A program made the translations under genes and the position numbers. Below are positions 1 through 64,000 of a stretch of 64,000 bases of DNA, one piece after another; the stretch's first letter is position 1; every line of letters begins with the position of its first letter. The stretch is from the NCBI RefSeq assembly GCF_030388665.1, contig NZ_CP128846.1:4538501-4602500 (forward strand), in the 5' to 3' direction. The notes under the pieces were generated by a model. The model worked only from the letters and a program-made list of their open reading frames with translations, searched no databases and was not told the origin of the DNA. Source of the stretch: Streptomyces flavofungini (GTDB taxonomy: Bacteria; Actinomycetota; Actinomycetes; Streptomycetales; Streptomycetaceae).

Positions 1-1316
1 ACCTGACGGGGCTTCACCTTGCCCTTGTGGACCCACGGCTGGAGCTTGATCGCGCCGACCGCGAGGATCGCGGACTCGCCCGGGTTCAGAATGGGCGTGC
101 CCGTGTCGATGCCGAAGACGCCGATGTTCGTGATCGTGACCGTGCCGCCCTGCATGGCGCCGGGCGACGTCTTGCCCTCACGGGCCGTGGTCACCAACTC
201 GCCCAGGGAGGCGGCGAGCTCGGGCAGGGTCTTGGCGTGCGCGTCCTTGATGTTCGGCACGATCAGACCGCGCGGGGTCGCCGCGGCGATGCCCAGGTTC
301 ACATAGTGCTTCTGGACGATCTCCTGGTTCGCCTCGTCCCAGGCCGCGTTCACGTCCGGGTTCCGGCGGATCGCGAGGAGCAGCGCCTTGGAGATCAGAA
401 GCAGCGGGTTGACCCGCAGCCCCTCGAAGGCACGATCCTGCTTGAGCTCCTCGACCAGCTTCATCGTGCGCGTCACGTCCACCGTCACGAACTCCGTGAC
501 GTGCGGGGCCGTGAAGGCCGAGCCGACCATCGCCTGGGCCGTGGCCTTGCGGACGCCCTTGACCGGGATGCGGGTCTCGCGGGCGTCACCCGCCGCCACG
601 GGGGCGGCGGCCGGGGCGGGCGCGGCCGGGGCCGCCGCGGGCGCGGGCGCCGGGGCGGCCACCGCCGCGTGCACGTCCTCGCGGGTGATGATCCCGTCGG
701 GGCCGGTCGGTGTGATGGTGGCCAGGTCGACGCCCAGGTCCTTGGCGAGCTTGCGGACCGGGGGCTTGGCGAGGGGGCGGGCGCCGGTGGGTGCGGCGGC
801 CTGGGGGGCCGGGGCGGCCGGGGCGGGCGGGGCCGGGGCGGGCGCGTGGCCGTTCATCTCGCCCTGCACCGCGGCCGCGTAGTACGTCCCGGCGGACGGT
901 TCCTCGCCCTGGGCCGGCACGGGCTTGCGGGCGCGGCGCTTGGTGGAGGACTCGGAGACGCCGTACCCGACGAGGACCGGCTGGCGGCCCTTGGGCGCCT
1001 CGGGCTCCTCCTCCGGCGCGGCGGGCGCGGGGGCGGCCTCGGGGGCGGGCGCGGCACCGCCGGCCGGGCCCACCGTGATGATCACCTGGCCGACGTCCAC
1101 CGTCGTGCCCTCGGCGAAGCGCAGCTCCCGCACCGTCCCGTCGAACGGGATGGGCAGCTCGACGGCGGCCTTGGCCGTCTCCACCTCGCACACGACCTGT
1201 CCGTCGGTGACGGTGTCACCCGGCGCGACGTACCACTTGAGGATCTCGGCCTCGGTGAGTCCCTCGCCCACGTCGGGCATCTTGAACTCGCGCACGGCCG
1301 AAGCGGTGTCAGTCAT
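1..1316 (-). CDS. bkdC: Dihydrolipoamide acyltransferase (E2) of a branched-chain 2-oxoacid dehydrogenase, 3' end outside window
   Basis: E2 core subunit of a 2-oxoacid dehydrogenase complex; it moves the acyl group from E1 to CoA on a lipoyl arm. About 438 codons are visible. An N-terminal lipoyl domain carries the lysine in VETAKA (around residue 47). An Ala/Pro/Gly-rich linker follows, then an E1/E3-binding domain beginning PVRKLAKDLGVDL and ending ITREDV. The catalytic domain has begun, but its HxxxDG motif lies beyond base 1. The ATG follows a GAGGAAGAGGG stretch and lies 20 bp after the E1 beta gene, so the three subunits form one operon. Substrate is assigned by analogy with the two bkd clusters of S. 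avermitilis and S. coelicolor; a pyruvate complex is the main alternative. Confidence 0.9.
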   Translation of the reverse strand, partial: MTDTASAVREFKMPDVGEGLTEAEILKWYVAPGDTVTDGQVVCEVETAKAAVELPIPFDGTVRELRFAEGTTVDVGQVIITVGPAGGAAPAPEAAPAPAAPEEEPEAPKGRQPVLVGYGVSESSTKRRARKPVPAQGEEPSAGTYYAAAVQGEMNGHAPAPAPPAPAAPAPQAAAPTGARPLAKPPVRKLAKDLGVDLATITPTGPDGIITREDVHAAVAAPAPAPAAAPAAPAPAAAPVAAGDARETRIPVKGVRKATAQAMVGSAFTAPHVTEFVTVDVTRTMKLVEELKQDRAFEGLRVNPLLLISKALLLAIRRNPDVNAAWDEANQEIVQKHYVNLGIAAATPRGLIVPNIKDAHAKTLPELAASLGELVTTAREGKTSPGAMQGGTVTITNIGVFGIDTGTPILNPGESAILAVGAIKLQPWVHKGKVKPRQ

Positions 1317-1336
1317 TGTCGTCACGACCCTCTTCC

Positions 1337-2317
1337 TCAGTACGCCAGCGAGCGGTCGACGGCGTCGAGCACCCGGTCGAGGCCCGGCAGATAGTCCTCT
1401 TCGACCCGGGCGGGCGGATACGGGGCGTGGAAGCCGCCGACGCGCAGGACCGGCGCCTCCAGGTGGTAGAAGCAGCGCTCGGTGATGCGGGCGGCGATCT
1501 CGGCACCGGAGCCGAAGAACGTCGGCGCCTCGTGCACCACGATCAGACGGCCGGTCTTCTCGACCGAGGCCTGCACGGTGTCGAAGTCGAGCGGCGAGAT
1601 CGTGCGCAGGTCGACGACCTCCAGGGACTTGCCCTCCTCGGCGGCGGCCGCGGCGGCCTCCAGGCAGGTCTTCACCATCGGGCCGTACGCCACGAGGGTC
1701 GCGTCCGTGCCCTCGCGGACCGTGTGGGCCTTGTGCAGCGGATCGGGGATGGCGTCGGTGTTGACCTCGCCCTTGTCCCAGTACCGCCGCTTGGGCTCGA
1801 AGTAGATCACCGGGTCGTCGCTCTGGATGGCCTGCTGGAGCATCCAGTAGGCATCGGAGGAGTTCGAGGGCGTGACCACCTTCAGGCCCGCGACGTGCGC
1901 GAACAGCGACTCCGGGGACTCGCTGTGGTGCTCGACGGCGCCGATGCCGCCGCCGTACGGAATGCGGATGACGACCGGCACCTTGACCTTGCCGAGCGCA
2001 CGCGCGTGCATCTTGGCGAGCTGCGTGACGATCTGGTCGTACGCGGGGAAGACGAAGCCGTCGAACTGGATCTCCACCACCGGGCGGTACCCGCGCAGGG
2101 CGAGGCCGATGGCCGTGCCGACGATGCCGGACTCGGCGAGCGGGGTGTCGATGACCCGGTCCTCGCCGAAGTCCTTCTGCAGGCCGTCGGTCACCCGGAA
2201 GACACCACCGAGCTTGCCGACGTCCTCGCCCATGACGAGAACCTTCGGGTCGGTGTCGAGAGCCCGGCGAAGGGACTCGTTGATCGCCTTCGCGATCGGA
2301 AGTTTCTTTACGGCCAT
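1337..2317 (-). CDS. bkdB: 2-oxoacid dehydrogenase E1 beta subunit
   Basis: Beta subunit (326 aa) of the thiamine-diphosphate-dependent E1 decarboxylase, acting as an alpha2beta2 heterotetramer in the cytoplasm. Family hallmarks are visible: VLVMGEDVGKLGGVFRVTDG near the N-terminus, then DTPLAESGIVGTAIGLA, then RIPYGGGIGAVEHHSESPE. The C-terminal transketolase-like half ends YPPARVEEDYLPGLDRVLDA. Its ATG lies 2 bp after the E1 alpha stop codon, so the pair is almost certainly translated together. A second full-length paralogue lies at 19526-20530. Confidence 0.93.
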   Translation of the reverse strand: MAVKKLPIAKAINESLRRALDTDPKVLVMGEDVGKLGGVFRVTDGLQKDFGEDRVIDTPLAESGIVGTAIGLALRGYRPVVEIQFDGFVFPAYDQIVTQLAKMHARALGKVKVPVVIRIPYGGGIGAVEHHSESPESLFAHVAGLKVVTPSNSSDAYWMLQQAIQSDDPVIYFEPKRRYWDKGEVNTDAIPDPLHKAHTVREGTDATLVAYGPMVKTCLEAAAAAAEEGKSLEVVDLRTISPLDFDTVQASVEKTGRLIVVHEAPTFFGSGAEIAARITERCFYHLEAPVLRVGGFHAPYPPARVEEDYLPGLDRVLDAVDRSLAY

Positions 2318-2319
2318 GG

Positions 2320-3558
2320 CTACTTGACCTCCCCGCCAGTGGCGGCGTTCACAGGTGCGTCCGCGAACGACGCCTGGTAGGCGGCGAACTGGGCGCGCTC
2401 CTCGTCCACGAGCGCGTGGCCGTCGGCGTAGATGTTCTCGAAGATCGACATCGGCTCGGGGTCGGGCATCGTCCGCACCACGTCCCGCACTCGCTTGCCC
2501 AACGTCTCGCTCTCGGCCTCGAGTTCCGCGAAGAATCCCTCATCCGCGTGACCCTGGGCCTCCAGGTACGTCCGCAGCCGCAGGATCGGGTCCTTGGCCT
2601 CCCAGGCCTCGCGCTCCTCGTCGCGCCGGTAGCGCGTCGGGTCGTCCGAGGTGGTGTGGGCGCCCATGCGGTACGTGAACGCCTCGATCAGCGCCGGTCC
2701 TTCACCACCGCGCGCCCGCTCCAGGGCCCACTTGGTGACCGCGAGACAGGCGATCACGTCGTTGCCGTCGACGCGGACGCCGGGGAAGCCGTAGCCCTGC
2801 GCGCGCTGGTACAGCGGCACCCGGCTCTGCTTCTCGGTCGGCTCGGAGATCGCCCACTGGTTGTTCTGGCAGAAGAACACCACGGGGGCGTTGTAGACGG
2901 CGGAGAACGTGAACGCCTCGGCCACGTCGCCCTGGCTGGTGGCGCCGTCGCCGAAGTACGCCACCACCGCGCTGTCGGCGCCGTCCTTGGCCACGCCCAT
3001 CGCGTAGCCCGTGGCGTGCAGCGTCTGCGAGCCGATGACGATCGTGTACAGCTGGAAGCCGTTGGTGTTGGGGTCCCAGCCGCCGTTGTTCACACCGCGG
3101 AACATGCCGAGCAGGAGCGTCGGGTCGACGCCCTTGCACCAGGCCACGCCGTGCTCGCGGTAGGTGGGGAAGACGTAGTCGTCGGCGCGGGTCGCGCGGC
3201 CCGATCCGACCTGCGCGGCCTCCTGGCCGAGCAGCGACGGCCACAGGCCCAGCTCGCCCTGTCGCTGCAGCGTGACGGCCTCGGCGTCGAAGCGGCGGGT
3301 GAGGACCATGTCCCGGTACAGGACACGGAGGTCCTCCGGCGTGAGGTCCGCGACGTAGCGGTCGTACTCGGAGTTCTCGACCCGCTCGCCCTCGGGCGTC
3401 AGCAGCTGTACGAGCTCCGGCTCGCCGCCCTGGGCGGCGCCCTTGCCCTTCGCGGCGCCCTTGCCCGGGCTCGCGGTCTTCTTGGCGCTCGCACTGGCGC
3501 GCTTGCCGCCGCTGCTCGCGCGGCGCGGTGTGCGCGCGGCGGTGCTTTCCACGGTCAC
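2320..3558 (-). CDS. bkdA: 2-oxoacid dehydrogenase E1 alpha subunit
   Basis: Alpha subunit (412 aa) of E1, carrying the thiamine diphosphate site (GDGATSQGDVAEAF followed by NNQWAISEP). The regulatory-loop region reads HTTSDDPTRYR, close to branched-chain E1 alpha subunits. The first 45 residues are a basic Ala/Lys/Ser tail absent from the core family. The frame is open to 3789, but I chose the GTG at 3558 because GGAGGAG lies 5 nt before it and the extra upstream residues look non-coding. First gene of the bkdABC-type operon; an AT-rich, palindrome-bearing promoter region lies upstream. Confidence 0.92.
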   Translation of the reverse strand: MTVESTAARTPRRASSGGKRASASAKKTASPGKGAAKGKGAAQGGEPELVQLLTPEGERVENSEYDRYVADLTPEDLRVLYRDMVLTRRFDAEAVTLQRQGELGLWPSLLGQEAAQVGSGRATRADDYVFPTYREHGVAWCKGVDPTLLLGMFRGVNNGGWDPNTNGFQLYTIVIGSQTLHATGYAMGVAKDGADSAVVAYFGDGATSQGDVAEAFTFSAVYNAPVVFFCQNNQWAISEPTEKQSRVPLYQRAQGYGFPGVRVDGNDVIACLAVTKWALERARGGEGPALIEAFTYRMGAHTTSDDPTRYRRDEEREAWEAKDPILRLRTYLEAQGHADEGFFAELEAESETLGKRVRDVVRTMPDPEPMSIFENIYADGHALVDEERAQFAAYQASFADAPVNAATGGEVK

Positions 3559-3754
3559 GTGTGCTCCTCCGTCGGTCCGGCCCCCGGGGTCCACCGGGAG
3601 ACCAGTACGGCTCGCCCGATTCCAGCCCGTCGCACGGGGTGGGTGCGGCTCAGCCGGGACAAGGCGTGACAGTTGCTCCGGCGAGCGCCCTTCTCCAAGC
3701 ACGTTACCCAGTGCGTACCAAAACTGTGAAACCCCGTCTGACCTGCAATTTTGC

Positions 3755-3789
3755 TTGGATTTCCAAGTAAATCCCGCTAGGAAATCCAA
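3755..3789. promoter_or_regulatory. Inverted repeat in the bkdA upstream region
   Basis: The 341-bp gap between bkdA and the response regulator is AT-rich for this genome at about 3715-3800. It holds a perfect 10-bp inverted repeat, TTGGATTTCC (3755-3764) and GGAAATCCAA (3780-3789), with a 15-nt spacer. The shorter GCAATTTTGC (3745-3754) abuts it. Inverted repeats of this AT-rich kind are common binding sites for Lrp/AsnC-type regulators, and a bkdR-like Lrp gene lies at 21861. That BkdR acts here is inference; the divergent response-regulator gene could also be the target. Confidence 0.45.
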
Positions 3790-3899
3790 CTAAATCGAGA
3801 AGAGCGGAAACACAGCCTGGTCACAGCACTGATCACAGCCTGGCAGGGGGCCGGAACACCGGCACGTTATCCCGGCCACCCCGGGCACGGGAAGAGTTG

Positions 3900-4577
3900 A
3901 TGTGTGACACTGGCAGGGTGCGCGAAGAAGGAAAAATCACCGTATTCCTGCTCGACGATCACGAAGTGGTGCGGCGCGGAGTCCACGAACTGCTCTCCGT
4001 GGAGTCCGACATCGAGGTGGTCGGCGAGGCCGGCACGGCGGCGGACGCGCTGGTGCGGATTCCGGCCACACGGCCGGATGTAGCGGTCCTTGACGTACGG
4101 CTCCCGGACGGCAGCGGAGTCGAGGTGTGCCGTGAGATCCGTTCCCAGAGCGACGACATCAAATGCCTGATGCTCACGTCGTTCGCGGACGACGAGGCCC
4201 TCTTCGACGCCATCATGGCCGGCGCTTCCGGCTATGTGCTCAAAGCCATTCGCGGCAATGAACTCCTCTCCGCGGTGCGTGATGTCGCCGCCGGAAAGTC
4301 CCTGCTCGACCCGGTCGCCACGGCCCGCGTCCTGGAGCGCCTGCGCGACGGCAAGAACCCCAAGGGGGATGACCGGCTCGCGAACCTCACCGAACAGGAA
4401 CGCAAGATCCTGGATCTCATCGGCGAGGGCCTGACCAACCGCGCCATCGGCGAGCGACTGCACCTCGCCGAGAAGACGATCAAGAATTACGTCTCCAGCC
4501 TGCTGTCCAAGCTCGGCATGGAGCGCAGGTCGCAGGCGGCGGCGTACGTGGCCCGCATGCAGGCCGAGCGCCGCTGA
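3900..4577 (+). CDS. Orphan NarL/LuxR-type response regulator
   Basis: Transcription factor of 225 aa with an N-terminal receiver and C-terminal LuxR-type helix-turn-helix. Receiver landmarks: acidic pair DD at 19-20, predicted phospho-acceptor Asp65 in VLDVRLPDG, switch Thr in LMLTSF, Lys in GYVLKA. The HTH spans about 157-215 (LTEQERKILDLIGEGLTNRA, then KTIKNYVSSLLSKL). No sensor kinase is adjacent, so it is an orphan. It resembles the DevR-like orphan at the matching place in S. coelicolor (SCO3818, from memory). ATG 3900 is preceded by GGGAAGAG; TTG 3897 and GTG 3918 are alternative starts. Divergent from bkdA. Confidence 0.9.
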   Translation: MCDTGRVREEGKITVFLLDDHEVVRRGVHELLSVESDIEVVGEAGTAADALVRIPATRPDVAVLDVRLPDGSGVEVCREIRSQSDDIKCLMLTSFADDEALFDAIMAGASGYVLKAIRGNELLSAVRDVAAGKSLLDPVATARVLERLRDGKNPKGDDRLANLTEQERKILDLIGEGLTNRAIGERLHLAEKTIKNYVSSLLSKLGMERRSQAAAYVARMQAERR

Positions 4578-4591
4578 CGGCCCCGCCCGGA

Positions 4592-4711
4592 CCTTCCGCG
4601 GGACCGTCTTGCGGACTTTCCGCGGGACCGTCTTGCGGACTTTCCGCCTGACCGTCTTCCTGACCTTCCGCCGGCCCCCCCTCCGGACCTTCCGCCAGCC
4701 CCTCTTCCGCC
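4592..4711. repeat. Five imperfect 24-bp direct repeats
   Basis: Units begin at 4592, 4616, 4640, 4664 and 4688. The first two are nearly identical (cTTCCGCGGGACCGTCTTGC is the shared part) and later ones decay toward C-rich sequence. They fill most of the gap between the response regulator and the next gene. The 24-bp period keeps frame, but no start codon or ribosome-binding site precedes them. Function unknown. Confidence 0.75.
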
Positions 4712-4854
4712 CCCTGCCTGCCCCTCCGCCCCCTGCCTGACCCCTTCGGGCCCCTGTCTGCCCCGGAGGGCAGGCTTACACGGGACTTATGGCCCCCTCT
4801 TCAGAGGGCGGGCGGCTCTTCTTCCGGCGCGGGCCGCTGACGCAGGGTGGGGGG

Positions 4855-5325
4855 ATGCCGACCGAAGAACAGCTCGCCTACGACCTGCTGCGGCGCACGG
4901 ACTACGGCAGGGTGGCGACCAGCATGCGCGCGCTGCCCTTCCTCGCGGTGGCCCGGCACGTGGTGGTCGACGGCCGCATCCTGCTGCGCATGCACCGGGG
5001 CTTCGGCTACCACCAGGCCTGCGTGGGCAGCGTGGTCGCGTACGGCGCCGACAACCTCTCCACGCAGACGGCCCGCGAGGGCCAGTGGACGGTCCAGTTC
5101 GTCGGGATGTGCGAGACCTTCACCCCCACGACCCGTGACCTGGAACTCTTCGGCCCCACCCCCCACTACGTGGACGGCGACCTCTTCGACCCGGTGTACC
5201 TGCGCATAGACCCCCAGCTGGCGAAGGTCCACACGCTGACTCGGGCCGGGGACGGCGCCTTCCGGCCGCCCGCCCCGGTGGGCGGCCCGGAGAGGTGCTA
5301 CTCGGTGTCGCCCTCGCCGCCCTGA
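4855..5325 (+). CDS. Split-barrel flavin/pyridoxamine-phosphate-oxidase-like protein
   Basis: Small cytoplasmic protein of 156 aa. The segments RVATSMRALPFLAVARHVVV, then ILLRMHRG, AYGADNL and GQWTVQFVG match the beta-strand pattern of FMN-binding split-barrel (pyridoxamine 5'-phosphate oxidase-like) proteins. Substrate and cofactor cannot be read from the sequence; some relatives bind F420 or haem instead of FMN. I chose ATG 4855 because GGTGGGGGG lies directly upstream, though the frame is open from 4789. Its last 28 bp overlap the 3' end of the kinase gene on the other strand, so the two transcripts are complementary at their ends. Confidence 0.65.
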   Translation: MPTEEQLAYDLLRRTDYGRVATSMRALPFLAVARHVVVDGRILLRMHRGFGYHQACVGSVVAYGADNLSTQTAREGQWTVQFVGMCETFTPTTRDLELFGPTPHYVDGDLFDPVYLRIDPQLAKVHTLTRAGDGAFRPPAPVGGPERCYSVSPSPP

Positions 5326-6899
5326 GCGGCGCCCTCGTTGTTGCCCCCGTCGTCCGGCGGCGACTGCGGGTCGGTCGGCTCGGTCGGCGGATCGGTCGGG
5401 TCCGTGGGCGGGTCCGTCGGGTCCGTGGGCGGGTCCGTCGGGTCGGTCGGCGGGTCCGTCGGGTCGGTCGGCTGCTCCGTCGGCTTCGTGGGCTGCTGAG
5501 TGTCCCGCGTGGGCGGCCGCGTCCAGTCCCCGGTCTGCCCCCCGCTGCCGTCCCCACCGGGCTGAGTCGCCCCGTCGGGCGTCTCCTCTTCCTTGCTCTT
5601 GCTCGGCGACTTCTCCTGCGACTGCTTGGTCGAGGGAGTCGTGGGGGTCTTGTCCTTCTTCTCGCCCTTGTCGTCCGCGGCGGACAGCGCGAAGGCGACG
5701 CCCGCGACGATCGCGATGACGGCGAGCACGGCGAGGATCCACACCTTGCCGCGCCCACGGCCCCCGCCACCGTCACGGTGACCGCCGTCGAAGCCGCCGT
5801 CGTCGCCGCCCGGCGGGCGCAGCATCGTCCCGGGGATCTGCTGGGTGCCGGAGTCACCGGGGTGGGGCATGGCGGCCGTACCGGCGACGCCCATCGCGGG
5901 GGTGTGACCGCCCTCGTGCATCCCGGCCATCTCGACCGGCCCGGTGTTCCAGGTCCCGGTGTGGCTGCCCTGCTCGGCGAGCATCTGCAGGCTGTACTGG
6001 ACCAGCCCGCGCATCTCCTCGGCGGTCTGGAAGCGGTCGTCCGGGTCCTTGGCGAGGGAGCGCATGACGAGCCCGTCCAGCTCCGGCGGCGCCGCGTCGG
6101 AGACCTCCGAGGGCGGCACGGGAGCGTCCTGGACGTGCTGGTAGACCACGGACAGCGGCGTCTCGCCGGTGAACGGCGGCCGCAGCGCGAGCAGTTCGTA
6201 GAGCAGGCAGCCGGTCGCGTACAGGTCGCTGCGGTGGTCGACGGCCTTGCCGAGCGCCTGCTCGGGCGAGAGGTACTGGGGCGTGCCCATGACCATGCCG
6301 GTCTGCGTCATCGTCGACTGCGCCCCGTGCAGGGCGCGCGCGATGCCGAAGTCCATCACCTTCACGGAACCGGTGTGGGTGATGGAGACGTTCGCGGGCT
6401 TGATGTCGCGGTGCACGATGCCGTGCTGGTGGGAGTACGCGAGCGCTTCGAGGACGCCCGACACGATGATCAGGGCCTGCTCCGGACCCGGGGCCTCCGC
6501 GTTGATCAGCAGATCCCGGATCGTGCGGCCCTCGACCAGCTCCATCACGATGTACGGCACGGAATTGCCGTTGATGTTGTCCTCGCCGGAGTCGTAGACG
6601 CCGACGACCGCGTGGTGGTTCAGGCCCGCCACCGACTGGGCCTCGCGCGTGAAGCGGGCCTTGGACACCGGGTCCTCGGCGAGGTCGGAGCGGAGCAGCT
6701 TGACCGCGACCGTGCGACCGAGGCGCACGTCCTCGGCGGCGAACACCTCGGCCATGCCACCGCGGCCGAGCCTGCGGGTGAGCCGGTACCGGCCGTCACC
6801 GACAAGCCCGCCATTGCCCCACATCTCGGGCACATCCGACATTCCGCCGCCAGACGCCTCGGGGTCGGACGGGCCCTGAGCGCGCTGCGTCTGTGCCAT
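5298..6899 (-). CDS. Membrane Ser/Thr protein kinase with proline/threonine-rich extracellular tail
   Basis: PknB-type kinase of 533 aa. The kinase domain spans about 37-300: glycine loop LGRGGMAEV, Lys67 in VAVKLL, catalytic loop HRDIKPAN, metal-binding DFG in VMDFGIA, activation-segment end GTPQYLSPEQAL. A Gly/Arg-rich linker leads to one membrane helix (WILAVLAVIAIVAGVAFAL, near 410). The outside tail is Lys/Glu/Ser-rich, then a 7-residue tandem repeat PTDPTDP (21 bp in DNA, about 5385-5475). No PASTA domain is visible, unlike its divergent neighbour, so the ligand is unclear. ATG 6899 follows GAGGA. The 3' end overlaps the convergent gene by 28 bp. Confidence 0.9.
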   Translation of the reverse strand: MAQTQRAQGPSDPEASGGGMSDVPEMWGNGGLVGDGRYRLTRRLGRGGMAEVFAAEDVRLGRTVAVKLLRSDLAEDPVSKARFTREAQSVAGLNHHAVVGVYDSGEDNINGNSVPYIVMELVEGRTIRDLLINAEAPGPEQALIIVSGVLEALAYSHQHGIVHRDIKPANVSITHTGSVKVMDFGIARALHGAQSTMTQTGMVMGTPQYLSPEQALGKAVDHRSDLYATGCLLYELLALRPPFTGETPLSVVYQHVQDAPVPPSEVSDAAPPELDGLVMRSLAKDPDDRFQTAEEMRGLVQYSLQMLAEQGSHTGTWNTGPVEMAGMHEGGHTPAMGVAGTAAMPHPGDSGTQQIPGTMLRPPGGDDGGFDGGHRDGGGGRGRGKVWILAVLAVIAIVAGVAFALSAADDKGEKKDKTPTTPSTKQSQEKSPSKSKEEETPDGATQPGGDGSGGQTGDWTRPPTRDTQQPTKPTEQPTDPTDPPTDPTDPPTDPTDPPTDPTDPPTEPTDPQSPPDDGGNNEGAAQGGEGDTE

Positions 6900-7122
6900 C
6901 AGTCCTCGCCGTCGTTTCTGATCGTGGTCCGTCGTGTGAGGAGCGTGTACCGGATACGTGATAGAGCGGTACGGGGTACTCCGCCGTGCCACGCTACAGC
7001 CTTCTCGGGGCCCACCGGTCCGAGCTGGACCGGCCATCAAACCCGCCGGGCGCCCCGAGGGGCAAACTTGTAACGCTTCCGAGACTCTTCTTGCGCGTAC
7101 GGTCACGGAACGGGCACCGAGC

Positions 7123-7150
7123 TTGACGTGTCAGGGCCCTCGGGCAGACT
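7123..7150 (+). promoter_or_regulatory. Candidate housekeeping promoter of the second kinase
   Basis: The 364-bp gap 6900-7263 separates two divergent kinase genes. On the plus strand TTGACG (7123-7128) and CAGACT (7145-7150) are spaced by 16 bp, close to a HrdB-type promoter. It would leave a leader of about 105 nt before ATG 7264. I saw no equally good element for the minus-strand kinase. Confidence 0.4.
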
Positions 7151-7263
7151 TGGCCAGGAATAGCGGAACGATCGCAGTCATAAAGACATCAGCCGATCGC
7201 ACCCATAGCCACAGTCACAGCAGCGGCGCCGTCTCGCGCCCGCGCCGATGGGGGACGCACGAC

Positions 7264-8886
7264 ATGAGCCAGGACGGCGCTCAGGGCCGGTACGCGGGCA
7301 GTTCACTGGCCGGTGGCCGCTATCAGCTGCGCGATCTGCTCGGCGAGGGCGGCATGGCCTCGGTCCACCTCGCGTACGACACGGTGCTCGACCGGCAGGT
7401 CGCGATCAAGACACTCCACACGGAACTGGGGCGCGAGCAGTCCTTCCGCGAGCGCTTCCGCCGCGAGGCGCAGTCCGTGGCCAAGCTCACGCACACCAAC
7501 ATCGTGTCGGTCTTCGACACCGGCGAGGACGACCTCGGCGGCACGACGATGCCGTACATCGTCATGGAGTACGTCGAGGGCAAGCCGCTCGGCTCGGTCC
7601 TGGACGCGGCCGTCCGCCAGCAGGGCGCGATGCCCAGCGACCAGGCCCTGAAGATCACCGCCGATGTGCTCGCGGCCCTGGAGATCAGCCACGAGATGGG
7701 CCTGGTCCACCGCGACATCAAGCCCGGCAACGTGATGATGACCAAGCGCAACGTCGTCAAGGTCATGGACTTCGGCATCGCCCGCGCCATGCAGTCCGGC
7801 GTCACGTCGATGACCCAGACCGGCATGGTCGTCGGCACCCCGCAGTACCTCTCCCCGGAGCAGGCCCTCGGCCGCGGCGTCGACGCGCGCTCCGACCTCT
7901 ACTCCGTCGGCATCATGCTCTTCCAGCTGGTGACCGGACGCCTCCCCTTCGAGGCGGACTCCCCGCTGGCCATCGCGTACGCACACGTCCAGGAGGAGCC
8001 GGTCGCTCCCTCCTCGATCAACCGTTCCCTTCCGCCCGCGATCGACGCGATCGTCGCCCGCGCGCTGAAGAAGAACCCGAACGAGCGCTTCCCGACCGCC
8101 GAGGCGATGCGCGACGAGTGCCTGCGCGTCGCCCAGTCCCTCCAGGTCGCGGCCCCCAGCATCGTGCCGGGCGCGCAGACCGCGAGCGGCGCGGGCGTCG
8201 GCTCCGCGGTGTTCCCGCCGGTCGACACGGCGGCCCCGGGCGCGAGCGGCGTCCAGACCCCGTACCAGCCGGGCCCCTACGGCCCCGCCACCCCGGCCCC
8301 GACCCCCACCCCGGGCTACGGCTACCCCCAGCAGGGCTACCAGACCCCGGCCCCCACCAACGCCTACGCCCCCCAGTCCGCCCAGACCCCGCCCCCCTAC
8401 AACCTCACCCCGCAGCCCGCGACCACCACCTCGTCCTCCAGCGGCGGCTCCGGCGGCGGCAAGCGGAACATGCCGGTCATCATCGGCTCGATCGTCGTGG
8501 CCCTGCTCGCCATCGGCGGCGTCATCGCGGCGGTCTCCCTGAACGGCGGGGGCGACGACGGCAAGGAAGGCAAGGAGTCCAAGAAGCCGGTGGCGGGGCA
8601 CCGGGGGCCGGACCGCACCAGGACGGTCGAGAAGACCGTGTGCACCGAGCCCGACACGGCGTACAACGACCCGGACAAGATCAAGATGCCGGAGTTCGCC
8701 TTCAAGGACTGGCGTTCCGTGCTGAGCTGCCTGCAGGCGGCCGGCTGGCACTACGACAAGAACGAGGTCGACGAGAACACGTACGGCGAGGACACGGTCA
8801 TGCGGACTGTGCCCAAGGCGGGCGACGACATCGACCCGAAGGACGTGAAAATTCAGTTCGACATCTCGACGGGCAACCCCGCCTGA
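7264..8886 (+). CDS. Membrane Ser/Thr protein kinase with one PASTA-like domain
   Basis: PknB-type kinase of 540 aa. Kinase domain: glycine loop LGEGGMASV, Lys49 in VAIKTL, catalytic HRDIKPGN, metal-binding VMDFGIA, then GTPQYLSPEQAL. A Pro/Tyr/Gln/Thr-rich cytoplasmic linker follows (about 300-400). One membrane helix (PVIIGSIVVALLAIGGVIAA) precedes a basic stretch. The outer part ends in a single PASTA-like unit (MPEFAFKDWRSVLSCLQAAG to VMRTVPKAGDDIDP), suggesting recognition of peptidoglycan fragments or lipid II; its two Cys residues might form a disulphide. ATG 7264 is preceded by GGGGGA. Divergent from the other kinase, as in other Streptomyces genomes. Confidence 0.92.
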   Translation: MSQDGAQGRYAGSSLAGGRYQLRDLLGEGGMASVHLAYDTVLDRQVAIKTLHTELGREQSFRERFRREAQSVAKLTHTNIVSVFDTGEDDLGGTTMPYIVMEYVEGKPLGSVLDAAVRQQGAMPSDQALKITADVLAALEISHEMGLVHRDIKPGNVMMTKRNVVKVMDFGIARAMQSGVTSMTQTGMVVGTPQYLSPEQALGRGVDARSDLYSVGIMLFQLVTGRLPFEADSPLAIAYAHVQEEPVAPSSINRSLPPAIDAIVARALKKNPNERFPTAEAMRDECLRVAQSLQVAAPSIVPGAQTASGAGVGSAVFPPVDTAAPGASGVQTPYQPGPYGPATPAPTPTPGYGYPQQGYQTPAPTNAYAPQSAQTPPPYNLTPQPATTTSSSSGGSGGGKRNMPVIIGSIVVALLAIGGVIAAVSLNGGGDDGKEGKESKKPVAGHRGPDRTRTVEKTVCTEPDTAYNDPDKIKMPEFAFKDWRSVLSCLQAAGWHYDKNEVDENTYGEDTVMRTVPKAGDDIDPKDVKIQFDISTGNPA

Positions 8887-8889
8887 CGG

Positions 8890-9304
8890 CGGCTCCGGCC
8901 TGGCGGGTGGCGAGTTGGTCCTCGTAGCCGTCGAGGAGGGTGCTCAGGCCGTGGGTGAAGGAGTCTTCGGGGGCCGCGCCGAAGTCGGCTGCCGGGGAAT
9001 CCAGGCGGACGAAGGTGAAGACGCCGGCCGCGACCTGGTCCGCCTCCGCCGGAGTGAAGCCCGCGCCGACGGCCAGGCAGTGGTCGTCGTAGCGGGCCTT
9101 CGCGGGGCCGTAGAGCAGGTATGAGCCGAAGGCCTGCACCAGCCACGGGTGGCGGGTGCACATGTCGCGCAGGCCGAACACCATCGACGTGACCGCCGCG
9201 CGCCAGCCGACGGCGTCCGGGTCGACCAGTCCGATCTCGTTCCACACCTCGTCGCCGACGAGCTGGACCAGGTCGTCCTTGTTCTTGACGTGCCAGTACA
9301 CCGC
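8890..9304 (-). pseudogene. TetR-family regulator fragment lacking its DNA-binding half
   Basis: Minus-strand reading gives AVYWHVKNKDDLVQLVGDEV, the end of a TetR helix-turn-helix, followed by a normal TetR C-terminal domain (for example SMVFGLRDMCTRHPWLVQAF and ALSTLL-like helices). The first 40 or so residues, including the recognition helix, are missing, and no start codon with a ribosome-binding site exists at the new 5' end. The frame also runs on into the kinase 3' end rather than stopping where the family usually does. It abuts a plus-strand gene fragment at 9306, also lacking its start. Confidence 0.7.
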
Positions 9305-9305
9305 T

Positions 9306-9821
9306 GTCGCCGCCGTCTGCCAGCTCCTCGTCGCCGCCGCCTTCCTCAGCATCCCGCTGGTGCGCCACCGCTTCGGCGCCGCCGCTAAGGCCGCCGCCGA
9401 CCGCGAGCTGGACCGCCAGGGCGTGCCCGCCGGGGTCCTGGAGGCCAACGGGCTGCGCTTCGACGCGGGCGGCCACGAGACCCTCGCCCCGCTCGCGGTC
9501 GCCGCGGTGATGGTCACCCTGGCCGGGCTGGGCCTCGCGGACCACGCCCTGTCCCACCCGCTGACCTGGGTCTTCCAGTCCCTCGTCATCGTCATGAACG
9601 CCCTGATCCCGCACAGCAACCTGACCGCGACCCGCTCCGTCGAGACCGCCTTCCGGCGCAAGGGCGACCCGGTGCTCGCCCGCATCGACGTGGCCGCGTT
9701 CCTGAAGGCCGCCGAGGGCGCGTTCCCCGGCTGGGTGACGGTCCTGCAGAACGTCCGGCACGTGGTCGTGTTCGCGGGCTCGGCGCTCGCGCTGGTCGGG
9801 ATCGCGGTGGCCGGGAGCTGA
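9306..9821 (+). pseudogene. Membrane protein fragment lacking its N-terminus
   Basis: The plus-strand frame from about 9306 to the TGA at 9819-9821 encodes a membrane protein: a first helix (VCQLLVAAAFLSIPLV), a polar stretch, two helices between about 9475 and 9620 and a last helix near the end (VVVFAGSALALVGIAVAG). The frame extends upstream only because it runs through the antisense of the TetR fragment; no plausible start or ribosome-binding site is visible. I read it as the old divergent partner (target) of the TetR gene. Exact family not recognised. Confidence 0.6.
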
Positions 9822-9898
9822 CGCGAAGCACCCGTGAGCTGCACTGGAGCGCCCGCGGGCTGCGTCGGAGCGCCCGCGAGAACTTTTTCCCCCGCACC

Positions 9899-9925
9899 GG
9901 TCACATTCGCCCCGCGGCCTCCGTC
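9899..9925 (+). promoter_or_regulatory. ECF41-type sigma factor promoter
   Basis: GGTCACA (9899-9905) and CGTC (9922-9925) are separated by exactly 16 bp. As I recall it, the published ECF41 consensus is TGTCACA-N16-CGTC, and ECF41 sigma factors typically act on carboxymuconolactone-decarboxylase/AhpD-type genes. The gene downstream (10021) is of that type. No ECF41 sigma gene lies in the window. Confidence 0.65.
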
Positions 9926-10020
9926 AGTGAAGTGAAAGCAAGGCGGCGAGGTACCGGCCGGGCCCAGCCACCGTCACGAAACGCCCGTTCAGCACGCATC
10001 CGAACGTAAAGGACACGATC

Positions 10021-10482
10021 ATGCAGGCACGTATGAAGAACCCGGCTTTCGTCCTCCCCGACGGCATCAAGGGCATCGGCACCCTCTTCAAGGCCATCAA
10101 CGACAGCGGCCTCTCCCAGGAGGTCCAGGAGATCGTCGGCCTGCGGGCCAGCCAGATCAACGGCTGCGGCGCCTGCGTCCACGGCCACACCGAGAACCTC
10201 GTCAAGGCCGGGACCAGTACGGCGCGGATCGCCGCCGTGGCCGCCTGGCGCGACGCCCCCTTCTTCACCGACGCCGAGCGCGCCGCCCTCGCCCTGACCG
10301 AGAGCGTCACCCGGCTCGCCGACCGCTCCACCGAGTCGGTGCCGGACGCGCTGTGGGACGAGGTCGCCGACCACTTCGACGAGCGGGAGCTGTCCGCCCT
10401 GATCCTCGTCATCGGCGTGACGAACCTGTTCAACCGCATCAACACGACGATCAAGGAGCCTGCCGGTACGACGTGGGGCTGA
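10021..10482 (+). CDS. AhpD-like/carboxymuconolactone decarboxylase family protein
   Basis: All-helical protein of 153 aa of the AhpD/CMD superfamily. The redox motif CGACVHGH (Cys-x-x-Cys followed by His), around residues 53-60, is the hallmark of peroxidase-active AhpD-like members. The C-terminal segment LILVIGVTNLFNRINTT also fits. Likely reduces peroxides or organic hydroperoxides, but the electron donor is unknown. ATG 10021 is preceded by AAAGGA at 7 nt. A good ECF41-type promoter lies about 95 bp upstream and a strong terminator downstream, so it is probably monocistronic. Confidence 0.88.
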   Translation: MQARMKNPAFVLPDGIKGIGTLFKAINDSGLSQEVQEIVGLRASQINGCGACVHGHTENLVKAGTSTARIAAVAAWRDAPFFTDAERAALALTESVTRLADRSTESVPDALWDEVADHFDERELSALILVIGVTNLFNRINTTIKEPAGTTWG

Positions 10483-10537
10483 GCCCACGCGGCCCGCGTC
10501 CGGCAGGCAGCTACGGCCCACAGCGGCACGGATACGC

Positions 10538-10574
10538 AAGGGGCCCGGCACACGTTCGGTGTGCCGGGCCCCTT
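10538..10574. terminator. Strong bidirectional hairpin
   Basis: A perfect 16-bp stem, AAGGGGCCCGGCACAC (10538-10553) with GTGTGCCGGGCCCCTT (10559-10574), around the loop GTTCG. The stem ends give T-rich 3' edges on both strands. It lies between the converging AhpD-like gene and bpa, so it can end transcription from both sides. Confidence 0.9.
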
Positions 10575-10626
10575 CGCGCTGCGGGCTGTGCCTCACGAGG
10601 GCTGTGCGGTACGAGGCATACGAGGT

Positions 10627-11166
10627 CTAGAGGTAGGGGCCCCCGGTGCGGCCCGCGATGCCGCCGTCCTCGCCGTCCTCGCCGCCGCCCACACCCGGCG
10701 GCAGCGCCCGGCGCATCTGCTCCAGCTGCGCCCGCGCGGCCATCTGCTGGGCGAACAGCGTCGTCTGGATCCCGTGGAAGAGGCCTTCGAGCCAGCCCAC
10801 CAACTGCGCCTGCGCGATCCGCAGTTCCGCGTCGCTCGGCGTGGTCTCGTCCGTGAACGGCAGCGAGAGCCGCTCCAACTCCTCGACCAGCTCGGGCGCG
10901 AGGCCGTCCTCAAGCTCCTTCACCGAGCTCGCGTGGATCTCCTTGAGCCGCACTCGGCTCGCCTCGTCCAGAGGAGCGGCGCGCACCTCTTCCAGAAGCT
11001 GCTTGATCATGCTGCCGATGCGCATGACCTTCGCGGGCTGCTCGACCATGTCCGTCACCGGGACCTCGCGGGACTCGTCGTCTCCGCCACCGAGAGCCAT
11101 TCCGTCCTGGCCCACGACCAGGACCTGGGGGTTCTCCGGCGACCGTTCGTTCCTCGGCATCTCCAT
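10627..11166 (-). CDS. bpa: Bacterial proteasome activator Bpa/PafE
   Basis: ATP-independent ring activator of the actinobacterial 20S proteasome (179 aa). The core, for example LVEQPAKVMRIGSMIKQLLE, RAAPLDEAS and QLVGWLEGLFHGIQTTLFAQ, is nearly identical to what I remember of M. tuberculosis PafE (Rv3780). The C-terminus is GGPYL; the family usually ends GQYL, the tail that docks in the alpha-ring pockets, so the penultimate Tyr-Leu is kept while Gln is replaced by Pro. Start ATG 11166 (a second ATG at 11160 is possible). Monocistronic, facing the hairpin at 10538. Two DnaA-box-like sequences lie upstream. Confidence 0.93.
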   Translation of the reverse strand: MEMPRNERSPENPQVLVVGQDGMALGGGDDESREVPVTDMVEQPAKVMRIGSMIKQLLEEVRAAPLDEASRVRLKEIHASSVKELEDGLAPELVEELERLSLPFTDETTPSDAELRIAQAQLVGWLEGLFHGIQTTLFAQQMAARAQLEQMRRALPPGVGGGEDGEDGGIAGRTGGPYL

Positions 11167-11187
11167 GCCGCCATTCTCTCGCACCTG

Positions 11188-11258
11188 TTGTCCACACATC
11201 CGTGGTGCCCCCATCGGAAGATGATCCACCGTGTACGGGGGCGCAGATGTTGTCCACC
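11188..11258. promoter_or_regulatory. Two DnaA-box-like sites upstream of bpa
   Basis: TTGTCCACA (11188-11196) matches the Streptomyces DnaA-box consensus exactly. TTGTCCACC (11250-11258) differs at one base. Both belong to a repeated TGTTGTCCAC 62 bp apart in the bpa upstream region. Similar single boxes occur at 21794, 24635, 29672 and 38239. Confidence 0.45.
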
Positions 11259-11385
11259 GGCGTGGCAACGGGTGCGCGGGCAGAGCTCGCGCGGGCGGGA
11301 CTGCGCCGGGCGGGACTGCGCCGGTCGGGTGAGGGATGGCCGGCGGGCCGGGCTCGGGGGTACGCCTCTGGTGCGCCTGCCTGGC

Positions 11386-11847
11386 TCAGCCGCGGCGCAG
11401 GCGCAGTCCGAGGAAGCCGAGGCCCAGGCCGATCAGGACCATCCCGCCGCCGAGCGGCAGTACGCGCAGGCCGGGGAACGCCGGGCCCTCGGCCGCCCGC
11501 TCCCGGGGCGCGTCGGCCGTGCCCGTCTCGACGGGGACCGGCCGGGGGCGCTCGGCGGGTCTGCGGACCTCGCGGGGCGGGGGCGGCAGGGGCCGCCAGA
11601 CGGCGGGGTCGGGCACGGTCAAGGGGTCCGCGCGCCCGGGCCGCAGCCGCCCTTCGCCCGCCCGGCTTCCGGCGAGGGAGCCGGTGCCGTAGTAGGGGGC
11701 GGAGGCGTTGGGGGACGGGGTGGTGAGGGGCGTGGGGGTGGGGGGCGCCGCGTACGCCGTCGACGTACCGCATCCGACGGGGAGCAGCAGCGCCAGCAGC
11801 ACCGGTGGTCCCGCCGCGCGCAGCGCACCCCGCAGCCGTGAAGTCAC
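11386..11847 (-). CDS. Small exported/membrane-anchored protein
   Basis: Protein of 153 aa, not assigned to a family. An N-terminal signal sequence (basic start, hydrophobic AAGPPVLLALLLPVGCG, possible signal-peptidase site after AYA) is followed by a Pro/Thr/Ser/Arg-rich low-complexity middle. A C-terminal hydrophobic helix (GGGMVLIGLGLGFLGL) ends in basic residues, the pattern of a protein anchored with its C-terminus inside. The Cys after PVG is not in a clean lipobox. GTG 11847 has GGGAGGGGG about 9 nt upstream. Confidence 0.6.
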   Translation of the reverse strand: MTSRLRGALRAAGPPVLLALLLPVGCGTSTAYAAPPTPTPLTTPSPNASAPYYGTGSLAGSRAGEGRLRPGRADPLTVPDPAVWRPLPPPPREVRRPAERPRPVPVETGTADAPRERAAEGPAFPGLRVLPLGGGMVLIGLGLGFLGLRLRRG

Positions 11848-12147
11848 CGCGCTGACCCCCTCCCGGTGCCGGGTCTTCGCCGAGATCGCAGAACGCCCGG
11901 ACCCGCGCCGCGCGCGGGATCAAGGGGCGTACGGCCAGCGTCACATGAGGGGCGGCATCCGGCATCTCGGCTGGGCCACGGCTCCGGGGCAGGAGGCTCC
12001 GGGACAGGGGGCTCCGGGGGGAGGGAGCCCGACTGCGGGGCGGGGTCGGGCCCGGACGAGACCCGACCTGGGCGTGGCCAGGGCCTGGCCCGGGAAGCCC
12101 ACGCGCCCCCGGACCTCGCCCAGCGCACCCAGGCCGCCCCCGGCTGG
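11848..12147. other. 300-bp intergenic region without clear features
   Basis: Between the small exported protein and the quinone oxidoreductase. I see only G-rich short repeats (GGCTCCGGG recurring near 11980-12030) and no convincing ORF, hairpin or promoter. Confidence 0.5.
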
Positions 12148-13128
12148 CTACTCCCGCGTCAGGAGCACCTTGCCGATGTGCCCGCTCTCCTCCAGCACCC
12201 GGTGCGCCGCCGCCGCGTCCCGCATCGGGAGGGTGCGGTCCACGACCGGGCGGACCTGGCCCGCGCCGATCAGGGGCCAGACGTGCTCGCGTACGGCCGC
12301 GACGATCGCCGTCTTCTCGGCCACGGGGCGGCCGCGCAGCGAGGTCGCGGTGATGGCGCCGCGCTTGCCGAGCAGTGCGGCGATGTTCAGCTCGGCCTTC
12401 ACGCCGCCCTGCATGCCGATGATCGCGAGGCGGCCGTTGACGGCGAGGGCGCGCACGTTCCGGTCCAGGTACTTGGCGCCCATGATGTCCAGGATCACGT
12501 CCGCCCCGGCGCCGGCCGTGGCGGCCCGGACCTCCTCGACGAAGTCCTGCTCGCGGTAGTCGATGAGCACGTCGGCGCCCAGCTCCCCGCAGTACGCCAG
12601 CTTCTCCTTGCCGCCCGCCGTGACGGCCACCTTGGCGCCGACGGCCTTCGCGAGCTGGATCGCCATGGTGCCGATGCCGCTCGCGCCGCCGTGCGCGAGA
12701 AGCGTCTCGCCGGGGCGCAGGTGGGCGACCATGAACACGTTCGACCAGACCGTGGAGGTGACCTCCGGCAGCGCCGCCGCGGTGACGAGGTCGACGCCGT
12801 CCGGCACGGGCAGGACCTGCCCGGCGGGCACGGCGACCCGCTCCGCGTACCCGCCGCCCGCGAGCAGCGCGCACACCTCGTCACCGACCGACCAGCCCGC
12901 GACGCCGGGCCCGAGCGCGGCGATCCGGCCCGAGCACTCAAGGCCGGGGTACGGGGACGAGCCGGGCGGCGGATCGTAGAACCCCTGCCGTTGCAGCAGG
13001 TCGGCGCGGTTCACGGCGCTGGCGGCCACGTCGATGAGGACTTCGCCCTCGCCGGGTACGGGATCGGGGACCTCGGCCCACTGAAGCGCCTCGGGTCCGC
13101 CGGGTTCGGGGATCGTGATCGCATACAT
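12148..13128 (-). CDS. NADPH:quinone oxidoreductase, PIG3-type zinc-free MDR protein
   Basis: Medium-chain reductase of 326 aa. The N-terminal GroES-like half has AVNRADLLQRQGFYDPPPG, typical of PIG3/QorA-like quinone reductases, and lacks the zinc-binding cysteines of alcohol dehydrogenases. The Rossmann half has HGGASGIGTMAIQLAKAVGA, the dinucleotide loop (GxGxxA/G type), and DVILDIMGAKYL. Expected to reduce quinones with NADPH in one- or two-electron steps. ATG 13128 has no strong ribosome-binding site. It lies 100 bp after the potassium channel gene on the same strand. Confidence 0.9.
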   Translation of the reverse strand: MYAITIPEPGGPEALQWAEVPDPVPGEGEVLIDVAASAVNRADLLQRQGFYDPPPGSSPYPGLECSGRIAALGPGVAGWSVGDEVCALLAGGGYAERVAVPAGQVLPVPDGVDLVTAAALPEVTSTVWSNVFMVAHLRPGETLLAHGGASGIGTMAIQLAKAVGAKVAVTAGGKEKLAYCGELGADVLIDYREQDFVEEVRAATAGAGADVILDIMGAKYLDRNVRALAVNGRLAIIGMQGGVKAELNIAALLGKRGAITATSLRGRPVAEKTAIVAAVREHVWPLIGAGQVRPVVDRTLPMRDAAAAHRVLEESGHIGKVLLTRE

Positions 13129-13228
13129 GCGGGCGAGGCTACTCCGGGGCAGAGCCACTCCGGGGCGGGGCGGAGCCACCTCGGGGCGGGGAGGGGCCGC
13201 TCCGGACGGGCGGACGCTCACCCCACGC

Positions 13229-14353
13229 TCAGCCCTGCCGCGGTGACCGCCACGCCTCCGTCGCCACCGCGGGCGGCGTGGCCGCCGCGTTCGGCGACGC
13301 CCGCACGATGGTGATCAGACGGTCCGTCAACTGCAGCTCCCCGATCGCCGGATCGTCGTAGCCGAGGACCCGATGGCCGCGTACGACACTCACGACCAAG
13401 TCGTCCGTCTCCCGCACACCACGCCCCACCTCGGCCTTTATCACCGGTCTCTCGACGAGGTCGAGCCCGCTGCCCTGCTGGATCAGGTCCTCCATGACCA
13501 GGCCCGCGCTGGGGCTGAGCACCGAGAGGCCGAGCAGTCGGCCCGCCGCGCTGGCGCTGGTGATGACGGCGTCGGCGCCGGACTGGCGCAGCAGCGGCGC
13601 GTTCTCCTCCTCGCGCACCGCCGTCACGATCTTCGCCCCGCGGTTGAGCTGCCGCGCGGTGAGCGTGACGAGGACCGCCGTGTCGTCGCGCTGGGTGGCG
13701 ATGATGACCTGACGGGCGCGCTGCAGTTCGGCGCGGAGCAGGACATCACTGCGGGTCGCGTCGCCGACGATCCCGGCGAAGCCCTCCGCCGTGGCCGCGT
13801 CGACGACCTTCGAACTCGGGTCGACGATCACGATCTGCTCGGGCTTCAGCCCGGTCGCCGCCAGTGTCTGCACCGCCGACCGGCCCTTGGTGCCGAAGCC
13901 GACGACGACGGTGTGGTCACGCAAGTTGGACCTCCAGCGGGACAGCCGCCATTCCTCGCGGGTGCGTTCGGTCAGCACTTCCAGGGTCGTGCCGACCAGG
14001 ATGATCAGGAAGAGCACGCGCAGCGGCGTGATCAACAGGATATTGGTGAGCCGCGCGCTGTCGCTGTGCGGCACGATGTCGCCGTACCCGGTGGTGGAGA
14101 GCGTCACGGTGGCGTAGTACGAGGCGTCGAGGAGGTCGACCTCGTTGTTCGCGTTGTCGTGGTAGCCCTCGCGGTCGACCCACACGATCAGGATCGTCAG
14201 CGCCAGCACGCACAACGCCATCAGCAGCCGCTTGCCCACCTGGACCAGCGGACGCTCGACCACACGTCGGGGCAGTTTGACCCGATGCGTCACCAGATGT
14301 TCGTCGGCTTGGCGCGCGATGGCGTCATGGCCGGGAAGTTTCACGTGAAACAC
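13229..14353 (-). CDS. Two-helix potassium channel with TrkA/RCK regulatory domain
   Basis: Membrane channel of 374 aa. TM1 is LMALCVLALTILIVWV; the pore loop carries the selectivity filter TTGYGD (87-92); TM2 is LLITPLRVLFLIILVGTTLE. The cytoplasmic part begins with a Rossmann TrkA-N domain (VVVGFGTKGRSAVQTLAATG, then IVDPSSKVVD) and ends with a TrkA-C-like domain, so gating by nucleotide or ions is expected. The GTG start at 14353 overlaps the end of the moeA-like gene by 13 bp and lies within or beside a parS site. No good ribosome-binding site precedes it, so coupling or a later GTG (for example at VTHR) is possible. Confidence 0.85.
   Translation of the reverse strand: MFHVKLPGHDAIARQADEHLVTHRVKLPRRVVERPLVQVGKRLLMALCVLALTILIVWVDREGYHDNANNEVDLLDASYYATVTLSTTGYGDIVPHSDSARLTNILLITPLRVLFLIILVGTTLEVLTERTREEWRLSRWRSNLRDHTVVVGFGTKGRSAVQTLAATGLKPEQIVIVDPSSKVVDAATAEGFAGIVGDATRSDVLLRAELQRARQVIIATQRDDTAVLVTLTARQLNRGAKIVTAVREEENAPLLRQSGADAVITSASAAGRLLGLSVLSPSAGLVMEDLIQQGSGLDLVERPVIKAEVGRGVRETDDLVVSVVRGHRVLGYDDPAIGELQLTDRLITIVRASPNAAATPPAVATEAWRSPRQG
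14338..14351. promoter_or_regulatory. parS centromere-like site (ParB binding)
   Basis: GTTTCACGTGAAAC is a perfect 14-bp palindrome identical to the Streptomyces parS consensus. ParB loads here and spreads to organise the origin region of the chromosome. It lies within two genes: on the minus strand it encodes the last codons and stop of the moeA-like gene (CFT-stop) and the first codons of the channel gene (FHVKL). Confidence 0.93.
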
Positions 14354-16404
14354 ACCTCGTCGTCGGGGCCATCGGTGCCCAACTCGCCGGGCAGGCCGCC
14401 TGCTTCGGTCCAGGACAGGTCACCACCCGGTTCGGTCCAGGGCAGGTCACCACCCGGTTCGGTCCAGGGCAGATCAAGGATCTCCAACTCCTGCCCCCGA
14501 CGCCCGCCGCCCGGCGGAACCACCGCGAGCCCGTCGGCGACGGCGATGCCCCGCAGCATCGCGGGGCCGTTGTAGTGCAGCGGCACCGCGTACTCCCCGC
14601 GCAGCGTGACCGGCACGAGCCGGGTGTCGTGCGGATGACCGTGTACGTCCTCCCGCAGGGGCGCGGCATACGGCTCCGCGGCGGGACGGCTCGCGAGGCC
14701 GCGCAGCAGGGGTTCGGCCAGGGTGAGGAGGCCGGAGACGGCGGCCAGGGGGTTGCCGGGGAGCCCGACGAGGTGGCGTACGCCCGCTCCGTGGGCTCCG
14801 CCCCCGCCATCGGCTCCACGCGCCCCGCCCGCTCCGGGGAGGCGGGCGAGCAGCATGGGGTGCCCGGGGCGGACGGCGGCCCCGTCGACGAGCAGTTCGG
14901 CGCCGAGGCGGCGCAGCGTGGGGTGGACGTGGTCGACGGGCCCGGACGCGGTGCCTCCGGTCGTTACGAGGACGTCGGCCGTGGAGGTGGCGAGGGCTTC
15001 GTACAGCGCCTCGGCGTCGTCCCCGAGCCGTCGCACGGCGGTCACCTCCGCGCCGAGCGCCCGCAGCCACGGCGGCAGCATCGGCCCGAGCGCGTCCCGG
15101 ATGAGCCCGTCCTGGGGCAGCCCTTCGGTCAGCAACTCGTCTCCCAGGACGAGGACCTCGGCCCGGGGGCGGGCGGCGACGCACAGCGCGTCGTATCCGG
15201 CGGCGGCGGCGAGGCCGAGCACGGCCGGGGTCACGAGCGTGCCGACCGGAAGCAGCCGTTCGCCCGCCCTGCACTCCTGGCCGCGCGGCCGGATGTCCTG
15301 CCCCGGCACGACCTCTCGCTGCGCGTGCAGCCGCCCCTTGCTGTCGACGTGCCCGTGCTCGCTGCGGATCACGGCGGTCGTGTCACGCGGAATCCGGGCC
15401 CCCGTCGCGATCCGCACGGCCTCACCGTCACCCAGCGGCTCCGGACTCCCCTGCCCCGCGAGAATCCCCTCGGCGAGCACCCCCCACGGCCCCGGCCCCG
15501 CCACGGCCCACCCGTCCATCGCGGAGGTGTCGAAGGAGGGGAGGTCGGTGAGGGCGGTGAGGGGGGTGGAGAGGGTGCGGCCGAGGGTCTGGGGGAGCGG
15601 GAGAAGGCCCGCCGGGGCGGGGGGCGGGACGGGGCCGCCCGACGGGTTCATGGGTGGGGGCGCGGAGGTGGCCGGGCTGGCCGGGCTGGCTGCCGAGGTT
15701 CCCGCGCGGCGCGCGATGGCACGGGCTTCTGGCCAGGGTGTGGCACGGGTGTGAGGCATCGGGGGTGCGGAGGCCGGGGGTTCAGAGGCTGGGGGTGCGG
15801 AGGCTTGCGGGGAGGGGGTGTTCGTGGTGATGGGTGTCCGCGCGGCGGGGGTGTCGGGGCGGGGCTTCGGGGTGGCGCGGTGGCCGCCTGCGGCTGGGGG
15901 GCCGCCTGGACCGGCTTGGCGGGCTCCCGAGCCGGTGTGGTGGGCGCCGGAGGTGTTGGCGCGGGCGCCGGACGGAGTGGCAGGGGGGCCGGAGTCGTCT
16001 GGCCATGCCCCGGTGCCGGTGGGGTGGTCAGCGGGGGCGGGAGGCCAGCCGCCGGGTGGGGTGAGGGGGTCGTCCGTGGTGTGGGGCGGGGTGGGCTGGC
16101 CGGGGTGTGCGGGTTGGGCGGATTGCGCGGCGGGGCCGGTGCGTTGGGTTCCGGGGGTACGGGGGTTGGTGGCGGGTACGTCGGCGGGTTCCACGGTGTC
16201 CGGGTGGTCGGGGTGGACCGCGTGGGCCGCGTGGTCCGAATGACCCGAGCGGTCAGGGTGGGCCGCGTGGCGCGAGCGGTCCGGATGGTCCGGGCCGTCC
16301 GAGTGGGTCGGCTGCGCGGCGCCCGCCCCGGCCCTGGCCCGGTCCTCGTTCACCAGGGCGAGAGCCTCGTCGAACTCCGCGTCGGCCGCGTTCTGCCCGC
16401 TCAT
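14341..16404 (-). CDS. moeA: MoeA-type molybdopterin molybdenumtransferase with long disordered N-terminus
   Basis: Inserts molybdate into adenylylated molybdopterin. The 687-aa product is far longer than usual MoeA (about 400). The MoeA core starts near residue 260: SFDTSAMDGWAVAG, VRIATGARIPRDTTAVIRSE, then the MoCF-binding part VLVTTGGTASGPVDHVHPTL and the C-terminal domain with HLVGLPGNPLAA. The first 240 residues are a His/Asp/Pro/Ala/Thr-rich low-complexity extension. Near the C-terminus a 9-residue unit DLPWTEPGG is repeated three times (27-bp units, about 14403-14477). The start ATG overlaps the upstream MobA-like gene by ATGA. Its stop lies in the parS site. Confidence 0.87.
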   Translation of the reverse strand: MSGQNAADAEFDEALALVNEDRARAGAGAAQPTHSDGPDHPDRSRHAAHPDRSGHSDHAAHAVHPDHPDTVEPADVPATNPRTPGTQRTGPAAQSAQPAHPGQPTPPHTTDDPLTPPGGWPPAPADHPTGTGAWPDDSGPPATPSGARANTSGAHHTGSGARQAGPGGPPAAGGHRATPKPRPDTPAARTPITTNTPSPQASAPPASEPPASAPPMPHTRATPWPEARAIARRAGTSAASPASPATSAPPPMNPSGGPVPPPAPAGLLPLPQTLGRTLSTPLTALTDLPSFDTSAMDGWAVAGPGPWGVLAEGILAGQGSPEPLGDGEAVRIATGARIPRDTTAVIRSEHGHVDSKGRLHAQREVVPGQDIRPRGQECRAGERLLPVGTLVTPAVLGLAAAAGYDALCVAARPRAEVLVLGDELLTEGLPQDGLIRDALGPMLPPWLRALGAEVTAVRRLGDDAEALYEALATSTADVLVTTGGTASGPVDHVHPTLRRLGAELLVDGAAVRPGHPMLLARLPGAGGARGADGGGGAHGAGVRHLVGLPGNPLAAVSGLLTLAEPLLRGLASRPAAEPYAAPLREDVHGHPHDTRLVPVTLRGEYAVPLHYNGPAMLRGIAVADGLAVVPPGGGRRGQELEILDLPWTEPGGDLPWTEPGGDLSWTEAGGLPGELGTDGPDDEVCFT

Positions 16405-17672
16405 CGGGAGCCCGGCTCCGTGCCGGAGGGGGCCTGGTCGCCGGGACGGTCCTGGTCGCCGGGACGGTCCTGGTCGCCCGAGGCCGTCGGCGTACCGGAG
16501 GGCTTCGGCGTACCGGAAGCCGCCTGTGTGCCGGACGCCGCCCGTGTGCCGGAAGCCGTCGGCGTGCCCGCGCCAACCGCCCCGGACGCCGCCGTGCCGC
16601 CGGGCTCGTCCGGCTGGTCCTCGTCCGCCCACCGGACGGCGAGCGCGGCCGCCTTGCGCGCGGCCTCCGCCACGGCTTCCGGGCCGCCGCCGCCCGCTGT
16701 GGACAGGGCCGCCGCGTACCCGACGAGGAACGTGGTCAGGGGCGCCGCCGGCCGCGCCACACCGTGGGCCGCGTCGCGGGCGAGGTCGAGCAGGATGCCG
16801 GTGTCGACGTCGAGTTCGATGCCCAGTTCGTCCTTGACTGCGGAAATCCATTCATCCAACACATGCCCATGCTCCCTGATCCGCGCGCGGGCCGTGGCGA
16901 TGGCGTCCCAGGTGTCGCAGTCGAACGCGGCGAGCGGGTCGGTGATGCGGACGAGGTCGAGGCGTGCGGTGAGCCGGCGCAGGGGCAGCCCGGTGAGCCC
17001 GCGCGGACTCCTGACCGCGTCGGCCGAGCGCGCACCGGGGCCGACCTGAACCCCTGCGGCACCAGCGGACCCAGCGGCCTCTGCGACCCCAACAGCCCCT
17101 GTCGCCCCATCAGCATCCGCCACCCCCACAGCCTCTGTGGTCCCATGAGTCTCCGCAACCCCAGCGCCACCTGTCGCTCCTACAGCCTGCGCGGCCCCTT
17201 CCGCACTGCTGAGCCCCGCCAGTTCCCTCCGCAACGCCCCGCTCCGGTAAGCCGCGACGAGCGGCTGGTCCCGCCCCTCGGGGTCGGTGAGCAGCACGCC
17301 GTCCGCGCCGTCGGCTGCGGCGAGGGTGGCGACGAGTCGGCGTACGGTCTCCGGCCGCAGGAACGGCAGGTCGGCGGAGAGCACCACGACCAGCTCGGCG
17401 TGCGTGCGGCGCAGCCCGGCGTCGAGGGCGGCGAGCGGGCCACCGCCCTGGGGCTCCTCGCGGGCCCACGTCACGGGCCGTCCGGTGGGCCGGGGCGCCG
17501 CGACGACGACGGTGGTCCCGGCGCCCGCGCACGCCGAGAGCACCCGGTCGAGCAGGGCCCTGCCGCCGACCCGCACGCCGGGCTTGTCCGCGCCGCCGAG
17601 CCGCGCGGCCCGCCCGCCCGCGAGCACGACGGCGTCGAACGCGGCGGTGTCCGAAGCTGTGCGCGAGGTCAT
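16401..17672 (-). CDS. MobA-like nucleotidyltransferase fused to a DUF6457-type domain
   Basis: Protein of 423 aa. The N-terminal 200 residues are a MobA-type nucleotidyltransferase: LAGGRAARLGGADKP, the switch-in VVVLSADLPFLRP and RDQPLVAAYR. MobA attaches GMP or CMP to molybdopterin. The domain is interrupted by about 50 Ala/Gly/Val-rich residues near 178-230 before DPLAAFDCDTWDAIATAR. A C-terminal helical part (LDEWISAVKDELGIELDVDT) fits DUF6457. The last 60 residues are repeats of SGTxxASGT and GDQDRP. ATGA overlap with moeA supports joint translation and a shared role in molybdenum cofactor synthesis. Confidence 0.85.
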   Translation of the reverse strand: MTSRTASDTAAFDAVVLAGGRAARLGGADKPGVRVGGRALLDRVLSACAGAGTTVVVAAPRPTGRPVTWAREEPQGGGPLAALDAGLRRTHAELVVVLSADLPFLRPETVRRLVATLAAADGADGVLLTDPEGRDQPLVAAYRSGALRRELAGLSSAEGAAQAVGATGGAGVAETHGTTEAVGVADADGATGAVGVAEAAGSAGAAGVQVGPGARSADAVRSPRGLTGLPLRRLTARLDLVRITDPLAAFDCDTWDAIATARARIREHGHVLDEWISAVKDELGIELDVDTGILLDLARDAAHGVARPAAPLTTFLVGYAAALSTAGGGGPEAVAEAARKAAALAVRWADEDQPDEPGGTAASGAVGAGTPTASGTRAASGTQAASGTPKPSGTPTASGDQDRPGDQDRPGDQAPSGTEPGSR

Positions 17673-17873
17673 CCCCCGAGTATGGGCGCACCCTCGTTCA
17701 ACGCCACCCCTGCGGCCACGCCCCGGCCCTCACGACACTGCCGGTGCGCTCCAGGCCGCACCGCACTACCGGCGCCCCCGGCCCTCACCATGCTCCCCAT
17801 GCGTCCCGCCCCTCACCGCACTACCGGTACATGCCGGACCTCACCGCACTTCCGCTGCGCGCCCAAGCGTGTG

Positions 17874-19526
17874 TCACACCGACCGCAGCAGCACCGCCGG
17901 CTGCTCCACACAGTCCGCGACGAACCGCAGGAATCCGCCCGCCGTGCCCCCGTCGCACACCCGGTGGTCGAAGGTGAGTGAGAGCTGGACGACCTGACGG
18001 ACCGCCAGCTCGCCCTGGTGCACCCAGGGTTTGGGCACGATCCGGCCGACGCCGAGCATCGCGGCCTCGGGGTGGTTGATGATCGGCGTGGAGCCGTCGA
18101 CCCCGAACACTCCGTAGTTGTTCAACGTGAACGTGGACCCGGTGAGTTCCCCCGGCGTCAGTGTCCCGGTCCGAGCCGCGTCCGACAGTCGGGCCAACTC
18201 CGCGCTCAGGGACTCCGTGTCGCGTGCGTGCGCGCCCTTCACGACGGGCACGACGAGCCCCCGGTCGGTCTGCGCGGCGAAGCCGAGGTGCACCTCGTCG
18301 AGCCGCACGATCTCACGGGCCTCCATGTCGACCGTGGAGTTGAGCTCCGGGTACCGGGCGAGCGCGGCCGTGCACACGCGGGCGAGGAGCGCGAGCAGGG
18401 AGACCTTCGGGCCGCCCGCCGCGTTCATCGCACGGCGCGCGGCCATCAGTTCCGTCGCGTCCGCGTCGACCCAGCACGTCGCGTCCGGTATCTCACGGCG
18501 GCTGCGCGCCAGCTTGTCGGCGACGGCGCCGCGAACGCCCCGCAGGGGAATCCGCGTACCGCCCCCGGAGGCCGCGGCCGACCGGGCACCGCCGACTGCC
18601 CCGCGCTCACCGCCGGCCGAGTGCGCACGCGCCCCCACGCCTTCGGTGACACCCGCCTCGGGGGTCCCGAAGGTGACCCCGATGCCCGACGCGGCGGCCC
18701 GTCCCGCCGCGGACGCCGACGCCGGGCCCGCGACCGGCGCGACCGCCGCCGCCGATGCCCGCATGGCGTACTCCACGTCGGCCCGCAGGATCAGCCCCTC
18801 CGGCCCGGATCCCACCAGCTCCCGCAGGTCCACGCCGTTCTCCCGGGCGAGCTTGCGGACGAGCGGGGAGATCACGGGGACCGGGCCGTCCTCACGCGCG
18901 GACGCCGCGCCGGGGCCGGACTCGGCCCTCGCCGCCGCCCCGGCCTCGACCGCGCCCGCCGTCCCCGCCGCCGCGGTCGCCGGTGAGCTCTCCGCACGGG
19001 AGGCGGCGCCAGAGCCCTCGCCCGCACCCCCGGAACCCGCGCCCGCTCCGGCGCTCGCGCCGGACGCCGGATCCGCACCGCTCGCCCCGGACTGCCCGGC
19101 ACCCGGCGTGCCCCCGTGCGCGGGCCGCACCCGGCGCCGTCGCGCGGGCGCCGCCGCCGTGCCGTACCCGACGAGGACGTTCCCGGACGCCTCGTCGCCG
19201 CCCGCTTCAGGAGCGCCGTCGGCGGCCGCGCCCGACCGCGTACCGGAGTCGGCCGCACCGGCGTCCAGGTCCGCGACCGACGCGCCCACGGCGACCGTCA
19301 ACAGCGGCGCGCCCACGGGCAGTTCCGTGCCTTCCTCGCCGAAGCGGGCCGTGACCACGCCCCCGTACGGACAGGGGACCTCGACCATCGCCTTGGCGGT
19401 CTCCACCTCCACGACCGGCTGGTCCACCTCGACGACGTCGCCGACCCGCACCAGCCAGCGGGTGATCTCCGCTTCCGTGAGGCCTTCGCCGAGGTCGGGC
19501 AGCTTGAACTCGAGGACCTGCGCCAT
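17874..19526 (-). CDS. bkdH: Dihydrolipoamide acyltransferase (E2), second branched-chain complex
   Basis: E2 subunit of 550 aa. One lipoyl domain (VEVETAKAMVEVP, lipoylated Lys near 45) is followed by an unusually long Ala/Gly/Ser linker, an E1/E3-binding domain (SPLVRKLARENGVDLRELVG to ILRADVEYA), a second Ala-rich linker and the catalytic domain ending in TFDHRVCDGGTAGGFLRF, with the HxxxDG acyltransferase motif intact. Last gene of the three-gene operon; TGATG overlap with the E1 beta gene. Named by analogy with the S. avermitilis bkdFGH cluster. Confidence 0.92.
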   Translation of the reverse strand: MAQVLEFKLPDLGEGLTEAEITRWLVRVGDVVEVDQPVVEVETAKAMVEVPCPYGGVVTARFGEEGTELPVGAPLLTVAVGASVADLDAGAADSGTRSGAAADGAPEAGGDEASGNVLVGYGTAAAPARRRRVRPAHGGTPGAGQSGASGADPASGASAGAGAGSGGAGEGSGAASRAESSPATAAAGTAGAVEAGAAARAESGPGAASAREDGPVPVISPLVRKLARENGVDLRELVGSGPEGLILRADVEYAMRASAAAVAPVAGPASASAAGRAAASGIGVTFGTPEAGVTEGVGARAHSAGGERGAVGGARSAAASGGGTRIPLRGVRGAVADKLARSRREIPDATCWVDADATELMAARRAMNAAGGPKVSLLALLARVCTAALARYPELNSTVDMEAREIVRLDEVHLGFAAQTDRGLVVPVVKGAHARDTESLSAELARLSDAARTGTLTPGELTGSTFTLNNYGVFGVDGSTPIINHPEAAMLGVGRIVPKPWVHQGELAVRQVVQLSLTFDHRVCDGGTAGGFLRFVADCVEQPAVLLRSV

Positions 19527-20530
19527 CAGCTCTCCGCCTCCCACTGCAGCCGTGCCACCGCGTCCAGGATCCGGTCGACACCCGGCAGATGATGCCGCTC
19601 CAGCATGGGCGGCGGATAGGGGATGTCGAAACCGGCGACCCGGAGCACCGGCGCCTCCAGGTGGTGGAAGCAGCGCTCCGTGACGCGGGCGGCGATCTCC
19701 CCGCCGGGGCCGCCGAAGCCGCCCGACTCGTGCACGACGACCGCGCGCCCCGTGCGCCGCACGGACGCCGTCACCGTCTCGTCGTCGAACGGCACCAGGG
19801 AGCGCAGGTCGACGACTTCGAGGTCCCAGCCCTCGGCCCGCGCCGCCTCGGCGGCCTCCAGGCAGACGGGCACGGACGGGCCGTACGTGATCAGCGTGGC
19901 GCTGCGGCCCGCGCGCCGCACCACGGCCTTCCCGATGGGTTCAACGCTCGCGGGCGCGTCCGGGTTCCAGTCCGCCTTGGACCAGTAGAGCCGCTTCGGC
20001 TCCAGGAAGACGACCGGGTCGTCGGAGGCGATGGACGCGCGCAGCAGGCCGTAGGCGTCGGCGACCGTGGCGGGCGTGACGACGTGCAGCCCCGGCGTCG
20101 CCATGTAGTACGCCTCGGAGGAGTCGCTGTGGTGCTCGACGCCGCCGATCCCGCCGCCGTACGGCACCCGGATGGTGATCGGGAGCGACATGCCGCCCCG
20201 GGTGCGGTTGCGCATCCGTGCCACGTGCGAGATCAACTGCTCGAAGGCGGGGTACGCGAACGCGTCGAACTGCATCTCGACGACGGGCCGCAGCCCGTAC
20301 ATCGCCATGCCGACCGCCGTCCCGAGGATGCCCGCCTCGGCGAGCGGGGTGTCCGTGCAGCGGTCGTCGCCGAACTCCTTCGCGAGCCCGTCGGTGACCC
20401 GGAAGACCCCGCCGAGCGTGCCCACGTCCTCGCCGAGGACGTGCACGGACGGGTCGTCGGCCATCGCGTCGCGCAGCGCGCGCCCGAGGGCCTGGCCCAT
20501 GGTGGCCGGTTTCACGGCGACAGTGGTCAT
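19526..20530 (-). CDS. bkdG: 2-oxoacid dehydrogenase E1 beta subunit, second complex
   Basis: E1 beta subunit of 334 aa. Same landmarks as the paralogue at 1337: HVLGEDVGTLGGVFRVTDGL, DTPLAEAGILGTAVGMAMYG, RVPYGGGIGGVEHHSDSSEA, and a C-terminus with IPYPPPMLERHHLPGVDRIL. Coupled to E1 alpha upstream by ATGA and to E2 downstream by TGATG, so complex subunits are made in register. Provides branched-chain acyl-CoA starters for fatty acids and catabolises Val, Leu and Ile in related strains. Confidence 0.93.
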   Translation of the reverse strand: MTTVAVKPATMGQALGRALRDAMADDPSVHVLGEDVGTLGGVFRVTDGLAKEFGDDRCTDTPLAEAGILGTAVGMAMYGLRPVVEMQFDAFAYPAFEQLISHVARMRNRTRGGMSLPITIRVPYGGGIGGVEHHSDSSEAYYMATPGLHVVTPATVADAYGLLRASIASDDPVVFLEPKRLYWSKADWNPDAPASVEPIGKAVVRRAGRSATLITYGPSVPVCLEAAEAARAEGWDLEVVDLRSLVPFDDETVTASVRRTGRAVVVHESGGFGGPGGEIAARVTERCFHHLEAPVLRVAGFDIPYPPPMLERHHLPGVDRILDAVARLQWEAES

Positions 20531-21669
20531 CGTCCCGCTCCGTCCGGCTCGTTCTCAGCATCCAGCTCGGCTCGCAACTGGGCCGCCTGCTCCCGCAGTT
20601 GGCCGGTCTGCTCGGCGTACACGTGTGTGAACAGGTCCATGGGGTCGAGGGCCGGGTCCTCGTTCATCCGGGCCCTGAGGTCCGCGGCCATCGCCTCGGC
20701 GTCCTCGCGGACGGCGCGCCTGCGGTCGTCGTCGAGCAGGCCGCGTTCGGTGAGTTCGCGCTCCACGAGGAGGATCGGATCGTGGTCCTGCCAGGCCTCG
20801 ACGTCCGCGTCCTTGCGGTAGCGGGTGGCGTCGTCGGCGTTGGTGTGCGCCTCCATCCGGTACGTGACGGCCTCGATGAGCGTGGGGCCGCCGCCCTCAC
20901 GGGCGTGGCGCACCGCTTCGGAGAGGACCTCGTGCACCGCGACCGCGTCGTTGCCGTCGACCAGGCGGCCGGGCATGCCGTACCCGACGGCCTTGTGCGC
21001 CAGGGAGGGCGCGGCCGTCTGCTTGGCGAGCGGCACGGAGATCGCGAAGCCGTTGTTCTGTACGAGGAAGACCACGGGCGCCTGCCAGACCGCGGCGAAG
21101 TTCAGCGCCTCGTGGAAGTCGCCCTCGCTGGTGCCGCCGTCGCCGACCATGGCGAGCGCCACCACGTCGTCGCCCTTCAGGCGTGCCGCGTGGGCGAGGC
21201 CGACGGCGTGCGGGAGCTGGGTGGCCAAGGGGGTGCACAGGGGCGCTATGCGGTACTCCCGCGGGTCGTAACCGGTGTGCCAGTCGCCGCGCAGCAGCGT
21301 CAGCGCCGCCACGGGGTCGAGGCCGCGGGCGACCGCCGCGAGGGTGTCGCGATAGCTGGGAAACAGCCAATCCTGCTCGCGCAGGGCGAGCGCGGCGGCG
21401 ATCTCGCACGCCTCCTGTCCGGTGCTCGACGGATAGACGGCGAGCCTGCCCTGCTTGGTCAGGGCCGTCGCCTGCGTGTTGTACCGCCTGCCGCGCACGA
21501 GTTCGCCATGGAGGCGGAGGAGCAGTTCCTGGTCGGCCTTGCGCGCGGCGTCCGTACCGAGGACGCGATACGGCTCGGCGTCCGGAAGCAGCGGCGCGGG
21601 GTCGGTCCTGAGCTGCCATGCGGGGGGCGGGGCGGGCCGGTAGGCGCCCCGCTGCTCCATGACCGTCAT
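20527..21669 (-). CDS. bkdF: 2-oxoacid dehydrogenase E1 alpha subunit, second complex
   Basis: E1 alpha subunit of 380 aa. The thiamine diphosphate motif is MVGDGGTSEGDFHEAL with NNGFAISVP. The loop EAHTNADDATRYR corresponds to the phosphorylation-loop region of branched-chain E1. The start is ATG 21669, because AGGAGGT lies 6 nt upstream; the frame is open further but without signals. First gene of the bkdFGH-type operon, divergent from the Lrp-type regulator, with a 190-bp shared promoter region carrying two palindromes. Confidence 0.93.
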   Translation of the reverse strand: MTVMEQRGAYRPAPPPAWQLRTDPAPLLPDAEPYRVLGTDAARKADQELLLRLHGELVRGRRYNTQATALTKQGRLAVYPSSTGQEACEIAAALALREQDWLFPSYRDTLAAVARGLDPVAALTLLRGDWHTGYDPREYRIAPLCTPLATQLPHAVGLAHAARLKGDDVVALAMVGDGGTSEGDFHEALNFAAVWQAPVVFLVQNNGFAISVPLAKQTAAPSLAHKAVGYGMPGRLVDGNDAVAVHEVLSEAVRHAREGGGPTLIEAVTYRMEAHTNADDATRYRKDADVEAWQDHDPILLVERELTERGLLDDDRRRAVREDAEAMAADLRARMNEDPALDPMDLFTHVYAEQTGQLREQAAQLRAELDAENEPDGAGR

Positions 21670-21745
21670 GACGGCACCTCCTGGTGGGAAGCGATCTCCT
21701 CGTGGGAGCGGCAACAGAGGCGCGACGATGTGATGCGCCTCACCT

Positions 21746-21759
21746 ACCGATTGTTCGGT
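21746..21759. promoter_or_regulatory. Near-match to the paa operator in the bkdF promoter region
   Basis: ACCGATTGTTCGGT differs by one base from the ACCGATCGTTCGGT core found before paaN at 24668-24681, and it fits ACCG-N6-CGGT. It lies 77 bp upstream of the bkdF start. The TetR gene at 22416 is the candidate binder. It could link branched-chain and phenylacetate catabolism, or be chance. Confidence 0.4.
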
Positions 21760-21788
21760 CGTCGGCACATTTTGGCTACAGGCACCTT

Positions 21789-21820
21789 CAGGCTGTGGAC
21801 AAACGGTTCTCCACAGCCTG
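21789..21820. promoter_or_regulatory. bkdR operator (candidate): 11-bp perfect inverted repeat between bkdF and bkdR
   Basis: CAGGCTGTGGA (21789-21799) and TCCACAGCCTG (21810-21820) with a 10-nt spacer, 40-72 bp upstream of the bkdR start. An autoregulated Lrp-type gene would be expected to have such a site. The left arm also contains a perfect reverse DnaA box, TGTGGACAA (21794-21802), so two readings compete. Confidence 0.5.
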
Positions 21821-21860
21821 AGATGAACGCAGTACGTCCATGGTAGGGAGGCGGGGGGAC

Positions 21861-22361
21861 ATGGCACCTGAACGAATGGCCGACGGGAGCACCGCGGGGC
21901 GTCCGGAACCCCAGCCCCGCCCGCTCGACGCGATCGACCGCGACATCCTGCAGATCCTGCACACGGACGGTCGCGCTTCGATACGCTCCGTGGCCGAGCG
22001 GGTGCACGTCTCGCGGGCGAACGCCTACGCGCGCATCAACCGCCTCATCGAGGACGGCGTCATCCGCGGCTTCGGGGCCCGCATCAACCACGAACGGGCC
22101 GGTCAGGGCGCCTCCGCCTACATCACCCTGAAGATCGTCCAGAACACCTGGCGCACGGTGCGCGAGCAGCTGCGGACGCTACCGGGCGCCTCCCACATCG
22201 CGCTGGTCAGCGGGGACTTCGACGTACTGCTCCTGGTGCACACGCCGGACAACCGGGCGCTGCGCGAGCTGGTGCTCACGCGCCTGCAGGCCATGCCGGA
22301 GGTCCTCAGCACGCGCACGCTGCTGGTCTTCGAAGAGGACGACTTGGAGGCGGAGGGCTGA
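21861..22361 (+). CDS. bkdR: Lrp/AsnC-family regulator of branched-chain dehydrogenase genes
   Basis: Transcription factor of 166 aa. N-terminal AsnC-type helix-turn-helix (LDAIDRDILQILHTDGRASI to SRANAYARINRLIEDGVI) and a C-terminal RAM/ACT-like domain that senses amino acids (SAYITLKIV, ISGDFD-like HIALVSGDFDVLLLVH). Divergent from bkdFGH. An Lrp homologue called BkdR is known to control branched-chain dehydrogenase genes and development in S. coelicolor, which fits the position. ATG 21861 is preceded by GGGAGG; an in-frame ATG at 21840 is less likely. Confidence 0.85.
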   Translation: MAPERMADGSTAGRPEPQPRPLDAIDRDILQILHTDGRASIRSVAERVHVSRANAYARINRLIEDGVIRGFGARINHERAGQGASAYITLKIVQNTWRTVREQLRTLPGASHIALVSGDFDVLLLVHTPDNRALRELVLTRLQAMPEVLSTRTLLVFEEDDLEAEG

Positions 22362-22415
22362 CGCCGGGCGCCCGCGCGGTGCGGCCCCTGGTCGCCCTTG
22401 GCCCCGTCGCTCCCG

Positions 22416-23009
22416 TCAGCCGTCGGTGCGCAGGCCCGCGAAGGCCATCTGCACGACGGCGTCGGCGACTTCCTGGCCGCTCGCGGCGTTGTGGGCGTCC
22501 GGCCGGTACCACTCCACGATGGAGTTGATCATTCCGAAGAGCAGCCGGGTGGCGAGCCTCAGCTCGACGTCCGAGCGCAGGTCGCCGTCCGCGACGGCCT
22601 CCTTGAGGAGCCCGGCGACCTCGTGGTCGAACTCCCTGCGCCGCTCCAGGGCCCACCGCTCGGTGTCCGTGTTGCCGCGCACGCGCAGCAGCAGCGTCAC
22701 GTAGGGCAGTTCGGCGACCAGGACCTCGACGGTGCGGCGCGTGACGTGCTCCAGGCGCTCGATGGCGCTGCCCTCGCGCGCGTGCTCCTCGGTGAGGATC
22801 CCGAAGAGCCCGTCGAGCGCCCGGCTCACCGCGCGGCGCAGCAGTTCCTCCTTGCCCGCCACGTGGTGGTAGATCGACGACTTGGAGATGCCGGCCGCCT
22901 TGGAGAGGTGCTCCATGGACGTGCCGTCGTAGCCGCGCTCGTTGAAGACCCGCACGGCGACCTCGAGAAGCGTCTCCGGGGTGTACGTGTCGCGCCGGGC
23001 CGTGGTCAT
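22416..23009 (-). CDS. paaR: TetR-family repressor, probable PaaR
   Basis: Repressor of 197 aa. The helix-turn-helix is AVRVFNERGYDGTSMEHLSK to GISKSSIYHHVAGKEELLRR (about 15-60), followed by a helical ligand domain. It is coupled by ATGA overlap to the 3-hydroxyacyl-CoA dehydrogenase gene upstream and lies next to paaN. Phenylacetyl-CoA is the usual inducer of PaaR-type TetR proteins. The repeated ACCG-N6-CGGT operators at 24668 and 29727 fit the motif I remember for C. glutamicum PaaR. Ligand and target are therefore inferred from context. Confidence 0.8.
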   Translation of the reverse strand: MTTARRDTYTPETLLEVAVRVFNERGYDGTSMEHLSKAAGISKSSIYHHVAGKEELLRRAVSRALDGLFGILTEEHAREGSAIERLEHVTRRTVEVLVAELPYVTLLLRVRGNTDTERWALERRREFDHEVAGLLKEAVADGDLRSDVELRLATRLLFGMINSIVEWYRPDAHNAASGQEVADAVVQMAFAGLRTDG

Positions 23010-24556
23010 GAGTGCTCCTCCCGCGCGGCCGCCTGGCGCAGCGCCTGTGAGGGGGCGTAGCGCCCCGTGGGGTACTCGCCGTGCATGTTGTCGAGGAAGT
23101 CCGCGACCCAGTACGTGCCGAGTGCGGTTCCCCAGGAGAGCGGTCCGCGCGGGTAGTTGACGCCCAGGCGCATGGCGGTGTCGACGTCGTCGGCGGCGGC
23201 CACACCCCGTGCCACGGCGTCGTGTGCGAAGTCCACGAGCAGGGCGACCGTACGGGCCACGATCAGCCCCGGGGCGGCGCCCACGACGCTGACCTCCTTG
23301 CCGAGCGCCTGGAAGAGCCCCACGGCCTCACCGAGGGCCCGCTCGCTCACGCGAGCGGCCGGGGCGAGGGCGATCCTGGTGGCCGAGGCGTAGTCGAGCG
23401 CCAGGTCGAAGTGGATGGTGGGCTCGGCGGCGGTGTCGGGGGACGAGCCGTCGGCCAGGCAGAGGCGGGCGCCGGCGGGCAGCTCGATCCAGCCGGGGAA
23501 GTCCGGGTACGTGGCGTCCTCGGACTCGACGCGGACCCCCGCGGCCTCGATGAGCGGGACCAGGGCGGCGGCCTGGAACAGCTCTCCGCACAGGGCGACG
23601 GACTCCGGCGCGGCGGCGGGCGCCGCGGTGTGCGGCGCGGTGTGCGGCGCGGTGTGCGGCGCGGTGTGCGGCGCGGCCTTCTCGGCACCGGCCCCGTACG
23701 CGAACCACCCCTGTCCCGACTTGCGTCCCAGGCGCCGTGACTCGACGAGGCGGCGCTGGGCGAGGGACGGGGTGAACTTGGGGTCCTGGAAGAACGACTC
23801 CCAGACCGAGCGGGTGACGGCTTCGTTGACGTCCTGGCCGATGAGGTCGGTGAGTTCGAAGGGGCCCATCTTGAAGCCGCCGCACTCCCGAAGGACCGCG
23901 TCGATGGTCGCGGGGTCGGCGGCCCGCTCCTCGTGGACGCGCAGTGCCTCCGCGTAGAAGGGCCTCGCGATGCGGTTCACGATGAATCCGGGGGTGTCGG
24001 CGCAGCGCACCGGCGTCTTGCCCCAGGCCTTGGCGGTGTCGTACGCGCGCGTGGCCGCCGCTTCGTCCGTGGCGTGGCCGCTGACGACCTCGACCAGGGG
24101 CAGCAGCGGGGCGGGGTTGAAGAAGTGCAGGCCGACGAAGCGTCCGGGGTGCTTCAGGGCGCCCGCGACGGCGGTCACGGACAGGGACGAGGTGTTCGTC
24201 GCGAGGAGGCAGTCCTCGGCGACGACCTCTTCCAGGTCCTGGAACAGCCGCTGCTTGACGTCCAGTTGCTCCAGGACGGCCTCGACGACGAGGTCGCAGC
24301 CCGCGAGGTCGGTGAGGTCGTCGACGGCGCTCAGGCGGCCGGTCGCGGCGTCGCGGGCGGCGGCGTCGACGCGGCCCTTCTCCACGAGCCGGTCGAGGCG
24401 GGCGGTGATCGCGGCGGCCGCCTTCTTCGCGAGGCCGGGCGCGGCGTCGTACAGCCGCACGGGATGGCCCGCCACCAGCGCGACCTGGGCGATGCCCTGG
24501 CCCATGGTGCCGGTGCCGACCACGGCGACGGGGGCGCTGAGATCGAGTGCTGTCAT
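23006..24556 (-). CDS. paaH: 3-hydroxyacyl-CoA dehydrogenase of the phenylacetate pathway
   Basis: NAD-dependent dehydrogenase of 516 aa, longer than the single-domain form. The Rossmann domain starts VAVVGTGTMGQGIAQVALVA; VGLHFFNPAPLLPLVEVVSG and the GFIVNRIARPFYAEAL segment are typical. A second copy of the C-terminal 3HCDH domain follows (GLIVARTVALLVDFAHDAV, MRLGVNYPRGPLSW), as in PaaH proteins that oxidise 3-hydroxyadipyl-CoA. The two halves are joined by a four-unit APHT repeat (12-bp DNA unit, about 23632-23680). Co-transcribed with the TetR repressor through ATGA. Confidence 0.9.
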   Translation of the reverse strand: MTALDLSAPVAVVGTGTMGQGIAQVALVAGHPVRLYDAAPGLAKKAAAAITARLDRLVEKGRVDAAARDAATGRLSAVDDLTDLAGCDLVVEAVLEQLDVKQRLFQDLEEVVAEDCLLATNTSSLSVTAVAGALKHPGRFVGLHFFNPAPLLPLVEVVSGHATDEAAATRAYDTAKAWGKTPVRCADTPGFIVNRIARPFYAEALRVHEERAADPATIDAVLRECGGFKMGPFELTDLIGQDVNEAVTRSVWESFFQDPKFTPSLAQRRLVESRRLGRKSGQGWFAYGAGAEKAAPHTAPHTAPHTAPHTAAPAAAPESVALCGELFQAAALVPLIEAAGVRVESEDATYPDFPGWIELPAGARLCLADGSSPDTAAEPTIHFDLALDYASATRIALAPAARVSERALGEAVGLFQALGKEVSVVGAAPGLIVARTVALLVDFAHDAVARGVAAADDVDTAMRLGVNYPRGPLSWGTALGTYWVADFLDNMHGEYPTGRYAPSQALRQAAAREEHS

Positions 24557-24659
24557 GCTCGCGATCCTCCCGCACGGGGGCGTTGGCCGGGAAACAGGGG
24601 TCTTGGCCAGGGTTTCGGGCCGGCCGGAGGGAGGTTTTCCACAGGTTCGACAGACCCCC

Positions 24660-24687
24660 TTGTACCGACCGATCGTTCGGTTACTCT
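24660..24687 (+). promoter_or_regulatory. paaN promoter with operator in the spacer
   Basis: TTGTAC (24660-24665) and TACTCT (24682-24687), 16 bp apart, form a plausible promoter. The operator ACCGACCGATCGTTCGGTT (24664-24682) fills the spacer, so a bound repressor would block RNA polymerase. The same 19 bp occur in reverse complement before paaA. A DnaA-box-like TTTTCCACA lies at 24635-24643. Confidence 0.65.
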
Positions 24688-24772
24688 AGCTCTGTCCAGC
24701 TGTTCCTGCCCACTGCCCCTGCCCAGCTCGCCAGCTCGAAGGAGAGCTGACTCGACGAGGAGTTGGTCCCTC

Positions 24773-26464
24773 ATGGCCGCCGAACTCACCGCGCACCAGC
24801 TGATCGCCAAGCACCGGCCCACCCTCGACCAGGCGCTGGAGACGATCCGCACGCGCGCGTACTGGTCGCCGCACCCCGAACACCCCAAGGCCTACGGGGA
24901 GAACGGAAGCCTGAGCCTGCCCGAGGGCAAGGCGGCCTTCGAGGCACTCCTGAACAGCCGCTTCGACCTCGACCAGCCGGGCACCGACGACTGGACCGGC
25001 GCGGAGACCTCGCCGTTCGGCCCCGAGTTGGGCATCACGTATCCGCATCCGGACGTGGACGCCCTGCTGCCGGCCATGCGTGCCGGGATGCGCGCCTGGC
25101 GCGACGCGGGCGCCGAGACCCGCGCCATGGTCTGTCTGGAGATCCTGTCGCGCATCAGCGCCCGCACGCACGAGTTCGCGCACGCGGTCATGCACACCAG
25201 CGGCCAGGCCTTCATGATGGCGTTCCAGGCCGGCGGCCCGCACGCCCAGGACCGCGGCCTGGAAGCGGTGGCGTACGCCTTCGCGGAGCAGTCCCGCACC
25301 CCCGACAGCGCGGAGTGGACCAAGCCCCAGGGCAAGCGCGACCCGCTCGCCCTGACCAAGCGCTTCACGCCCGTCGGGCGCGGCGTCGCCCTCCTGATCG
25401 GCTGCAACACCTTCCCGACGTGGAACGGCTATCCCGGCCTGTTCGCCTCCCTGGCCACGGGCAACCCCGTCCTCGTAAAGCCGCACCCCCGCGCGGTGCT
25501 GCCCCTGGCCTTGACGGTGCGCGTCGCCCGCGAGGTCCTGACCGAGGCGGGCTTCGACCCGAACCTGGTCGCGCTCGCCGCCGAGCGGCCCGGAGAGGGC
25601 ATCGCCAAGACCCTCGCCACCCGCCCCGAGATCAAGATCATCGACTACACGGGCTCGACGTCCTTCGGCGACTGGCTGGAGGCCAACGCCCGCCAGGCGC
25701 AGGTCTACACGGAGAAGGCGGGCGTCAACACGGTCGTCGTCGAGTCGACCGACAACTACAAGGGCATGCTGTCGAACCTGGCCTTCTCCCTCTCGCTGTA
25801 CAGCGGCCAGATGTGCACGACTCCGCAGAACCTCCTCATCCCCCGCGAGGGCATCGCGACGGACGCGGGCGCGAAGTCCTACGACGAGGTTGTCTCGGAC
25901 CTCGCGAGCGCGGTGGACGGCCTCCTCGGCGACGAGGCCCGGGCCAACGGCATCCTCGGCGCCCTGGTCAACCCGGACGTGAGGGCCCGCCTGGACGCGG
26001 CCCCCGGAATCGGTGAAGTCGCCCTCGCCTCACGGCAGATCAGCAACCCTGAGTTCCCCGACGCCGTGGTGCGCACACCGGTGATCGTCAAGCTCGACGG
26101 CGCCAAGCCGGACGCCGAGGCGGCGTACCTCAGCGAGTGCTTCGGCCCGGTCTCCTTCGCCGTGGCCGTCGACTCGGCGGCGGACGCGGTGGAGCTGCTG
26201 CGGCGCACGGTGCGCGAGAAGGGCGCGATGACGGTCGGGGCGTACACCACGTCCGCGGAGGTGTCATCGGCCGTCGAGGAGACCTGCCTGGAGGAGAGCG
26301 CCCAACTGTCGCTGAACCTCACGGGCGGCGTCTATGTGAACCAGACAGCGGCGTTCTCGGACTTCCACGGCTCCGGCGGCAACCCGGCGGCGAACGCCGC
26401 GCTGTGCGACAGCGCGTTCGTGGCCAACCGCTTCCGCGTGGTGGAGATCCGCAAGGAAGCGTGA
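24773..26464 (+). CDS. paaN: Phenylacetate degradation aldehyde dehydrogenase-like protein PaaN
   Basis: Protein of 563 aa with an aldehyde-dehydrogenase fold. RGVALLIGCNTFPTWNGYPG, VLVKPHPRAVLPLALTVRV, IIDYTGSTSFGDWLE and the catalytic-cysteine region YSGQMCTTPQN are visible. This stand-alone PaaN type oxidises the ring-opened semialdehyde formed after the oxepin-CoA step; it lacks the MaoC-like hydratase domain of the fused PaaZ enzymes. ATG 24773 has GAGGAG 11 nt upstream. It is divergent from the paaH-repressor pair and carries the operator shared with paaABCDE. Confidence 0.9.
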   Translation: MAAELTAHQLIAKHRPTLDQALETIRTRAYWSPHPEHPKAYGENGSLSLPEGKAAFEALLNSRFDLDQPGTDDWTGAETSPFGPELGITYPHPDVDALLPAMRAGMRAWRDAGAETRAMVCLEILSRISARTHEFAHAVMHTSGQAFMMAFQAGGPHAQDRGLEAVAYAFAEQSRTPDSAEWTKPQGKRDPLALTKRFTPVGRGVALLIGCNTFPTWNGYPGLFASLATGNPVLVKPHPRAVLPLALTVRVAREVLTEAGFDPNLVALAAERPGEGIAKTLATRPEIKIIDYTGSTSFGDWLEANARQAQVYTEKAGVNTVVVESTDNYKGMLSNLAFSLSLYSGQMCTTPQNLLIPREGIATDAGAKSYDEVVSDLASAVDGLLGDEARANGILGALVNPDVRARLDAAPGIGEVALASRQISNPEFPDAVVRTPVIVKLDGAKPDAEAAYLSECFGPVSFAVAVDSAADAVELLRRTVREKGAMTVGAYTTSAEVSSAVEETCLEESAQLSLNLTGGVYVNQTAAFSDFHGSGGNPAANAALCDSAFVANRFRVVEIRKEA

Positions 26465-26497
26465 GCCGGAGGCGCCACGGCCCCCGGGGGAGCAGGC

Positions 26498-27328
26498 TCA
26501 GGCCCGGTCCTTCGGGGGCGTGCCCGACGACCAGTGGAAGAGCGCCATCGCGACGCTCGTGGCGAGGTTGTAGCTCGACACCTGCGGCCGCATCGGCAGC
26601 GACACCAAGTGGTCGGTCCGGGCGCGCAGTTCGGCCGACAGGCCGCTGCGCTCGGACCCGAAGGCCAGTACGGCGTCATCCGGGATCTCGACGCCCCGGA
26701 TGTCCTCGCCCTCCGCGTCGAGGGCGAACAGGGGCCCCTTGGGCAGTTCCCCGACGTCCACGCGCTCCACAGCCGTCGCGAAGTGCAGGCCCGCGCCGCC
26801 GCGCACGACGGTGGGGTGCCAGGGGTCGAGGGTGCCGGTCGTCACGACTCCCGTCGCGCCGAAGCCCGCCGCGAGCCGGATCACCGCCCCGGCGTTGCCG
26901 AGGTTGCGCGGGTCGTCGAGGACGACGACGGGCGCGGCCCTGGGGATGTGCTCCAGCGCCCGCAGGTTGGCGGCGCGTTCCGGACGTAGCGCCAAGGCGG
27001 CCACGGCTGTGGGGTGCAGCCGGGGCACGAGGGCGCGCAGCGTCGCGTCGTCGGTCTCGGCGAGCAGCGCGTCGAGCGCGTCCGACACATCCGGCGCCAG
27101 GTCCTGCGCGAGGGCGAGGACGGCTGCCTTGTCGCTGGTCAGGGCGACGGGGATGCGGGCCCCGAAGCGAAGCGCGTGCTTCAGGGCATGGAAGCCGTCG
27201 AGGAGTACGCAAGTGTCGGCGAGGCCGCGCCAGACACGCACCGGGTCAGTCGGCTGCCCGCCCGGATCGGCCGGCTGCCCGCGCCGCGGACTGCTGCCGC
27301 CCGCGCCGTCCGTACGACCACCGTTCAT
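26498..27328 (-). CDS. SpoU/TrmH-family RNA methyltransferase
   Basis: Methylates ribose 2'-OH of tRNA or rRNA with S-adenosylmethionine (276 aa). The three knotted SPOUT motifs are present: LDDPRNLGNAGAVIRLAAGF, AFGSERSGLS, and SLPMRPQVSSYNLATSVAMA. The first 100 residues form a family-specific N-terminal part preceded by a Pro/Gly-rich tail. Which nucleotide is modified cannot be told. It lies convergent with paaN, 33 bp apart. Confidence 0.9.
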   Translation of the reverse strand: MNGGRTDGAGGSSPRRGQPADPGGQPTDPVRVWRGLADTCVLLDGFHALKHALRFGARIPVALTSDKAAVLALAQDLAPDVSDALDALLAETDDATLRALVPRLHPTAVAALALRPERAANLRALEHIPRAAPVVVLDDPRNLGNAGAVIRLAAGFGATGVVTTGTLDPWHPTVVRGGAGLHFATAVERVDVGELPKGPLFALDAEGEDIRGVEIPDDAVLAFGSERSGLSAELRARTDHLVSLPMRPQVSSYNLATSVAMALFHWSSGTPPKDRA

Positions 27329-27359
27329 CGCCCCTGCCGCCCGCTACCGCCGCTCACGC

Positions 27360-28640
27360 TCACGCACCGAAGCCTACGCGCGCGTGCTCGGTGGCATCCC
27401 GGGTGTGCTCCGGCCCGGCCGGTTTCGGCGACGCCTCCGCGCGGGAGGGCCGCGGCACCCGTGAGAGCAGCCCCTTGCGCGCGCGGGTCACCCAGCCACC
27501 GAGGCGCCGCAGGAACGACGTCGGCAGGAACACCGCGTCGGCCGCGATCATCGCGAGCGAGAAGAACGGCAGCCCCAGGACGACGGCGATGACGGCGTGC
27601 TCGAAGATCATCACCGCGAGCAGCACGTTCTTGACGCGCCGGTTGAACAGCGTGAACGGGAAGGCGACCTGCACGGCGACCGTCCCGTACGTCACCAGCA
27701 TCACCAGGACGCCGTGCGAGGTCAGCAGGTCGGCGAGCGCGGGCCAGGGCGAGAAGTAGTCGAGCTGGAGCGGGTAGTAGACGGCCGTCCCGTCCTGCCA
27801 GCGGCTGCCTTGGATCTTGTACCAGCCGGCCGTGGCGTAGATCAGGCACGCCTCGACCATGATCACCAACAGGGCGGCGTTGTGGGCGAGGTTGGCGACG
27901 ACATCGAGCAGCACCCGCGCCTCGCCGTCCGGCGCGCGCCGTCCGGCGACCCACCACAGCCCGTGCGCGGCCCACAGCCCCCAGAACAGCAGCAGCCAGA
28001 ACCAGCCGAGCTCCCCCATGAACGTCACGACGGACAGAGCGAGACCGAGCACCCACCACAGGGCGGGACCGACCCGGTCGCCCCCTCCCAGACGGCCTCC
28101 GCCGACCTCACGGCGGTCGTCGTCCCCAAGGCTGTCGTCGTCCCCGTAGTCGCGCCGTGCGGTACGCGCGCGTGCCGCGCGGCGCGCGTCCAGGGACCAG
28201 ACCTGGCCGCACCGCGTGAACACGAGGTAGATCGCCATGAGGTGGATGACGTTGTCGCCGCCGTCCCCCATGAAGATGCTGCGGTTCTGCAGCGAAAGCA
28301 CGCCGATCATGAACAGCACGGACATGGTGCGGGTGCGCCAGCCGACGAGCAGCAGGGCGCTCGCGGCGATCGCCACGAAGTAGACGATCTCGAACCACGC
28401 CCGGCCGTCGGACCACATCAGCGCCGTGAAGGCGTCGTTCGAGGAGATGAGCTGCTGGGCCATGTCCCAGCTCCAGGGGCCGTCGGGCCCGTACAGCTCA
28501 CGCCGGTGCGGCAGCTCACGCAGCAGGAACAGCAGCCAGGTGGCGGCGAAGCCGATACGGACCACCGCGGTCTGGTAGGGGCCGAGGGCCTGGGCCGTGA
28601 CACGCTGGACGCCCCGGGCGAGCGGGTCGAACCGGGTCAC
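27360..28640 (-). CDS. HTTM-domain multipass membrane protein
   Basis: Integral membrane protein of 426 aa with about eight predicted helices. The sequence ALGPYQTAVVRIGFAATWLL, the acidic WSDGRAWFE, and the LIYATAGWYKIQGSRWQDGT segment match HTTM proteins, which are distant relatives of vitamin-K-dependent gamma-glutamyl carboxylase. A charged cytoplasmic insertion (DYGDDDSLGDDDRRE) sits in the middle. Enzyme activity is not established for bacterial members. GTG 28640 overlaps the DUF5819 gene by GTGA, and the two families commonly occur as a pair. Confidence 0.85.
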   Translation of the reverse strand: MTRFDPLARGVQRVTAQALGPYQTAVVRIGFAATWLLFLLRELPHRRELYGPDGPWSWDMAQQLISSNDAFTALMWSDGRAWFEIVYFVAIAASALLLVGWRTRTMSVLFMIGVLSLQNRSIFMGDGGDNVIHLMAIYLVFTRCGQVWSLDARRAARARTARRDYGDDDSLGDDDRREVGGGRLGGGDRVGPALWWVLGLALSVVTFMGELGWFWLLLFWGLWAAHGLWWVAGRRAPDGEARVLLDVVANLAHNAALLVIMVEACLIYATAGWYKIQGSRWQDGTAVYYPLQLDYFSPWPALADLLTSHGVLVMLVTYGTVAVQVAFPFTLFNRRVKNVLLAVMIFEHAVIAVVLGLPFFSLAMIAADAVFLPTSFLRRLGGWVTRARKGLLSRVPRPSRAEASPKPAGPEHTRDATEHARVGFGA

Positions 28641-29587
28641 CGGACGCTCCCCTTCCGTTCCACGGCCACGTCCCCGCCTTGTTCCGCCACGCCCTGTTCC
28701 GCCACGCGCTCTTCCGCCCGGTCCTGTTCCACGGCCACGTCCCTGTGCGCACGGTCCTCACCGGCCAGCGGCAGGTCGCCGGGCGTGACCGACCACCAAG
28801 GAAGGACGCGCAGCACGGGCTTGGTGCTGATCTTCTCGTCGCTCCACTCCGGCGGCCGTACGGCCGTGGTCCGGGACCGCACCTGCACCTGGTCGAACGC
28901 CTCCCCGCGGGCGAGCGGCTCGTTCCGGTCCAGGCGCAGCAGCACGATGCGGCGGACGTACTGCTCCGACAGGTCGCCGCGCAGGCCGGTGGGACGATTC
29001 TGCGCGTCGTGCGTGGAGACGAAGAAGTCCCAGCCCCGGCGCAGTTCGTTCTGCTGCGTGTGGCTCGGCAGCAGGTTGTGGTCGATGGCGGCGCCGTCCT
29101 GGGCGGACAGGTCGAACCACCGCGTGGTCCGGCCGGCCCCGTCCGGGGTCCGGATCTGCGCGCGGGCCTGCACCGATACGTTCTGCTGCAGCGGGTTCGG
29201 CGCGAACAGCTTCCAGTTCTGCTCGAACTCCGGGTAGATCCAGTCGTCGACGGTCCGCCCGTGCTCCTTACTGACGGTGTTCGACGGCGCGACGTGCAGG
29301 AACACCATCCCGACGTGGACGCAGACGGTGGCGACGACCGCGGCGAGGACGAGGACGGCGACGACCTGCGAGCGGCGGCGGAGGGCGGCGATGCCGGTCC
29401 GGGCTGGCTGGTCTTCCGACGGCCCGGTCTCGGCGCCTGGTCCTGGCGCATCGGTGCCGGATCCAGGTGAATCGGCGCCGGATCCAGGTGGAGCGCCATC
29501 GGAGCCCGGGGGAGCGGCGTCGGAGTCCCCGGGCGCGGCATCGGACCCGGCGGATTCGCCGCCCACATCCTTGTCGTACCCGTCCAT
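28637..29587 (-). CDS. DUF5819 family membrane-anchored protein
   Basis: Protein of 316 aa with a Gly/Ser/Pro/Asp-rich N-terminal tail (about 65 residues), one membrane helix (VAVLVLAAVVATVCVHVGMV) and an outside domain containing YPEFEQNWKLFAPNPLQQNV, the signature of DUF5819. The C-terminus is a charged repeat of the type VAEQGVAEQ. Function unknown, but obligately paired with the HTTM protein downstream (GTGA overlap), suggesting a two-component membrane system. Its promoter region is shared with paaA. Confidence 0.85.
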   Translation of the reverse strand: MDGYDKDVGGESAGSDAAPGDSDAAPPGSDGAPPGSGADSPGSGTDAPGPGAETGPSEDQPARTGIAALRRRSQVVAVLVLAAVVATVCVHVGMVFLHVAPSNTVSKEHGRTVDDWIYPEFEQNWKLFAPNPLQQNVSVQARAQIRTPDGAGRTTRWFDLSAQDGAAIDHNLLPSHTQQNELRRGWDFFVSTHDAQNRPTGLRGDLSEQYVRRIVLLRLDRNEPLARGEAFDQVQVRSRTTAVRPPEWSDEKISTKPVLRVLPWWSVTPGDLPLAGEDRAHRDVAVEQDRAEERVAEQGVAEQGGDVAVERKGSVR

Positions 29588-29671
29588 CTCGCCCCGTTCC
29601 TCGACCCCGTGACCGAACCCTGCCGCCGGAACGGTACTCAGGCCCGCCCGCCAGGCCCAGCGCCCCGGAGG

Positions 29672-29744
29672 TTATCCACAGGGTTGACACCTTATGGCGA
29701 GGCGCCGCACCATTGAATTACAACGAACCGAACGATCGGTCGGT
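29672..29744 (+). promoter_or_regulatory. paaA promoter, operator and adjacent DnaA box
   Basis: Within the 300-bp gap before paaA: TTATCCACA (29672-29680), a consensus-type DnaA box; TTGACA (29684-29689) and CACCAT (29708-29713), 18 bp apart, a plausible promoter; and AACCGAACGATCGGTCGGT (29726-29744), the exact reverse complement of the paaN operator, just downstream of the expected start site. The rest of the gap shows no other clear element. Confidence 0.6.
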
Positions 29745-29887
29745 CGGCGGGTTCGATGGAGTGCCGGACTGCCGGAACGCCATGCCGGAATGCTCAGCGT
29801 GAGGCACGCCGACGTGACGAAGACATGGTGAAGACGACGGCATGACGAGAGTTGCCGAGACACTGCCAGAGGTCGAGGGGGACCGAG

Positions 29888-30901
29888 ATGGCGACAGCGC
29901 ACCAGCCGCTCACCACGGCACCGCACAAGGCCGCGGACACAGCCGTGGACGGCATCGTGGACACCGCGGTGCTCGAGTCGGCCTTCGACGCGGCCGTCGC
30001 GGCGGACGAGCGCATCGAGCCGCGTGACTGGATGCCGGACGCCTATCGCGCCACGCTCGTGCGCCAGATAGCGCAGCACGCCCACTCCGAGATCATCGGC
30101 ATGCAGCCCGAGGCCAACTGGATCACGCGCGCGCCGTCCCTGCGCCGCAAGGCGATCCTGATGGCCAAGGTCCAGGACGAGGCGGGCCACGGCCTGTATC
30201 TGTACAGCGCGGCGGAGACCCTCGGCGCGAGCCGCGACGACCTGCTCGACAAGCTCCACTCAGGCCGCCAGAAGTACTCCTCGATCTTCAACTACCCGAC
30301 CCTGACCTGGGCCGACGTAGGCGCCATCGGATGGCTCGTGGACGGCGCGGCGATCACCAACCAGGTCCCGCTGTGCCGCTGTTCGTACGGCCCCTACGCC
30401 CGCGCGATGGTCCGCGTCTGCAAGGAGGAGTCTTTCCACCAGCGCCAGGGGTACGAGCTGCTGCTCGCTCTCAGCCGCGGCACCGAGGCGCAGCACGCGA
30501 TGGCCCAGGACGCCGTGGACCGCTGGTGGTGGCCGTCGTTGATGATGTTCGGCCCGCCGGACGCGGAGTCGTCGCACTCCGAGCAGTCCATGACGTGGAA
30601 GATCAAGCGCCACTCGAACGACGAGCTGCGCCAGCGCTTCGTGGACATCTGCGTCCCCCAGGCCGAGTCGCTCGGCCTGACGCTCCCCGACCCGGACCTG
30701 AAGTGGAACGAGGAGCGGGGGCAGCACGACTTCGGCGCGATCGACTGGAGCGAGTTCTGGTCGGTCCTCAAGGGCAACGGCCCGTGCAACGACCAGCGCA
30801 TCACACAGCGCAGACGAGCCCACGAAGAGGGCGCCTGGGTGCGCGAGGCAGCGGCCGCGTACGCCGCCAAGCGGAGCGAGCGCAAGGAGGCGACCGCATG
30901 A
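29888..30901 (+). CDS. paaA: Phenylacetyl-CoA 1,2-epoxidase catalytic subunit A
   Basis: Di-iron monooxygenase subunit (337 aa) that epoxidises the ring of phenylacetyl-CoA, using electrons from PaaE. The iron-binding pattern is visible: Glu in HSEIIGM, the pair in KVQDEAGH, then [15 protein letters not shown] 29888 has GAGGGGG upstream; residues before it look non-coding. First of five overlapping genes paaABCDE, repressed by the operator at 29726. Confidence 0.95.
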
Positions 30902-31188
30902 CCGGCTCGACCGAATGGCCGCTGTGGGAAGTGTTCGTGCGCTCGCGCCGCGGCCTGTCCCACACGCACGCGGGCAGCCTGCACGCCCCGGACGCCGAGA
31001 TGGCCCTGCGCAACGCCCGGGATCTGTACACCCGCAGGAACGAAGGCGTCTCCATCTGGGTCGTGCCGTCCGCGGAGATCACCGCCTCCTCGCCGGACGA
31101 GAAGGACTCCTTCTTCGAGCCCTCCGCCGACAAGCCCTACCGCCACCCGACGTTCTACGACATCCCGGAAGGAGTGAAGCACCTGTGA
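30898..31188 (+). CDS. paaB: Phenylacetyl-CoA epoxidase subunit B
   Basis: Small structural subunit (96 aa) of the PaaABCE epoxidase. [20 protein letters not shown] and the [18 protein letters not shown] segment are characteristic, and the tail [10 protein letters not shown] is typical. It bridges the A-C heterodimers. ATGA overlap with paaA. Confidence 0.95.
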
Positions 31189-31985
31189 CCCCCACGCCCG
31201 CGACCCCCACGCCCGCGACCCCCGCGCCGTCGTCCGCCGCGCCCCCGCCCGGCGCCTCCCCGGCCGCGGACGCCCCCGCCGTCCGCACCGCGGCCCTCGC
31301 CCTGGGCGACGACGCGCTGGTGCTCTCGCACCGCCTGGGTGAGTGGGCGGGCCACGCCCCCGTCCTGGAAGAAGAGGTGGCCCTGGCGAACATCGCCCTG
31401 GACCTGCTCGGCCAGGCCCGCGTGCTGCTCTCCCTGGTGGGCGACGAGGACGAGCTGGCGTATCTGCGCGAGGAGCGCTCCTTCCGCAACCTCCAGCTCG
31501 TCGAGCAGCCGAACGGCGACTTCGCCCACACCATCGCCCGCCAGCTGTACTTCTCCGTGTACCAGAACCTCATGTACGGCCAACTGGCGGCGGCCGACAG
31601 CCCGTTGGCGCCGCTCGCCGCGAAGGCCGTCAAGGAGGTGGCCTACCACCAGGACCACGCAGAGCAGTGGACGCTCCGGCTCGGCGACGGCACGTCCGAG
31701 AGCCACGAGCGGATGCAGCGCGGCGTGGACGCGCTCTGGCGCTTCACCGGCGAGATGTTCGCGCCCCTGGCCGGTCTCGACCTCGACCGGGAAGCGCTGC
31801 GGGAGCAGTGGACGGCCAGGGTCACCGAAGTGCTCCAGAAGGCCACGCTCACCGTGCCCGAGGACCCGCAGAGCGGGGCGTGGACGGCCGGCGCCGGACG
31901 CGAGGGACTGCACACCGAGTCGTTCGGCCGGATGCTCGCCGAGATGCAGCACCTGCACCGCAGCCACCCGGGGGCGTCATGGTGA
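31185..31985 (+). CDS. paaC: Phenylacetyl-CoA epoxidase subunit C
   Basis: Ferritin-like subunit (266 aa) that pairs with PaaA and helps bind the substrate. LGDDALVLSHRLGEWAGHAP, EEEVALANIALDLLGQAR and KEVAYHQDHAEQW are recognisable. The N-terminal 35 residues are a Pro/Thr/Ala repeat (TPATPTPATPAP), unusual for the family. Starts at GTG 31185 with GTGA overlap on paaB. Confidence 0.94.
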   Translation: MTPTPATPTPATPAPSSAAPPPGASPAADAPAVRTAALALGDDALVLSHRLGEWAGHAPVLEEEVALANIALDLLGQARVLLSLVGDEDELAYLREERSFRNLQLVEQPNGDFAHTIARQLYFSVYQNLMYGQLAAADSPLAPLAAKAVKEVAYHQDHAEQWTLRLGDGTSESHERMQRGVDALWRFTGEMFAPLAGLDLDREALREQWTARVTEVLQKATLTVPEDPQSGAWTAGAGREGLHTESFGRMLAEMQHLHRSHPGASW

Positions 31986-32572
31986 CCAGAACCCCGACGG
32001 CGCCCACCGCGACCGCCTCCCCCGCGGCCCCCGCCGCCGCACCCCCGGCGCCCACCGCACCCGCCGCCCCCACAACGGCTCCCGCGCCCACCGCCCTGGA
32101 GGCCCGGCTCCACGCCCTCGCGGGCTCCGTGCCCGACCCCGAGCTGCCCGTCCTCACCCTGGCCGAGCTGGGCGTGCTCCGCTCCGTCCGGGTCAGCGGC
32201 ACCGGCCATGTGGACGTCGAGCTGACCCCGACGTACACGGGCTGCCCCGCCATCGAGGCCATGAGCGCGGACATAGAGCAGGTGCTGCGCGAGGACGGCC
32301 GGGACGACGTCACGGTGCGCACGGTGCTCTCCCCCGCCTGGTCGACGGACGACATCAGCGCCGAAGGCCGCCGCAAGCTCGCGGAGTTCGGCATCGCGCC
32401 GCCGCGCCCGCACGCCGCCGAGGGACCGGTCCCGCTCTCCCTCACGGTCCGCTGCCCGCACTGCGGCTCGACGGACACCGAACTGCTCAGCCGCTTCTCC
32501 TCCACCGCCTGCAAGGCGCTGCGTCGCTGCGTCACCTGCCGGGAGCCCTTCGACCACTTCAAGGAGCTGTGA
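31979..32572 (+). CDS. paaD: PaaD, iron-sulfur assembly protein for the epoxidase
   Basis: DUF59/MIP18-type protein (197 aa) thought to help mature the metal centres of the epoxidase. After a 40-residue Ala/Pro/Thr tail comes VPDPELPVLTLAELGVLRSV, then LTPTYTGCPAIEAM, and a C-terminal zinc- or iron-binding region with VRCPHCGS and RCVTCREP. Overlaps paaC by 7 nt. Confidence 0.94.
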   Translation: MVTRTPTAPTATASPAAPAAAPPAPTAPAAPTTAPAPTALEARLHALAGSVPDPELPVLTLAELGVLRSVRVSGTGHVDVELTPTYTGCPAIEAMSADIEQVLREDGRDDVTVRTVLSPAWSTDDISAEGRRKLAEFGIAPPRPHAAEGPVPLSLTVRCPHCGSTDTELLSRFSSTACKALRRCVTCREPFDHFKEL

Positions 32573-33639
32573 TGGCGCGCTTCCACCCGCTCCGCGTGGC
32601 GGCCGTCGAGGAGCTCACCGACGACTCCGTGACGCTGACGTTCGAAGTGCCCCCGCACCTCCGGGAGGAGTACCGGTACGCCCCCGGCCAGCACCTCGCC
32701 CTGCGCCGAGTCGTCGACGGCACGGAGATCCGGCGTACGTACTCGATCTGCTCCCCGGCCCCGCACCCCCAAGCCCTCGGTGAGCCGAGGCTGTTGCGGG
32801 TGGGCGTGCGTGTGGTGGAGGGCGGCGCCTTCTCGACGTACGCGCGCAAGGAGGTCGCCGTCGGGGACGAGCTGGACGTGATGACCCCGGCGGGCCGCTT
32901 CACGCTGGACCCGGCTCCGGGGCGGTATGCCGCGGTGGTCGGCGGCAGTGGGATCACGCCGGTGCTCTCCATCGTCACGACGCTCCTGGAGCGCGAGCCG
33001 GACGCCGAGTTCTGTCTGATACGCAGCGACCGCACGGCTGCGTCCACGATGTTCCTCGACGAGGTCGCCGACCTCAAGGACCGCTGGCCGGACCGCTTCC
33101 AGCTGGTGACGGTGCTCTCCCGCGAGGAGCAGCAGGCAGGGCTGAACTCGGGCCGCCTGGACGAGGAACGGCTTGCGCGGCTGCTGCCCGCGCTCCTGCC
33201 GGTCGAGGAGGTCGACGGCTGGTTCCTGTGCGGTCCGTACGGCCTGGTGCAGGGCGCGGAGCGGACCCTGCGGGTGCTGGGGGTGGCGCGGCGGCGCATC
33301 CACGAGGAGATATTCCACGTGGACGACGGCCTCACGGCGGCTCCGGCGGTGCCCGCCCCGGCGGACAGCACGGTCACGGTCACCCTCGACGGCCGCTCCG
33401 GCACCTGGCCGGTGCAGGCGGGGGAGTCCCTGCTCGACACGGTGCTGCGCAACCGCGCGGACGCGCCGTTCGCCTGCAAGGGCGGAGTGTGCGGCACCTG
33501 CCGGGCGTTCAAGGTGTCCGGCGAGGTCCGCATGGACCGGAACTTCGCACTGGAGCCGGAGGAGACCGAGGCCGGCTATGTGCTGGCGTGCCAGTCGCAT
33601 CCGACCACGGACAAGGTGGAGTTGGACTTCGACCGCTGA
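32572..33639 (+). CDS. paaE: Phenylacetyl-CoA epoxidase reductase subunit E
   Basis: NADPH-dependent reductase (355 aa) feeding electrons to PaaAC. FAD domain: GTEIRRTYSICSPAPHPQAL. NAD(P) domain: AVVGGSGITPVLSIV and FLCGPYGLVQGAERTL. C-terminal plant-type 2Fe-2S domain: ACKGGVCGTCRAFKVSG and VLACQSHP, four cysteines. TGATG overlap with paaD. Last gene of the operon; its stop lies at the start of a short repeat. Confidence 0.96.
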   Translation: MARFHPLRVAAVEELTDDSVTLTFEVPPHLREEYRYAPGQHLALRRVVDGTEIRRTYSICSPAPHPQALGEPRLLRVGVRVVEGGAFSTYARKEVAVGDELDVMTPAGRFTLDPAPGRYAAVVGGSGITPVLSIVTTLLEREPDAEFCLIRSDRTAASTMFLDEVADLKDRWPDRFQLVTVLSREEQQAGLNSGRLDEERLARLLPALLPVEEVDGWFLCGPYGLVQGAERTLRVLGVARRRIHEEIFHVDDGLTAAPAVPAPADSTVTVTLDGRSGTWPVQAGESLLDTVLRNRADAPFACKGGVCGTCRAFKVSGEVRMDRNFALEPEETEAGYVLACQSHPTTDKVELDFDR

Positions 33640-33719
33640 GCGGCCCACCGGCGAGCGGCCCACCGGCGAGCGGCCCACCGGTGAGCACCCTCGCCGTTGA
33701 ACGCCCTCGCCGTTGAACG
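33638..33719. repeat. Two short tandem repeats after paaE
   Basis: Three copies of the 15-bp unit GAGCGGCCCACCGGC (33638-33682) begin in the paaE stop codon. Two copies of the 16-bp CCCTCGCCGTTGAACG (33688-33719) follow. No function seen. Confidence 0.85.
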
Positions 33720-33786
33720 CCCCACCGCGCGGGGCCGACGCCGGGACACCACTCACCGGACCACTCGCCACGGCTGTTCCCTTCCC

Positions 33787-33802
33787 ATAGAACGTGTTCT
33801 AT
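33787..33802. promoter_or_regulatory. KstR-like operator before the acyl-CoA dehydrogenase
   Basis: ATAGAACGTGTTCTAT is a perfect 16-bp palindrome, 69-84 bp upstream of the GTG at 33871. Its inner 14 bp fit TnnAACnnGTTnnA, the motif I remember for KstR, the TetR repressor of steroid catabolism in mycobacteria and rhodococci. Confidence 0.6.
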
Positions 33803-33870
33803 CTTGACGACCCGTCAGAACAGCGGCGGAGCCGACGAGACCGAACCCGGCCGGTGCGGAGGGACGAGCA

Positions 33871-35022
33871 GTGGACTTCACCTTCACCGAGGAACAGCAG
33901 GCGGCGCTCGAGGCGGCCAAGGCGGTCTTCGCCGGGGTCGCCCCGGACGGAGTGCCGAGCCCCGCCCTCACCCCCGGGGCCGTCGCCGAGGACTTCGACC
34001 GCGCGCTGTGGGCCAAGCTCGCCGAGGCCGACCTGCTGAGCCTGCTGACGGCACCCGAGTACGGCGGCTCGGGCCTGGACCCCATCGCCCTCTGCCTGGT
34101 GCTGCGCGAGTCGGCGAAGGTGCTGGCACGCGTGCCGCTGCTGGAGAGCTGTGCGGCCGCGTACGCCGTACAGACCTATGGCGGCGAGGAGTTGAAGGGT
34201 GCCGTCCTGGAGTCGGCCGCGCGCGGCGGCACCGTTCTGACCGTCGCCGCGAACGGCCGCACCGGTCACGACGGCGCCGAACTCGCCGTCAGCGCACGCC
34301 CCGACGGCGACGACTGGGTCCTGGACGGCCTCCAGACCGCCGTCCCCTGGGCCTACGACGCCGACATCACCGTCGTGCCCGCCACCACCCCCGACGGCCG
34401 CGCCGTCCTCGCCCTCGTCCCGCGCGGGCATTGCGGGCTCGCCCTCGCCGAGCAGTTCTCCACCAGCGGGGAGCGGCTCGGCGAACTGCGCCTGGACGCG
34501 GTTCGGGTCGGCGCCCGGGACGTGATCACCGCGGACGGGGCCTGGGACTTCCTCCGGGACCTGCTCGCGACCGGCACCTGCGCGCTCGCGCTCGGACTCG
34601 GTACGGGCGTGCTCGGCATGACGAGTGAATACACCGGCAAGCGCGAGCAGTTCGGGTTCCCGGTCGCCACCTTCCAGGCGGTCGCCGTGCAGGCCGCCGA
34701 CCGTTACATCGACCTGCGCGCGATGGAGGTCACCCTCTGGCAGGCCGCCTGGCGCCTCAGCTCACCGGACCGTGCGGGCGCGGGCAGCGGCGGGCCGCTC
34801 CCGGCCTCCGGCGATGTGGCGGTGGCCAAGATCTGGGCGTCGGACGGCGTACGCCGGGTGGTGCAGACCGCGCAGCACCTGCACGGCGGCTTCGGCGCCG
34901 ACACCGACTACCCCCTGCACCGCTACCACGCCTGGGCCAAGCACCTGGAGCTCGCGCTCGGCCCGGCCGCGGCGCACGAGGACGCCCTGGGCGACCTGCT
35001 GGCGGCGCACTCCCTGAGCTGA
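33871..35022 (+). CDS. Acyl-CoA dehydrogenase
   Basis: FAD-dependent acyl-CoA dehydrogenase (383 aa). FTFTEEQQAALEAAKAVFAG, LLTAPEYGGSGLDPIALCLV, ALGLGTGVLGMTSEYTGKRE and the C-terminal QTAQHLHGGFGADTDYPLHR (flavin site) are typical. The short form and the KstR-like operator suggest a role in degrading steroid side chains or similar acyl chains, but no other steroid genes are in the window. GTG 33871 has GGAGGGA upstream. Confidence 0.9.
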   Translation: MDFTFTEEQQAALEAAKAVFAGVAPDGVPSPALTPGAVAEDFDRALWAKLAEADLLSLLTAPEYGGSGLDPIALCLVLRESAKVLARVPLLESCAAAYAVQTYGGEELKGAVLESAARGGTVLTVAANGRTGHDGAELAVSARPDGDDWVLDGLQTAVPWAYDADITVVPATTPDGRAVLALVPRGHCGLALAEQFSTSGERLGELRLDAVRVGARDVITADGAWDFLRDLLATGTCALALGLGTGVLGMTSEYTGKREQFGFPVATFQAVAVQAADRYIDLRAMEVTLWQAAWRLSSPDRAGAGSGGPLPASGDVAVAKIWASDGVRRVVQTAQHLHGGFGADTDYPLHRYHAWAKHLELALGPAAAHEDALGDLLAAHSLS

Positions 35023-35140
35023 GCGGACGGGCCCTCGACCGGGGCGTCGGTCACACCACGCCCGAGCCGGACCGGATCGCCGTCACAGCAGCACACGCAG
35101 GACCGGATCGCCGTCACACCACGCCCACGGCGGACAGGCC

Positions 35141-35488
35141 CTAGATCACGGCGCCGGGCTGGCCCTTGTCGTCGACGACGGCCTTGCCCGAGGCCTCCCA
35201 GACCTGCATGCCGCCGTCGACGTTCACCGCGTCGATGCCCTGCTGCGCGAGGTACATGGTCACCTGGGCGGAACGGCCGCCGGACCGGCAGATGACGTTC
35301 ACCTTGCCGTCCTGCGGCACCGCCTCCGTCAACTCCCCGAAGCGGGCCACGAAGTCACTCATCGGGATGTGCAGCGCGTCCGGCGCGTGACCTGCCTGCC
35401 ATTCGTCGTCCTCACGGACGTCAAGGAGGAAGTCTCCGTCCGAGAGATCACTGACCGTGACCGTGGGCACACCAGATCCGAATTCCAT
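35141..35488 (-). CDS. Single-domain rhodanese-like sulfurtransferase
   Basis: Protein of 115 aa, one rhodanese domain. FLLDVREDDEWQAGHAPDAL and the active-site loop VICRSGGRSAQ (catalytic Cys) are intact. Probably moves sulfane sulfur in the cytoplasm. ATG 35488 was chosen over an open upstream frame because residues before it look non-coding. A 118-bp gap with a repeated CGGATCGCCGTCACA separates it from the convergent acyl-CoA dehydrogenase gene. Confidence 0.92.
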   Translation of the reverse strand: MEFGSGVPTVTVSDLSDGDFLLDVREDDEWQAGHAPDALHIPMSDFVARFGELTEAVPQDGKVNVICRSGGRSAQVTMYLAQQGIDAVNVDGGMQVWEASGKAVVDDKGQPGAVI

Positions 35489-35575
35489 GGGTCCGACGCT
35501 ACCCGACCGCCACCACCCCGACGCCGCCCACCCATGGGGCGCAGCCCACCCCACAGCTCCGCACCGCCGACCCGC

Positions 35576-36517
35576 TCAGGCGGTCAGCCGCTCCAGCTCC
35601 GCCTCGCGCTCCGCGACCTGGGCGAGCAGTTGCTCGGCGATCTCCTCCAGGAGCCGGTCCGGGTCGTCGGGCGCCAGCTTCAGCATCGACCCGATCGCGC
35701 TCTCCTCCAGCTCCCGGGCCACGACCGAGAGCAGTTCCTTGCGCCGGGCGAGCCATTCGAGCCGAGCGTACAGCTCCTCGCTCGGCGTGGGCCGCAGCTC
35801 CTCGGGCATCGGGCCCGCGGCCCACTCGGCGAGCAGCTCCCGCAGCAGCGCCTCGTCGCCACGGCCGTACGCGGCGTTCACGCGGGTGATGAACTCGTCA
35901 CGGCGTCCGCGCTCCTTCTCGTCCTGCGCGAGGTCGGGGTGGGCCTTGCGGACCAGTTCCCGGTAGAGCTTGCGGACCTCGTCGCTCGGCCGCACCCGCT
36001 GCGGCGGCCGCACCGGCTGCTCGGTGAGCATCGCGGCGGCCTCGGGGAACAGCCCGTCGCCGTCCATCCAGCCGTGGAACAGTTCCTCGACCGCCGGCAT
36101 CGGAAGCACCCGCGCCCGCGCCTCGTCCGCCTTGCGCCGGTCCTCCGGGTCACCGGACCGCGCCGCCACGGCCTCCGCGATCAGGGCGTCCAGCTCGTCC
36201 AGGCGCGAGTACATCGGGCCGAGCTTCTGGTGATGCAGCCGGGAGAAGTTCTCCACCTCGACCCGGAACGTCTCCACGGCGATCTCGTACTCGATCAGCG
36301 CCTGCTCGGCGGCGCGCACCGCCTTCTCAAGCCGCTCCTCGGGCCGCGCGCCCTCGCCCGCCGGGGCGCTCCCCTCGATGCGGGCTGCGCCCTCGGGACC
36401 GTCCGCCTCAGTGCGGGCTGCGCCCTCGGGACCGCCCGCTTCGGGCCGCCCGCCCATCACGGACAGTGGCTCCTCGGGCGTCTCACGGCTCGTCGGCTCG
36501 GCTTCCGGGGTCGTCAC
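35576..36517 (-). CDS. J-domain protein with coiled-coil and acidic tail
   Basis: Protein of 313 aa, unassigned beyond its J-domain. The centre has KLYRELVRKAHPDLAQDE, the HPD-type J-domain motif that stimulates DnaK-type ATPases (about 180-215). Before it are helices rich in Glu, Ala and Arg (LEKAVRAAEQALIEYEIAVE), after it a Leu/Glu-rich coiled coil to the end. The N-terminal 55 residues repeat GPEGAARTEAD-type units. No Cys-rich or client-binding domain, so it is a class C J-protein. GTG start. Confidence 0.8.
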   Translation of the reverse strand: MTTPEAEPTSRETPEEPLSVMGGRPEAGGPEGAARTEADGPEGAARIEGSAPAGEGARPEERLEKAVRAAEQALIEYEIAVETFRVEVENFSRLHHQKLGPMYSRLDELDALIAEAVAARSGDPEDRRKADEARARVLPMPAVEELFHGWMDGDGLFPEAAAMLTEQPVRPPQRVRPSDEVRKLYRELVRKAHPDLAQDEKERGRRDEFITRVNAAYGRGDEALLRELLAEWAAGPMPEELRPTPSEELYARLEWLARRKELLSVVARELEESAIGSMLKLAPDDPDRLLEEIAEQLLAQVAEREAELERLTA

Positions 36518-36526
36518 CTGTCCAGC

Positions 36527-38164
36527 CTAGGCCACGGCTCCCTCCGACTCGGCCCGCAGCCGCCCTTCCCGCACCGCGGCGACGAGCAGGGCGTGGTCGG
36601 CCTCCGTGCGGTCCGCGTACGCCACCGCGAAGGCGGATATCGCCCCGTCCAGCTCGTCGTTCTTGCCGCAGTACCCGGAGATGAGGCGGGAGTCGACGCT
36701 GTGTGCGTGGGCGCGGGCGAGCAGGGCTCCGGTCATGCGGCCGTAGTCGTCGAGCTGGTCGGGGGCGAGGGCGGCCGGGTCGACGCTGCCCTTTCGGTTC
36801 CTGAACTGCCGTACCTGGAAAGGCCGTCCCGATATCGTCGTCCAGCCGAGCAGGAAGTCGCTCACCACCTGCATGCTCTTCTGGCCGAGGACCACCCGCC
36901 TGCCCTCGTGCCCGCTCGCGGGCTCCTTGAAGCCCGCCGTCGACAGGTGCGGCAGGAGCGCGGAGGGACAGGCCTCCTTGACCTGGAGGACCAGCGGCTC
37001 CCCGCGGTGGTCGAGGAGCAGCACCACATAGGAACGCAGTCCGACGCTGCCGGTGCCTACGACGCGGAAGGCGACGTCCTGGATCGAATACCGCGTGAGG
37101 AGGGGCAGACGGTCCTCCGGGAGGGTGGTTCGGTACTCACCGAGGGCGGTGGCGACCGCCGCGGCCTCCTCGTCCGGAACCCGCCGGAGCACCGGGGGCG
37201 CGTCCACGAAGCGGCGGGGCGCGGCGTGGCCGACGGGGGCCTCGGCGCCCGGCACCGGCTCGGTCGACTTGGCGGCGAAGCGGGCGCTCGTGTTCCGCCG
37301 GGCCTTCTCAGAGACGCGGTCGAGGGTGCCGAGCAGGTCCCGGGCGTCCGTGTGGGAGACCAGTTCCTCGTCGGCTATCGCGTTCCAGGCATCGAGGACG
37401 GGGAGCTTGGCGAGCAGGCGCATGGTGCGGCGGTACGCACCGACGGCGTCGTAGGCCGCTTCCCTGCACACGTCCTCCTTGGCACCCGCCTCGCGCCCCG
37501 CGAGGACCAGGGAGGTGGCGAGGCGCTTGAGGTCCCACTCCCAGGGGCCGTGAACCGTCTCGTCGAAGTCGTTCAGGTCGATGATGAGGGCGCCGCGCGC
37601 GTCCCCATAGAGCCCGAAGTTGGCCGCGTGGGCGTCGCCGCAGATCTGGGCGCCGATGCCGGTGAGCGAGGTGCGTGCGAGGTCGTGGGCCATGAGTCCG
37701 GCGGCGCCGCGCAGGAAGGAGAAGGGCGACGCGGCCATTCTGCCCACGCGCAGCGGTGTGAGCTCGGGGAGCCGCCCCCGGTTGGTCTCCTCGATGACGG
37801 AGACGGGATCAGGGCGGTCATCCGCCACCGTGAACCGCGCGTGTGCGGAGCGTGGGGTGCGGGCGCGGAGAGCCTTGCCCTCCTGCTTGGGGCCCTCCCA
37901 CCGGAGGCCCTCCCTCTGGGGGCCCTCCCTCTGGGGGCCCTCCCTCTGGGGGCCCTCCCGCTGGGGCTGGGCATGCCCGGACCTCCCGTCCGCCGGCCAG
38001 TGCGCGAAGCCCTCCACGCGCGGCAGGCGAACAGTCCCCCTCCGCTCGCGGGGCCCCGGCAGGCCCGCCCCGGGCGCCTCGGCCCCCTCGGCCGCCTCGC
38101 CCCCCACGTCCCCTGCCCGGCTTCCGCTCCCACCCGAAGTGTGAGTGTTCTCAGTCACGCCCAT
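36527..38164 (-). CDS. DUF2252 protein with kinase-like fold
   Basis: Protein of 545 aa. The DUF2252 core has MAASPFSFLRGAAGLMAHDL, QICGDAHAANFGLYGDARG (catalytic-loop-like), LNDFDETVHGPWEWDLKRLA and YVVLLLDHRGEPLVLQVKEA. The fold is related to protein and aminoglycoside kinases, but no substrate is known. The N-terminus carries a five-unit repeat (15 bp, REGPQ, 37891-37965). Upstream, on its own, lies a DnaA box (38239). Confidence 0.85.
   Translation of the reverse strand: MGVTENTHTSGGSGSRAGDVGGEAAEGAEAPGAGLPGPRERRGTVRLPRVEGFAHWPADGRSGHAQPQREGPQREGPQREGPQREGLRWEGPKQEGKALRARTPRSAHARFTVADDRPDPVSVIEETNRGRLPELTPLRVGRMAASPFSFLRGAAGLMAHDLARTSLTGIGAQICGDAHAANFGLYGDARGALIIDLNDFDETVHGPWEWDLKRLATSLVLAGREAGAKEDVCREAAYDAVGAYRRTMRLLAKLPVLDAWNAIADEELVSHTDARDLLGTLDRVSEKARRNTSARFAAKSTEPVPGAEAPVGHAAPRRFVDAPPVLRRVPDEEAAAVATALGEYRTTLPEDRLPLLTRYSIQDVAFRVVGTGSVGLRSYVVLLLDHRGEPLVLQVKEACPSALLPHLSTAGFKEPASGHEGRRVVLGQKSMQVVSDFLLGWTTISGRPFQVRQFRNRKGSVDPAALAPDQLDDYGRMTGALLARAHAHSVDSRLISGYCGKNDELDGAISAFAVAYADRTEADHALLVAAVREGRLRAESEGAVA
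37891..37965. repeat. Five 15-bp in-frame repeats in the DUF2252 gene
   Basis: Units of GGCCCTCCCTCTGGG type begin every 15 bp from 37891; the first and last units are variants, the middle three are identical. They keep the reading frame and give the repeated peptide QREGP. Confidence 0.9.
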
Positions 38165-38238
38165 CGCCCCCCGTCAACGGCTTTCAACTGCATCGACTGC
38201 GTCGACGGTACCTCCGCCCGCGAATCCCCGTCACAGCC

Positions 38239-38376
38239 TGTGGACAACTCCCCGCGAGACGAGCACACCGCCCCGGCACGGCCACCCCGCGCCGTTCGCG
38301 GGGCGCCTCGTGCGCGCAGTCACCTCGTACGCGAAGCCCACGCAGTCACCCCGTACGCGAAGCACGCGCAGTCACC
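38239..38376. repeat. DnaA box and 26-bp direct repeats upstream of the DUF2252 gene
   Basis: TGTGGACAA (38239-38247) is a perfect reverse Streptomyces DnaA box. Two and a half copies of a 26-bp unit beginning CGCAGTCACC (38315, 38341, 38367) follow and run into the stop codon of the next gene. Confidence 0.6.
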
Positions 38377-40144
38377 ACAGCCCGTCGGCCAGCGTCTTCC
38401 AGGGGTCCTTGACGGCGAGCCTGTTCACATGGCCCAGCCACGTCGTCGTCCCGGCCTCGGCCACAGCCACCCCTCGGGACGGGGCGCCGTCGCGGAGGGC
38501 GACCGATGAGAGGTGGTAGGAGCGGACGTCGAGTTCTCCGGGGACGCCCTCGAACGGTACGAAGCGGTCCAGCGGTGCCTTCTTCCGGCCGTCTTCCTGC
38601 CCTGTGGTCCCCGACCCCACCGTCCGGCGGCCCAGGATTCCTCCGTGCATGAGCTCGACGGATCCGCCGGACACCGGCGGGAGCACCCCCGGAGCGTCGG
38701 GGAAGGCGACCTCGACCCGCCCGCCCGCGGTCGTGTACGCGCCGTACGCCTTCTCCGTATGCGGCTGCGACTGCCCCAAGGCGATCAGCGCGGCGCCGAG
38801 AGCGGCGAGGGTGACCAGGCCGCGCAAGGGGTTGCGGGCGCCCGACGCGCGGTACATCCGGGCGAGCCGGTACAGCACGTAGCCGACCGTGCCCGCCAGC
38901 AGGGACAGCCAGCTCAGGGCACCCCACGCCCCGTACGCCATCAGTGAGCCGTGGGCGATGACCAGGAGGTTGAAGACAAGCACCCACGGATACAGCAGGC
39001 AGAAGGCGCCGAAGACGGCCCAGCCGTCGGGGAGCGTGCGCTCGGGGCGTGGGCCGCCGAAGACCGTCCAGTTCACGACCGCGCGGCAGTCGGCCATGCT
39101 CTTGTCCCGCAGGTTGGGGATGTTCACCCAGGCCATGAGGGCGATATAGCCGTCGAGCCGGATGAACGGCAGCAGGTTGAGGATGCCCGTGAACGCGGTC
39201 ATCAGCGCGCACAGGCCCAGCAGTTCGGCGAGTTCGCCGTCGCACAGGGCCGAGCCCGCGGCGAGCAGTCCGGCGGCGGCGAGCTGGCAGATCACTCCGG
39301 CCAGGGCGACAAGGACCCGCTGGTGGCGGGTCCGCAGCCGCCACAGATCGGTCACGTCGCAGAACATGGCGGGGGCGCAGTAGAAGAGCATGGCCCCGAT
39401 ACGGTGGGGCCGGCCGCCGAAGCGGGCCAGGACGGCCCCGTGCGCGAGTTCGTGAACGGCGTTGACGGCGATGACGACGGCGGCGGCGATCAGCCAGTGC
39501 TGCCAGGGCATCGGATGCCAGGCGGCCTTGGCGATCTCGGCCGCGCCGAGGCTCACGGCGACGAGTCCGGCCAGGACCGCGAGCAGACAGCCCGCCGCCA
39601 CCACACGGTTGGCCATCAGACGGGGCAGCAGGCGCCCCGGCGCCAGGAAGGCCGGCCGGTCGAGGACGGTGAACTGCAGGGAGGCGGGCGGCTGGAAGCG
39701 GAACCGGCTCTCTTTGACGGGCGGGGTGTCCGTTCCCACGAGCAGACCGAGCTCGGTGAACTTCCGCAGGGCTGCTTCTACTTGTTCCTGGGCGACACCC
39801 GGTCCGAGGTCATGCCTGACCTGCTGGAGGTCCCGGGTGCCGTCCAGACCGCGCAGCAGGGCGGCGGCCCCGCCGCCCAGGCGGGTGAAGCGGCGGTACC
39901 GCTCGTCCGCGATGGTCCAGGAGCGCTCGCCCTCCTCCGGCGGGAGGAACTCGATGTCCGGCCGCAGCTCGGGCCATGTGGGCACACCGCCCTCCGGTGC
40001 GCCGTCCTTCGGTACGCCGTCCTTCGGTACACCGCCCTCCGGTACGCCGCCTTCCCGTACACCAGCCGCCCCGGCGGACGTACCGACCGCCCCGGCCCCG
40101 GCGGACGTACCGACCGCCACGTCGCCAGATGTGCTGACCCTCAT
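38372..40144 (-). CDS. mpaP: Daptide-type intramembrane metalloprotease (M50 family)
   Basis: Membrane protein of 590 aa related to site-2 proteases. The zinc motif is HELAHGA, and the second metal ligand lies in FIRLDGYIALMAW. About ten helices surround them. An N-terminal cytoplasmic domain (ERYRRFTRLGGGAAALLRGL to FTELGLLVGTD) resembles the PqqD-like winged-helix peptide-binding domain of RiPP proteases. The first 55 residues are GGVPxDG repeats. In daptide clusters the MpaP protease removes the leader, and here the gene is 1 bp after the ABC permease gene. Its cleavage site would be near LDAPG of the precursors. Confidence 0.87.
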   Translation of the reverse strand: MRVSTSGDVAVGTSAGAGAVGTSAGAAGVREGGVPEGGVPKDGVPKDGAPEGGVPTWPELRPDIEFLPPEEGERSWTIADERYRRFTRLGGGAAALLRGLDGTRDLQQVRHDLGPGVAQEQVEAALRKFTELGLLVGTDTPPVKESRFRFQPPASLQFTVLDRPAFLAPGRLLPRLMANRVVAAGCLLAVLAGLVAVSLGAAEIAKAAWHPMPWQHWLIAAAVVIAVNAVHELAHGAVLARFGGRPHRIGAMLFYCAPAMFCDVTDLWRLRTRHQRVLVALAGVICQLAAAGLLAAGSALCDGELAELLGLCALMTAFTGILNLLPFIRLDGYIALMAWVNIPNLRDKSMADCRAVVNWTVFGGPRPERTLPDGWAVFGAFCLLYPWVLVFNLLVIAHGSLMAYGAWGALSWLSLLAGTVGYVLYRLARMYRASGARNPLRGLVTLAALGAALIALGQSQPHTEKAYGAYTTAGGRVEVAFPDAPGVLPPVSGGSVELMHGGILGRRTVGSGTTGQEDGRKKAPLDRFVPFEGVPGELDVRSYHLSSVALRDGAPSRGVAVAEAGTTTWLGHVNRLAVKDPWKTLADGLW

Positions 40145-40145
40145 C

Positions 40146-40868
40146 TCAGAGTGCCTCCGCAGTTCTCTCCCGCCTCAGCGCGCACAGGAGCGCGACGGCG
40201 ACATAGCCGAGCAGTACGGCCACGGCGGCCCATGCCTGCAGGGGCATGGTCAGTTCGGGGTCGTGCAGCAGGGACAGCTGGGCCCCACCGGGCAGGAATC
40301 GCCCGAAAGACGGGGCGGCGACGATCAGGACGGCCTCGATGCCGGACGTGTAGGCCACGATGGCGATGACGGTGGCCACTTGGTTGCGGATCAGATACCC
40401 CAGCGCCACGCCCCAGGGCCCGGCGAGGGCGCTGATCACGACGATCATCGCGTTGAGGCGGATCATGTCACCGGTGTACGTGGGCGCGTGGCCGCCGAGG
40501 ACGGCGACCAGGGTGCTGGTGAGCACGGACAGGACGCCCACGGGGAGGCCCACCAGAAAGGCGACCAGGGCCTTGGCGGCGAGCACCCGCTCCCGGCGGG
40601 GGGTGATGAGATAGGTGCGGGTCCAGGTGCGGTGCCGGTATTCGCCGGTCACCAGGAGAGAGCCCGCGACGGTCGCGAAGAGCAGGCCCGCGAACCCCTG
40701 GCGGACGATCTGCTCGGCCGCGTCGGCGCCGGAGGTGCCCTGGTCGTTGACCGTCTGGATGGTTCCGTAGCCCGCCATCGCGATCAGGCCGAGGCCGATG
40801 GCCACGGTGTACAGCAGGCCGCGTCCTGCCCACAACTTGCGGAACTCGCTTGCCAGTTCGCTGCTCAT
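40146..40868 (-). CDS. ABC transporter permease of the RiPP cluster
   Basis: Membrane permease of 240 aa with six predicted helices (for example GLLYTVAIGLGLIAMAGYG, AAVAVLLGYVAVALLCAL). The cytoplasmic motif LLVTGEYRHRTWTRTYLITP is typical of ABC-2-type bacteriocin-immunity and export permeases. ATGA overlap with the ATPase gene upstream. Expected to export the mature peptide or protect the producer. Confidence 0.85.
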   Translation of the reverse strand: MSSELASEFRKLWAGRGLLYTVAIGLGLIAMAGYGTIQTVNDQGTSGADAAEQIVRQGFAGLLFATVAGSLLVTGEYRHRTWTRTYLITPRRERVLAAKALVAFLVGLPVGVLSVLTSTLVAVLGGHAPTYTGDMIRLNAMIVVISALAGPWGVALGYLIRNQVATVIAIVAYTSGIEAVLIVAAPSFGRFLPGGAQLSLLHDPELTMPLQAWAAVAVLLGYVAVALLCALRRERTAEAL

Positions 40869-41587
40869 ACCGCTGCCGCCTCCCGGTCGAGAACGCTGTG
40901 GAACGCGTCTTCCAGGGACGCTTGGTGCTCATGGGCCATCAGTGCGCTGACGGTGCCCGCGTAACGCACGCGGTGACTGAGGACGACGACGTCGTCGGCG
41001 GTCTTCTCGATCTCGTCCAGGCTGTGGCTCGAGACCAGAACCGCGCCGCCGTCGTCGGCGAAGCCCCGCAGGAAGGCGCGCAGCCAGCGGATGCCGTCGG
41101 GGTCGAGGCCGTTGGCGGGCTCGTCGAGGACCAGGGCACCGGGGGAGCCGATGAGCGCGCAGCCGAGGGAGAGCCGCTGGCGCATGCCCAGCGACAGCGC
41201 GCTGATCTTGCGGTGTGCGGCGTCGGTGAGGTCCACCGTCTCCAGGACGTCGTCCGCCGCCGTGATCGGCATGCCCAGGGAGCGGGCGACCAGGCGGAGC
41301 TGGGCGCGGACGGTGAGGGCGGGGTGCCCGGGTACGTCGGTGGTGGCCGCGCCGACGACCCGGGCGGGCGCGGGAAGGTCCCGGTACGGGACGCCGTTGA
41401 TCAATGCGGTTCCGGCGGTCGGGGCGGTGAGCCCCAGCAGCATGCGGAGGGTGGTCGATTTGCCTGAGCCGTTGCGGCCCACCAGGGCCGTGACGGAGCC
41501 GGCCGGGACTTGGAAGGACACGTCGTCGACGACTCGGCGCGAGCCGTAGACCTTGGTCAGGTCCTTGCAAACAATCGTTGGATCCAC
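40865..41587 (-). CDS. ABC transporter ATPase of the RiPP cluster
   Basis: ATP-binding subunit of 240 aa: Walker A GRNGSGKST, signature LSLGMRQRLSLG, Walker B ALVLDEPANGLD, switch His in SSHSLDE. Pairs with the permease (ATGA overlap). GTG 41587 lies 27 bp after the small membrane protein gene. Confidence 0.93.
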   Translation of the reverse strand: MDPTIVCKDLTKVYGSRRVVDDVSFQVPAGSVTALVGRNGSGKSTTLRMLLGLTAPTAGTALINGVPYRDLPAPARVVGAATTDVPGHPALTVRAQLRLVARSLGMPITAADDVLETVDLTDAAHRKISALSLGMRQRLSLGCALIGSPGALVLDEPANGLDPDGIRWLRAFLRGFADDGGAVLVSSHSLDEIEKTADDVVVLSHRVRYAGTVSALMAHEHQASLEDAFHSVLDREAAAV

Positions 41588-41614
41588 GCGGTTGACTTTC
41601 CGGTCTCGGGCATG

Positions 41615-41773
41615 TCAGCTCCTGCGCGCCAGGAGGCGCCAAATCGCGGCGACCTCCACCACGGCCAGTGCCCACAGGCCGATCTGCAGGGCTCCGTCGC
41701 TGTTCTTGGCGAGGGCCGCTGTGCCCAGCAGCGCGGCACTGAACAGGACGACGTAGGAATAGCGGTTATTCAT
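41615..41773 (-). CDS. Small two-helix membrane protein of the RiPP cluster
   Basis: A 52-residue ORF. It begins MNNRYSYVVLFSAALLGTAA, has a short polar turn (KNSDGALQ), a second helix (IGLWALAVVEVAAIW) and a basic end RLLARRS. It lies between precursor 1 and the ABC ATPase on the same strand. No leader motif and no C-terminal Thr, so it is not a fourth precursor. Possible immunity or transporter accessory protein. The ribosome-binding site is weak, but the codon choice (G/C third bases) supports translation. Confidence 0.65.
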   Translation of the reverse strand: MNNRYSYVVLFSAALLGTAALAKNSDGALQIGLWALAVVEVAAIWRLLARRS

Positions 41774-41859
41774 GGACCAAATCCAATGGTGAGAAACGAC
41801 TTGCTTCTCTTGGAGTCTATGAGGGGCGCCACTCGACGTGCGCGGCGGCCCAGCCGGCC

Positions 41860-41890
41860 CCGGGAGCGGAGTAGTGATACGCGCTCCCGG
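41860..41890. terminator. Hairpin downstream of precursor gene 1
   Basis: CCGGGAGCG (41860-41868) pairs with CGCTCCCGG (41882-41890) across 13 nt. It lies between the stop of precursor 1 (41921) and the small membrane protein, so it could lower transcription or processing of the transport genes relative to the peptide. Confidence 0.6.
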
Positions 41891-41920
41891 ACGCCGACAT
41901 GTGGCCGAGCTGCTCGCCGA

Positions 41921-42070
41921 TCAGGTAATGCTGAGGCCGATGACGAACGCGGCACCACCGGCGGTCGTCACCTGGACGACGTCGTTCCAGCCGGGCGCGT
42001 CCAGAGAGTCGAGCTCCTCGACGGCGAAGTCAGTGGACTCCTGCGGCATTTCGATGGAACCGTGGTTCAT
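41921..42070 (-). CDS. mpaA1: Daptide-type precursor peptide 1
   Basis: A 49-residue ORF. The leader contains TDFAVEELDSLDAPGW; the likely core follows as NDVVQVTTAGGAAFVIG and ends LSIT. The last residue is Thr, the substrate of daptide-type oxidative decarboxylation. No Cys. ATG 42070 has GAAGGAG-type ribosome-binding sequence at 5-10 nt. The leader motif DFAVE..xxL.APG is shared with the precursors at 42229 and 42541. Exact leader boundary is inferred. Confidence 0.85.
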   Translation of the reverse strand: MNHGSIEMPQESTDFAVEELDSLDAPGWNDVVQVTTAGGAAFVIGLSIT

Positions 42071-42093
42071 CTTCCTTCTCCTTCATCAGGTAT

Positions 42094-42207
42094 ACGAGGC
42101 GATGCCTCGTGGATACGGGGTGGTACGAGGTTTTTGTCAGCGGGGGAGCAACCCGTCCGCCGCGCCAGGGGCGGGGCAGTACCCGCAGCGAGTGCGGGCG
42201 CTGCCCC
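42094..42207. promoter_or_regulatory. Two hairpins between precursor genes 1 and 2
   Basis: Stem A: ACGAGGC (42094-42100) with GCCTCGT (42104-42110), 24-40 bp upstream of the precursor 1 start. Stem B: GGGGCAG-TA-CCCGCA (42173-42187) with TGCGGG-CG-CTGCCCC (42193-42207), 13 paired bases with one internal loop, 22 bp after the precursor 2 stop. Stem B looks like a terminator or attenuator, stem A could affect translation of precursor 1. Confidence 0.6.
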
Positions 42208-42228
42208 AGGACCACTGGCCGACCTGGA

Positions 42229-42390
42229 TCAGGTCAGGGCGACGGCGCCGGCGATGCCTCCGGCGATGCCCACGCCCGCGGCGAACCCGTCCATGAAGCC
42301 GGGTGCGGCCAGCTCCTCCATCTGCTCGACGGCGAAGTCACCGGCGGTGGCGAGGGGGGAGGTCAGCTGCTGCTCCATGTCGTTCTGCAT
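42229..42390 (-). CDS. mpaA2: Daptide-type precursor peptide 2
   Basis: A 53-residue ORF. Leader GDFAVEQMEELAAPGF aligns with the other two precursors. The core is Gly/Ala-rich (GFAAGVGIAGGIAGAV) and ends ALT. Apart from the final residue, the presumed core has no Thr, Ser or Cys. AAGGAG lies 5 nt before ATG 42390. Confidence 0.85.
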   Translation of the reverse strand: MQNDMEQQLTSPLATAGDFAVEQMEELAAPGFMDGFAAGVGIAGGIAGAVALT

Positions 42391-42404
42391 GGTTGCTCCT
42401 TCGA

Positions 42405-42526
42405 GACGGCGGGCCGAGGCCCGCGAGGTGCGGTCCGGTTCGGAACGAGCCGGACCGGGGTGGGACGGCGGGCCGAGGCCCGTGTCCCGCGGTCCGGTTC
42501 AGAGAGAAGCAGAGTGAACCGGACCG
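42405..42526. repeat. Duplicated hairpin cassette between precursor genes 2 and 3
   Basis: Two related segments: copy 1 (42405-42457) and copy 2 (42464-42526). Both start GACGGCGGGCCGAGGCCCG, which folds on itself (GCGGGCC/GGCCCG type), then carry a second hairpin: CGGTCCGG/CCGGACCG (42431-42438, 42450-42457) in copy 1 and CGGTCCGGTTCA/TGAACCGGACCG (42490-42501, 42515-42526, perfect 12 bp) in copy 2. They separate two co-oriented precursor genes. Confidence 0.8.
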
Positions 42527-42540
42527 AGTCTGTGGGTGTC

Positions 42541-42708
42541 TCAGGTGAGCGCGATACCGGCGGTCAGACCGCCGCCGATCGCCGCTCCGAGCCACGTCTC
42601 CTTGTCCCAGCCGAGGAAGCCCGGGGCGTCCAGCGCCTCCAGCTCCTCGACGGCGAAGTCCTGGGCGAAACCGGCGTTGCCCGGCAGGGAAAGGGATTCG
42701 GCGTGCAT
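42541..42708 (-). CDS. mpaA3: Daptide-type precursor peptide 3
   Basis: A 55-residue ORF. Leader QDFAVEELEALDAPGF; core LGWDKETWLGAAIGGGLT and C-terminal end AGIALT. The last residue is Thr as in the other two, and all three genes end ACC TGA. AGGAGG lies about 6 nt before ATG 42708, the strongest ribosome-binding site of the three. First gene of the minus-strand half of the cluster. Confidence 0.87.
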   Translation of the reverse strand: MHAESLSLPGNAGFAQDFAVEELEALDAPGFLGWDKETWLGAAIGGGLTAGIALT

Positions 42709-42720
42709 TTCGTTCCTCCT

Positions 42721-42774
42721 GGAGAACGTGGAGAGCGTTGAGAACCTTTAGAACGTTGAGAACGTCGAGAACGT
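42721..42774. repeat. Six tandem 9-bp repeats just upstream of precursor 3
   Basis: Units start every 9 bp from 42721 with consensus TGAGAACGT (on the precursor strand ACGTTCTCA), ending 13 bp before the start codon. They lie in the leader or promoter of the precursor genes. The 9-bp period is not helical. Confidence 0.85.
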
Positions 42775-42865
42775 TTTCGCGGTGCTGCCCACATCTTGCA
42801 CACAGCGAAATCGCTCCGGGAAGCCGATTCCGCTCTCTCTGCGGCCGCAACTGCGTTGTACCGCA

Positions 42866-42895
42866 GGGGCCTTTACGGCTGGGTAAAGAAACCCC
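42866..42895. promoter_or_regulatory. Candidate operator in the central divergent promoter region
   Basis: The 335-bp gap 42709-43043 lies between the two halves of the cluster. CTTTAC (42871-42876) and GTAAAG (42883-42888), 6 bp apart and flanked by GGGG (42866-42869) and CCCC (42892-42895), form an inverted repeat near its middle. It may bind a cluster regulator or form a stem. I found no convincing -35/-10 pair for either side. Confidence 0.4.
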
Positions 42896-43043
42896 TACGG
42901 TCCACCGGACGGAGGCCTGCGGGCGCCGCAGTCAACCCAACTTCCGTACGCCACCGGGCTTATGGGAATTCTCTGCGGTTGTGCCCGCACTGTGGCCAGG
43001 TGTGTACTGATGAGCATCCAATTTCGTCGAGAAAGGCCGGGCC

Positions 43044-44132
43044 GTGGGGGACACAGCAGTAAAGGAATACGCGGAGCTCACGGAAGCCGGTGCCGCCGAG
43101 CAATTGAGCGCGTGGTTCACGGGTGAGGTCGCGGGTGCGCGTCCGGCCGCTCAATCGGTCCTGGTGCAGTCCGGGGGCGACGTCCGGGCCCTGGTGGACG
43201 GGGGCCTGCTCGCTCCCGACGCCTACGTGTTCGCGGCCCCCGCCGATCTGCCCGAGGCCGACGGCCTGCGGACCGTCGAGGTCGAGGGCGGCGTGGAGTA
43301 CTCGGGTGACGAACTGGTCATGTCCGGCAACCTGTACGTACAGGTCTTCGACTACGGCTCACTGCCCTATCTGTCCGTGGCCGGACCGACGGTGGTCCGG
43401 GTGACGGGGCCGGAGGACCACCAGGCGTTCCTCGACGACGCCGACCGCGCCGTGCGCGACGGCGTCTGGTCCGAGGGGCTCGCCCATCCCTCGGTGCAGC
43501 TCGCGGACCTCGCCACCCTCGTCCGTCCGACGAAGGACACCGGCCTCGGCAGGCTCTACGTCACCACCGGCGGCCAGGTCCGCACCGGCGTGGGCGGCCA
43601 GGACCTGGGACATGTCACGGCCGGCGCCGAAGCCCTGCGAGCGGCCCTCGACGCGTGCGCGGGCGATCCGTCACTCGGCTCCGTCGTGCCGGGGGACGTG
43701 CTGCGGTCCGGTGCGGCCGAGCGGCCGTGGCTGGAGCGCTACGCGAAGGCGCTGGAGGTACGCCGCCGACTGGCACCGAAGTACGGGACGGACATACGCG
43801 TCTCGGGCTTCGGCGGCCGGTTCACCGACGAGCTCCCCGCGCATCCCGTCGAGTCCGCCCGCGAGGTGCTGCTCGTGGAGGCCCTCGGCGACTTCCTTGC
43901 GGTCCGCACGGACGACTACCGGCTCTTCAGGCTGGGCAAGGGCTCGGCCCGCCTGCTTGAGGTCTTCTGCGCGCTGGGCGCCGCGAGTTCACCGGACGCG
44001 GCCTCCCGCGCCGCGGCCACGGCCGGCCGCCTGCTCGGCATGACGGACGACCAGGCGCGCGACGCCCACGCCGCCATCACGGCCCGGCTCGACCTCACGG
44101 ACGCGCCCGACGCCACGACGGGCGGTGCCTGA
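43044..44132 (+). CDS. mpaB: Daptide-type RiPP recognition protein
   Basis: Protein of 362 aa without a familiar enzymatic motif. It is placed as MpaB by its position: first gene of the modification operon, divergent from precursor genes, followed by methyltransferase, aminotransferase and oxidase. The segment LARLL-type helical C-terminus (ALGAASSPDAASRAAATAGR) and an N-terminal region with NLYVQVFDYGSLPYLSVAGP may form the peptide-binding RRE. GTG 43044 has GAAAGG upstream. I am less sure of this gene than of its partners. Confidence 0.7.
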   Translation: MGDTAVKEYAELTEAGAAEQLSAWFTGEVAGARPAAQSVLVQSGGDVRALVDGGLLAPDAYVFAAPADLPEADGLRTVEVEGGVEYSGDELVMSGNLYVQVFDYGSLPYLSVAGPTVVRVTGPEDHQAFLDDADRAVRDGVWSEGLAHPSVQLADLATLVRPTKDTGLGRLYVTTGGQVRTGVGGQDLGHVTAGAEALRAALDACAGDPSLGSVVPGDVLRSGAAERPWLERYAKALEVRRRLAPKYGTDIRVSGFGGRFTDELPAHPVESAREVLLVEALGDFLAVRTDDYRLFRLGKGSARLLEVFCALGAASSPDAASRAAATAGRLLGMTDDQARDAHAAITARLDLTDAPDATTGGA

Positions 44133-44134
44133 CC

Positions 44135-44974
44135 ATGCCCGCCACCGCGACCGGCCTACCCGTTCCGCCCGCCCCGCCCCACCTGCCCGACCCGACCGGA
44201 CTCGCCGGCCAGATCGCCCAGACCCTGGGCGACTCCCTGACCGTCGCCGAGCTCTACGGCCCGCTCGGCGGCCCCGTCTACCACGAGCTCACCGCGGACG
44301 ACACCCACGAGATCCGCGACGTACTGGCCCTGCTGCGCGGCGTACCGGGCCCTGTTCTCGAACTCGCCTGCGGCTCGGGCAGGTTGACGCTTCCGCTGCT
44401 GGCCGCCGGGCACCAGGTCACCGGCGTCGACACCTCCGGCAGCCTCCTCGCACAGCTGCGCGACCGGCTGTCCGAGCCCGCCGCCCAGCGCCTCGCCCGG
44501 CGGCTGACCCTGGTCGAGGCCGACATGTGCGCCCTGGATCTGCCCGAACGTTTCGGTGCCGCGCTCCTCGGCACCACCACCATCGGCCTGGTGCCGCCCG
44601 CCGCCCGACCCGACTTCTTCCGCACGGTCCGCGCACACCTCGCTCCCGGCGGCCTGTTCGTGCTCAGCGCCCACACGCCGTCCGCCGAGCACGCCGACCA
44701 GCCCACCGTCCGCCCGGTGGTCACCCCCCAGGGGGTCACCTTCGTCATCGACCAGGCCGAGCCCGGTCTCGGGCAGCGCCAGGTCGCCATCCTGCGGCTG
44801 CCCGCGCAGGGCGGTCCGCTGCTGCTGACGTCCACCGTCAACGTGCCGGACCCCGAGACCCTCGCCGAAGAACTCCGGAGCGCCGGGTTCGACCTCGCCG
44901 AGGTCCGCACGGCCCGCCCCGCCGCCGGTGTCCCCTCCGAACTGAGCATCCTGGTCGCAAGGAGCCCCCGATGA
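44135..44974 (+). CDS. mpaM: Daptide-type SAM-dependent methyltransferase
   Basis: Class I methyltransferase of 279 aa. The SAM motif is VLELACGSGRLTLPLLAAGH, followed by VTGVDTSGSLLAQLR and a post-II region LTLVEADMCALDLPERFGAA. In daptides the enzyme dimethylates the new C-terminal amine. It starts 2 bp after the recognition protein gene and overlaps the aminotransferase by ATGA. Confidence 0.85.
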   Translation: MPATATGLPVPPAPPHLPDPTGLAGQIAQTLGDSLTVAELYGPLGGPVYHELTADDTHEIRDVLALLRGVPGPVLELACGSGRLTLPLLAAGHQVTGVDTSGSLLAQLRDRLSEPAAQRLARRLTLVEADMCALDLPERFGAALLGTTTIGLVPPAARPDFFRTVRAHLAPGGLFVLSAHTPSAEHADQPTVRPVVTPQGVTFVIDQAEPGLGQRQVAILRLPAQGGPLLLTSTVNVPDPETLAEELRSAGFDLAEVRTARPAAGVPSELSILVARSPR

Positions 44975-46275
44975 GCCCCGCAAGCTCCGCAGTCCCCACC
45001 GCCCCCACGGCCCCGGCCACCCCCGGCACCCACTACCCGCTGTGGGAGTCGCTGCTGCCCGCCGCCGAGCAGGGCCGCATCGAGCGTCGGGCGGTCGGCG
45101 CCAAGGGCTCCCGGCTGCGCTTCGCCGACGCCAGCGAGGTCCTGGACGCCACCAGCGGCCTGTGGAACGTCAACATCGGCTACGGCAACGCCGCCATCGC
45201 CGACGCCATCGCCCAGGCCTGCCGCGACGCCTCGTACCTGAACCTCTTCCGCAACTCCCACACCTACGCCCTCCAGGCCGCCCGCGACCTGGTGACCGCG
45301 GCGGGGCCCGCGGCGTATCGACGGGTGGTCTTCTCCACCTCCGGCGGCTCCGCGAACGACCTCGCCATGAAGATCGCCCGCCAGTACGCGGTGCTTCGCG
45401 CGCAGCCCGAACGGCGGCTGGTCGTCGGCCTCAAGGGCAGTTACCACGGGCTGACCTACGGCGCGCACTCGCTGACCGGTGAGGCGCTCGGCCAGCAGAT
45501 GTACGGCGTCGACCTGCGCAACGTACGCCATGTGGACCCCTCCTCACCCGAGGAGCTGGAGCGGTTCATGAAGCGCCACGGTTCCCAGGTGGCCTCGCTG
45601 GTGTGCGAGCCCGTCCTCGGCTCGGGGGTGCACCCGCTGTCCGCCGACTTCGTCGACGCCGTGCTGAAGCTGCGGCGGGAGTACGGCTTCTTGCTGGTCG
45701 CCGACGAGGTGGCCACCGGATTCGGCCGTACGGGGCCGCTGTTCGCCAGCTCCGCGTGGGCCGAGTCACCGGATCTTCTGCTCACCTCCAAGGGGCTGAC
45801 CAACGGCACCTGCGCCGCGTCGGCCGTCCTCGTCTCGCACCCGGTCTCCGAGGCCTTCGAGCAGCACGACGCCGTGCTGATGCACGCCGAGACGCAGGCG
45901 GGCACCCCGGCCTCCTGCGCGGCGATCACGACCACGCTGGAGCAGTTCGCCGAGCTGGACGTCCTCGCGGCGTCCGCGCGCACCGCGGAGCGCCTCGACG
46001 CGCTCCTGGCCGACCTCGCCGAGCGGATCCCGGCCGTGCACAGCACCAGCGGTCTCGGCTGCTTCCGCGCGGTGCACCTGCGCGACGCGGACGGCGACCG
46101 GTTCGACGGGCAGGCCGTACAGGACGTCATCGCGGCGGTACGCGGCCACGGCGCCCTGGTCTATCCCGGCCCCGGCTGCGTCCAGCTCGTCCCCATGCTG
46201 ACCAGCAGCGAACAGGACCTCGACGATCTGGCCCACGCGCTGCTGCGGGGTCTGGCCGTGGCAGGCCGCCGATGA
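44971..46275 (+). CDS. mpaD: Daptide-type class III aminotransferase
   Basis: PLP enzyme of 434 aa. LFRNSHTYALQAARDLV, FSTSGGSANDLAMKIARQYA, VGLKGSYHGLTYGAHSLTGE, LLVADEVATGFGRTGPLFAS (PLP-binding Asp) and LLTSKGLTNGTCAASAVLV (Schiff-base Lys) are all intact. Converts the ketone left by oxidative decarboxylation of the C-terminal Thr to an amine. GGAG 6 nt before ATG 44971. Confidence 0.9.
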   Translation: MSPASSAVPTAPTAPATPGTHYPLWESLLPAAEQGRIERRAVGAKGSRLRFADASEVLDATSGLWNVNIGYGNAAIADAIAQACRDASYLNLFRNSHTYALQAARDLVTAAGPAAYRRVVFSTSGGSANDLAMKIARQYAVLRAQPERRLVVGLKGSYHGLTYGAHSLTGEALGQQMYGVDLRNVRHVDPSSPEELERFMKRHGSQVASLVCEPVLGSGVHPLSADFVDAVLKLRREYGFLLVADEVATGFGRTGPLFASSAWAESPDLLLTSKGLTNGTCAASAVLVSHPVSEAFEQHDAVLMHAETQAGTPASCAAITTTLEQFAELDVLAASARTAERLDALLADLAERIPAVHSTSGLGCFRAVHLRDADGDRFDGQAVQDVIAAVRGHGALVYPGPGCVQLVPMLTSSEQDLDDLAHALLRGLAVAGRR

Positions 46276-47459
46276 CGACCGCCGCCGGCGCCGCGCCCGC
46301 CGCCGGGCCGCCGGCCATCTGGCAGCGGGCGACCCGGGTGCACGTGGGGCAGGGGGCGATCGTCGAGGCGCTGGCGGCGGAGCGGCCCGGCCGCGCGCTG
46401 CTCGTCGTGGACGCCCGGCAGCCCCGACTGCCGGACGTGATCGGCCGGTCGACGCGGGCCACGCACACCGAGCTGGTCAGCGTGGACCCCGCGGACTGCG
46501 ACCTGGAGACCAGCGTGCGCCTGTCCGAGCGGCTCGTCGACGCCGACTGGGTGGTCGCGGCGGGGGGCGGGTCCGTGATGGACGCCGTGGCCCTGGCACG
46601 CCTGTTCACCGCGGCACCGGACACCGTGGCCCGGATCCGGCTCGGCGGCGGGCGTCCCGGTCTGGTGCGCGGACCGGCACCGAGCGAGCTGGGACCGCAC
46701 CCCCGACTGATCGCCGTACCGACCACCGTGGGAACGGCCGCGGAGGTCAGCGCCGCGGCCACCGTGCTGGTCGGCGGCCACCGCAAACTGGTCATGCATC
46801 CCCAACTGGCGGCCGACGTCGCCTGCCTCGACCCGGCCGCGACCCGCACCCTGCCCCCCTCCGCCCTGCGCGAAGGCGCCCTGGAAGCGATCCTGCGCCT
46901 CTGCAACGGCTACCTGCCACGGCCGGGACAGCGGTTCCCGCCGACCGCCGACGCCGAAGCCCGCGACCTGCTGCGCGACCTGGCGCACACCACGGTGTCC
47001 GGCGGCAGCGCCCTGGATGTTGCCGTGCTCAGCGCCCGCACCGTGCTCGGCTTCGCGACCGTCGGCCGGGACTCCTTCGCGGGCAAGGTGTGGTACCTCG
47101 CCAATGAGCTGTCCACCGTGGCCGGCGTGCGCAAGATGTCGGCGACCGCGGCCCTCGTACCCGTTGTGTGGTCCCGGGTCATGCGGGGCGACACCCGCTT
47201 CGGGGACGCGGAACGGCTCCGGGCCGCCTGGGCCGCCTTGCGCGCCGGCCACCCCGAGCTGCCCCTCGACCCGGTCCAGGGTCTGCGGCACCTGAGCAGG
47301 GCCTGGGGCGTCGGCGGCCCGCTGCCCCCGGTCGACCCCGAAGCCCTGGCCGTCCGCGCGGTGCGCGCCTGGGGCGCGGGACTGCCCATGCTCGACGGCT
47401 TCAGCACCCACGACATCGCCGGCCTCTACGCCGATGCCCTCCAGGGAGCCCACCAGTGA
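46272..47459 (+). CDS. mpaC: Daptide-type iron-containing alcohol dehydrogenase (oxidative decarboxylase)
   Basis: Protein of 395 aa of the iron-alcohol-dehydrogenase superfamily: VVAAGGGSVMDAVALARLFT (nucleotide loop), RLIAVPTTVGTAAEVSAAAT. The usual metal histidines in the C-terminal half are not all obvious; it contains SFAGKVWYLANELSTVAG where an HxxxH motif would normally be. In daptides MpaC oxidises the C-terminal Thr side chain, which then decarboxylates. ATGA overlap with the aminotransferase and GTGA with ycaO. Confidence 0.83.
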   Translation: MTTAAGAAPAAGPPAIWQRATRVHVGQGAIVEALAAERPGRALLVVDARQPRLPDVIGRSTRATHTELVSVDPADCDLETSVRLSERLVDADWVVAAGGGSVMDAVALARLFTAAPDTVARIRLGGGRPGLVRGPAPSELGPHPRLIAVPTTVGTAAEVSAAATVLVGGHRKLVMHPQLAADVACLDPAATRTLPPSALREGALEAILRLCNGYLPRPGQRFPPTADAEARDLLRDLAHTTVSGGSALDVAVLSARTVLGFATVGRDSFAGKVWYLANELSTVAGVRKMSATAALVPVVWSRVMRGDTRFGDAERLRAAWAALRAGHPELPLDPVQGLRHLSRAWGVGGPLPPVDPEALAVRAVRAWGAGLPMLDGFSTHDIAGLYADALQGAHQ

Positions 47460-48799
47460 TCGACTTCTCCGCCACGCTCGCCCCCGAGAACGGCCTGGCC
47501 TCCGCGCACGCCATCCGCCCCCCGCGCCGGCCCGACGAACCCCTGTGGCAGGGCCTGGCGGAGCTGCACCGTGACCGCACCGGCGCCGGCGAACGGCAGG
47601 GCGAGGCCCTGAGCCCCACGGTGGTGGGCGCCTACGGCATCTCCCCCTCCGACACCCTGACCCGCGCGGCGGGCGAGGCCGTGGAACGGTTCGCGCTGCT
47701 TCCGGTCCCGGACCCGGGCTCCGGCCCGATCTCCGGCGAGGGCCGTCCCGCCCGCATCGAGGACCTCGGCCCCCAGGCCGCCCTCGACCCCACCGCCCCC
47801 CACGCAGGCCTCGCCGCCGCCGACACCCTGGACCGGCCGCTGCGCTGGTATCCGGCCCAGTGGCTGGACAGCGGCGCTCCCCTCCAGGTGCCTGCCGGGC
47901 TCGTCGACTATCCCGCCCGCGCCGAGGACTCCGACGGCTTCGACCCGTCGCCCTCCGGGGCGGCGTCGGGCGGCACACGGGAGCAGGCGCTGCGCTCGGC
48001 GCTGCTGGAAGTCATCGAGCGGGACGCCTTCTTGACCGCCTGGTTCCACCAACTGCCGCTGCGCCTGCTCGACGCGGACCACTTCGCGTCTCGCGCCCCT
48101 GATCCGGGCTCCCCCGGCGTGCGGCGCTTCCGGCAGGCCCTCCACGCCGCCCGCGCCCTCGGCCTGCATCCCGTCCTCGCCCGCGTCCCCACCCATGTGC
48201 CGGGCGTCGTCTGCACCGTGGGCGTCATCATCGACACCGCCGACGGCCGACCGCTGGCCGCGGTCGGGGCGAGCGCGTCCGACGACCCGGCGACCAGCGC
48301 CGTCAAGGCCCTCCAGGAAGCCCTGCAGATCCGCTCCGCCCTTCGGCTCGTACAGCGCGCGCACCCTGCCGAGCACCCGTCCCGCCGTCCTCCGGGCGAC
48401 CTGGAGCGCGCGCAGTACTTCGCGTCGACCGCGGGCGTACGGGCCGTGGAGCGCTGGGTCGCCACCTTCACCCCGGCAGAAACCGCCGAGACCGCAGAGA
48501 CCGCCGAGGCGATCGCGCCGGACGCGCCGGACGCCGTCACCGTGACCGATCTGCTCGACGCCCTGCACACGCAGGGAGTACGCCCCGTCGTCGTCGACCT
48601 GACCCACCGCCTGCCCGACCCGATCAGGGCCATGGGCTGGCACGCCGTCAAGGTGATCCCCGTCGGCATGCAACCTCTGCGCATGGACGACCGGCTGGAG
48701 TTCACCTGGCACCGGGAGCGTCTTGAGGCCGCGCGAGCACGGTTCGGTTGCGGTCGGCACCCCGCCGCAGCCGACCCCGAACCCCACCCGCTGATCTGA
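47456..48799 (+). CDS. YcaO-domain enzyme in the daptide cluster
   Basis: YcaO protein of 447 aa. The ATP-binding acidic motifs appear in RAAGEAVERFALLPVP, RSALLEVIERDAFLTAWFHQ and KALQEALQIRSALRLVQRA. The tail reads DPEPHPLI, a short PxPxP element of the kind found in azoline-forming YcaO proteins. YcaO enzymes activate backbone amides with ATP to form azolines, thioamides or amidines. No Ocin-ThiF-like partner, TfuA or dehydrogenase is near. GTG 47456 overlaps the oxidase gene by GTGA, so it belongs to the operon. What it does to these Cys-free peptides is unknown. Confidence 0.88.
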   Translation: MIDFSATLAPENGLASAHAIRPPRRPDEPLWQGLAELHRDRTGAGERQGEALSPTVVGAYGISPSDTLTRAAGEAVERFALLPVPDPGSGPISGEGRPARIEDLGPQAALDPTAPHAGLAAADTLDRPLRWYPAQWLDSGAPLQVPAGLVDYPARAEDSDGFDPSPSGAASGGTREQALRSALLEVIERDAFLTAWFHQLPLRLLDADHFASRAPDPGSPGVRRFRQALHAARALGLHPVLARVPTHVPGVVCTVGVIIDTADGRPLAAVGASASDDPATSAVKALQEALQIRSALRLVQRAHPAEHPSRRPPGDLERAQYFASTAGVRAVERWVATFTPAETAETAETAEAIAPDAPDAVTVTDLLDALHTQGVRPVVVDLTHRLPDPIRAMGWHAVKVIPVGMQPLRMDDRLEFTWHRERLEAARARFGCGRHPAAADPEPHPLI

Positions 48800-48831
48800 G
48801 GCCCTGGCGGCGAGCGCCGCCGTCGCCCGTC

Positions 48832-51774
48832 TCAGGCCGCCATGGCACTCCGCAGGGTGCGGGCCAGATCCGTACGCCCGGTGATGCCCAACTTCCGGTA
48901 GGCGTTGGTGAGATGGAACTCCACCGTCCGCTGCGTCACGTACAGCCGACCAGCGATGTCCTCGTTGCTCAGCCCCTGCACGGCGAGTTCGACGACGCGC
49001 CGCTGGCCCGCGGTCAGGGCGCGCGGGCCGACCTGGGAGTAGCGGCGCGGGCGCGCTCCGGTGGCGAGGAGCTTGTGGTACGCCTCCTGCGCCGCCCGCT
49101 GCGCCGAACCCGCCTGGGCCAGGCCGAGGGCCCGGCGCAGAACCTCCCGTGCGGACTCGGTCCGACCGGCCGCGTGCAGGGCGGTGCCCTGGGCGATCAG
49201 GGAGCGGACCAGTTCGAGCCCGCAGCCCGCGTCCTCCAGGAGGAGCACCGATTCCTCAAGGAGTTCCGGGCAGTCGGAGCGGGCATCGGCGAGGGCCGCG
49301 GCCCGCAGGCTCTTGGCGAGGGTGATCGGTGCGCCCCAGCGGCGGGCCAGGACGAGTTCCTCGTCGCTGAGGCGCTGCGCCTCCTGCGGCCGTCCTTCCT
49401 GACGGTGCAGTTGAGCGGCCTGTGACCGCCAGGCGATCCGCCCCGGATTGTCGCCCTCATATCGGGCCAAGAGGCGTCCGCACTGCTCCAGATCGTGCAG
49501 TGCGGCGTGGGGGTGGCCCTCGGCGGCGCGGAGTTGGGCCCGCGCGGCCAGGAAGTGGGGCCAGAGCCAGTTCTCGGGCACGGCGCGCCACCGCGGGTCG
49601 TCGGCGATGCGGCGCGCGTCCTGGGCCCGGCCGCTCTCGACCAGGGGCAGCATCGCGGCGGACGCCACGAGCGCCCCGTAGGGGTGCGGCTCGGGCAGCA
49701 GCCGCAGCGCCTCGTCGGCCGCCGTCAGGGCGCCGGGCAGGTCTCCCTGCTGGAAGCGGATCTGGGACTCCTGCGCGCGCAGCACCGCCCGCATGGCCGG
49801 GGGCCTGCCGCCGAGGTCGAAGGCGCTGATCGTCTCGTTCCAGCGGCTCGCGGATTCAAGCCGGTCGGCGTGGCGGAGCGCCTCGATCGCCACCACGGCG
49901 CACCACAGCGGCTCGCGCTCGGCGTCGAAGTGGTGCAGCGCTCCCTCGGCCGCGGTCATGGCCTCGGCCGCGCTCCCCATCCGCAACGAGGTGTACAGGG
50001 CGTGAGCGGCGAGCAGGGCCCGCTCACCGGGGGTCGTGCCGACCGGCACGCCGACAACCGGCACACCGTCCGACACCGCGTCCGGCACGGCGTCCGGCCG
50101 GCCGGTGAAGGGGCCGCTGCCGACGAGATCCGCCGCCGGTGCCGCCTCGTCGGCGATGCCCGCGGCGATGGCGGCGATGGCTCGCTGCCCGCGGATGCGG
50201 CGGAGCGCCTCGGCGTCGTCCGGTGCCGTCTCGGCGGCCTGTTCGTCGAGCAGTTCCATCGCGCGGTGGGCCTGCCCGCACTGGATGAGCCCGTCGGCGA
50301 GCAGCGGGATGCCGCGGGCGCGCAGGGCCGGATCCGCGGTGAGCTGTGTCCCCTCCTCCAGGTGCCGGACCGACGACATGACATCCGTACGCGACTCCAG
50401 GGCACCCAGTTCGAGCAGCAGAGAGGCCCGTTCGGGAAGGAAGGGGGTCGCCTGTGCCGCTCGGCGCAGATAGGTGATCGCCCGGTCGGTGGCCCCTCGC
50501 GCGGTCGCGTCGGTGGCCGCCGCCCTCAGGACCCCGACCTGCCAGCGTTCCTGCGTCGGCTCGCTGGTCAGGATCAGGTCTGCCACCCTTTCGTGCGGTA
50601 CGCCCTGAGTGAAGAGCAGATGGGCTGCGCGGGCCTGGATGTCGGCGCGTTCGGCGAGCGAGAGGTGGCTGGACAGCGCGGCACGGACGACGGGGTGGAA
50701 GGACCGGTGCGAGCCGTCGGCGCGCAGCAGCCCGGTCCGCTCCAGGAGGGTGAGCGCGGAGGAGACGCTCCGGTGGCTCAGCCCCGTCAGCTGCTGCAGG
50801 AGGCCGACGTCGGCCTCGTCGCCGAGGAGGGCCGTCATGCCCGCCACGACGGTCAGGTCGTCGGGGTAGCGGGCCAGCCATTTCGGCACGATGACCTCCG
50901 TCACCCGGGAAGCGGCCTCGGCCGCTCTCGCGCGCTCGGCGGACAGCGGCGCGATGCCGCCGCGCGTGAACTCGCGGAGCAGGAGGGTCAGGAGTTTCGG
51001 GTTGCCCCCGCTCAGGTGCAGACACAGTCGCACGAAGTCGTCGTCGGCCGGTTCGCCCAGCGCAGCGACCGTCAGCTCCCCCACCGCCGCCGGTGGGAGC
51101 GGCCCGAGATCGATCGCGTGGCACAGCGGGCTCAGCGCGAGTTCCGCCGTCAGCTCCCGATGGGCGGCGGGCACGTCCCGGTCCGTGGCCAGGACGATGA
51201 GGACGGGCGCGTTGTGCAGACGCCGCGCCAGGAAGTCGATCCACTGGGCGGACTGGAGGTCGGCGTGGTGGAAGTCGTCCACGACCATGAGCACGGGAGC
51301 CCGCTCCGCCAGGTGCGTCATCTCCTGGAGCAGCCCTTCGAAGAGGCCGAACAGCCACTCGGTGGACGGTGGTTGACCGGTGAATCCGGCGTGGTCCACC
51401 GCCTTGAACAGCTGGCGGATCACACCGAAGGCGAAGGCCTGCTCCATGGCACCGCACTGCGCCCGCAGGACGGTCATGTCCCGGGCCCGGCCGTGCCGGG
51501 CGAGGCGCTCCAGGAGGGCGGTCCTGCCCGTTCCGGGAGCGCCCTCGATCAGCACGACCCCGGGCCTGCGCGCCTGCACGCCTTCCAGCATGAGCAGCAG
51601 CTCACCGACCTCACCGGCGCGGCCGACGAGCGCGGGGCCGGTGGCGTCGTGATCGGTGTGCGGTTCGTGTGACGCATGCGGGTACTGCGACGCATGCAGG
51701 CTCTGCGACGCAGATGGATCCTGCGAGACTCGTGAGGCGTGTGAGGCGTGTGAGGCGTCCTCGGCTCGATTCAT
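48832..51774 (-). CDS. LAL-type LuxR regulator with AAA ATPase domain
   Basis: Large regulator of 980 aa. The ATPase has Walker A EGAPGTGRTALLERL and Walker B VLMVVDDFHHAD, then a long helical TPR-like region. The C-terminal LuxR helix-turn-helix reads LTAGQRRVVELAVQGLSNED to RTVEFHLTNAYRKLGITGR. The first 40 residues are His/Ser/Gln-rich repeats (HASHAS, SLHASQYPHASH). It ends 33 bp from ycaO, convergent. Size and place suggest the pathway-specific activator of the RiPP cluster. Eight 11-bp repeats lie upstream. Confidence 0.9.
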   Translation of the reverse strand: MNRAEDASHASHASRVSQDPSASQSLHASQYPHASHEPHTDHDATGPALVGRAGEVGELLLMLEGVQARRPGVVLIEGAPGTGRTALLERLARHGRARDMTVLRAQCGAMEQAFAFGVIRQLFKAVDHAGFTGQPPSTEWLFGLFEGLLQEMTHLAERAPVLMVVDDFHHADLQSAQWIDFLARRLHNAPVLIVLATDRDVPAAHRELTAELALSPLCHAIDLGPLPPAAVGELTVAALGEPADDDFVRLCLHLSGGNPKLLTLLLREFTRGGIAPLSAERARAAEAASRVTEVIVPKWLARYPDDLTVVAGMTALLGDEADVGLLQQLTGLSHRSVSSALTLLERTGLLRADGSHRSFHPVVRAALSSHLSLAERADIQARAAHLLFTQGVPHERVADLILTSEPTQERWQVGVLRAAATDATARGATDRAITYLRRAAQATPFLPERASLLLELGALESRTDVMSSVRHLEEGTQLTADPALRARGIPLLADGLIQCGQAHRAMELLDEQAAETAPDDAEALRRIRGQRAIAAIAAGIADEAAPAADLVGSGPFTGRPDAVPDAVSDGVPVVGVPVGTTPGERALLAAHALYTSLRMGSAAEAMTAAEGALHHFDAEREPLWCAVVAIEALRHADRLESASRWNETISAFDLGGRPPAMRAVLRAQESQIRFQQGDLPGALTAADEALRLLPEPHPYGALVASAAMLPLVESGRAQDARRIADDPRWRAVPENWLWPHFLAARAQLRAAEGHPHAALHDLEQCGRLLARYEGDNPGRIAWRSQAAQLHRQEGRPQEAQRLSDEELVLARRWGAPITLAKSLRAAALADARSDCPELLEESVLLLEDAGCGLELVRSLIAQGTALHAAGRTESAREVLRRALGLAQAGSAQRAAQEAYHKLLATGARPRRYSQVGPRALTAGQRRVVELAVQGLSNEDIAGRLYVTQRTVEFHLTNAYRKLGITGRTDLARTLRSAMAA

Positions 51775-51840
51775 GTTCGTCCCCCGTGTGTATTCATGCG
51801 GGCAGCGTTCCGGTGCTGCTCCGGGTCATCAGGTCGGCAT

Positions 51841-51939
51841 CGCGTCCGGATCAGGTCCTGTTCAGGTCTGGATCAGGTCTGGATCAGGTCTGGATCAGGT
51901 CTGGATCAGGTCCGGATCAGGCCGGAATCAGATCGGGCA
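51841..51939. repeat. Array of 11-bp direct repeats upstream of the LAL regulator
   Basis: Units start at 51841, 51852, 51863, 51874, 51885, 51896, 51907, 51918 and 51929. Four central units are identical (CAGGTCTGGAT), the flanking ones vary. They lie 67-165 bp upstream of the regulator start and run into the end of the transposase-like gene. The period is one helical turn, placing every unit on the same face. Confidence 0.88.
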
Positions 51940-52915
51940 GGTCCCACTCACCGCCCAGTCGGCCATAGGCGTACGCCGCCGACGTCATCGTCATGTGATG
52001 GTGCCAGCCGGGATAGGACCGGCCGCCGAAGTCGGCGAGGCCGAACCCGCTCTCCAACTCCTCCAGGCTGTGCCGGGCCCGTACGGTCAGCTGTGCCAGA
52101 GCGAGGAGCCGGTCGGCGCGGGCGTGCGTCAGGTTGGTGAGCCACCACCGGGACGAGCCGCGCTCGTGCGGGAGGGCGAGGACCCGGTGGGTGCGGTGGG
52201 CGCCCCCGGCGTGGTGCGGTTCCCGCACGGTGCCGGGGACGGCGAGGAGAAAGCCGCGGCCGCACAGGTCGAGCCCGCGGGCGACGGCCGCGGTGTCGAT
52301 GTCGTCCGGCAGGTCGGCGACGACCGGCAGGGTGCTGAGGCCGGTTGCCCGGACCTGGGAGTCGGCCAGGTCGAGGACCAGCTGCTCGACTGATGAGCCC
52401 GGCACATCATCGGGGATGCGGGCGCGCAGCCGGTGTGCGGGATCGCTGCCCCAGGGGCCGGGAAGCAGCAGCCGCCAGTCGACGGGAACGGCTTCCCCGG
52501 CGGTGGCGAGGAAGCCACCCAGGCCCACCTGGCAGATGGCGTGCCGTCCGGCCGAGGCGACGAAGCTGCTGTGCGCGCCGCACGAGTGCGGGCCGCGCTT
52601 GAGCAGGACGGCACGGTCGACGACGTACGCCCGCGGGCCCATCCGGTGGACGGTCCACCGGGCCAGTTCCGCCCGGACCGGGGCCCAGGCCCAGGGGCTC
52701 GCGTTGATGAACTGGTGCAGGGAGAGGAACGCGGTCGGCGAGTCCGACACGGTGGCCGCGAGTCGGCGCACCGACTTCTTCCCGGGCGTCGCCAGCACGC
52801 TCACCAGGAACGCGTGCGCCCACCGGCGCTGGTCGGCGCGGGGCAGCTCCGCGAAGACGCGTTGCGAGAACGCCGCCACTGCGGACCTGGGGCCGGCGGT
52901 GACGTGCGTGACCAT
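51917..52915 (-). CDS. IS701-type transposase relative, probably inactive or domesticated
   Basis: Protein of 332 aa. The fold is recognisable from RRWAHAFLVSVLATPGKKSV, HAICQVGLGGFLATAG, WRLLLPGPWG and the end GRSYPGWHHHMTMTSAAYAY. Against the usual IS701 pattern (VDDTGFxKKG, VVADAGYG, HFEGRSW) it reads VVDRAVLLKRG, VVADLPDD and DFGGRSY, so catalytic positions look changed. No terminal inverted repeats were seen. ATG 52915 has GGAGAG upstream. Related genes occur in other Streptomyces clusters without moving, so a DNA-binding role is possible. Confidence 0.75.
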   Translation of the reverse strand: MVTHVTAGPRSAVAAFSQRVFAELPRADQRRWAHAFLVSVLATPGKKSVRRLAATVSDSPTAFLSLHQFINASPWAWAPVRAELARWTVHRMGPRAYVVDRAVLLKRGPHSCGAHSSFVASAGRHAICQVGLGGFLATAGEAVPVDWRLLLPGPWGSDPAHRLRARIPDDVPGSSVEQLVLDLADSQVRATGLSTLPVVADLPDDIDTAAVARGLDLCGRGFLLAVPGTVREPHHAGGAHRTHRVLALPHERGSSRWWLTNLTHARADRLLALAQLTVRARHSLEELESGFGLADFGGRSYPGWHHHMTMTSAAYAYGRLGGEWDLPDLIPA

Positions 52916-53289
52916 GAACTCTCCACTGAGGCAGCTGAGACAGCGTGTGGACGGCGAACTCCGAAAACCATAACGAACATCTCTTTTTTTTCAAGACCCT
53001 TCCGACCGGCTCTCGCACCGCACACACCACCCGCCCTCAGTCCGGGCGCACCGACCCCCGTCGGGGCATACGCTCCCGCCCGGCCTCAGGACGGACCGAG
53101 TGGGCCATGGAAGTTTCGGATAGTCACGGAACTCTGCCGCATTTTCAGCAAGTCGGTATTGCGACACGGACCTTGGCACTGGAGACTCAGCCGTATCCCA
53201 GCAACGAGCCTGGCACGACCGGGACGTTGTGCCCCCGCCGGATGGGCTCTCCATGTCCGTCGGTGAGCCACCGTGGAGAGTGCAAGACC
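52916..53289. promoter_or_regulatory. 374-bp divergent intergenic region
   Basis: Between the transposase-like gene and a TetR gene. It is AT-rich near 52965-52995 with a run of eight T (52984-52991). AACGAACA (52972-52979) also occurs at 55734-55741 in the other regulator's upstream region. Possible butyrolactone-receptor half-site. No clear ORF. Confidence 0.4.
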
Positions 53290-54009
53290 ATGCAGGAAAG
53301 AGCGGCCCGCACTCGGGCTCTCGTCATCCGCGCCGCCGCGGAGCTCTTCGCGCGTGACGGGTACGGAGACGTCACCTACCGCCAGATCGCCGCCGCGGCG
53401 AAGGTCTCCGTGGGCTCTCTGACCTTTCACTTCGCGTCGAAGAGCGAGCTGGCGGACACCATCCAGACCGAGGGCGCGCAAGCAGCGCGGCTGGCCGTCG
53501 AACGCGTCACGGATGCGGGCGGGCCCGCCCTCGGGCAGGTCCTCGGCATCACCATCGAGCTCACACGGCTCCTTGAGGACGACGTCTGCGCGTGGGCCGC
53601 GCTGCGGCTGACGCGTGAGCGGCAGGGGGCGGGCCGGTGGTCCGAGCTGTGGCTCCCGACCGTGCGCGCGCTGCTCGTCCGGGCCCACAAGGAGGGGCAG
53701 CTGCGCGATTCGGCCCGCTCGGAAGACCTCTTGACGCTGGTGGAACACCTCGTGGGCGGGGCGGAGACATATCTGCGGGACCGGATCGGTACGCGGGAGA
53801 CGTACGAGGACGCGGCGACGGGGCAGACGCACCAGGACGGGGCGACGGGGCAGACGTACGAGGACGCGGCCACGCGGGAGACGTACGAGGACGCGGCCAC
53901 GCGGCTCGAACGGGTCTGGAACCTCGTCCTGGAAGGGGTCGCCCCCGTGACGGGTCCGCAGGGCGTTCCCGCTCCCCGGTGGGGGAGGTCGGCCGACGCC
54001 GTGCCGTAG
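53290..54009 (+). CDS. TetR regulator of the gamma-butyrolactone receptor type
   Basis: Protein of 239 aa. Helix-turn-helix: AAELFARDGYGDVTYRQIAA to VSVGSLTFHFASKSELADTI, with the GSLTFHFxSK pattern of ArpA/ScbR-type receptors and pseudo-receptors. The C-terminal third has a 9-residue tandem repeat (RETYEDAAT, GQTHQDGAT, GQTYEDAAT, RETYEDAAT; 27-bp units 53794-53901), not part of the family fold. ATG 53290 has GGAGAG 10 nt upstream; the open upstream frame looks non-coding. Confidence 0.8.
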   Translation: MQERAARTRALVIRAAAELFARDGYGDVTYRQIAAAAKVSVGSLTFHFASKSELADTIQTEGAQAARLAVERVTDAGGPALGQVLGITIELTRLLEDDVCAWAALRLTRERQGAGRWSELWLPTVRALLVRAHKEGQLRDSARSEDLLTLVEHLVGGAETYLRDRIGTRETYEDAATGQTHQDGATGQTYEDAATRETYEDAATRLERVWNLVLEGVAPVTGPQGVPAPRWGRSADAVP

Positions 54010-54070
54010 CCCGGGCGGGGTCGCCCGGCACCACCTCAACGGGCGCCGTCGCCCACGTGGAGGCGGTACG

Positions 54071-55069
54071 TCAGGCCGTGGGGGAGGCTGAACCGGCCCC
54101 CCGATGCCCCGCGATCAGCGCGCGGTACCACCCGGCCGCCTCCCCGACGGCTTCCAGTGGACCGGGACCGGGCGCGCAGCCGGCCAGGCCCCAGATCCTG
54201 TCGCTGCGGTACCAGTGGTCGCGCGCCAGGAGCGCGAACTGCCGCTCGCTCACCCGGCCCGGCGTCGCCCGCAGCCGCTCGACGCACTCGTCCCAGGAGA
54301 GATCGCCGTCGGCCGCGGGCAGCACCCGGTGGGCGGCGAGCTCGGCCAACAGGTCCGCGCAGCGCACCGGTTCGGGGTGGCTGGCGTGGAATACGCCCGC
54401 CGGGACACCCCGGGCGCCGGGGGCGGCCAGGGCGAGGTGGGCGATCAGGCGGGCCAGGGCGGTCACGTCGACGGCGGACAGCAGGCCCCTGCCTCCGTCC
54501 CAGCGGGCGGGGACCCGGGCGCGGAGTTCGGCCAGCGCGGGCACCACCCAGCGGTCCCCCCGGCCGAGCACCAGGCCGGGCCGCAGCACGGTCGCCCCGG
54601 CCGCCAGCGCGGGCGCCTCACCGGCCAGGCGGGTGCGGCTCGCCGGTGAGACGGGAGCGGGCACGAGGTCGTGGACGTCGGCGCCCCGGTGCGGGCCGGG
54701 ACCGTAGACCGCGGCGGTCGACAGATGCACGATGCGGGGCGTTCCGGCCCGGCGCGCCTGTCCCATCAGGGCCGCGGTGCCGTCCACGTTGACGACCGTG
54801 CACGTCGCGGCGTCCGGCCCCAGCGCACAGGCCAGGTGCAGCAGCACATCGGCGCCCTCGCACAGGCCGCGCAGGGTGTCGGGGCTGCCGAGGTCGGCGG
54901 TCACCCAGGTGTCGGCCGGGGTCCGGTGCGCCGGCGGGCGGCGGGCGACGGCCGTGATGTGCGGGCGGCCGTGCCCGTCGCCCGCCTCGCCGAGCAGGGC
55001 CAGTTCGCGCAGGACCGCGGACCCGATGAACCCCGTGGCGCCGGTGAGGACGACGCGCGTACCGCTCAC
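54071..55069 (-). CDS. NAD-dependent epimerase/dehydratase of the butyrolactone module
   Basis: Extended short-chain dehydrogenase of 332 aa: VVLTGATGFIGSAVLRELAL (NAD loop), HLSTAAVYGPGPH, and a downstream GHRGAG-rich end. The catalytic Tyr-x-x-x-Lys is not obvious after the VYGPGPH segment, so activity should be checked. Genes of this type accompany AfsA homologues in butyrolactone clusters. GTG 55069 overlaps the receptor gene by GTGA. Confidence 0.8.
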   Translation of the reverse strand: MSGTRVVLTGATGFIGSAVLRELALLGEAGDGHGRPHITAVARRPPAHRTPADTWVTADLGSPDTLRGLCEGADVLLHLACALGPDAATCTVVNVDGTAALMGQARRAGTPRIVHLSTAAVYGPGPHRGADVHDLVPAPVSPASRTRLAGEAPALAAGATVLRPGLVLGRGDRWVVPALAELRARVPARWDGGRGLLSAVDVTALARLIAHLALAAPGARGVPAGVFHASHPEPVRCADLLAELAAHRVLPAADGDLSWDECVERLRATPGRVSERQFALLARDHWYRSDRIWGLAGCAPGPGPLEAVGEAAGWYRALIAGHRGAGSASPTA

Positions 55070-55701
55070 GTGTCGGCGCCGGTGCCGGCCTCGGGCAGGC
55101 GCAGGGTCTCGCGGGCGGACGGCGTCGCGATGGCGCGCAGCAGGTAGCGCCAGAGGGTGCGGGTCCGTTCGGGCAGGTCGGCGCGCTTGCTGGCCATGGT
55201 CGAGAAGATCTGGGTGCCCGTGTACGCGGCCACCAGGACGTTCGAGAACTCCTGCTCGTCCACGTCGTCGAGGAGCTCACCACGCGCGCGGGCCGCGACG
55301 AGCTGGACGCGGAACCGCTCGGCCCACTCCTGGTACGCGGTGTCGTCGTTGCGGCCGAACTCCTCCTGCTCGACCGCGAGTCGCACGCTGGCGCGGAACA
55401 GGACGTTGTGCTGGAGCTCGTGGGTGATGTGGGCGGTGATGTCGATCAGCCGCTGCAGCCCGTCCTCGCCGGGAGGCAGCTCGATGAAGTCCTGCTGGCT
55501 GGCCATCACGGCCTCGGCCAGGCCCAGCTTGGACTTGAAGTGGAAGTACATGCCGCCCTGGGTCACCCCCGCGCGCTTCATGATCTTGCTGATGCTCGCG
55601 CCGCCGTAGCCGTACTCGTCGAACACCTCGGCGGCGGCGCGCATCACGATCTCCCGCGTCCGCACCGCCCGTTCCTGTTTCGGCTCCGCGAGCCCCGCCA
55701 T
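55066..55701 (-). CDS. Gamma-butyrolactone receptor (ScbR/ArpA type)
   Basis: TetR protein of 211 aa. QERAVRTREIVMRAAAEVFD and SISKIMKRAGVTQGGMYFHF are the conserved helix-turn-helix of gamma-butyrolactone receptors, followed by the usual ligand domain. Normally represses its own gene, the synthase next to it and antibiotic genes until the lactone signal binds. Divergent from the AfsA-type gene, as is typical. ATG 55701 has GGGAGAG at 6 nt. Confidence 0.88.
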   Translation of the reverse strand: MAGLAEPKQERAVRTREIVMRAAAEVFDEYGYGGASISKIMKRAGVTQGGMYFHFKSKLGLAEAVMASQQDFIELPPGEDGLQRLIDITAHITHELQHNVLFRASVRLAVEQEEFGRNDDTAYQEWAERFRVQLVAARARGELLDDVDEQEFSNVLVAAYTGTQIFSTMASKRADLPERTRTLWRYLLRAIATPSARETLRLPEAGTGADT

Positions 55702-55787
55702 GGAATCTCTCCCTGCTCTCCCTCGACAAAGAAAACGAACAACCATTATTTTACTACTGCCGCGTCAGCAGGGGAGCTGTCGCGGAT

Positions 55788-55840
55788 TCGTTGTGCTCAC
55801 ACACAGGGGGGAACTCGTTGTGCTCACACACCAGGGGGAG
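55788..55840. repeat. 27-bp-spaced direct repeat upstream of the AfsA-type gene
   Basis: TCGTTGTGCTCACACA occurs at 55788-55803 and 55815-55830, each followed by an AGGGGG run (the second serves as ribosome-binding site region of ATG 55847). TGTGCTCACA is itself a near-palindrome. The copy spacing is 27 bp. Confidence 0.75.
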
Positions 55841-55846
55841 CAGGAC

Positions 55847-56821
55847 ATGCGCGTGCAGGGGGCGGCGCGGGACACACCCGTCCCGGAGCGGCCCGTCCCC
55901 GCGCACCGGCCCCAGCGCCTGACCACCACCGTGCCCCGCGAGTACGTGCACCGGGCAGCACTGTCAGAGGTCTTCCTGACCGGCTGGGAAGCCGTCGGCG
56001 ACGACACCTTCAAGGTCACCGCGCAGTGGCCGCGCTGCCACGGCTTCTACGAACTGCACGAGTCCGGGCAGGGGTCGTACGACCCGCTCATGCTCTGTGA
56101 GACCTTCCGCCAGACCTTTCCGCTGCTGAGCCACGCCGCCTACGGCGTACCGTTCGGCCACCAGCTCACCTGGCACCACCTTCGGTACACGCTCGACCCG
56201 CGGGCGATGGCCCTCGCGGCCGTGCCCGCCGAGATCGAGCTGCGCGTCCGCTGCTTCGACATCCGCTACCGGCGTGACCTGCCGATCGCGATGAGCATGT
56301 CCGTCGAAGTCCTGCGGGACGGCACTCCGTTCGCGACAGCCACCACCCGCTTCGGCGTCCTGGCGCCCGCTGTCTACCGAAGGCTGCGCGGCACGCGCGG
56401 CGACGCCCAGCGCGTCTTCGCCGCCGCCCCGCCCCCGCCGCCGCCCGTGACCCGCGCGAGCGCGGGCCGCAGCCGGCGCCAGGACATCGTCCTGGCGCAC
56501 GCGCCGGGCCCCGGACGCTGGCGACTGCGCGCCGACACCACCCACCCCGTCCTGTTCGACCACGCCGTCGACCACGTGCCGGGGATGCTGCTCCTCGAAG
56601 CGGTGCGCCAAGCCGGCCACGCCCTGCGGCCCGGGGACGACAGCCGGATGCCCGTGTCCATGGAGGCGGTCTTCCACCACTACGTGGAATTCGACTCCCC
56701 CTGCTGGATCGAGGCCGAGCCGGTCCCCACCGACGCCCCCGGGGCGCGTGACGTGCGCGTCGACGCCGTCCAGCAGGGCCGGCTCATGTTCCGTGCCACC
56801 AGCACGCTGACCGGCCTCTGA
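55847..56821 (+). CDS. AfsA/ScbA-type gamma-butyrolactone biosynthesis protein
   Basis: Protein of 324 aa with two AfsA hotdog repeats. VHRAALSEVFLTGWEAVGDD to HGFYELHESGQGSYDPLMLC is repeat one, DIRYRRDLPIAMSM and RFGVLAPAVYRRLRG close it, and DHVPGMLLLEAVRQAGHALR starts the second. Joins a beta-ketoacyl thioester to dihydroxyacetone phosphate in butyrolactone biosynthesis. GGGGGAG lies 6 nt before ATG 55847. Divergent from the receptor gene. Confidence 0.92.
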   Translation: MRVQGAARDTPVPERPVPAHRPQRLTTTVPREYVHRAALSEVFLTGWEAVGDDTFKVTAQWPRCHGFYELHESGQGSYDPLMLCETFRQTFPLLSHAAYGVPFGHQLTWHHLRYTLDPRAMALAAVPAEIELRVRCFDIRYRRDLPIAMSMSVEVLRDGTPFATATTRFGVLAPAVYRRLRGTRGDAQRVFAAAPPPPPPVTRASAGRSRRQDIVLAHAPGPGRWRLRADTTHPVLFDHAVDHVPGMLLLEAVRQAGHALRPGDDSRMPVSMEAVFHHYVEFDSPCWIEAEPVPTDAPGARDVRVDAVQQGRLMFRATSTLTGL

Positions 56822-57105
56822 CGGTTCGCCGGGCGGGCCCCCGCGATCGGGGCCCGCCCGGCGCGCACCGCCTCCGCCGACCACCCGCCACGTCCGCCTG
56901 CCCACCGGCGCCGCCGTGCGCCCGCCCCGCGCTGCCCATGAAGTCGCTTTTGTACGCCTATGGAACCTCGGCCGATACGGCCTCCAGCGACCCGCCCTTA
57001 GCCGACGCGTCCTCGGCCGACGCACCGTCCGCACGGGCTCCCCCAGCGCGCGCAGCTCCCGCGGCTTCCCGCAGCAGAAACCCGAACCAGAAGAGGAGTC
57101 CCGTG
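56822..57105. other. 284-bp gap between AfsA-type gene and ligase
   Basis: Begins with a G/C-rich inverted repeat that may end the afsA transcript (GCGGGCCCCCG / CGGGGCCCGC near 56833-56858). An open frame from ATG 56938 joins the ligase gene and contains a TTA codon at 56998-57000, but its codon use is poor and it probably is not translated. Confidence 0.45.
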
Positions 57106-58368
57106 ATGCCTGTCCCGTCGCTCGGCGAGTTGGTGTCCTTCGCCCGAGAACGCTCGCCCTACTACCAGGAGCTGTACGCAGGCCTGCCCCGAGGAGTGGA
57201 CGAGCTCACGGCCCTGCCCGTGGTGGACCACACCGCCTTCTGGGCGGCCAACACCCTGCGCGACAACCGCGTACTGACGGGGCCGCTGACCGACGCCTCG
57301 GTCTTCAAGACCGGCGGCACGACCGGAGCGCCGAAGTTCTCCTGCTACGCGCGAGCGGAGTGGCGGGAGTTCGTCACCGCGTACGGACGCGGCATGACCG
57401 CCGCGGGGCTGCGCCCGGACCACCGGGTCGTCAACGCGTTCTACGCGGGAGAGCTGTACTCCAGCTTCCTGTTCACGCACATGTCCCTGGAGCAGGCGCC
57501 GGTGAACAACGTGCGACTGCCCGTCAGCGGAAGCGCCTCGCCCGAGTACACCGCGGCGGTCGTCGAGGACTTCGGCGCCCAGGTCCTGGCCACCCTCCCG
57601 ACCAAGCTGTGCCAACTGGCCGACCACCTGCTGTCCCGGGGCCGCACCCTGCCGGGCGTCGAGCTGCTGCTGTTCGCCGGCGAGGCCTTCTTCGACGACC
57701 AACGCCCGCTGCTGGCCAGGGCGTTCCCCCACGCCCGCATCCAGTCCCTCGGGTGCGCCAGCGTGGACGCGGGTCTGCTCGGCGAACCCGTCGTCGGCGA
57801 CGACCCGCTGCTGCACCGCCCCTACCACCCCGAGACGCTCGTCGAGATCCTCGACGAGGACACCGACGAGCCGATCACTGAACCCGGCCGCGCGGGCCGT
57901 CTCGTCGTCACCGCCCTGACCCGCCGCCTCATGCCCGTCATCCGCTACCCGGTCGGCGACCGGGCCGCCTGGAGCGAGCGCGCGGACGGCACCTTCCGGC
58001 TCGCGGGCCGCTCCGGCGAAGGGGCCCGGGTCAGCGGCGTGACCCTGTACACCGCCGACGTGCGCCAGATCATCGCCGCCTGCGACACCGAGGGCCGGGT
58101 CACCGGAGCGCAGCTGGTCGCCCGCCGCCGCGACGGGCGCGACCTGCTGACGCTGCGCCTGGCCACGGCCCGGCACGAGCACCCCCCGGCGGCACTGGGC
58201 GAGGCCATCACCGCCGCAATCCGCGCGGACCGCCCGGAGTACGACCAGTTCGTCGCGGCCGATCAGCTGCACCCGCTGGAGGTGGAGTGGTGCGCCCACC
58301 GCGACCTCTTGGTCAACCCCCGCTCCGGCAAGCTCATCGGCGTCGTGGACGAGCGGGTGGCCTCGTGA
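57106..58368 (+). CDS. PaaK-like adenylate-forming ligase
   Basis: Ligase of 420 aa related to phenylacetate-CoA ligase. The ATP loop is FKTGGTTGAPKFSC. RVVNAFYAGELYSSFLFTHM, LLLFAGEAFFDDQRPLL and VIRYPVGDRAAW are typical, and the C-terminal part has a lid domain (GARVSGVTLYTADVRQ). It activates a carboxylic acid with ATP, substrate unknown. ATG 57106 has AGAGGAG 7 nt upstream. First of five overlapping genes (GTGA). Confidence 0.85.
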   Translation: MPVPSLGELVSFARERSPYYQELYAGLPRGVDELTALPVVDHTAFWAANTLRDNRVLTGPLTDASVFKTGGTTGAPKFSCYARAEWREFVTAYGRGMTAAGLRPDHRVVNAFYAGELYSSFLFTHMSLEQAPVNNVRLPVSGSASPEYTAAVVEDFGAQVLATLPTKLCQLADHLLSRGRTLPGVELLLFAGEAFFDDQRPLLARAFPHARIQSLGCASVDAGLLGEPVVGDDPLLHRPYHPETLVEILDEDTDEPITEPGRAGRLVVTALTRRLMPVIRYPVGDRAAWSERADGTFRLAGRSGEGARVSGVTLYTADVRQIIAACDTEGRVTGAQLVARRRDGRDLLTLRLATARHEHPPAALGEAITAAIRADRPEYDQFVAADQLHPLEVEWCAHRDLLVNPRSGKLIGVVDERVAS

Positions 58369-59723
58369 ACAACGGCCCTGTGAAGAACCGCCCTGCGAAC
58401 GGCATACACACCCGCCCGAACGACGAACGCACCCGCCCGAACGACGTGCGCACCCGCCCGCTCCTGCTGCGCAACGGCGACTTCGCCAAGGTGTGGGCGG
58501 CGCAGGTCGCGGCCCAGGGCGCCTTCCGCATGCTCCAGGTCGGCCTGGTGTGGTGGATCGTCAGCCATGTGGCCGCCGAACGACGCGGTCTCGCCACCGG
58601 CCTGCTCATGGTCCTCGGCACCCTGCCGGCCGCACTGCTCGTCCCCGTCGTCGCCCGGGTCCTCGCCCGCCGCACCAGCCGCACCGTGCTGCGCGGCACC
58701 ACCTGGATCGCCGCCACGGTGGCCGCCGCACTGGCCCTCTGGGCCGCGCTGGACACGGTGCCCCTGGCCGCCGTCTACCCCGTCGCGCTGGCGCTCGCCG
58801 TCTGTCAGGCCTTCTTCGACCCGTGCATCCCCACGTCGGTCACCGCGCTCGTCGAGGCCGACGACATCGAGAACGCCACGGCGGTGACCCTGGCCACCCT
58901 GTCCATGGCCGGTCTCGCCGGTGCGTTCACCGCGCCCCTCCTCGTGGAGCGCACCGGTCTGACCGGACTCGTCCTGGCCTGCGCCGCCGGCTACGCGCTC
59001 TCCGGGACCGCGGCGGGCCTGGCCCGCTTCCGACCACCGCAGGACCCGCAGGACCCACCCGCGCCCGCCTCGGCTCCCCCGAAGCGCCGACTGCGCGACA
59101 TCCTGACCGGCCTGCCGCTGCTGCGCTCGATCCTGCTGTGCCTGGCCGCGGTGAACCTCTTCTCGACCGCCGTCTTCGTGATCTTCCCGCTGTACACCAA
59201 GTCGGTGCTGCACGCCGACGCCACCACCTTCGCCCTGCTTGAGGCCGGGCTCGGCGTGGGCACCCTGCTCGGCGCGCTGAGCGGCAAGTACCTGACGGGG
59301 CGCGCCACGAGCACCGGGGCGCTGTGCGTCACCGGGTTCGCGCTCGCCCTGGCCCTGCCCGGCGTGGTCGCCCACCAGCCGGTCGTCATCGGCTGCCTGG
59401 TCGTGGCCGGGTGGTGCGTCGGAGCCGTCGGGGTGCGCTTCGTGGCGCTCTTCCAGCGTGCCGTGCCCGCGGCGGACAAGCCGGGCTTCTTCGCCCTCAT
59501 GCAGGCCATGATCGGCGCCACGTTCCCCGTCGCCTCCCTGGTCTTCGGACTGCTCGGCGACCACCTCTCACCCCAGACGCTCTGTCTGATCCAGGCCGTC
59601 GGCGTGCTGCCCGCCGCCTGCGCGCTGTACGCGCTGCGCGGTCGCGAGCACGCCCTGACCACGGCCCCGGCCCCGTCCACGGCCCCACCCGCCCGAACCG
59701 CGCTCCTGGAAGGCAAGGCGTGA
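58365..59723 (+). CDS. MFS transporter
   Basis: Membrane transporter of 452 aa with about 12 predicted helices. VLARRTSRTVLRGTTWIAAT is the loop 2-3 region typical of drug exporters of the major facilitator superfamily. The cytoplasmic N-terminus repeats TRPND. Likely exporter of the product of this operon or a self-resistance pump. GTG 58365 overlaps the ligase by GTGA. Confidence 0.9.
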   Translation: MNNGPVKNRPANGIHTRPNDERTRPNDVRTRPLLLRNGDFAKVWAAQVAAQGAFRMLQVGLVWWIVSHVAAERRGLATGLLMVLGTLPAALLVPVVARVLARRTSRTVLRGTTWIAATVAAALALWAALDTVPLAAVYPVALALAVCQAFFDPCIPTSVTALVEADDIENATAVTLATLSMAGLAGAFTAPLLVERTGLTGLVLACAAGYALSGTAAGLARFRPPQDPQDPPAPASAPPKRRLRDILTGLPLLRSILLCLAAVNLFSTAVFVIFPLYTKSVLHADATTFALLEAGLGVGTLLGALSGKYLTGRATSTGALCVTGFALALALPGVVAHQPVVIGCLVVAGWCVGAVGVRFVALFQRAVPAADKPGFFALMQAMIGATFPVASLVFGLLGDHLSPQTLCLIQAVGVLPAACALYALRGREHALTTAPAPSTAPPARTALLEGKA

Positions 59724-60883
59724 CCTCCCCCGCCCCCCTCATCACGCGTGCCACCGCTCACGACGTCGCCGAGCTGCGGCAGCTCTACTTCGCCGTCTAC
59801 GGCTCCGACTACCGCATCAAGCTCGGCACCTGCCCCAAGACCATGGCCGACACCATCGCCGATCCGGCCGTGACCTGGCTGGTCGCGCGCCTGCCCGGCA
59901 GCGGCCAGGTCATCGCCTCCGCGCTGCTGCGCCGCGACCCGGCCGCCCGCATCGGCCGCCTGGAAGGGGTCGCCGTCCATCCCGACCACCGCGTCGCCGG
60001 GCTCGCCGCCCGGATGCTCGACCGGCTCTGCGCCGAGGCGCTGGGCCCCGCGGGCGAGTTGGACTCGGTCTACGCCGCGGCCCGCACCGCCACCCGCGGC
60101 CCCCAGCGGATGCTCCTGCGCACCGGTTTCCGGCCGATGGGCGTCCTGCCGAACGCGACGCTCTTCCGCCGCCGGGAACACATCGCGCTCATGGTCCGCC
60201 ACCGCGACGGCGTGCTGGCCAGACGCGCGGCCCCGCCCCGGCTGAGCGCCGAGGTGCGGCCCCTGGCGCAGGCCGCCGAACGCGCCGCCGGCATCGGCGT
60301 GAGCCCCGCCGTGCCCACCGCGATGCCCGCCCCGCCGCCCGCCCCGCCGCGGGAGCGGCAGGTGGAGTTCGAGCGGATCGAGGCGGCCGATTTCGTACGC
60401 CGCCGCCACCAGGAGCTCCAGGGTGCGCGGGGGAACGTCTTCTACCCCTTCCACCAGCCGAACACGATGCTCACGCCGGTCGGCGGGGGCTTCGAGGTCT
60501 ATGCCGCGCTCGACCCGGCCCTGCTCACCTGCGCGCTGGTGGACATCACCCCGGACGTACTCCTGACGGCCTCGCTCCTGGAGCAGATCGTCGAGTCGGT
60601 CGAGGCGGCCGGCGCCCGCTATGTCGAGGCGCTGCTGCCGCTGCGCGACCAGGACGCCCTGCGGGCCTTCCACGCCCAGGGGTTCGTGCCCAGCGCCCTC
60701 TACCCGGCCATGCGCCGCGTCGGCGACAGCTTCGAGGACTACGTGGTCGTCTCCCGCGCCCCGCACCACCTCGACTTCCGCACGGCGGACATCGATCCGA
60801 GCCTGCGGCCCTACATCGACCACTACTGCACCGCCTGGACCTCCACCTACCTGACCACCACGGACCGCAAGGAATCAGCGTGA
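59720..60883 (+). CDS. Double-GNAT acyltransferase-like protein
   Basis: Protein of 387 aa with two GNAT-like halves. The first half has IGRLEGVAVHPDHRVAGLAA, the acetyl-CoA-binding motif A, and RTGFRPMGVLPNAT. The second half (from about residue 215, FERIEAADFVRRRHQELQG) lacks a clear motif A but ends ALRAFHAQGFVPSALYPAMR. The Pro/Ala linker between them is low-complexity. It probably acylates an amine or forms an amide. GTGA overlaps on both sides. Confidence 0.75.
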   Translation: MTSPAPLITRATAHDVAELRQLYFAVYGSDYRIKLGTCPKTMADTIADPAVTWLVARLPGSGQVIASALLRRDPAARIGRLEGVAVHPDHRVAGLAARMLDRLCAEALGPAGELDSVYAAARTATRGPQRMLLRTGFRPMGVLPNATLFRRREHIALMVRHRDGVLARRAAPPRLSAEVRPLAQAAERAAGIGVSPAVPTAMPAPPPAPPRERQVEFERIEAADFVRRRHQELQGARGNVFYPFHQPNTMLTPVGGGFEVYAALDPALLTCALVDITPDVLLTASLLEQIVESVEAAGARYVEALLPLRDQDALRAFHAQGFVPSALYPAMRRVGDSFEDYVVVSRAPHHLDFRTADIDPSLRPYIDHYCTAWTSTYLTTTDRKESA

Positions 60884-62049
60884 ATCCGCATCTGGCCCCC
60901 CTCGACGTCCCCGACGGATCCGCCCTGTCCGCCGTCCAGCGCCTGGGCGACCTCAGCGAGCCGTACCTGGCCCCCGCCGACACCGACGCCCTGTTCACCG
61001 AGGCCCTGAACGAGGCCAACGCCTGGCACGCGGAGCGCTCACCGTTCTTCGGCCGCCTGTGGCGGTCCCGGCCGCGTACGCCGCTGACGACCGCGGCCGA
61101 CGCGGCGGACCTGCCCTATCTGCACGCCAACTTCCTCAAGCAGCACGAGGTGTTGTCGATCCCCCGCGAGGACGTGGTGCTGCACCTGACCTCGTCGGGC
61201 ACCACGGGCCAGCGCTCACAGATGTTCTTCGACACCTGGTCGATCCGGGCCGGCCAGCGCATGGTCGCCCGCATCTTCGACCACTACGGCTGGATCACCC
61301 CCGACCAGCCGGTCAACTACCTCGTCTTCGGCTACGAACCGGCACCCGGCGCATCCCGCGGCACGGCGTTCACCACGCACTACTTCTGCGACTTCGCCCC
61401 GGCCAACAGCGTCTTCCACGCCCTGCGCCACAACGGCACCGACCACTCCTTCGACCCGTTCGGCTGCGTCGACACGCTGGTCCGCTACGCGGAAGAAGGG
61501 CTGCCGGTGCGCATGTTCGGCTTCCCCTCCTTCCTGTACTTCACCCTCAGGCAGCTCCGCGCGCGCGGCGTACCGCCCCTGCGGCTGCCCGCCGACTCCC
61601 TGGTGCTGCTCGGCGGCGGCTGGAAGGGCCACGCCGACCAGCAGATCGGCAAGCAGGAGCTGCACACGCTCGTCGAGGAGCAGTTGGGCATCCCGGCCGA
61701 CCGGGTCAGGGACGGCTACGGCTCGGTCGAGCACAGTGTCCCCTACACCGAGTGCGCCCACCACCGCTTCCATGTGCCCGTCTGGTCACGGCTGCTCGTC
61801 CGCGACGTACGCACCCGGCAGGTGCTGCCGTACGGCGAGCGGGGCTATCCGCACTTCCTGGCCCCGCACATGACGTCGGCGCCGGTGCACAGCGTCCTGA
61901 TGGGCGACCTGGTGTCCCTGTACCCGGGCTCGGAGTGCGGCTGCGGCGTCGACACCCCCTACTTCACCATCCACGGCCGGGCCGGCACCGGCAAGAACCG
62001 CAGCTGCGCCGTTGCCGCCGCCGAACTCATGAAGGGAGCAGCCGCGTGA
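60880..62049 (+). CDS. LuxE-like acyl-protein synthetase/ligase
   Basis: Protein of 389 aa of the LuxE/PaaK branch of adenylate-forming enzymes. LHLTSSGTTGQRSQMFFDTW is the ATP loop. YLVFGYEPAPGASRGTAFTT, LVLLGGGWKGHADQQIGKQE and VRDGYGSVEHSVPYTECAHH match LuxE. In luminous bacteria LuxE activates fatty acids with ATP for LuxC; here it is followed by LuxC. GTG 60880 overlaps the acyltransferase gene by GTGA. Confidence 0.9.
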   Translation: MNPHLAPLDVPDGSALSAVQRLGDLSEPYLAPADTDALFTEALNEANAWHAERSPFFGRLWRSRPRTPLTTAADAADLPYLHANFLKQHEVLSIPREDVVLHLTSSGTTGQRSQMFFDTWSIRAGQRMVARIFDHYGWITPDQPVNYLVFGYEPAPGASRGTAFTTHYFCDFAPANSVFHALRHNGTDHSFDPFGCVDTLVRYAEEGLPVRMFGFPSFLYFTLRQLRARGVPPLRLPADSLVLLGGGWKGHADQQIGKQELHTLVEEQLGIPADRVRDGYGSVEHSVPYTECAHHRFHVPVWSRLLVRDVRTRQVLPYGERGYPHFLAPHMTSAPVHSVLMGDLVSLYPGSECGCGVDTPYFTIHGRAGTGKNRSCAVAAAELMKGAAA

Positions 62050-64000
62050 GCGAGCTGAACCACCTGTGGCAGGGAACCTGGATCGACGACGCCGAGGCGG
62101 CCCGCCGCCTTCCGGATCTGCCGGACCTCGTGATCGACGCCCTGCGCCGGCCGCTCGGCACCGACGTCGTGGTCGAGGCCTGCGACCGGCTCGCCCGCGT
62201 CCTGAGCACCGCGGACCATCCGACCCGGGCCAGACTCGCCCGACTCCTCGACGCCGCGGGCAGGTCCGCCGAGGAGACGGAGGCGGCCTTCGCCGTCCTG
62301 ACCTCGTTCCTGGGCCGGGAAGGCCTGGAGCGCAAACTGCGCGCCGAACTCGGCGACGTACGCCCCGACCGGCTCACCCGCCCCAACCCCCGCCGGCTCA
62401 CCTTCGAGACCTGGGCGCCGGTCGGCCTGGTGGTCCACGTCGCGCCGGGCAACGCGCCCACCGTCGGCGCCCTGACCGTCGTCGAGGGCCTGCTGTCCGG
62501 CAACGTCAACGTGGTGAAGGTCCCCGGCTCGGACGGGCTGTTCACCCACGAGCTCCTTGCCGCGCTCGCCGACTGCGACCCCACCGGGCTGATCAGGACG
62601 TACTCGGTCGTGCTGCGCTTCGGCTCCGACCGCACCGACTGGCTGCGCCTGCTGTGCGGGGCGGCCGACGCGGTGGCCGTGTGGGGAGGCGAGGCCGCGG
62701 TCGAGGGGGTGGCCGCCCACGTGCCACCCGGCTGCCGCCTCGTGGAATGGGGCCACAAGATCTCCTTCGCGTATCTGACCGCCGCCGCCTGGGCGCGGCC
62801 CGACACGTTGCGGGCGCTCGCCGACGACGTGTGCCGGATGGAACAGCAGGCCTGCTCCAGCCCGCAGGTGATCTATCTCGACACCGACGACACCGACGAG
62901 GTGTTCGCCTTCGCCGACCGCTTCGCCCCCGCCCTGTCCGAGGCCTCCGCCCGCATACCCGCGCCCCACCTGGGCCTCGCCGAACAGGCCGAGATCACCA
63001 ACACCGAGATCGTGGCCGAACTGGAGGAACACCTCGGCCTGACCCGGGTGACCGCCGCCCCCGACGGCTCCTGGCGGATCATCGCCGACACCCGCCCCGG
63101 ACTGCGTGCCTCGCCCCTGTTCCGCAGCGTGTGGGTCAAGCCCCTGCCCCGCGAGCGCATCCCGGCCGTCCTGCGGCCCATGCGCCGCTACCTCCAGACC
63201 GTGGGCCTGGCCGCCGACCGACCCGACACCGCCGAGCTCACCAGGACGCTCTTCGGCGCGGGCGCCCTGCGCGTCACCGCCCCCGGCAGCCAGCTGGACA
63301 GCTACTCCGGCGAGCCTCACGACGGTGTGTACGCCCTGCAGCGCTACAGCCGCCGCGTCAGCCTCCAGGCGGACGAACGCTTCGCCACCGACGGCTGCCT
63401 CGACGACCTGACCGCCCCTGGCCCGCGCCTTGCCGCCCCCGAGGGGCCCCTGACGACCAAGTCCGACGCCCTCGCCGCCCTCGACTCCGTCCACCCCGAC
63501 CACGCGCAGCTCCACGTCCGCAGCGGCGGCAGCACCAGCGGCCCCGCGACCTGGGTCTACACCTGGGACGACTACGACGCCCAGATGCGCGCCGCCGGTG
63601 AGGGGCTGCTCGCGGCGGGCTTCGACCCCCGCCACGACCGGGCGGCCAACCTCTTCATGCCCGGCCAGATGTACGGCAGCTTCACCAGCTTCTTCGACAT
63701 CCTGGAACGCCTGGCCGCCACCCAGATCCCCTACGGGGTCCACGCCGACTTCCAGGCGGTGGCCGACGCGCTGATCCGCTACCGGGTCAACACCCTGTTC
63801 GGAGCCCCCTCCTATCTGCTCCAGCTCTTCGCCGCCGAGGGCGAGCGGCTGCGCGACCACGGCCACGTCGAGAAGGTCTTCTACGGCGGCGCCCACCTCA
63901 CGGACGCCCAACGACAGGTCCTGCACGACGAATTCGGCGTCAAGGTGGTCCGCTCCGCGATCTACGGCAGCAACGACCTCGGGCCCATGGGCTACCAGTG
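62046..64000 (+). CDS. LuxC-like acyl reductase fused to a PaaK-like ligase, 3' end outside window
   Basis: 651 codons visible. Residues 1-435: LuxC/acyl-CoA reductase with WAPVGLVVHVAPGNAPTVGA, VVKVPGSDGLFTHELLAALA, and the active-site cysteine in CRMEQQACSSPQVIYLD. From about 490: an adenylate-forming domain with VRSGGSTSGPATWVYTWDDY (ATP loop), RAANLFMPGQMYGSFTSFFD, and VKVVRSAIYGSNDLGPMGYQ at the edge. GTG 62046 overlaps luxE by GTGA. Ligase and reductase in one chain would pass an acyl group to aldehyde. The frame has no stop before base 64000. Confidence 0.9.
   Translation, partial: MSELNHLWQGTWIDDAEAARRLPDLPDLVIDALRRPLGTDVVVEACDRLARVLSTADHPTRARLARLLDAAGRSAEETEAAFAVLTSFLGREGLERKLRAELGDVRPDRLTRPNPRRLTFETWAPVGLVVHVAPGNAPTVGALTVVEGLLSGNVNVVKVPGSDGLFTHELLAALADCDPTGLIRTYSVVLRFGSDRTDWLRLLCGAADAVAVWGGEAAVEGVAAHVPPGCRLVEWGHKISFAYLTAAAWARPDTLRALADDVCRMEQQACSSPQVIYLDTDDTDEVFAFADRFAPALSEASARIPAPHLGLAEQAEITNTEIVAELEEHLGLTRVTAAPDGSWRIIADTRPGLRASPLFRSVWVKPLPRERIPAVLRPMRRYLQTVGLAADRPDTAELTRTLFGAGALRVTAPGSQLDSYSGEPHDGVYALQRYSRRVSLQADERFATDGCLDDLTAPGPRLAAPEGPLTTKSDALAALDSVHPDHAQLHVRSGGSTSGPATWVYTWDDYDAQMRAAGEGLLAAGFDPRHDRAANLFMPGQMYGSFTSFFDILERLAATQIPYGVHADFQAVADALIRYRVNTLFGAPSYLLQLFAAEGERLRDHGHVEKVFYGGAHLTDAQRQVLHDEFGVKVVRSAIYGSNDLGPMGYQ

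Follow-up and report, generated by a model that had tools for sequence, protein, structure and literature searches.

The stretch of Streptomyces flavofungini DNA analysed here, 64,000 nt long and called the window below, comes from a 9.36-Mb genome; GC content is 72.6%. Window positions 38372 to 48799 hold a daptide cluster of the actinobacterial kind, complete with three precursors, DapB, DapC, DapD, DapM, DapP, an ABC exporter and a YcaO protein (Table 1). The genes form two divergent groups. The minus-strand group encodes the ATPase and permease of the ABC exporter, the M50-type protease, the precursors and a hydrophobic ORF of 52 aa; on the plus strand are an RRE protein, a methyltransferase, an aminotransferase, an Fe-ADH-like protein and the YcaO. 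Stop and start codons overlap at DapM/DapD and DapD/DapC (ATGA in both cases) and at DapC/YcaO (GTGA). The set is not a chance assembly, since the same genes in the same arrangement recur in Streptomyces alboflavus, and this recurrence and the matches to NCBIfam daptide models bear out the original prediction of a daptide cluster with these genes.

Table 1. Features of the daptide cluster, in window coordinates
Feature	Position	Strand	Basis
DapP, M50-type intramembrane protease, HELAH motif	38372..40144	-	NCBIfam daptide_HExxH, translation
DapT2, ABC-2 permease of exporter	40146..40868	-	Pfam ABC2_membrane_4 above cut-off
DapT1, ABC ATPase of exporter	40865..41587	-	Pfam ABC_tran
Small hydrophobic protein, 52 aa, between dapA3 and dapT1	41615..41773	-	No Pfam match
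DapA3 precursor, 49 aa	41921..42070	-	RBS-like stretch, leader motif, kept in S. alboflavus (L019)
DapA2 precursor, 53 aa	42229..42390	-	Upstream GAAGGAG, leader motif, kept in S. alboflavus (L019)
DapA1 precursor, 55 aa	42541..42708	-	RBS-like stretch, leader motif, kept in S. alboflavus (L019)
DapB, RiPP recognition (RRE) protein	43044..44132	+	NCBIfam daptide_RRE
DapM, SAM N-methyltransferase	44135..44974	+	NCBIfam daptide_MTase
DapD, class-III PLP aminotransferase	44971..46275	+	NCBIfam daptide_amino
DapC, Fe-ADH-like oxidative decarboxylase (predicted)	46272..47459	+	PF00465, NCBIfam daptide_DH
DapY, YcaO, predicted imidazoline former	47456..48799	+	PF02624, tree, GTGA overlap with dapC

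All three precursors combine an ELExMEAP-like leader motif with a C-terminal Thr, as expected of the daptide class, and their cores are largely hydrophobic. DapA1 (leader motif ELEALDAP, core GFLGWDKETWLGAAIGGGLTAGIALT) and DapA2 (QMEELAAP, core GFMDGFAAGVGIAGGIAGAVALT) have Leu-Thr tails and DapA3 (ELDSLDAP, core GWNDVVQVTTAGGAAFVIGLSIT) an Ile-Thr tail; the RBS-like stretches upstream of DapA1 and DapA3 are CAGGAGGAA and GAAGGAGAAGG, respectively. The translations agree with the earlier observation that Cys is absent from all three and that one core, that of DapA2, has no Ser or Thr save its last residue. Internal Thr is found in DapA1, and both Ser and Thr in DapA3. Without Cys, and with no internal Ser or Thr in DapA2, the C-terminal end is the sole site common to the three.

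Of the four enzymes DapB, DapC, DapD and DapM, three exceed the curated cut-offs of their NCBIfam models: DapB (daptide_RRE, 250.4 bits against 150; no Pfam match), DapM (daptide_MTase, 224.4 against 175) and DapD (daptide_amino, 565.2 against 450). DapC is slightly under its own (daptide_DH, 285.5 against 300), yet it aligns over its full length with DapC of Thermobifida fusca. Both proteins read EG.LEA.. at what we take to be the site of the family's metal-binding Asp/His motif, and by this alignment DapC apparently lacks the usual metal ligands. DapP scores as a daptide-type protease (daptide_HExxH, 326.2 bits against 300) and is below the cut-off of the Pfam M50 model (17.1 against 27.2); proteases of this type are RRE-fused in the class definition, and an N-terminal RRE is expected in DapP from the literature. 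The best NCBIfam match of DapT1 is a lantibiotic-protection ATPase model, below its cut-off.

The 52-aa ORF has no clear RBS. Its S. alboflavus counterpart is 98% identical by tblastn, with six synonymous and two non-synonymous codon changes in the piece compared, and no match was found by tblastn in the remaining daptide loci compared. The product is possibly a helper in export or self-protection.

The YcaO protein and its relatives

The window YcaO matches PF02624 at 133.5 bits (cut-off 25.7). Its closest NCBIfam model, TIGR03604 for the azole-forming SagD family, gives 137 bits, short of the cut-off of 219.25. In a FastTree phylogeny of 89 rows, 58 of the 60 labelled DapY (all but L066 and L069) form one group against 29 other YcaOs, which have long branches; the local support for this split is 94, short of the starred level. 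The window protein and T. fusca DapY (locus L027) fall together in a 31-row set with support 99, outside which lie all 29 other YcaOs. A six-row subset (support 96) joins the window protein to S. alboflavus and two further lineages, each present twice. The T. fusca enzyme is the characterised DapY in this tree, that of Streptomyces azureus being outside the sampling; the window and T. fusca proteins are about 42% identical, counting the best segment only. GEAVER, E..ERD and other residues invariant in seven aligned DapY proteins are retained in the window. By its position in the tree, the window YcaO belongs with the DapY family.

Scanning named genomes with a DapY profile built from seven relatives gave 51 loci. 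Homologues of dapC, dapD and dapP occur together in 46 of the 51, with DapB matched in 33 of these 46 and DapM in 42. Two others (L025 and L058) lie near contig ends and have part of the daptide set, and three (L037, L066 and L069) lack dapC, dapD and dapP altogether. This co-occurrence, the GTGA overlap with dapC and the grouping with T. fusca DapY uphold the placement of the YcaO within the cluster.

It had also been considered that the YcaO might act with a distant partner on another peptide. This is rejected: the gene lies inside the plus-strand run, and the only other YcaO match in the source genome belongs to a TfuA-YcaO pair on another contig (C2) and falls outside the DapY group. Nor was TfuA, adjacent to the YcaO in thioamide-forming systems, matched among the cluster proteins scanned with Pfam and NCBIfam models, and the thioamide suggested earlier finds no support.

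DapY-family proteins differ at their C-termini. T. fusca DapY ends in PHPLP, a PxPxP motif, and the window protein in PEPHPLI, which reads PHPLI in register with it and has a PxPxP string (PEPHP) two residues earlier. The 59 non-window rows include 25 ending in PHPLI, 25 in PHPLP and nine in other ways, some of these being truncated. The PHPLP rows coincide exactly with a single set of 25 rows in the tree (support 88), which holds T. fusca DapY, and for this reason PHPLI looks like the older form, the tree being judged by inspection only. PHPLI rows, from Streptomyces, Amycolatopsis, Lentzea and Arthrobacter among others, lie outside that set. We know of no DapY of the PHPLI type that has been assayed, so the exact product of the window cluster is given below as a prediction.

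Proposed pathway and alternatives to it

Dommaraju et al. (2025; PMC12670281; preprint PMC12338566) reconstituted the daptide pathways of T. fusca and S. azureus, working both in vitro and in vivo. In both, DapY closes a mono-methylated C-terminal diamine onto the penultimate carbonyl to give a C-terminal 3,4-dimethylimidazoline (Diz); without DapM the product is Miz. NMR and Marfey analysis served to assign the structures (PMC12670281). At the branch point DapM competes with DapY, with one of four S. azureus peptides ending as an open tertiary amine, and what decides between ring and open amine is a question left open there (PMC12670281).

The window is read here as a daptide cluster of the DapY-containing subtype with a proposed path to C-terminal Diz, with a probability of roughly 0.88. 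DapB would bind the leader motif (ELEALDAP and its variants) and offer the C-terminal Thr to DapC, which would convert it to aminoacetone by oxidative decarboxylation; transamination by DapD would then yield 1,2-diaminopropane, and DapM would add one N-methyl group. In an ATP-dependent reaction, DapY would activate the amide at the penultimate position, which is Leu in DapA1 and DapA2 and Ile in DapA3, and would close the ring onto the methylamine to give Diz; a peptide escaping DapY would be methylated once more and finish as Dmp, a tertiary amine. Leader removal would be by a DapP cut after Ala-Pro and export by DapT1T2. The comparisons made here establish which genes are present, their homology and the place of DapY in the tree; we infer that the window enzymes act like their T. 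fusca and S. azureus counterparts, where the leader is cut and which of the peptides would end as Diz and which as Dmp. If cleavage after Ala-Pro is assumed, the computed [M+H]+ values for DapA1, DapA2 and DapA3 are 2526.39, 1974.06 and 2227.22 as Diz, and 2558.41, 2006.09 and 2259.25 as Dmp. Diz is not assured for every peptide, because one of the four in S. azureus stays Dmp.

Of the products the original prediction had offered, the amidine was close to the published outcome (PMC12670281), an imidazoline being a cyclic amidine, while neither the thioamide nor a ring between the two termini found support.

It is very unlikely that DapY instead makes conventional oxazolines from the internal Ser and Thr residues of DapA1 and DapA3, with no C-terminal ring. 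Those residues would allow it, the closest NCBIfam model is an azole-forming one (though far below cut-off), and PEPHP is present, but DapA2 has no internal Ser, Thr or Cys, the scanned cluster proteins include no recognisable E1-like partner or azoline dehydrogenase, and T. fusca DapY gives no product without installation of the diaminopropane (PMC12670281). The lack of internal sites in DapA2 likewise sustains the earlier judgement that an ordinary Cys/Ser/Thr azoline was improbable here.

There is also only a slight chance that all three peptides end as Dmp and DapY is inactive or minor. The competition of DapM and DapY for one intermediate and the Dmp ending of S. azureus peptide 3 (PMC12670281) are compatible with this, as is the change of the last DapY residue from Pro in T. 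fusca to Ile in the window. Against it, the dapY frame is open and overlaps dapC, the S. alboflavus frame is open too (84–90% identity over the matched parts), and the residues invariant in the seven aligned DapY proteins are retained.

Barely credible is a product of another kind (an imidazoline without the methyl group, a thioamide, or a macrocyclic amidine formed with the freed N-terminus): the comparison does cover only T. fusca DapY, with its PHPLP ending, of the two published enzymes and none of the PHPLI type, but the window protein shares the tree group and cluster genes of T. fusca DapY, no TfuA or sulfur-delivery protein was recognised among the scanned cluster proteins, and the published substrates bore a leader or a carrier fusion, so a free N-terminus on the core is not required for the reaction (PMC12670281).

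The path to Diz is preferred for the window. The YcaO C-terminus has been suggested to tune catalysis (PMC12670281), and if its last residue does so, PHPLI-type enzymes could install a different terminal group, such as an unmethylated imidazoline, or differ in their choice among precursors; this seems unlikely.

Distribution of daptide clusters and precursor tails

With E up to 1e-20, eight of 297 genomes from the window's family have a DapY match; with E up to 1e-40, nine of 392 from its genus do. The daptide aminotransferase is above cut-off in 25 of 394 genomes of the family and in three of 396 across the phylum; the family, phylum and genus counts all include the genome of the window and come from overlapping draws. 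Among 19 regions around aminotransferase matches, 13 have the daptide set without DapY in the stretch, and three have DapY (L129, L133 and L146, of which L133 repeats L024 and the L146 copy is cut). In L142, L143 and L144 no other daptide gene was found with the queries used.

Precursors were picked out by a leader-motif pattern together with a C-terminal Thr, and the tails of distinct cores were compared between clusters with DapY (n = 52, window included) and without it (n = 13). In raw counts over clusters that are related to one another, Leu-Thr tails are commoner with DapY (39 of 92 cores, against 3 of 32) and Ala-Thr tails without it (17 of 32, against 12 of 92). An earlier count within the Streptomycetaceae, which omitted precursors with a Ser-Pro leader end, gave Leu-Thr in 32 of 54 with DapY and 1 of 29 without. 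Left out of the counts on 52 and 13 clusters were repeats of a contig or genome already included (L020, L026, L133, L158–L162), loci cut or without precursors found (L017, L025, L037, L058, L063, L064, L069), L065 as a twin of L059, L066 and L018 with no daptide genes, and L142–L144 with an aminotransferase match only. A cluster was taken to lack DapY on the basis of about 20 kb of sequence surrounding dapD; ten of the 13 genomes are presumed to lie within the 297-genome DapY search.

The contrast was also placed on a tree of 61 DapD rows, of which 48 come from clusters with DapY and 13 from clusters that lack it; L059 and L067 were additionally left out here, and L027 and L057 dropped, their dapD being cut. 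The precursor search for this tree was slightly different, missing at least one core and counting two frames inside dapC. The tree provides two independent pairs on well-supported branches, or six on all branches. On the two supported pairs, Ala-Thr changes in the expected direction, opposite to DapY (1.5 against 0.1), and Leu-Thr goes against expectation more than with it (1.1 against 0.3 on average). With so few independent contrasts, and Leu-Thr leaning the contrary way, no tail rule for ring versus open amine is claimed.

Comparison with known daptide systems

The original prediction took a YcaO role in daptides to be new. This is rejected: in the accessible text of Ren et al. (2023; PMC10036551), which defines daptides, YcaO is among the secondary enzymes and YcaO-encoding subgroups are named, and the reaction was published in 2025 (PMC12670281). 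The window cluster therefore adds little as a discovery of the enzyme's role.

Among named genomes, the closest cluster found is in S. alboflavus NRRL B-2373 (L019), with the same genes in the same arrangement and 82–98% protein identity over the matched parts; the 52-aa hydrophobic ORF and the region where a neighbouring regulator lies are shared as well. Its DapY runs to 690 aa and carries, after about residue 84, an in-frame, repeat-rich insertion of some 250 residues that sits in a loop. No report of a product was found in the daptide literature, which was searched by class and not by species.

The T. fusca locus compared is from strain NBRC 14071, presumably the same type strain as the DSM 43792 of the 2025 study. 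DapA, DapC, DapD, DapP, DapT1T2 and DapY were found there, as in the window, and four of its five precursors have Leu-Thr tails. It differs in the position of dapY, which is downstream of dapP with about 2.8 kb between them, rather than directly after dapC. DapB and DapM are also present in this system, again as in the window, along with a lanthipeptide-dehydratase/luciferase-like pair for D-Ala (PMC12670281) of which no counterpart was recognised among the scanned window proteins.

The S. azureus (azuritide) cluster was compared by description: like the window it has the core genes and a YcaO but no lanthipeptide synthetase, with four precursors instead of three (PMC12670281). Its published masses were compared with the precursors of the loci collected before L156 and L157, and by eye with those of these two; none agreed. 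The mpa cluster of Microbacterium paraoxydans shares the core pathway to a dimethylated diamine; unlike the window it has no YcaO, having been chosen, according to the accessible text of PMC10036551, from clusters encoding only primary modifying enzymes.

Among these systems, the window cluster is a well-conserved further example of the published DapY-containing subtype and not a new kind of system, the gene set and chemistry having been worked out in two other bacteria (PMC12670281). The C-terminal ending of its YcaO is not that of the T. fusca enzyme that was assayed, which makes the cluster a useful case for testing how far imidazoline formation extends and, equally, what settles the choice of ring or open tertiary amine.

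Precursor sets in other clusters

Four clusters (L029, L032, L038 and L146) each encode several Leu-Thr precursors plus one ending in Val-Ala-Thr. The latter has a leader ending in Ser-Pro and sits between dapD and dapC, away from the other precursors, and is a candidate for giving a different end product. In five Amycolatopsis and Lentzea clusters (L033, L036, L039, L040 and L056), one divergent precursor was found in each, and dapY lies immediately 3' of dapC.

Other YcaO genes

The Micromonospora YcaO (L037) is placed within the DapY group and has the C-terminus PHPLP; no matches to dapB, C, D, M or P were found within 10 kb of it. It is perhaps an orphan DapY acting on another peptide. The S. 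flavofungini genome itself has a second YcaO on contig C2 (160.7 kb), with a TfuA-like gene immediately 5' and, following it, a frame judged methyltransferase-like by eye only and then a glycerol-3-phosphate dehydrogenase gene. This pair is a YcaO system separate from the daptide cluster of the window.

Features considered in this section
Feature	Source	Coordinates	Strand	Remarks
YcaO	Micromonospora sp. NBRC 107566, L037	10001-11227
TfuA-like gene and second YcaO	S. flavofungini contig C2, L018	8153-10538		~91-94 kb of contig
52-aa hydrophobic ORF	window	41615-41773	(-)	between dapA3 and dapT1
Large AAA ATPase/LuxR-type regulator gene	window	48832-51774	(-)
DDE superfamily endonuclease, transposase-like	window	51917-52915	(-)	PF13546
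dapY	S. alboflavus, L019	8975-11047		product 690 aa

Window cluster and its S. alboflavus counterpart

The small hydrophobic ORF, possibly an export or immunity helper, has an S. alboflavus counterpart with 98% identity and no tblastn match in the other daptide/YcaO loci compared. The AAA ATPase/LuxR-type gene, a candidate regulator, adjoins dapY convergently and is itself adjoined by the DDE endonuclease gene; its DNA has ~90% identity to a stretch flanking the S. alboflavus cluster. The S. alboflavus DapY has an in-frame, repeat-rich insertion of ~250 residues in a loop past about residue 84, with a 9-bp repeat and abundant Asp-Pro and Asn-Pro, which is absent from the DapY of the window.
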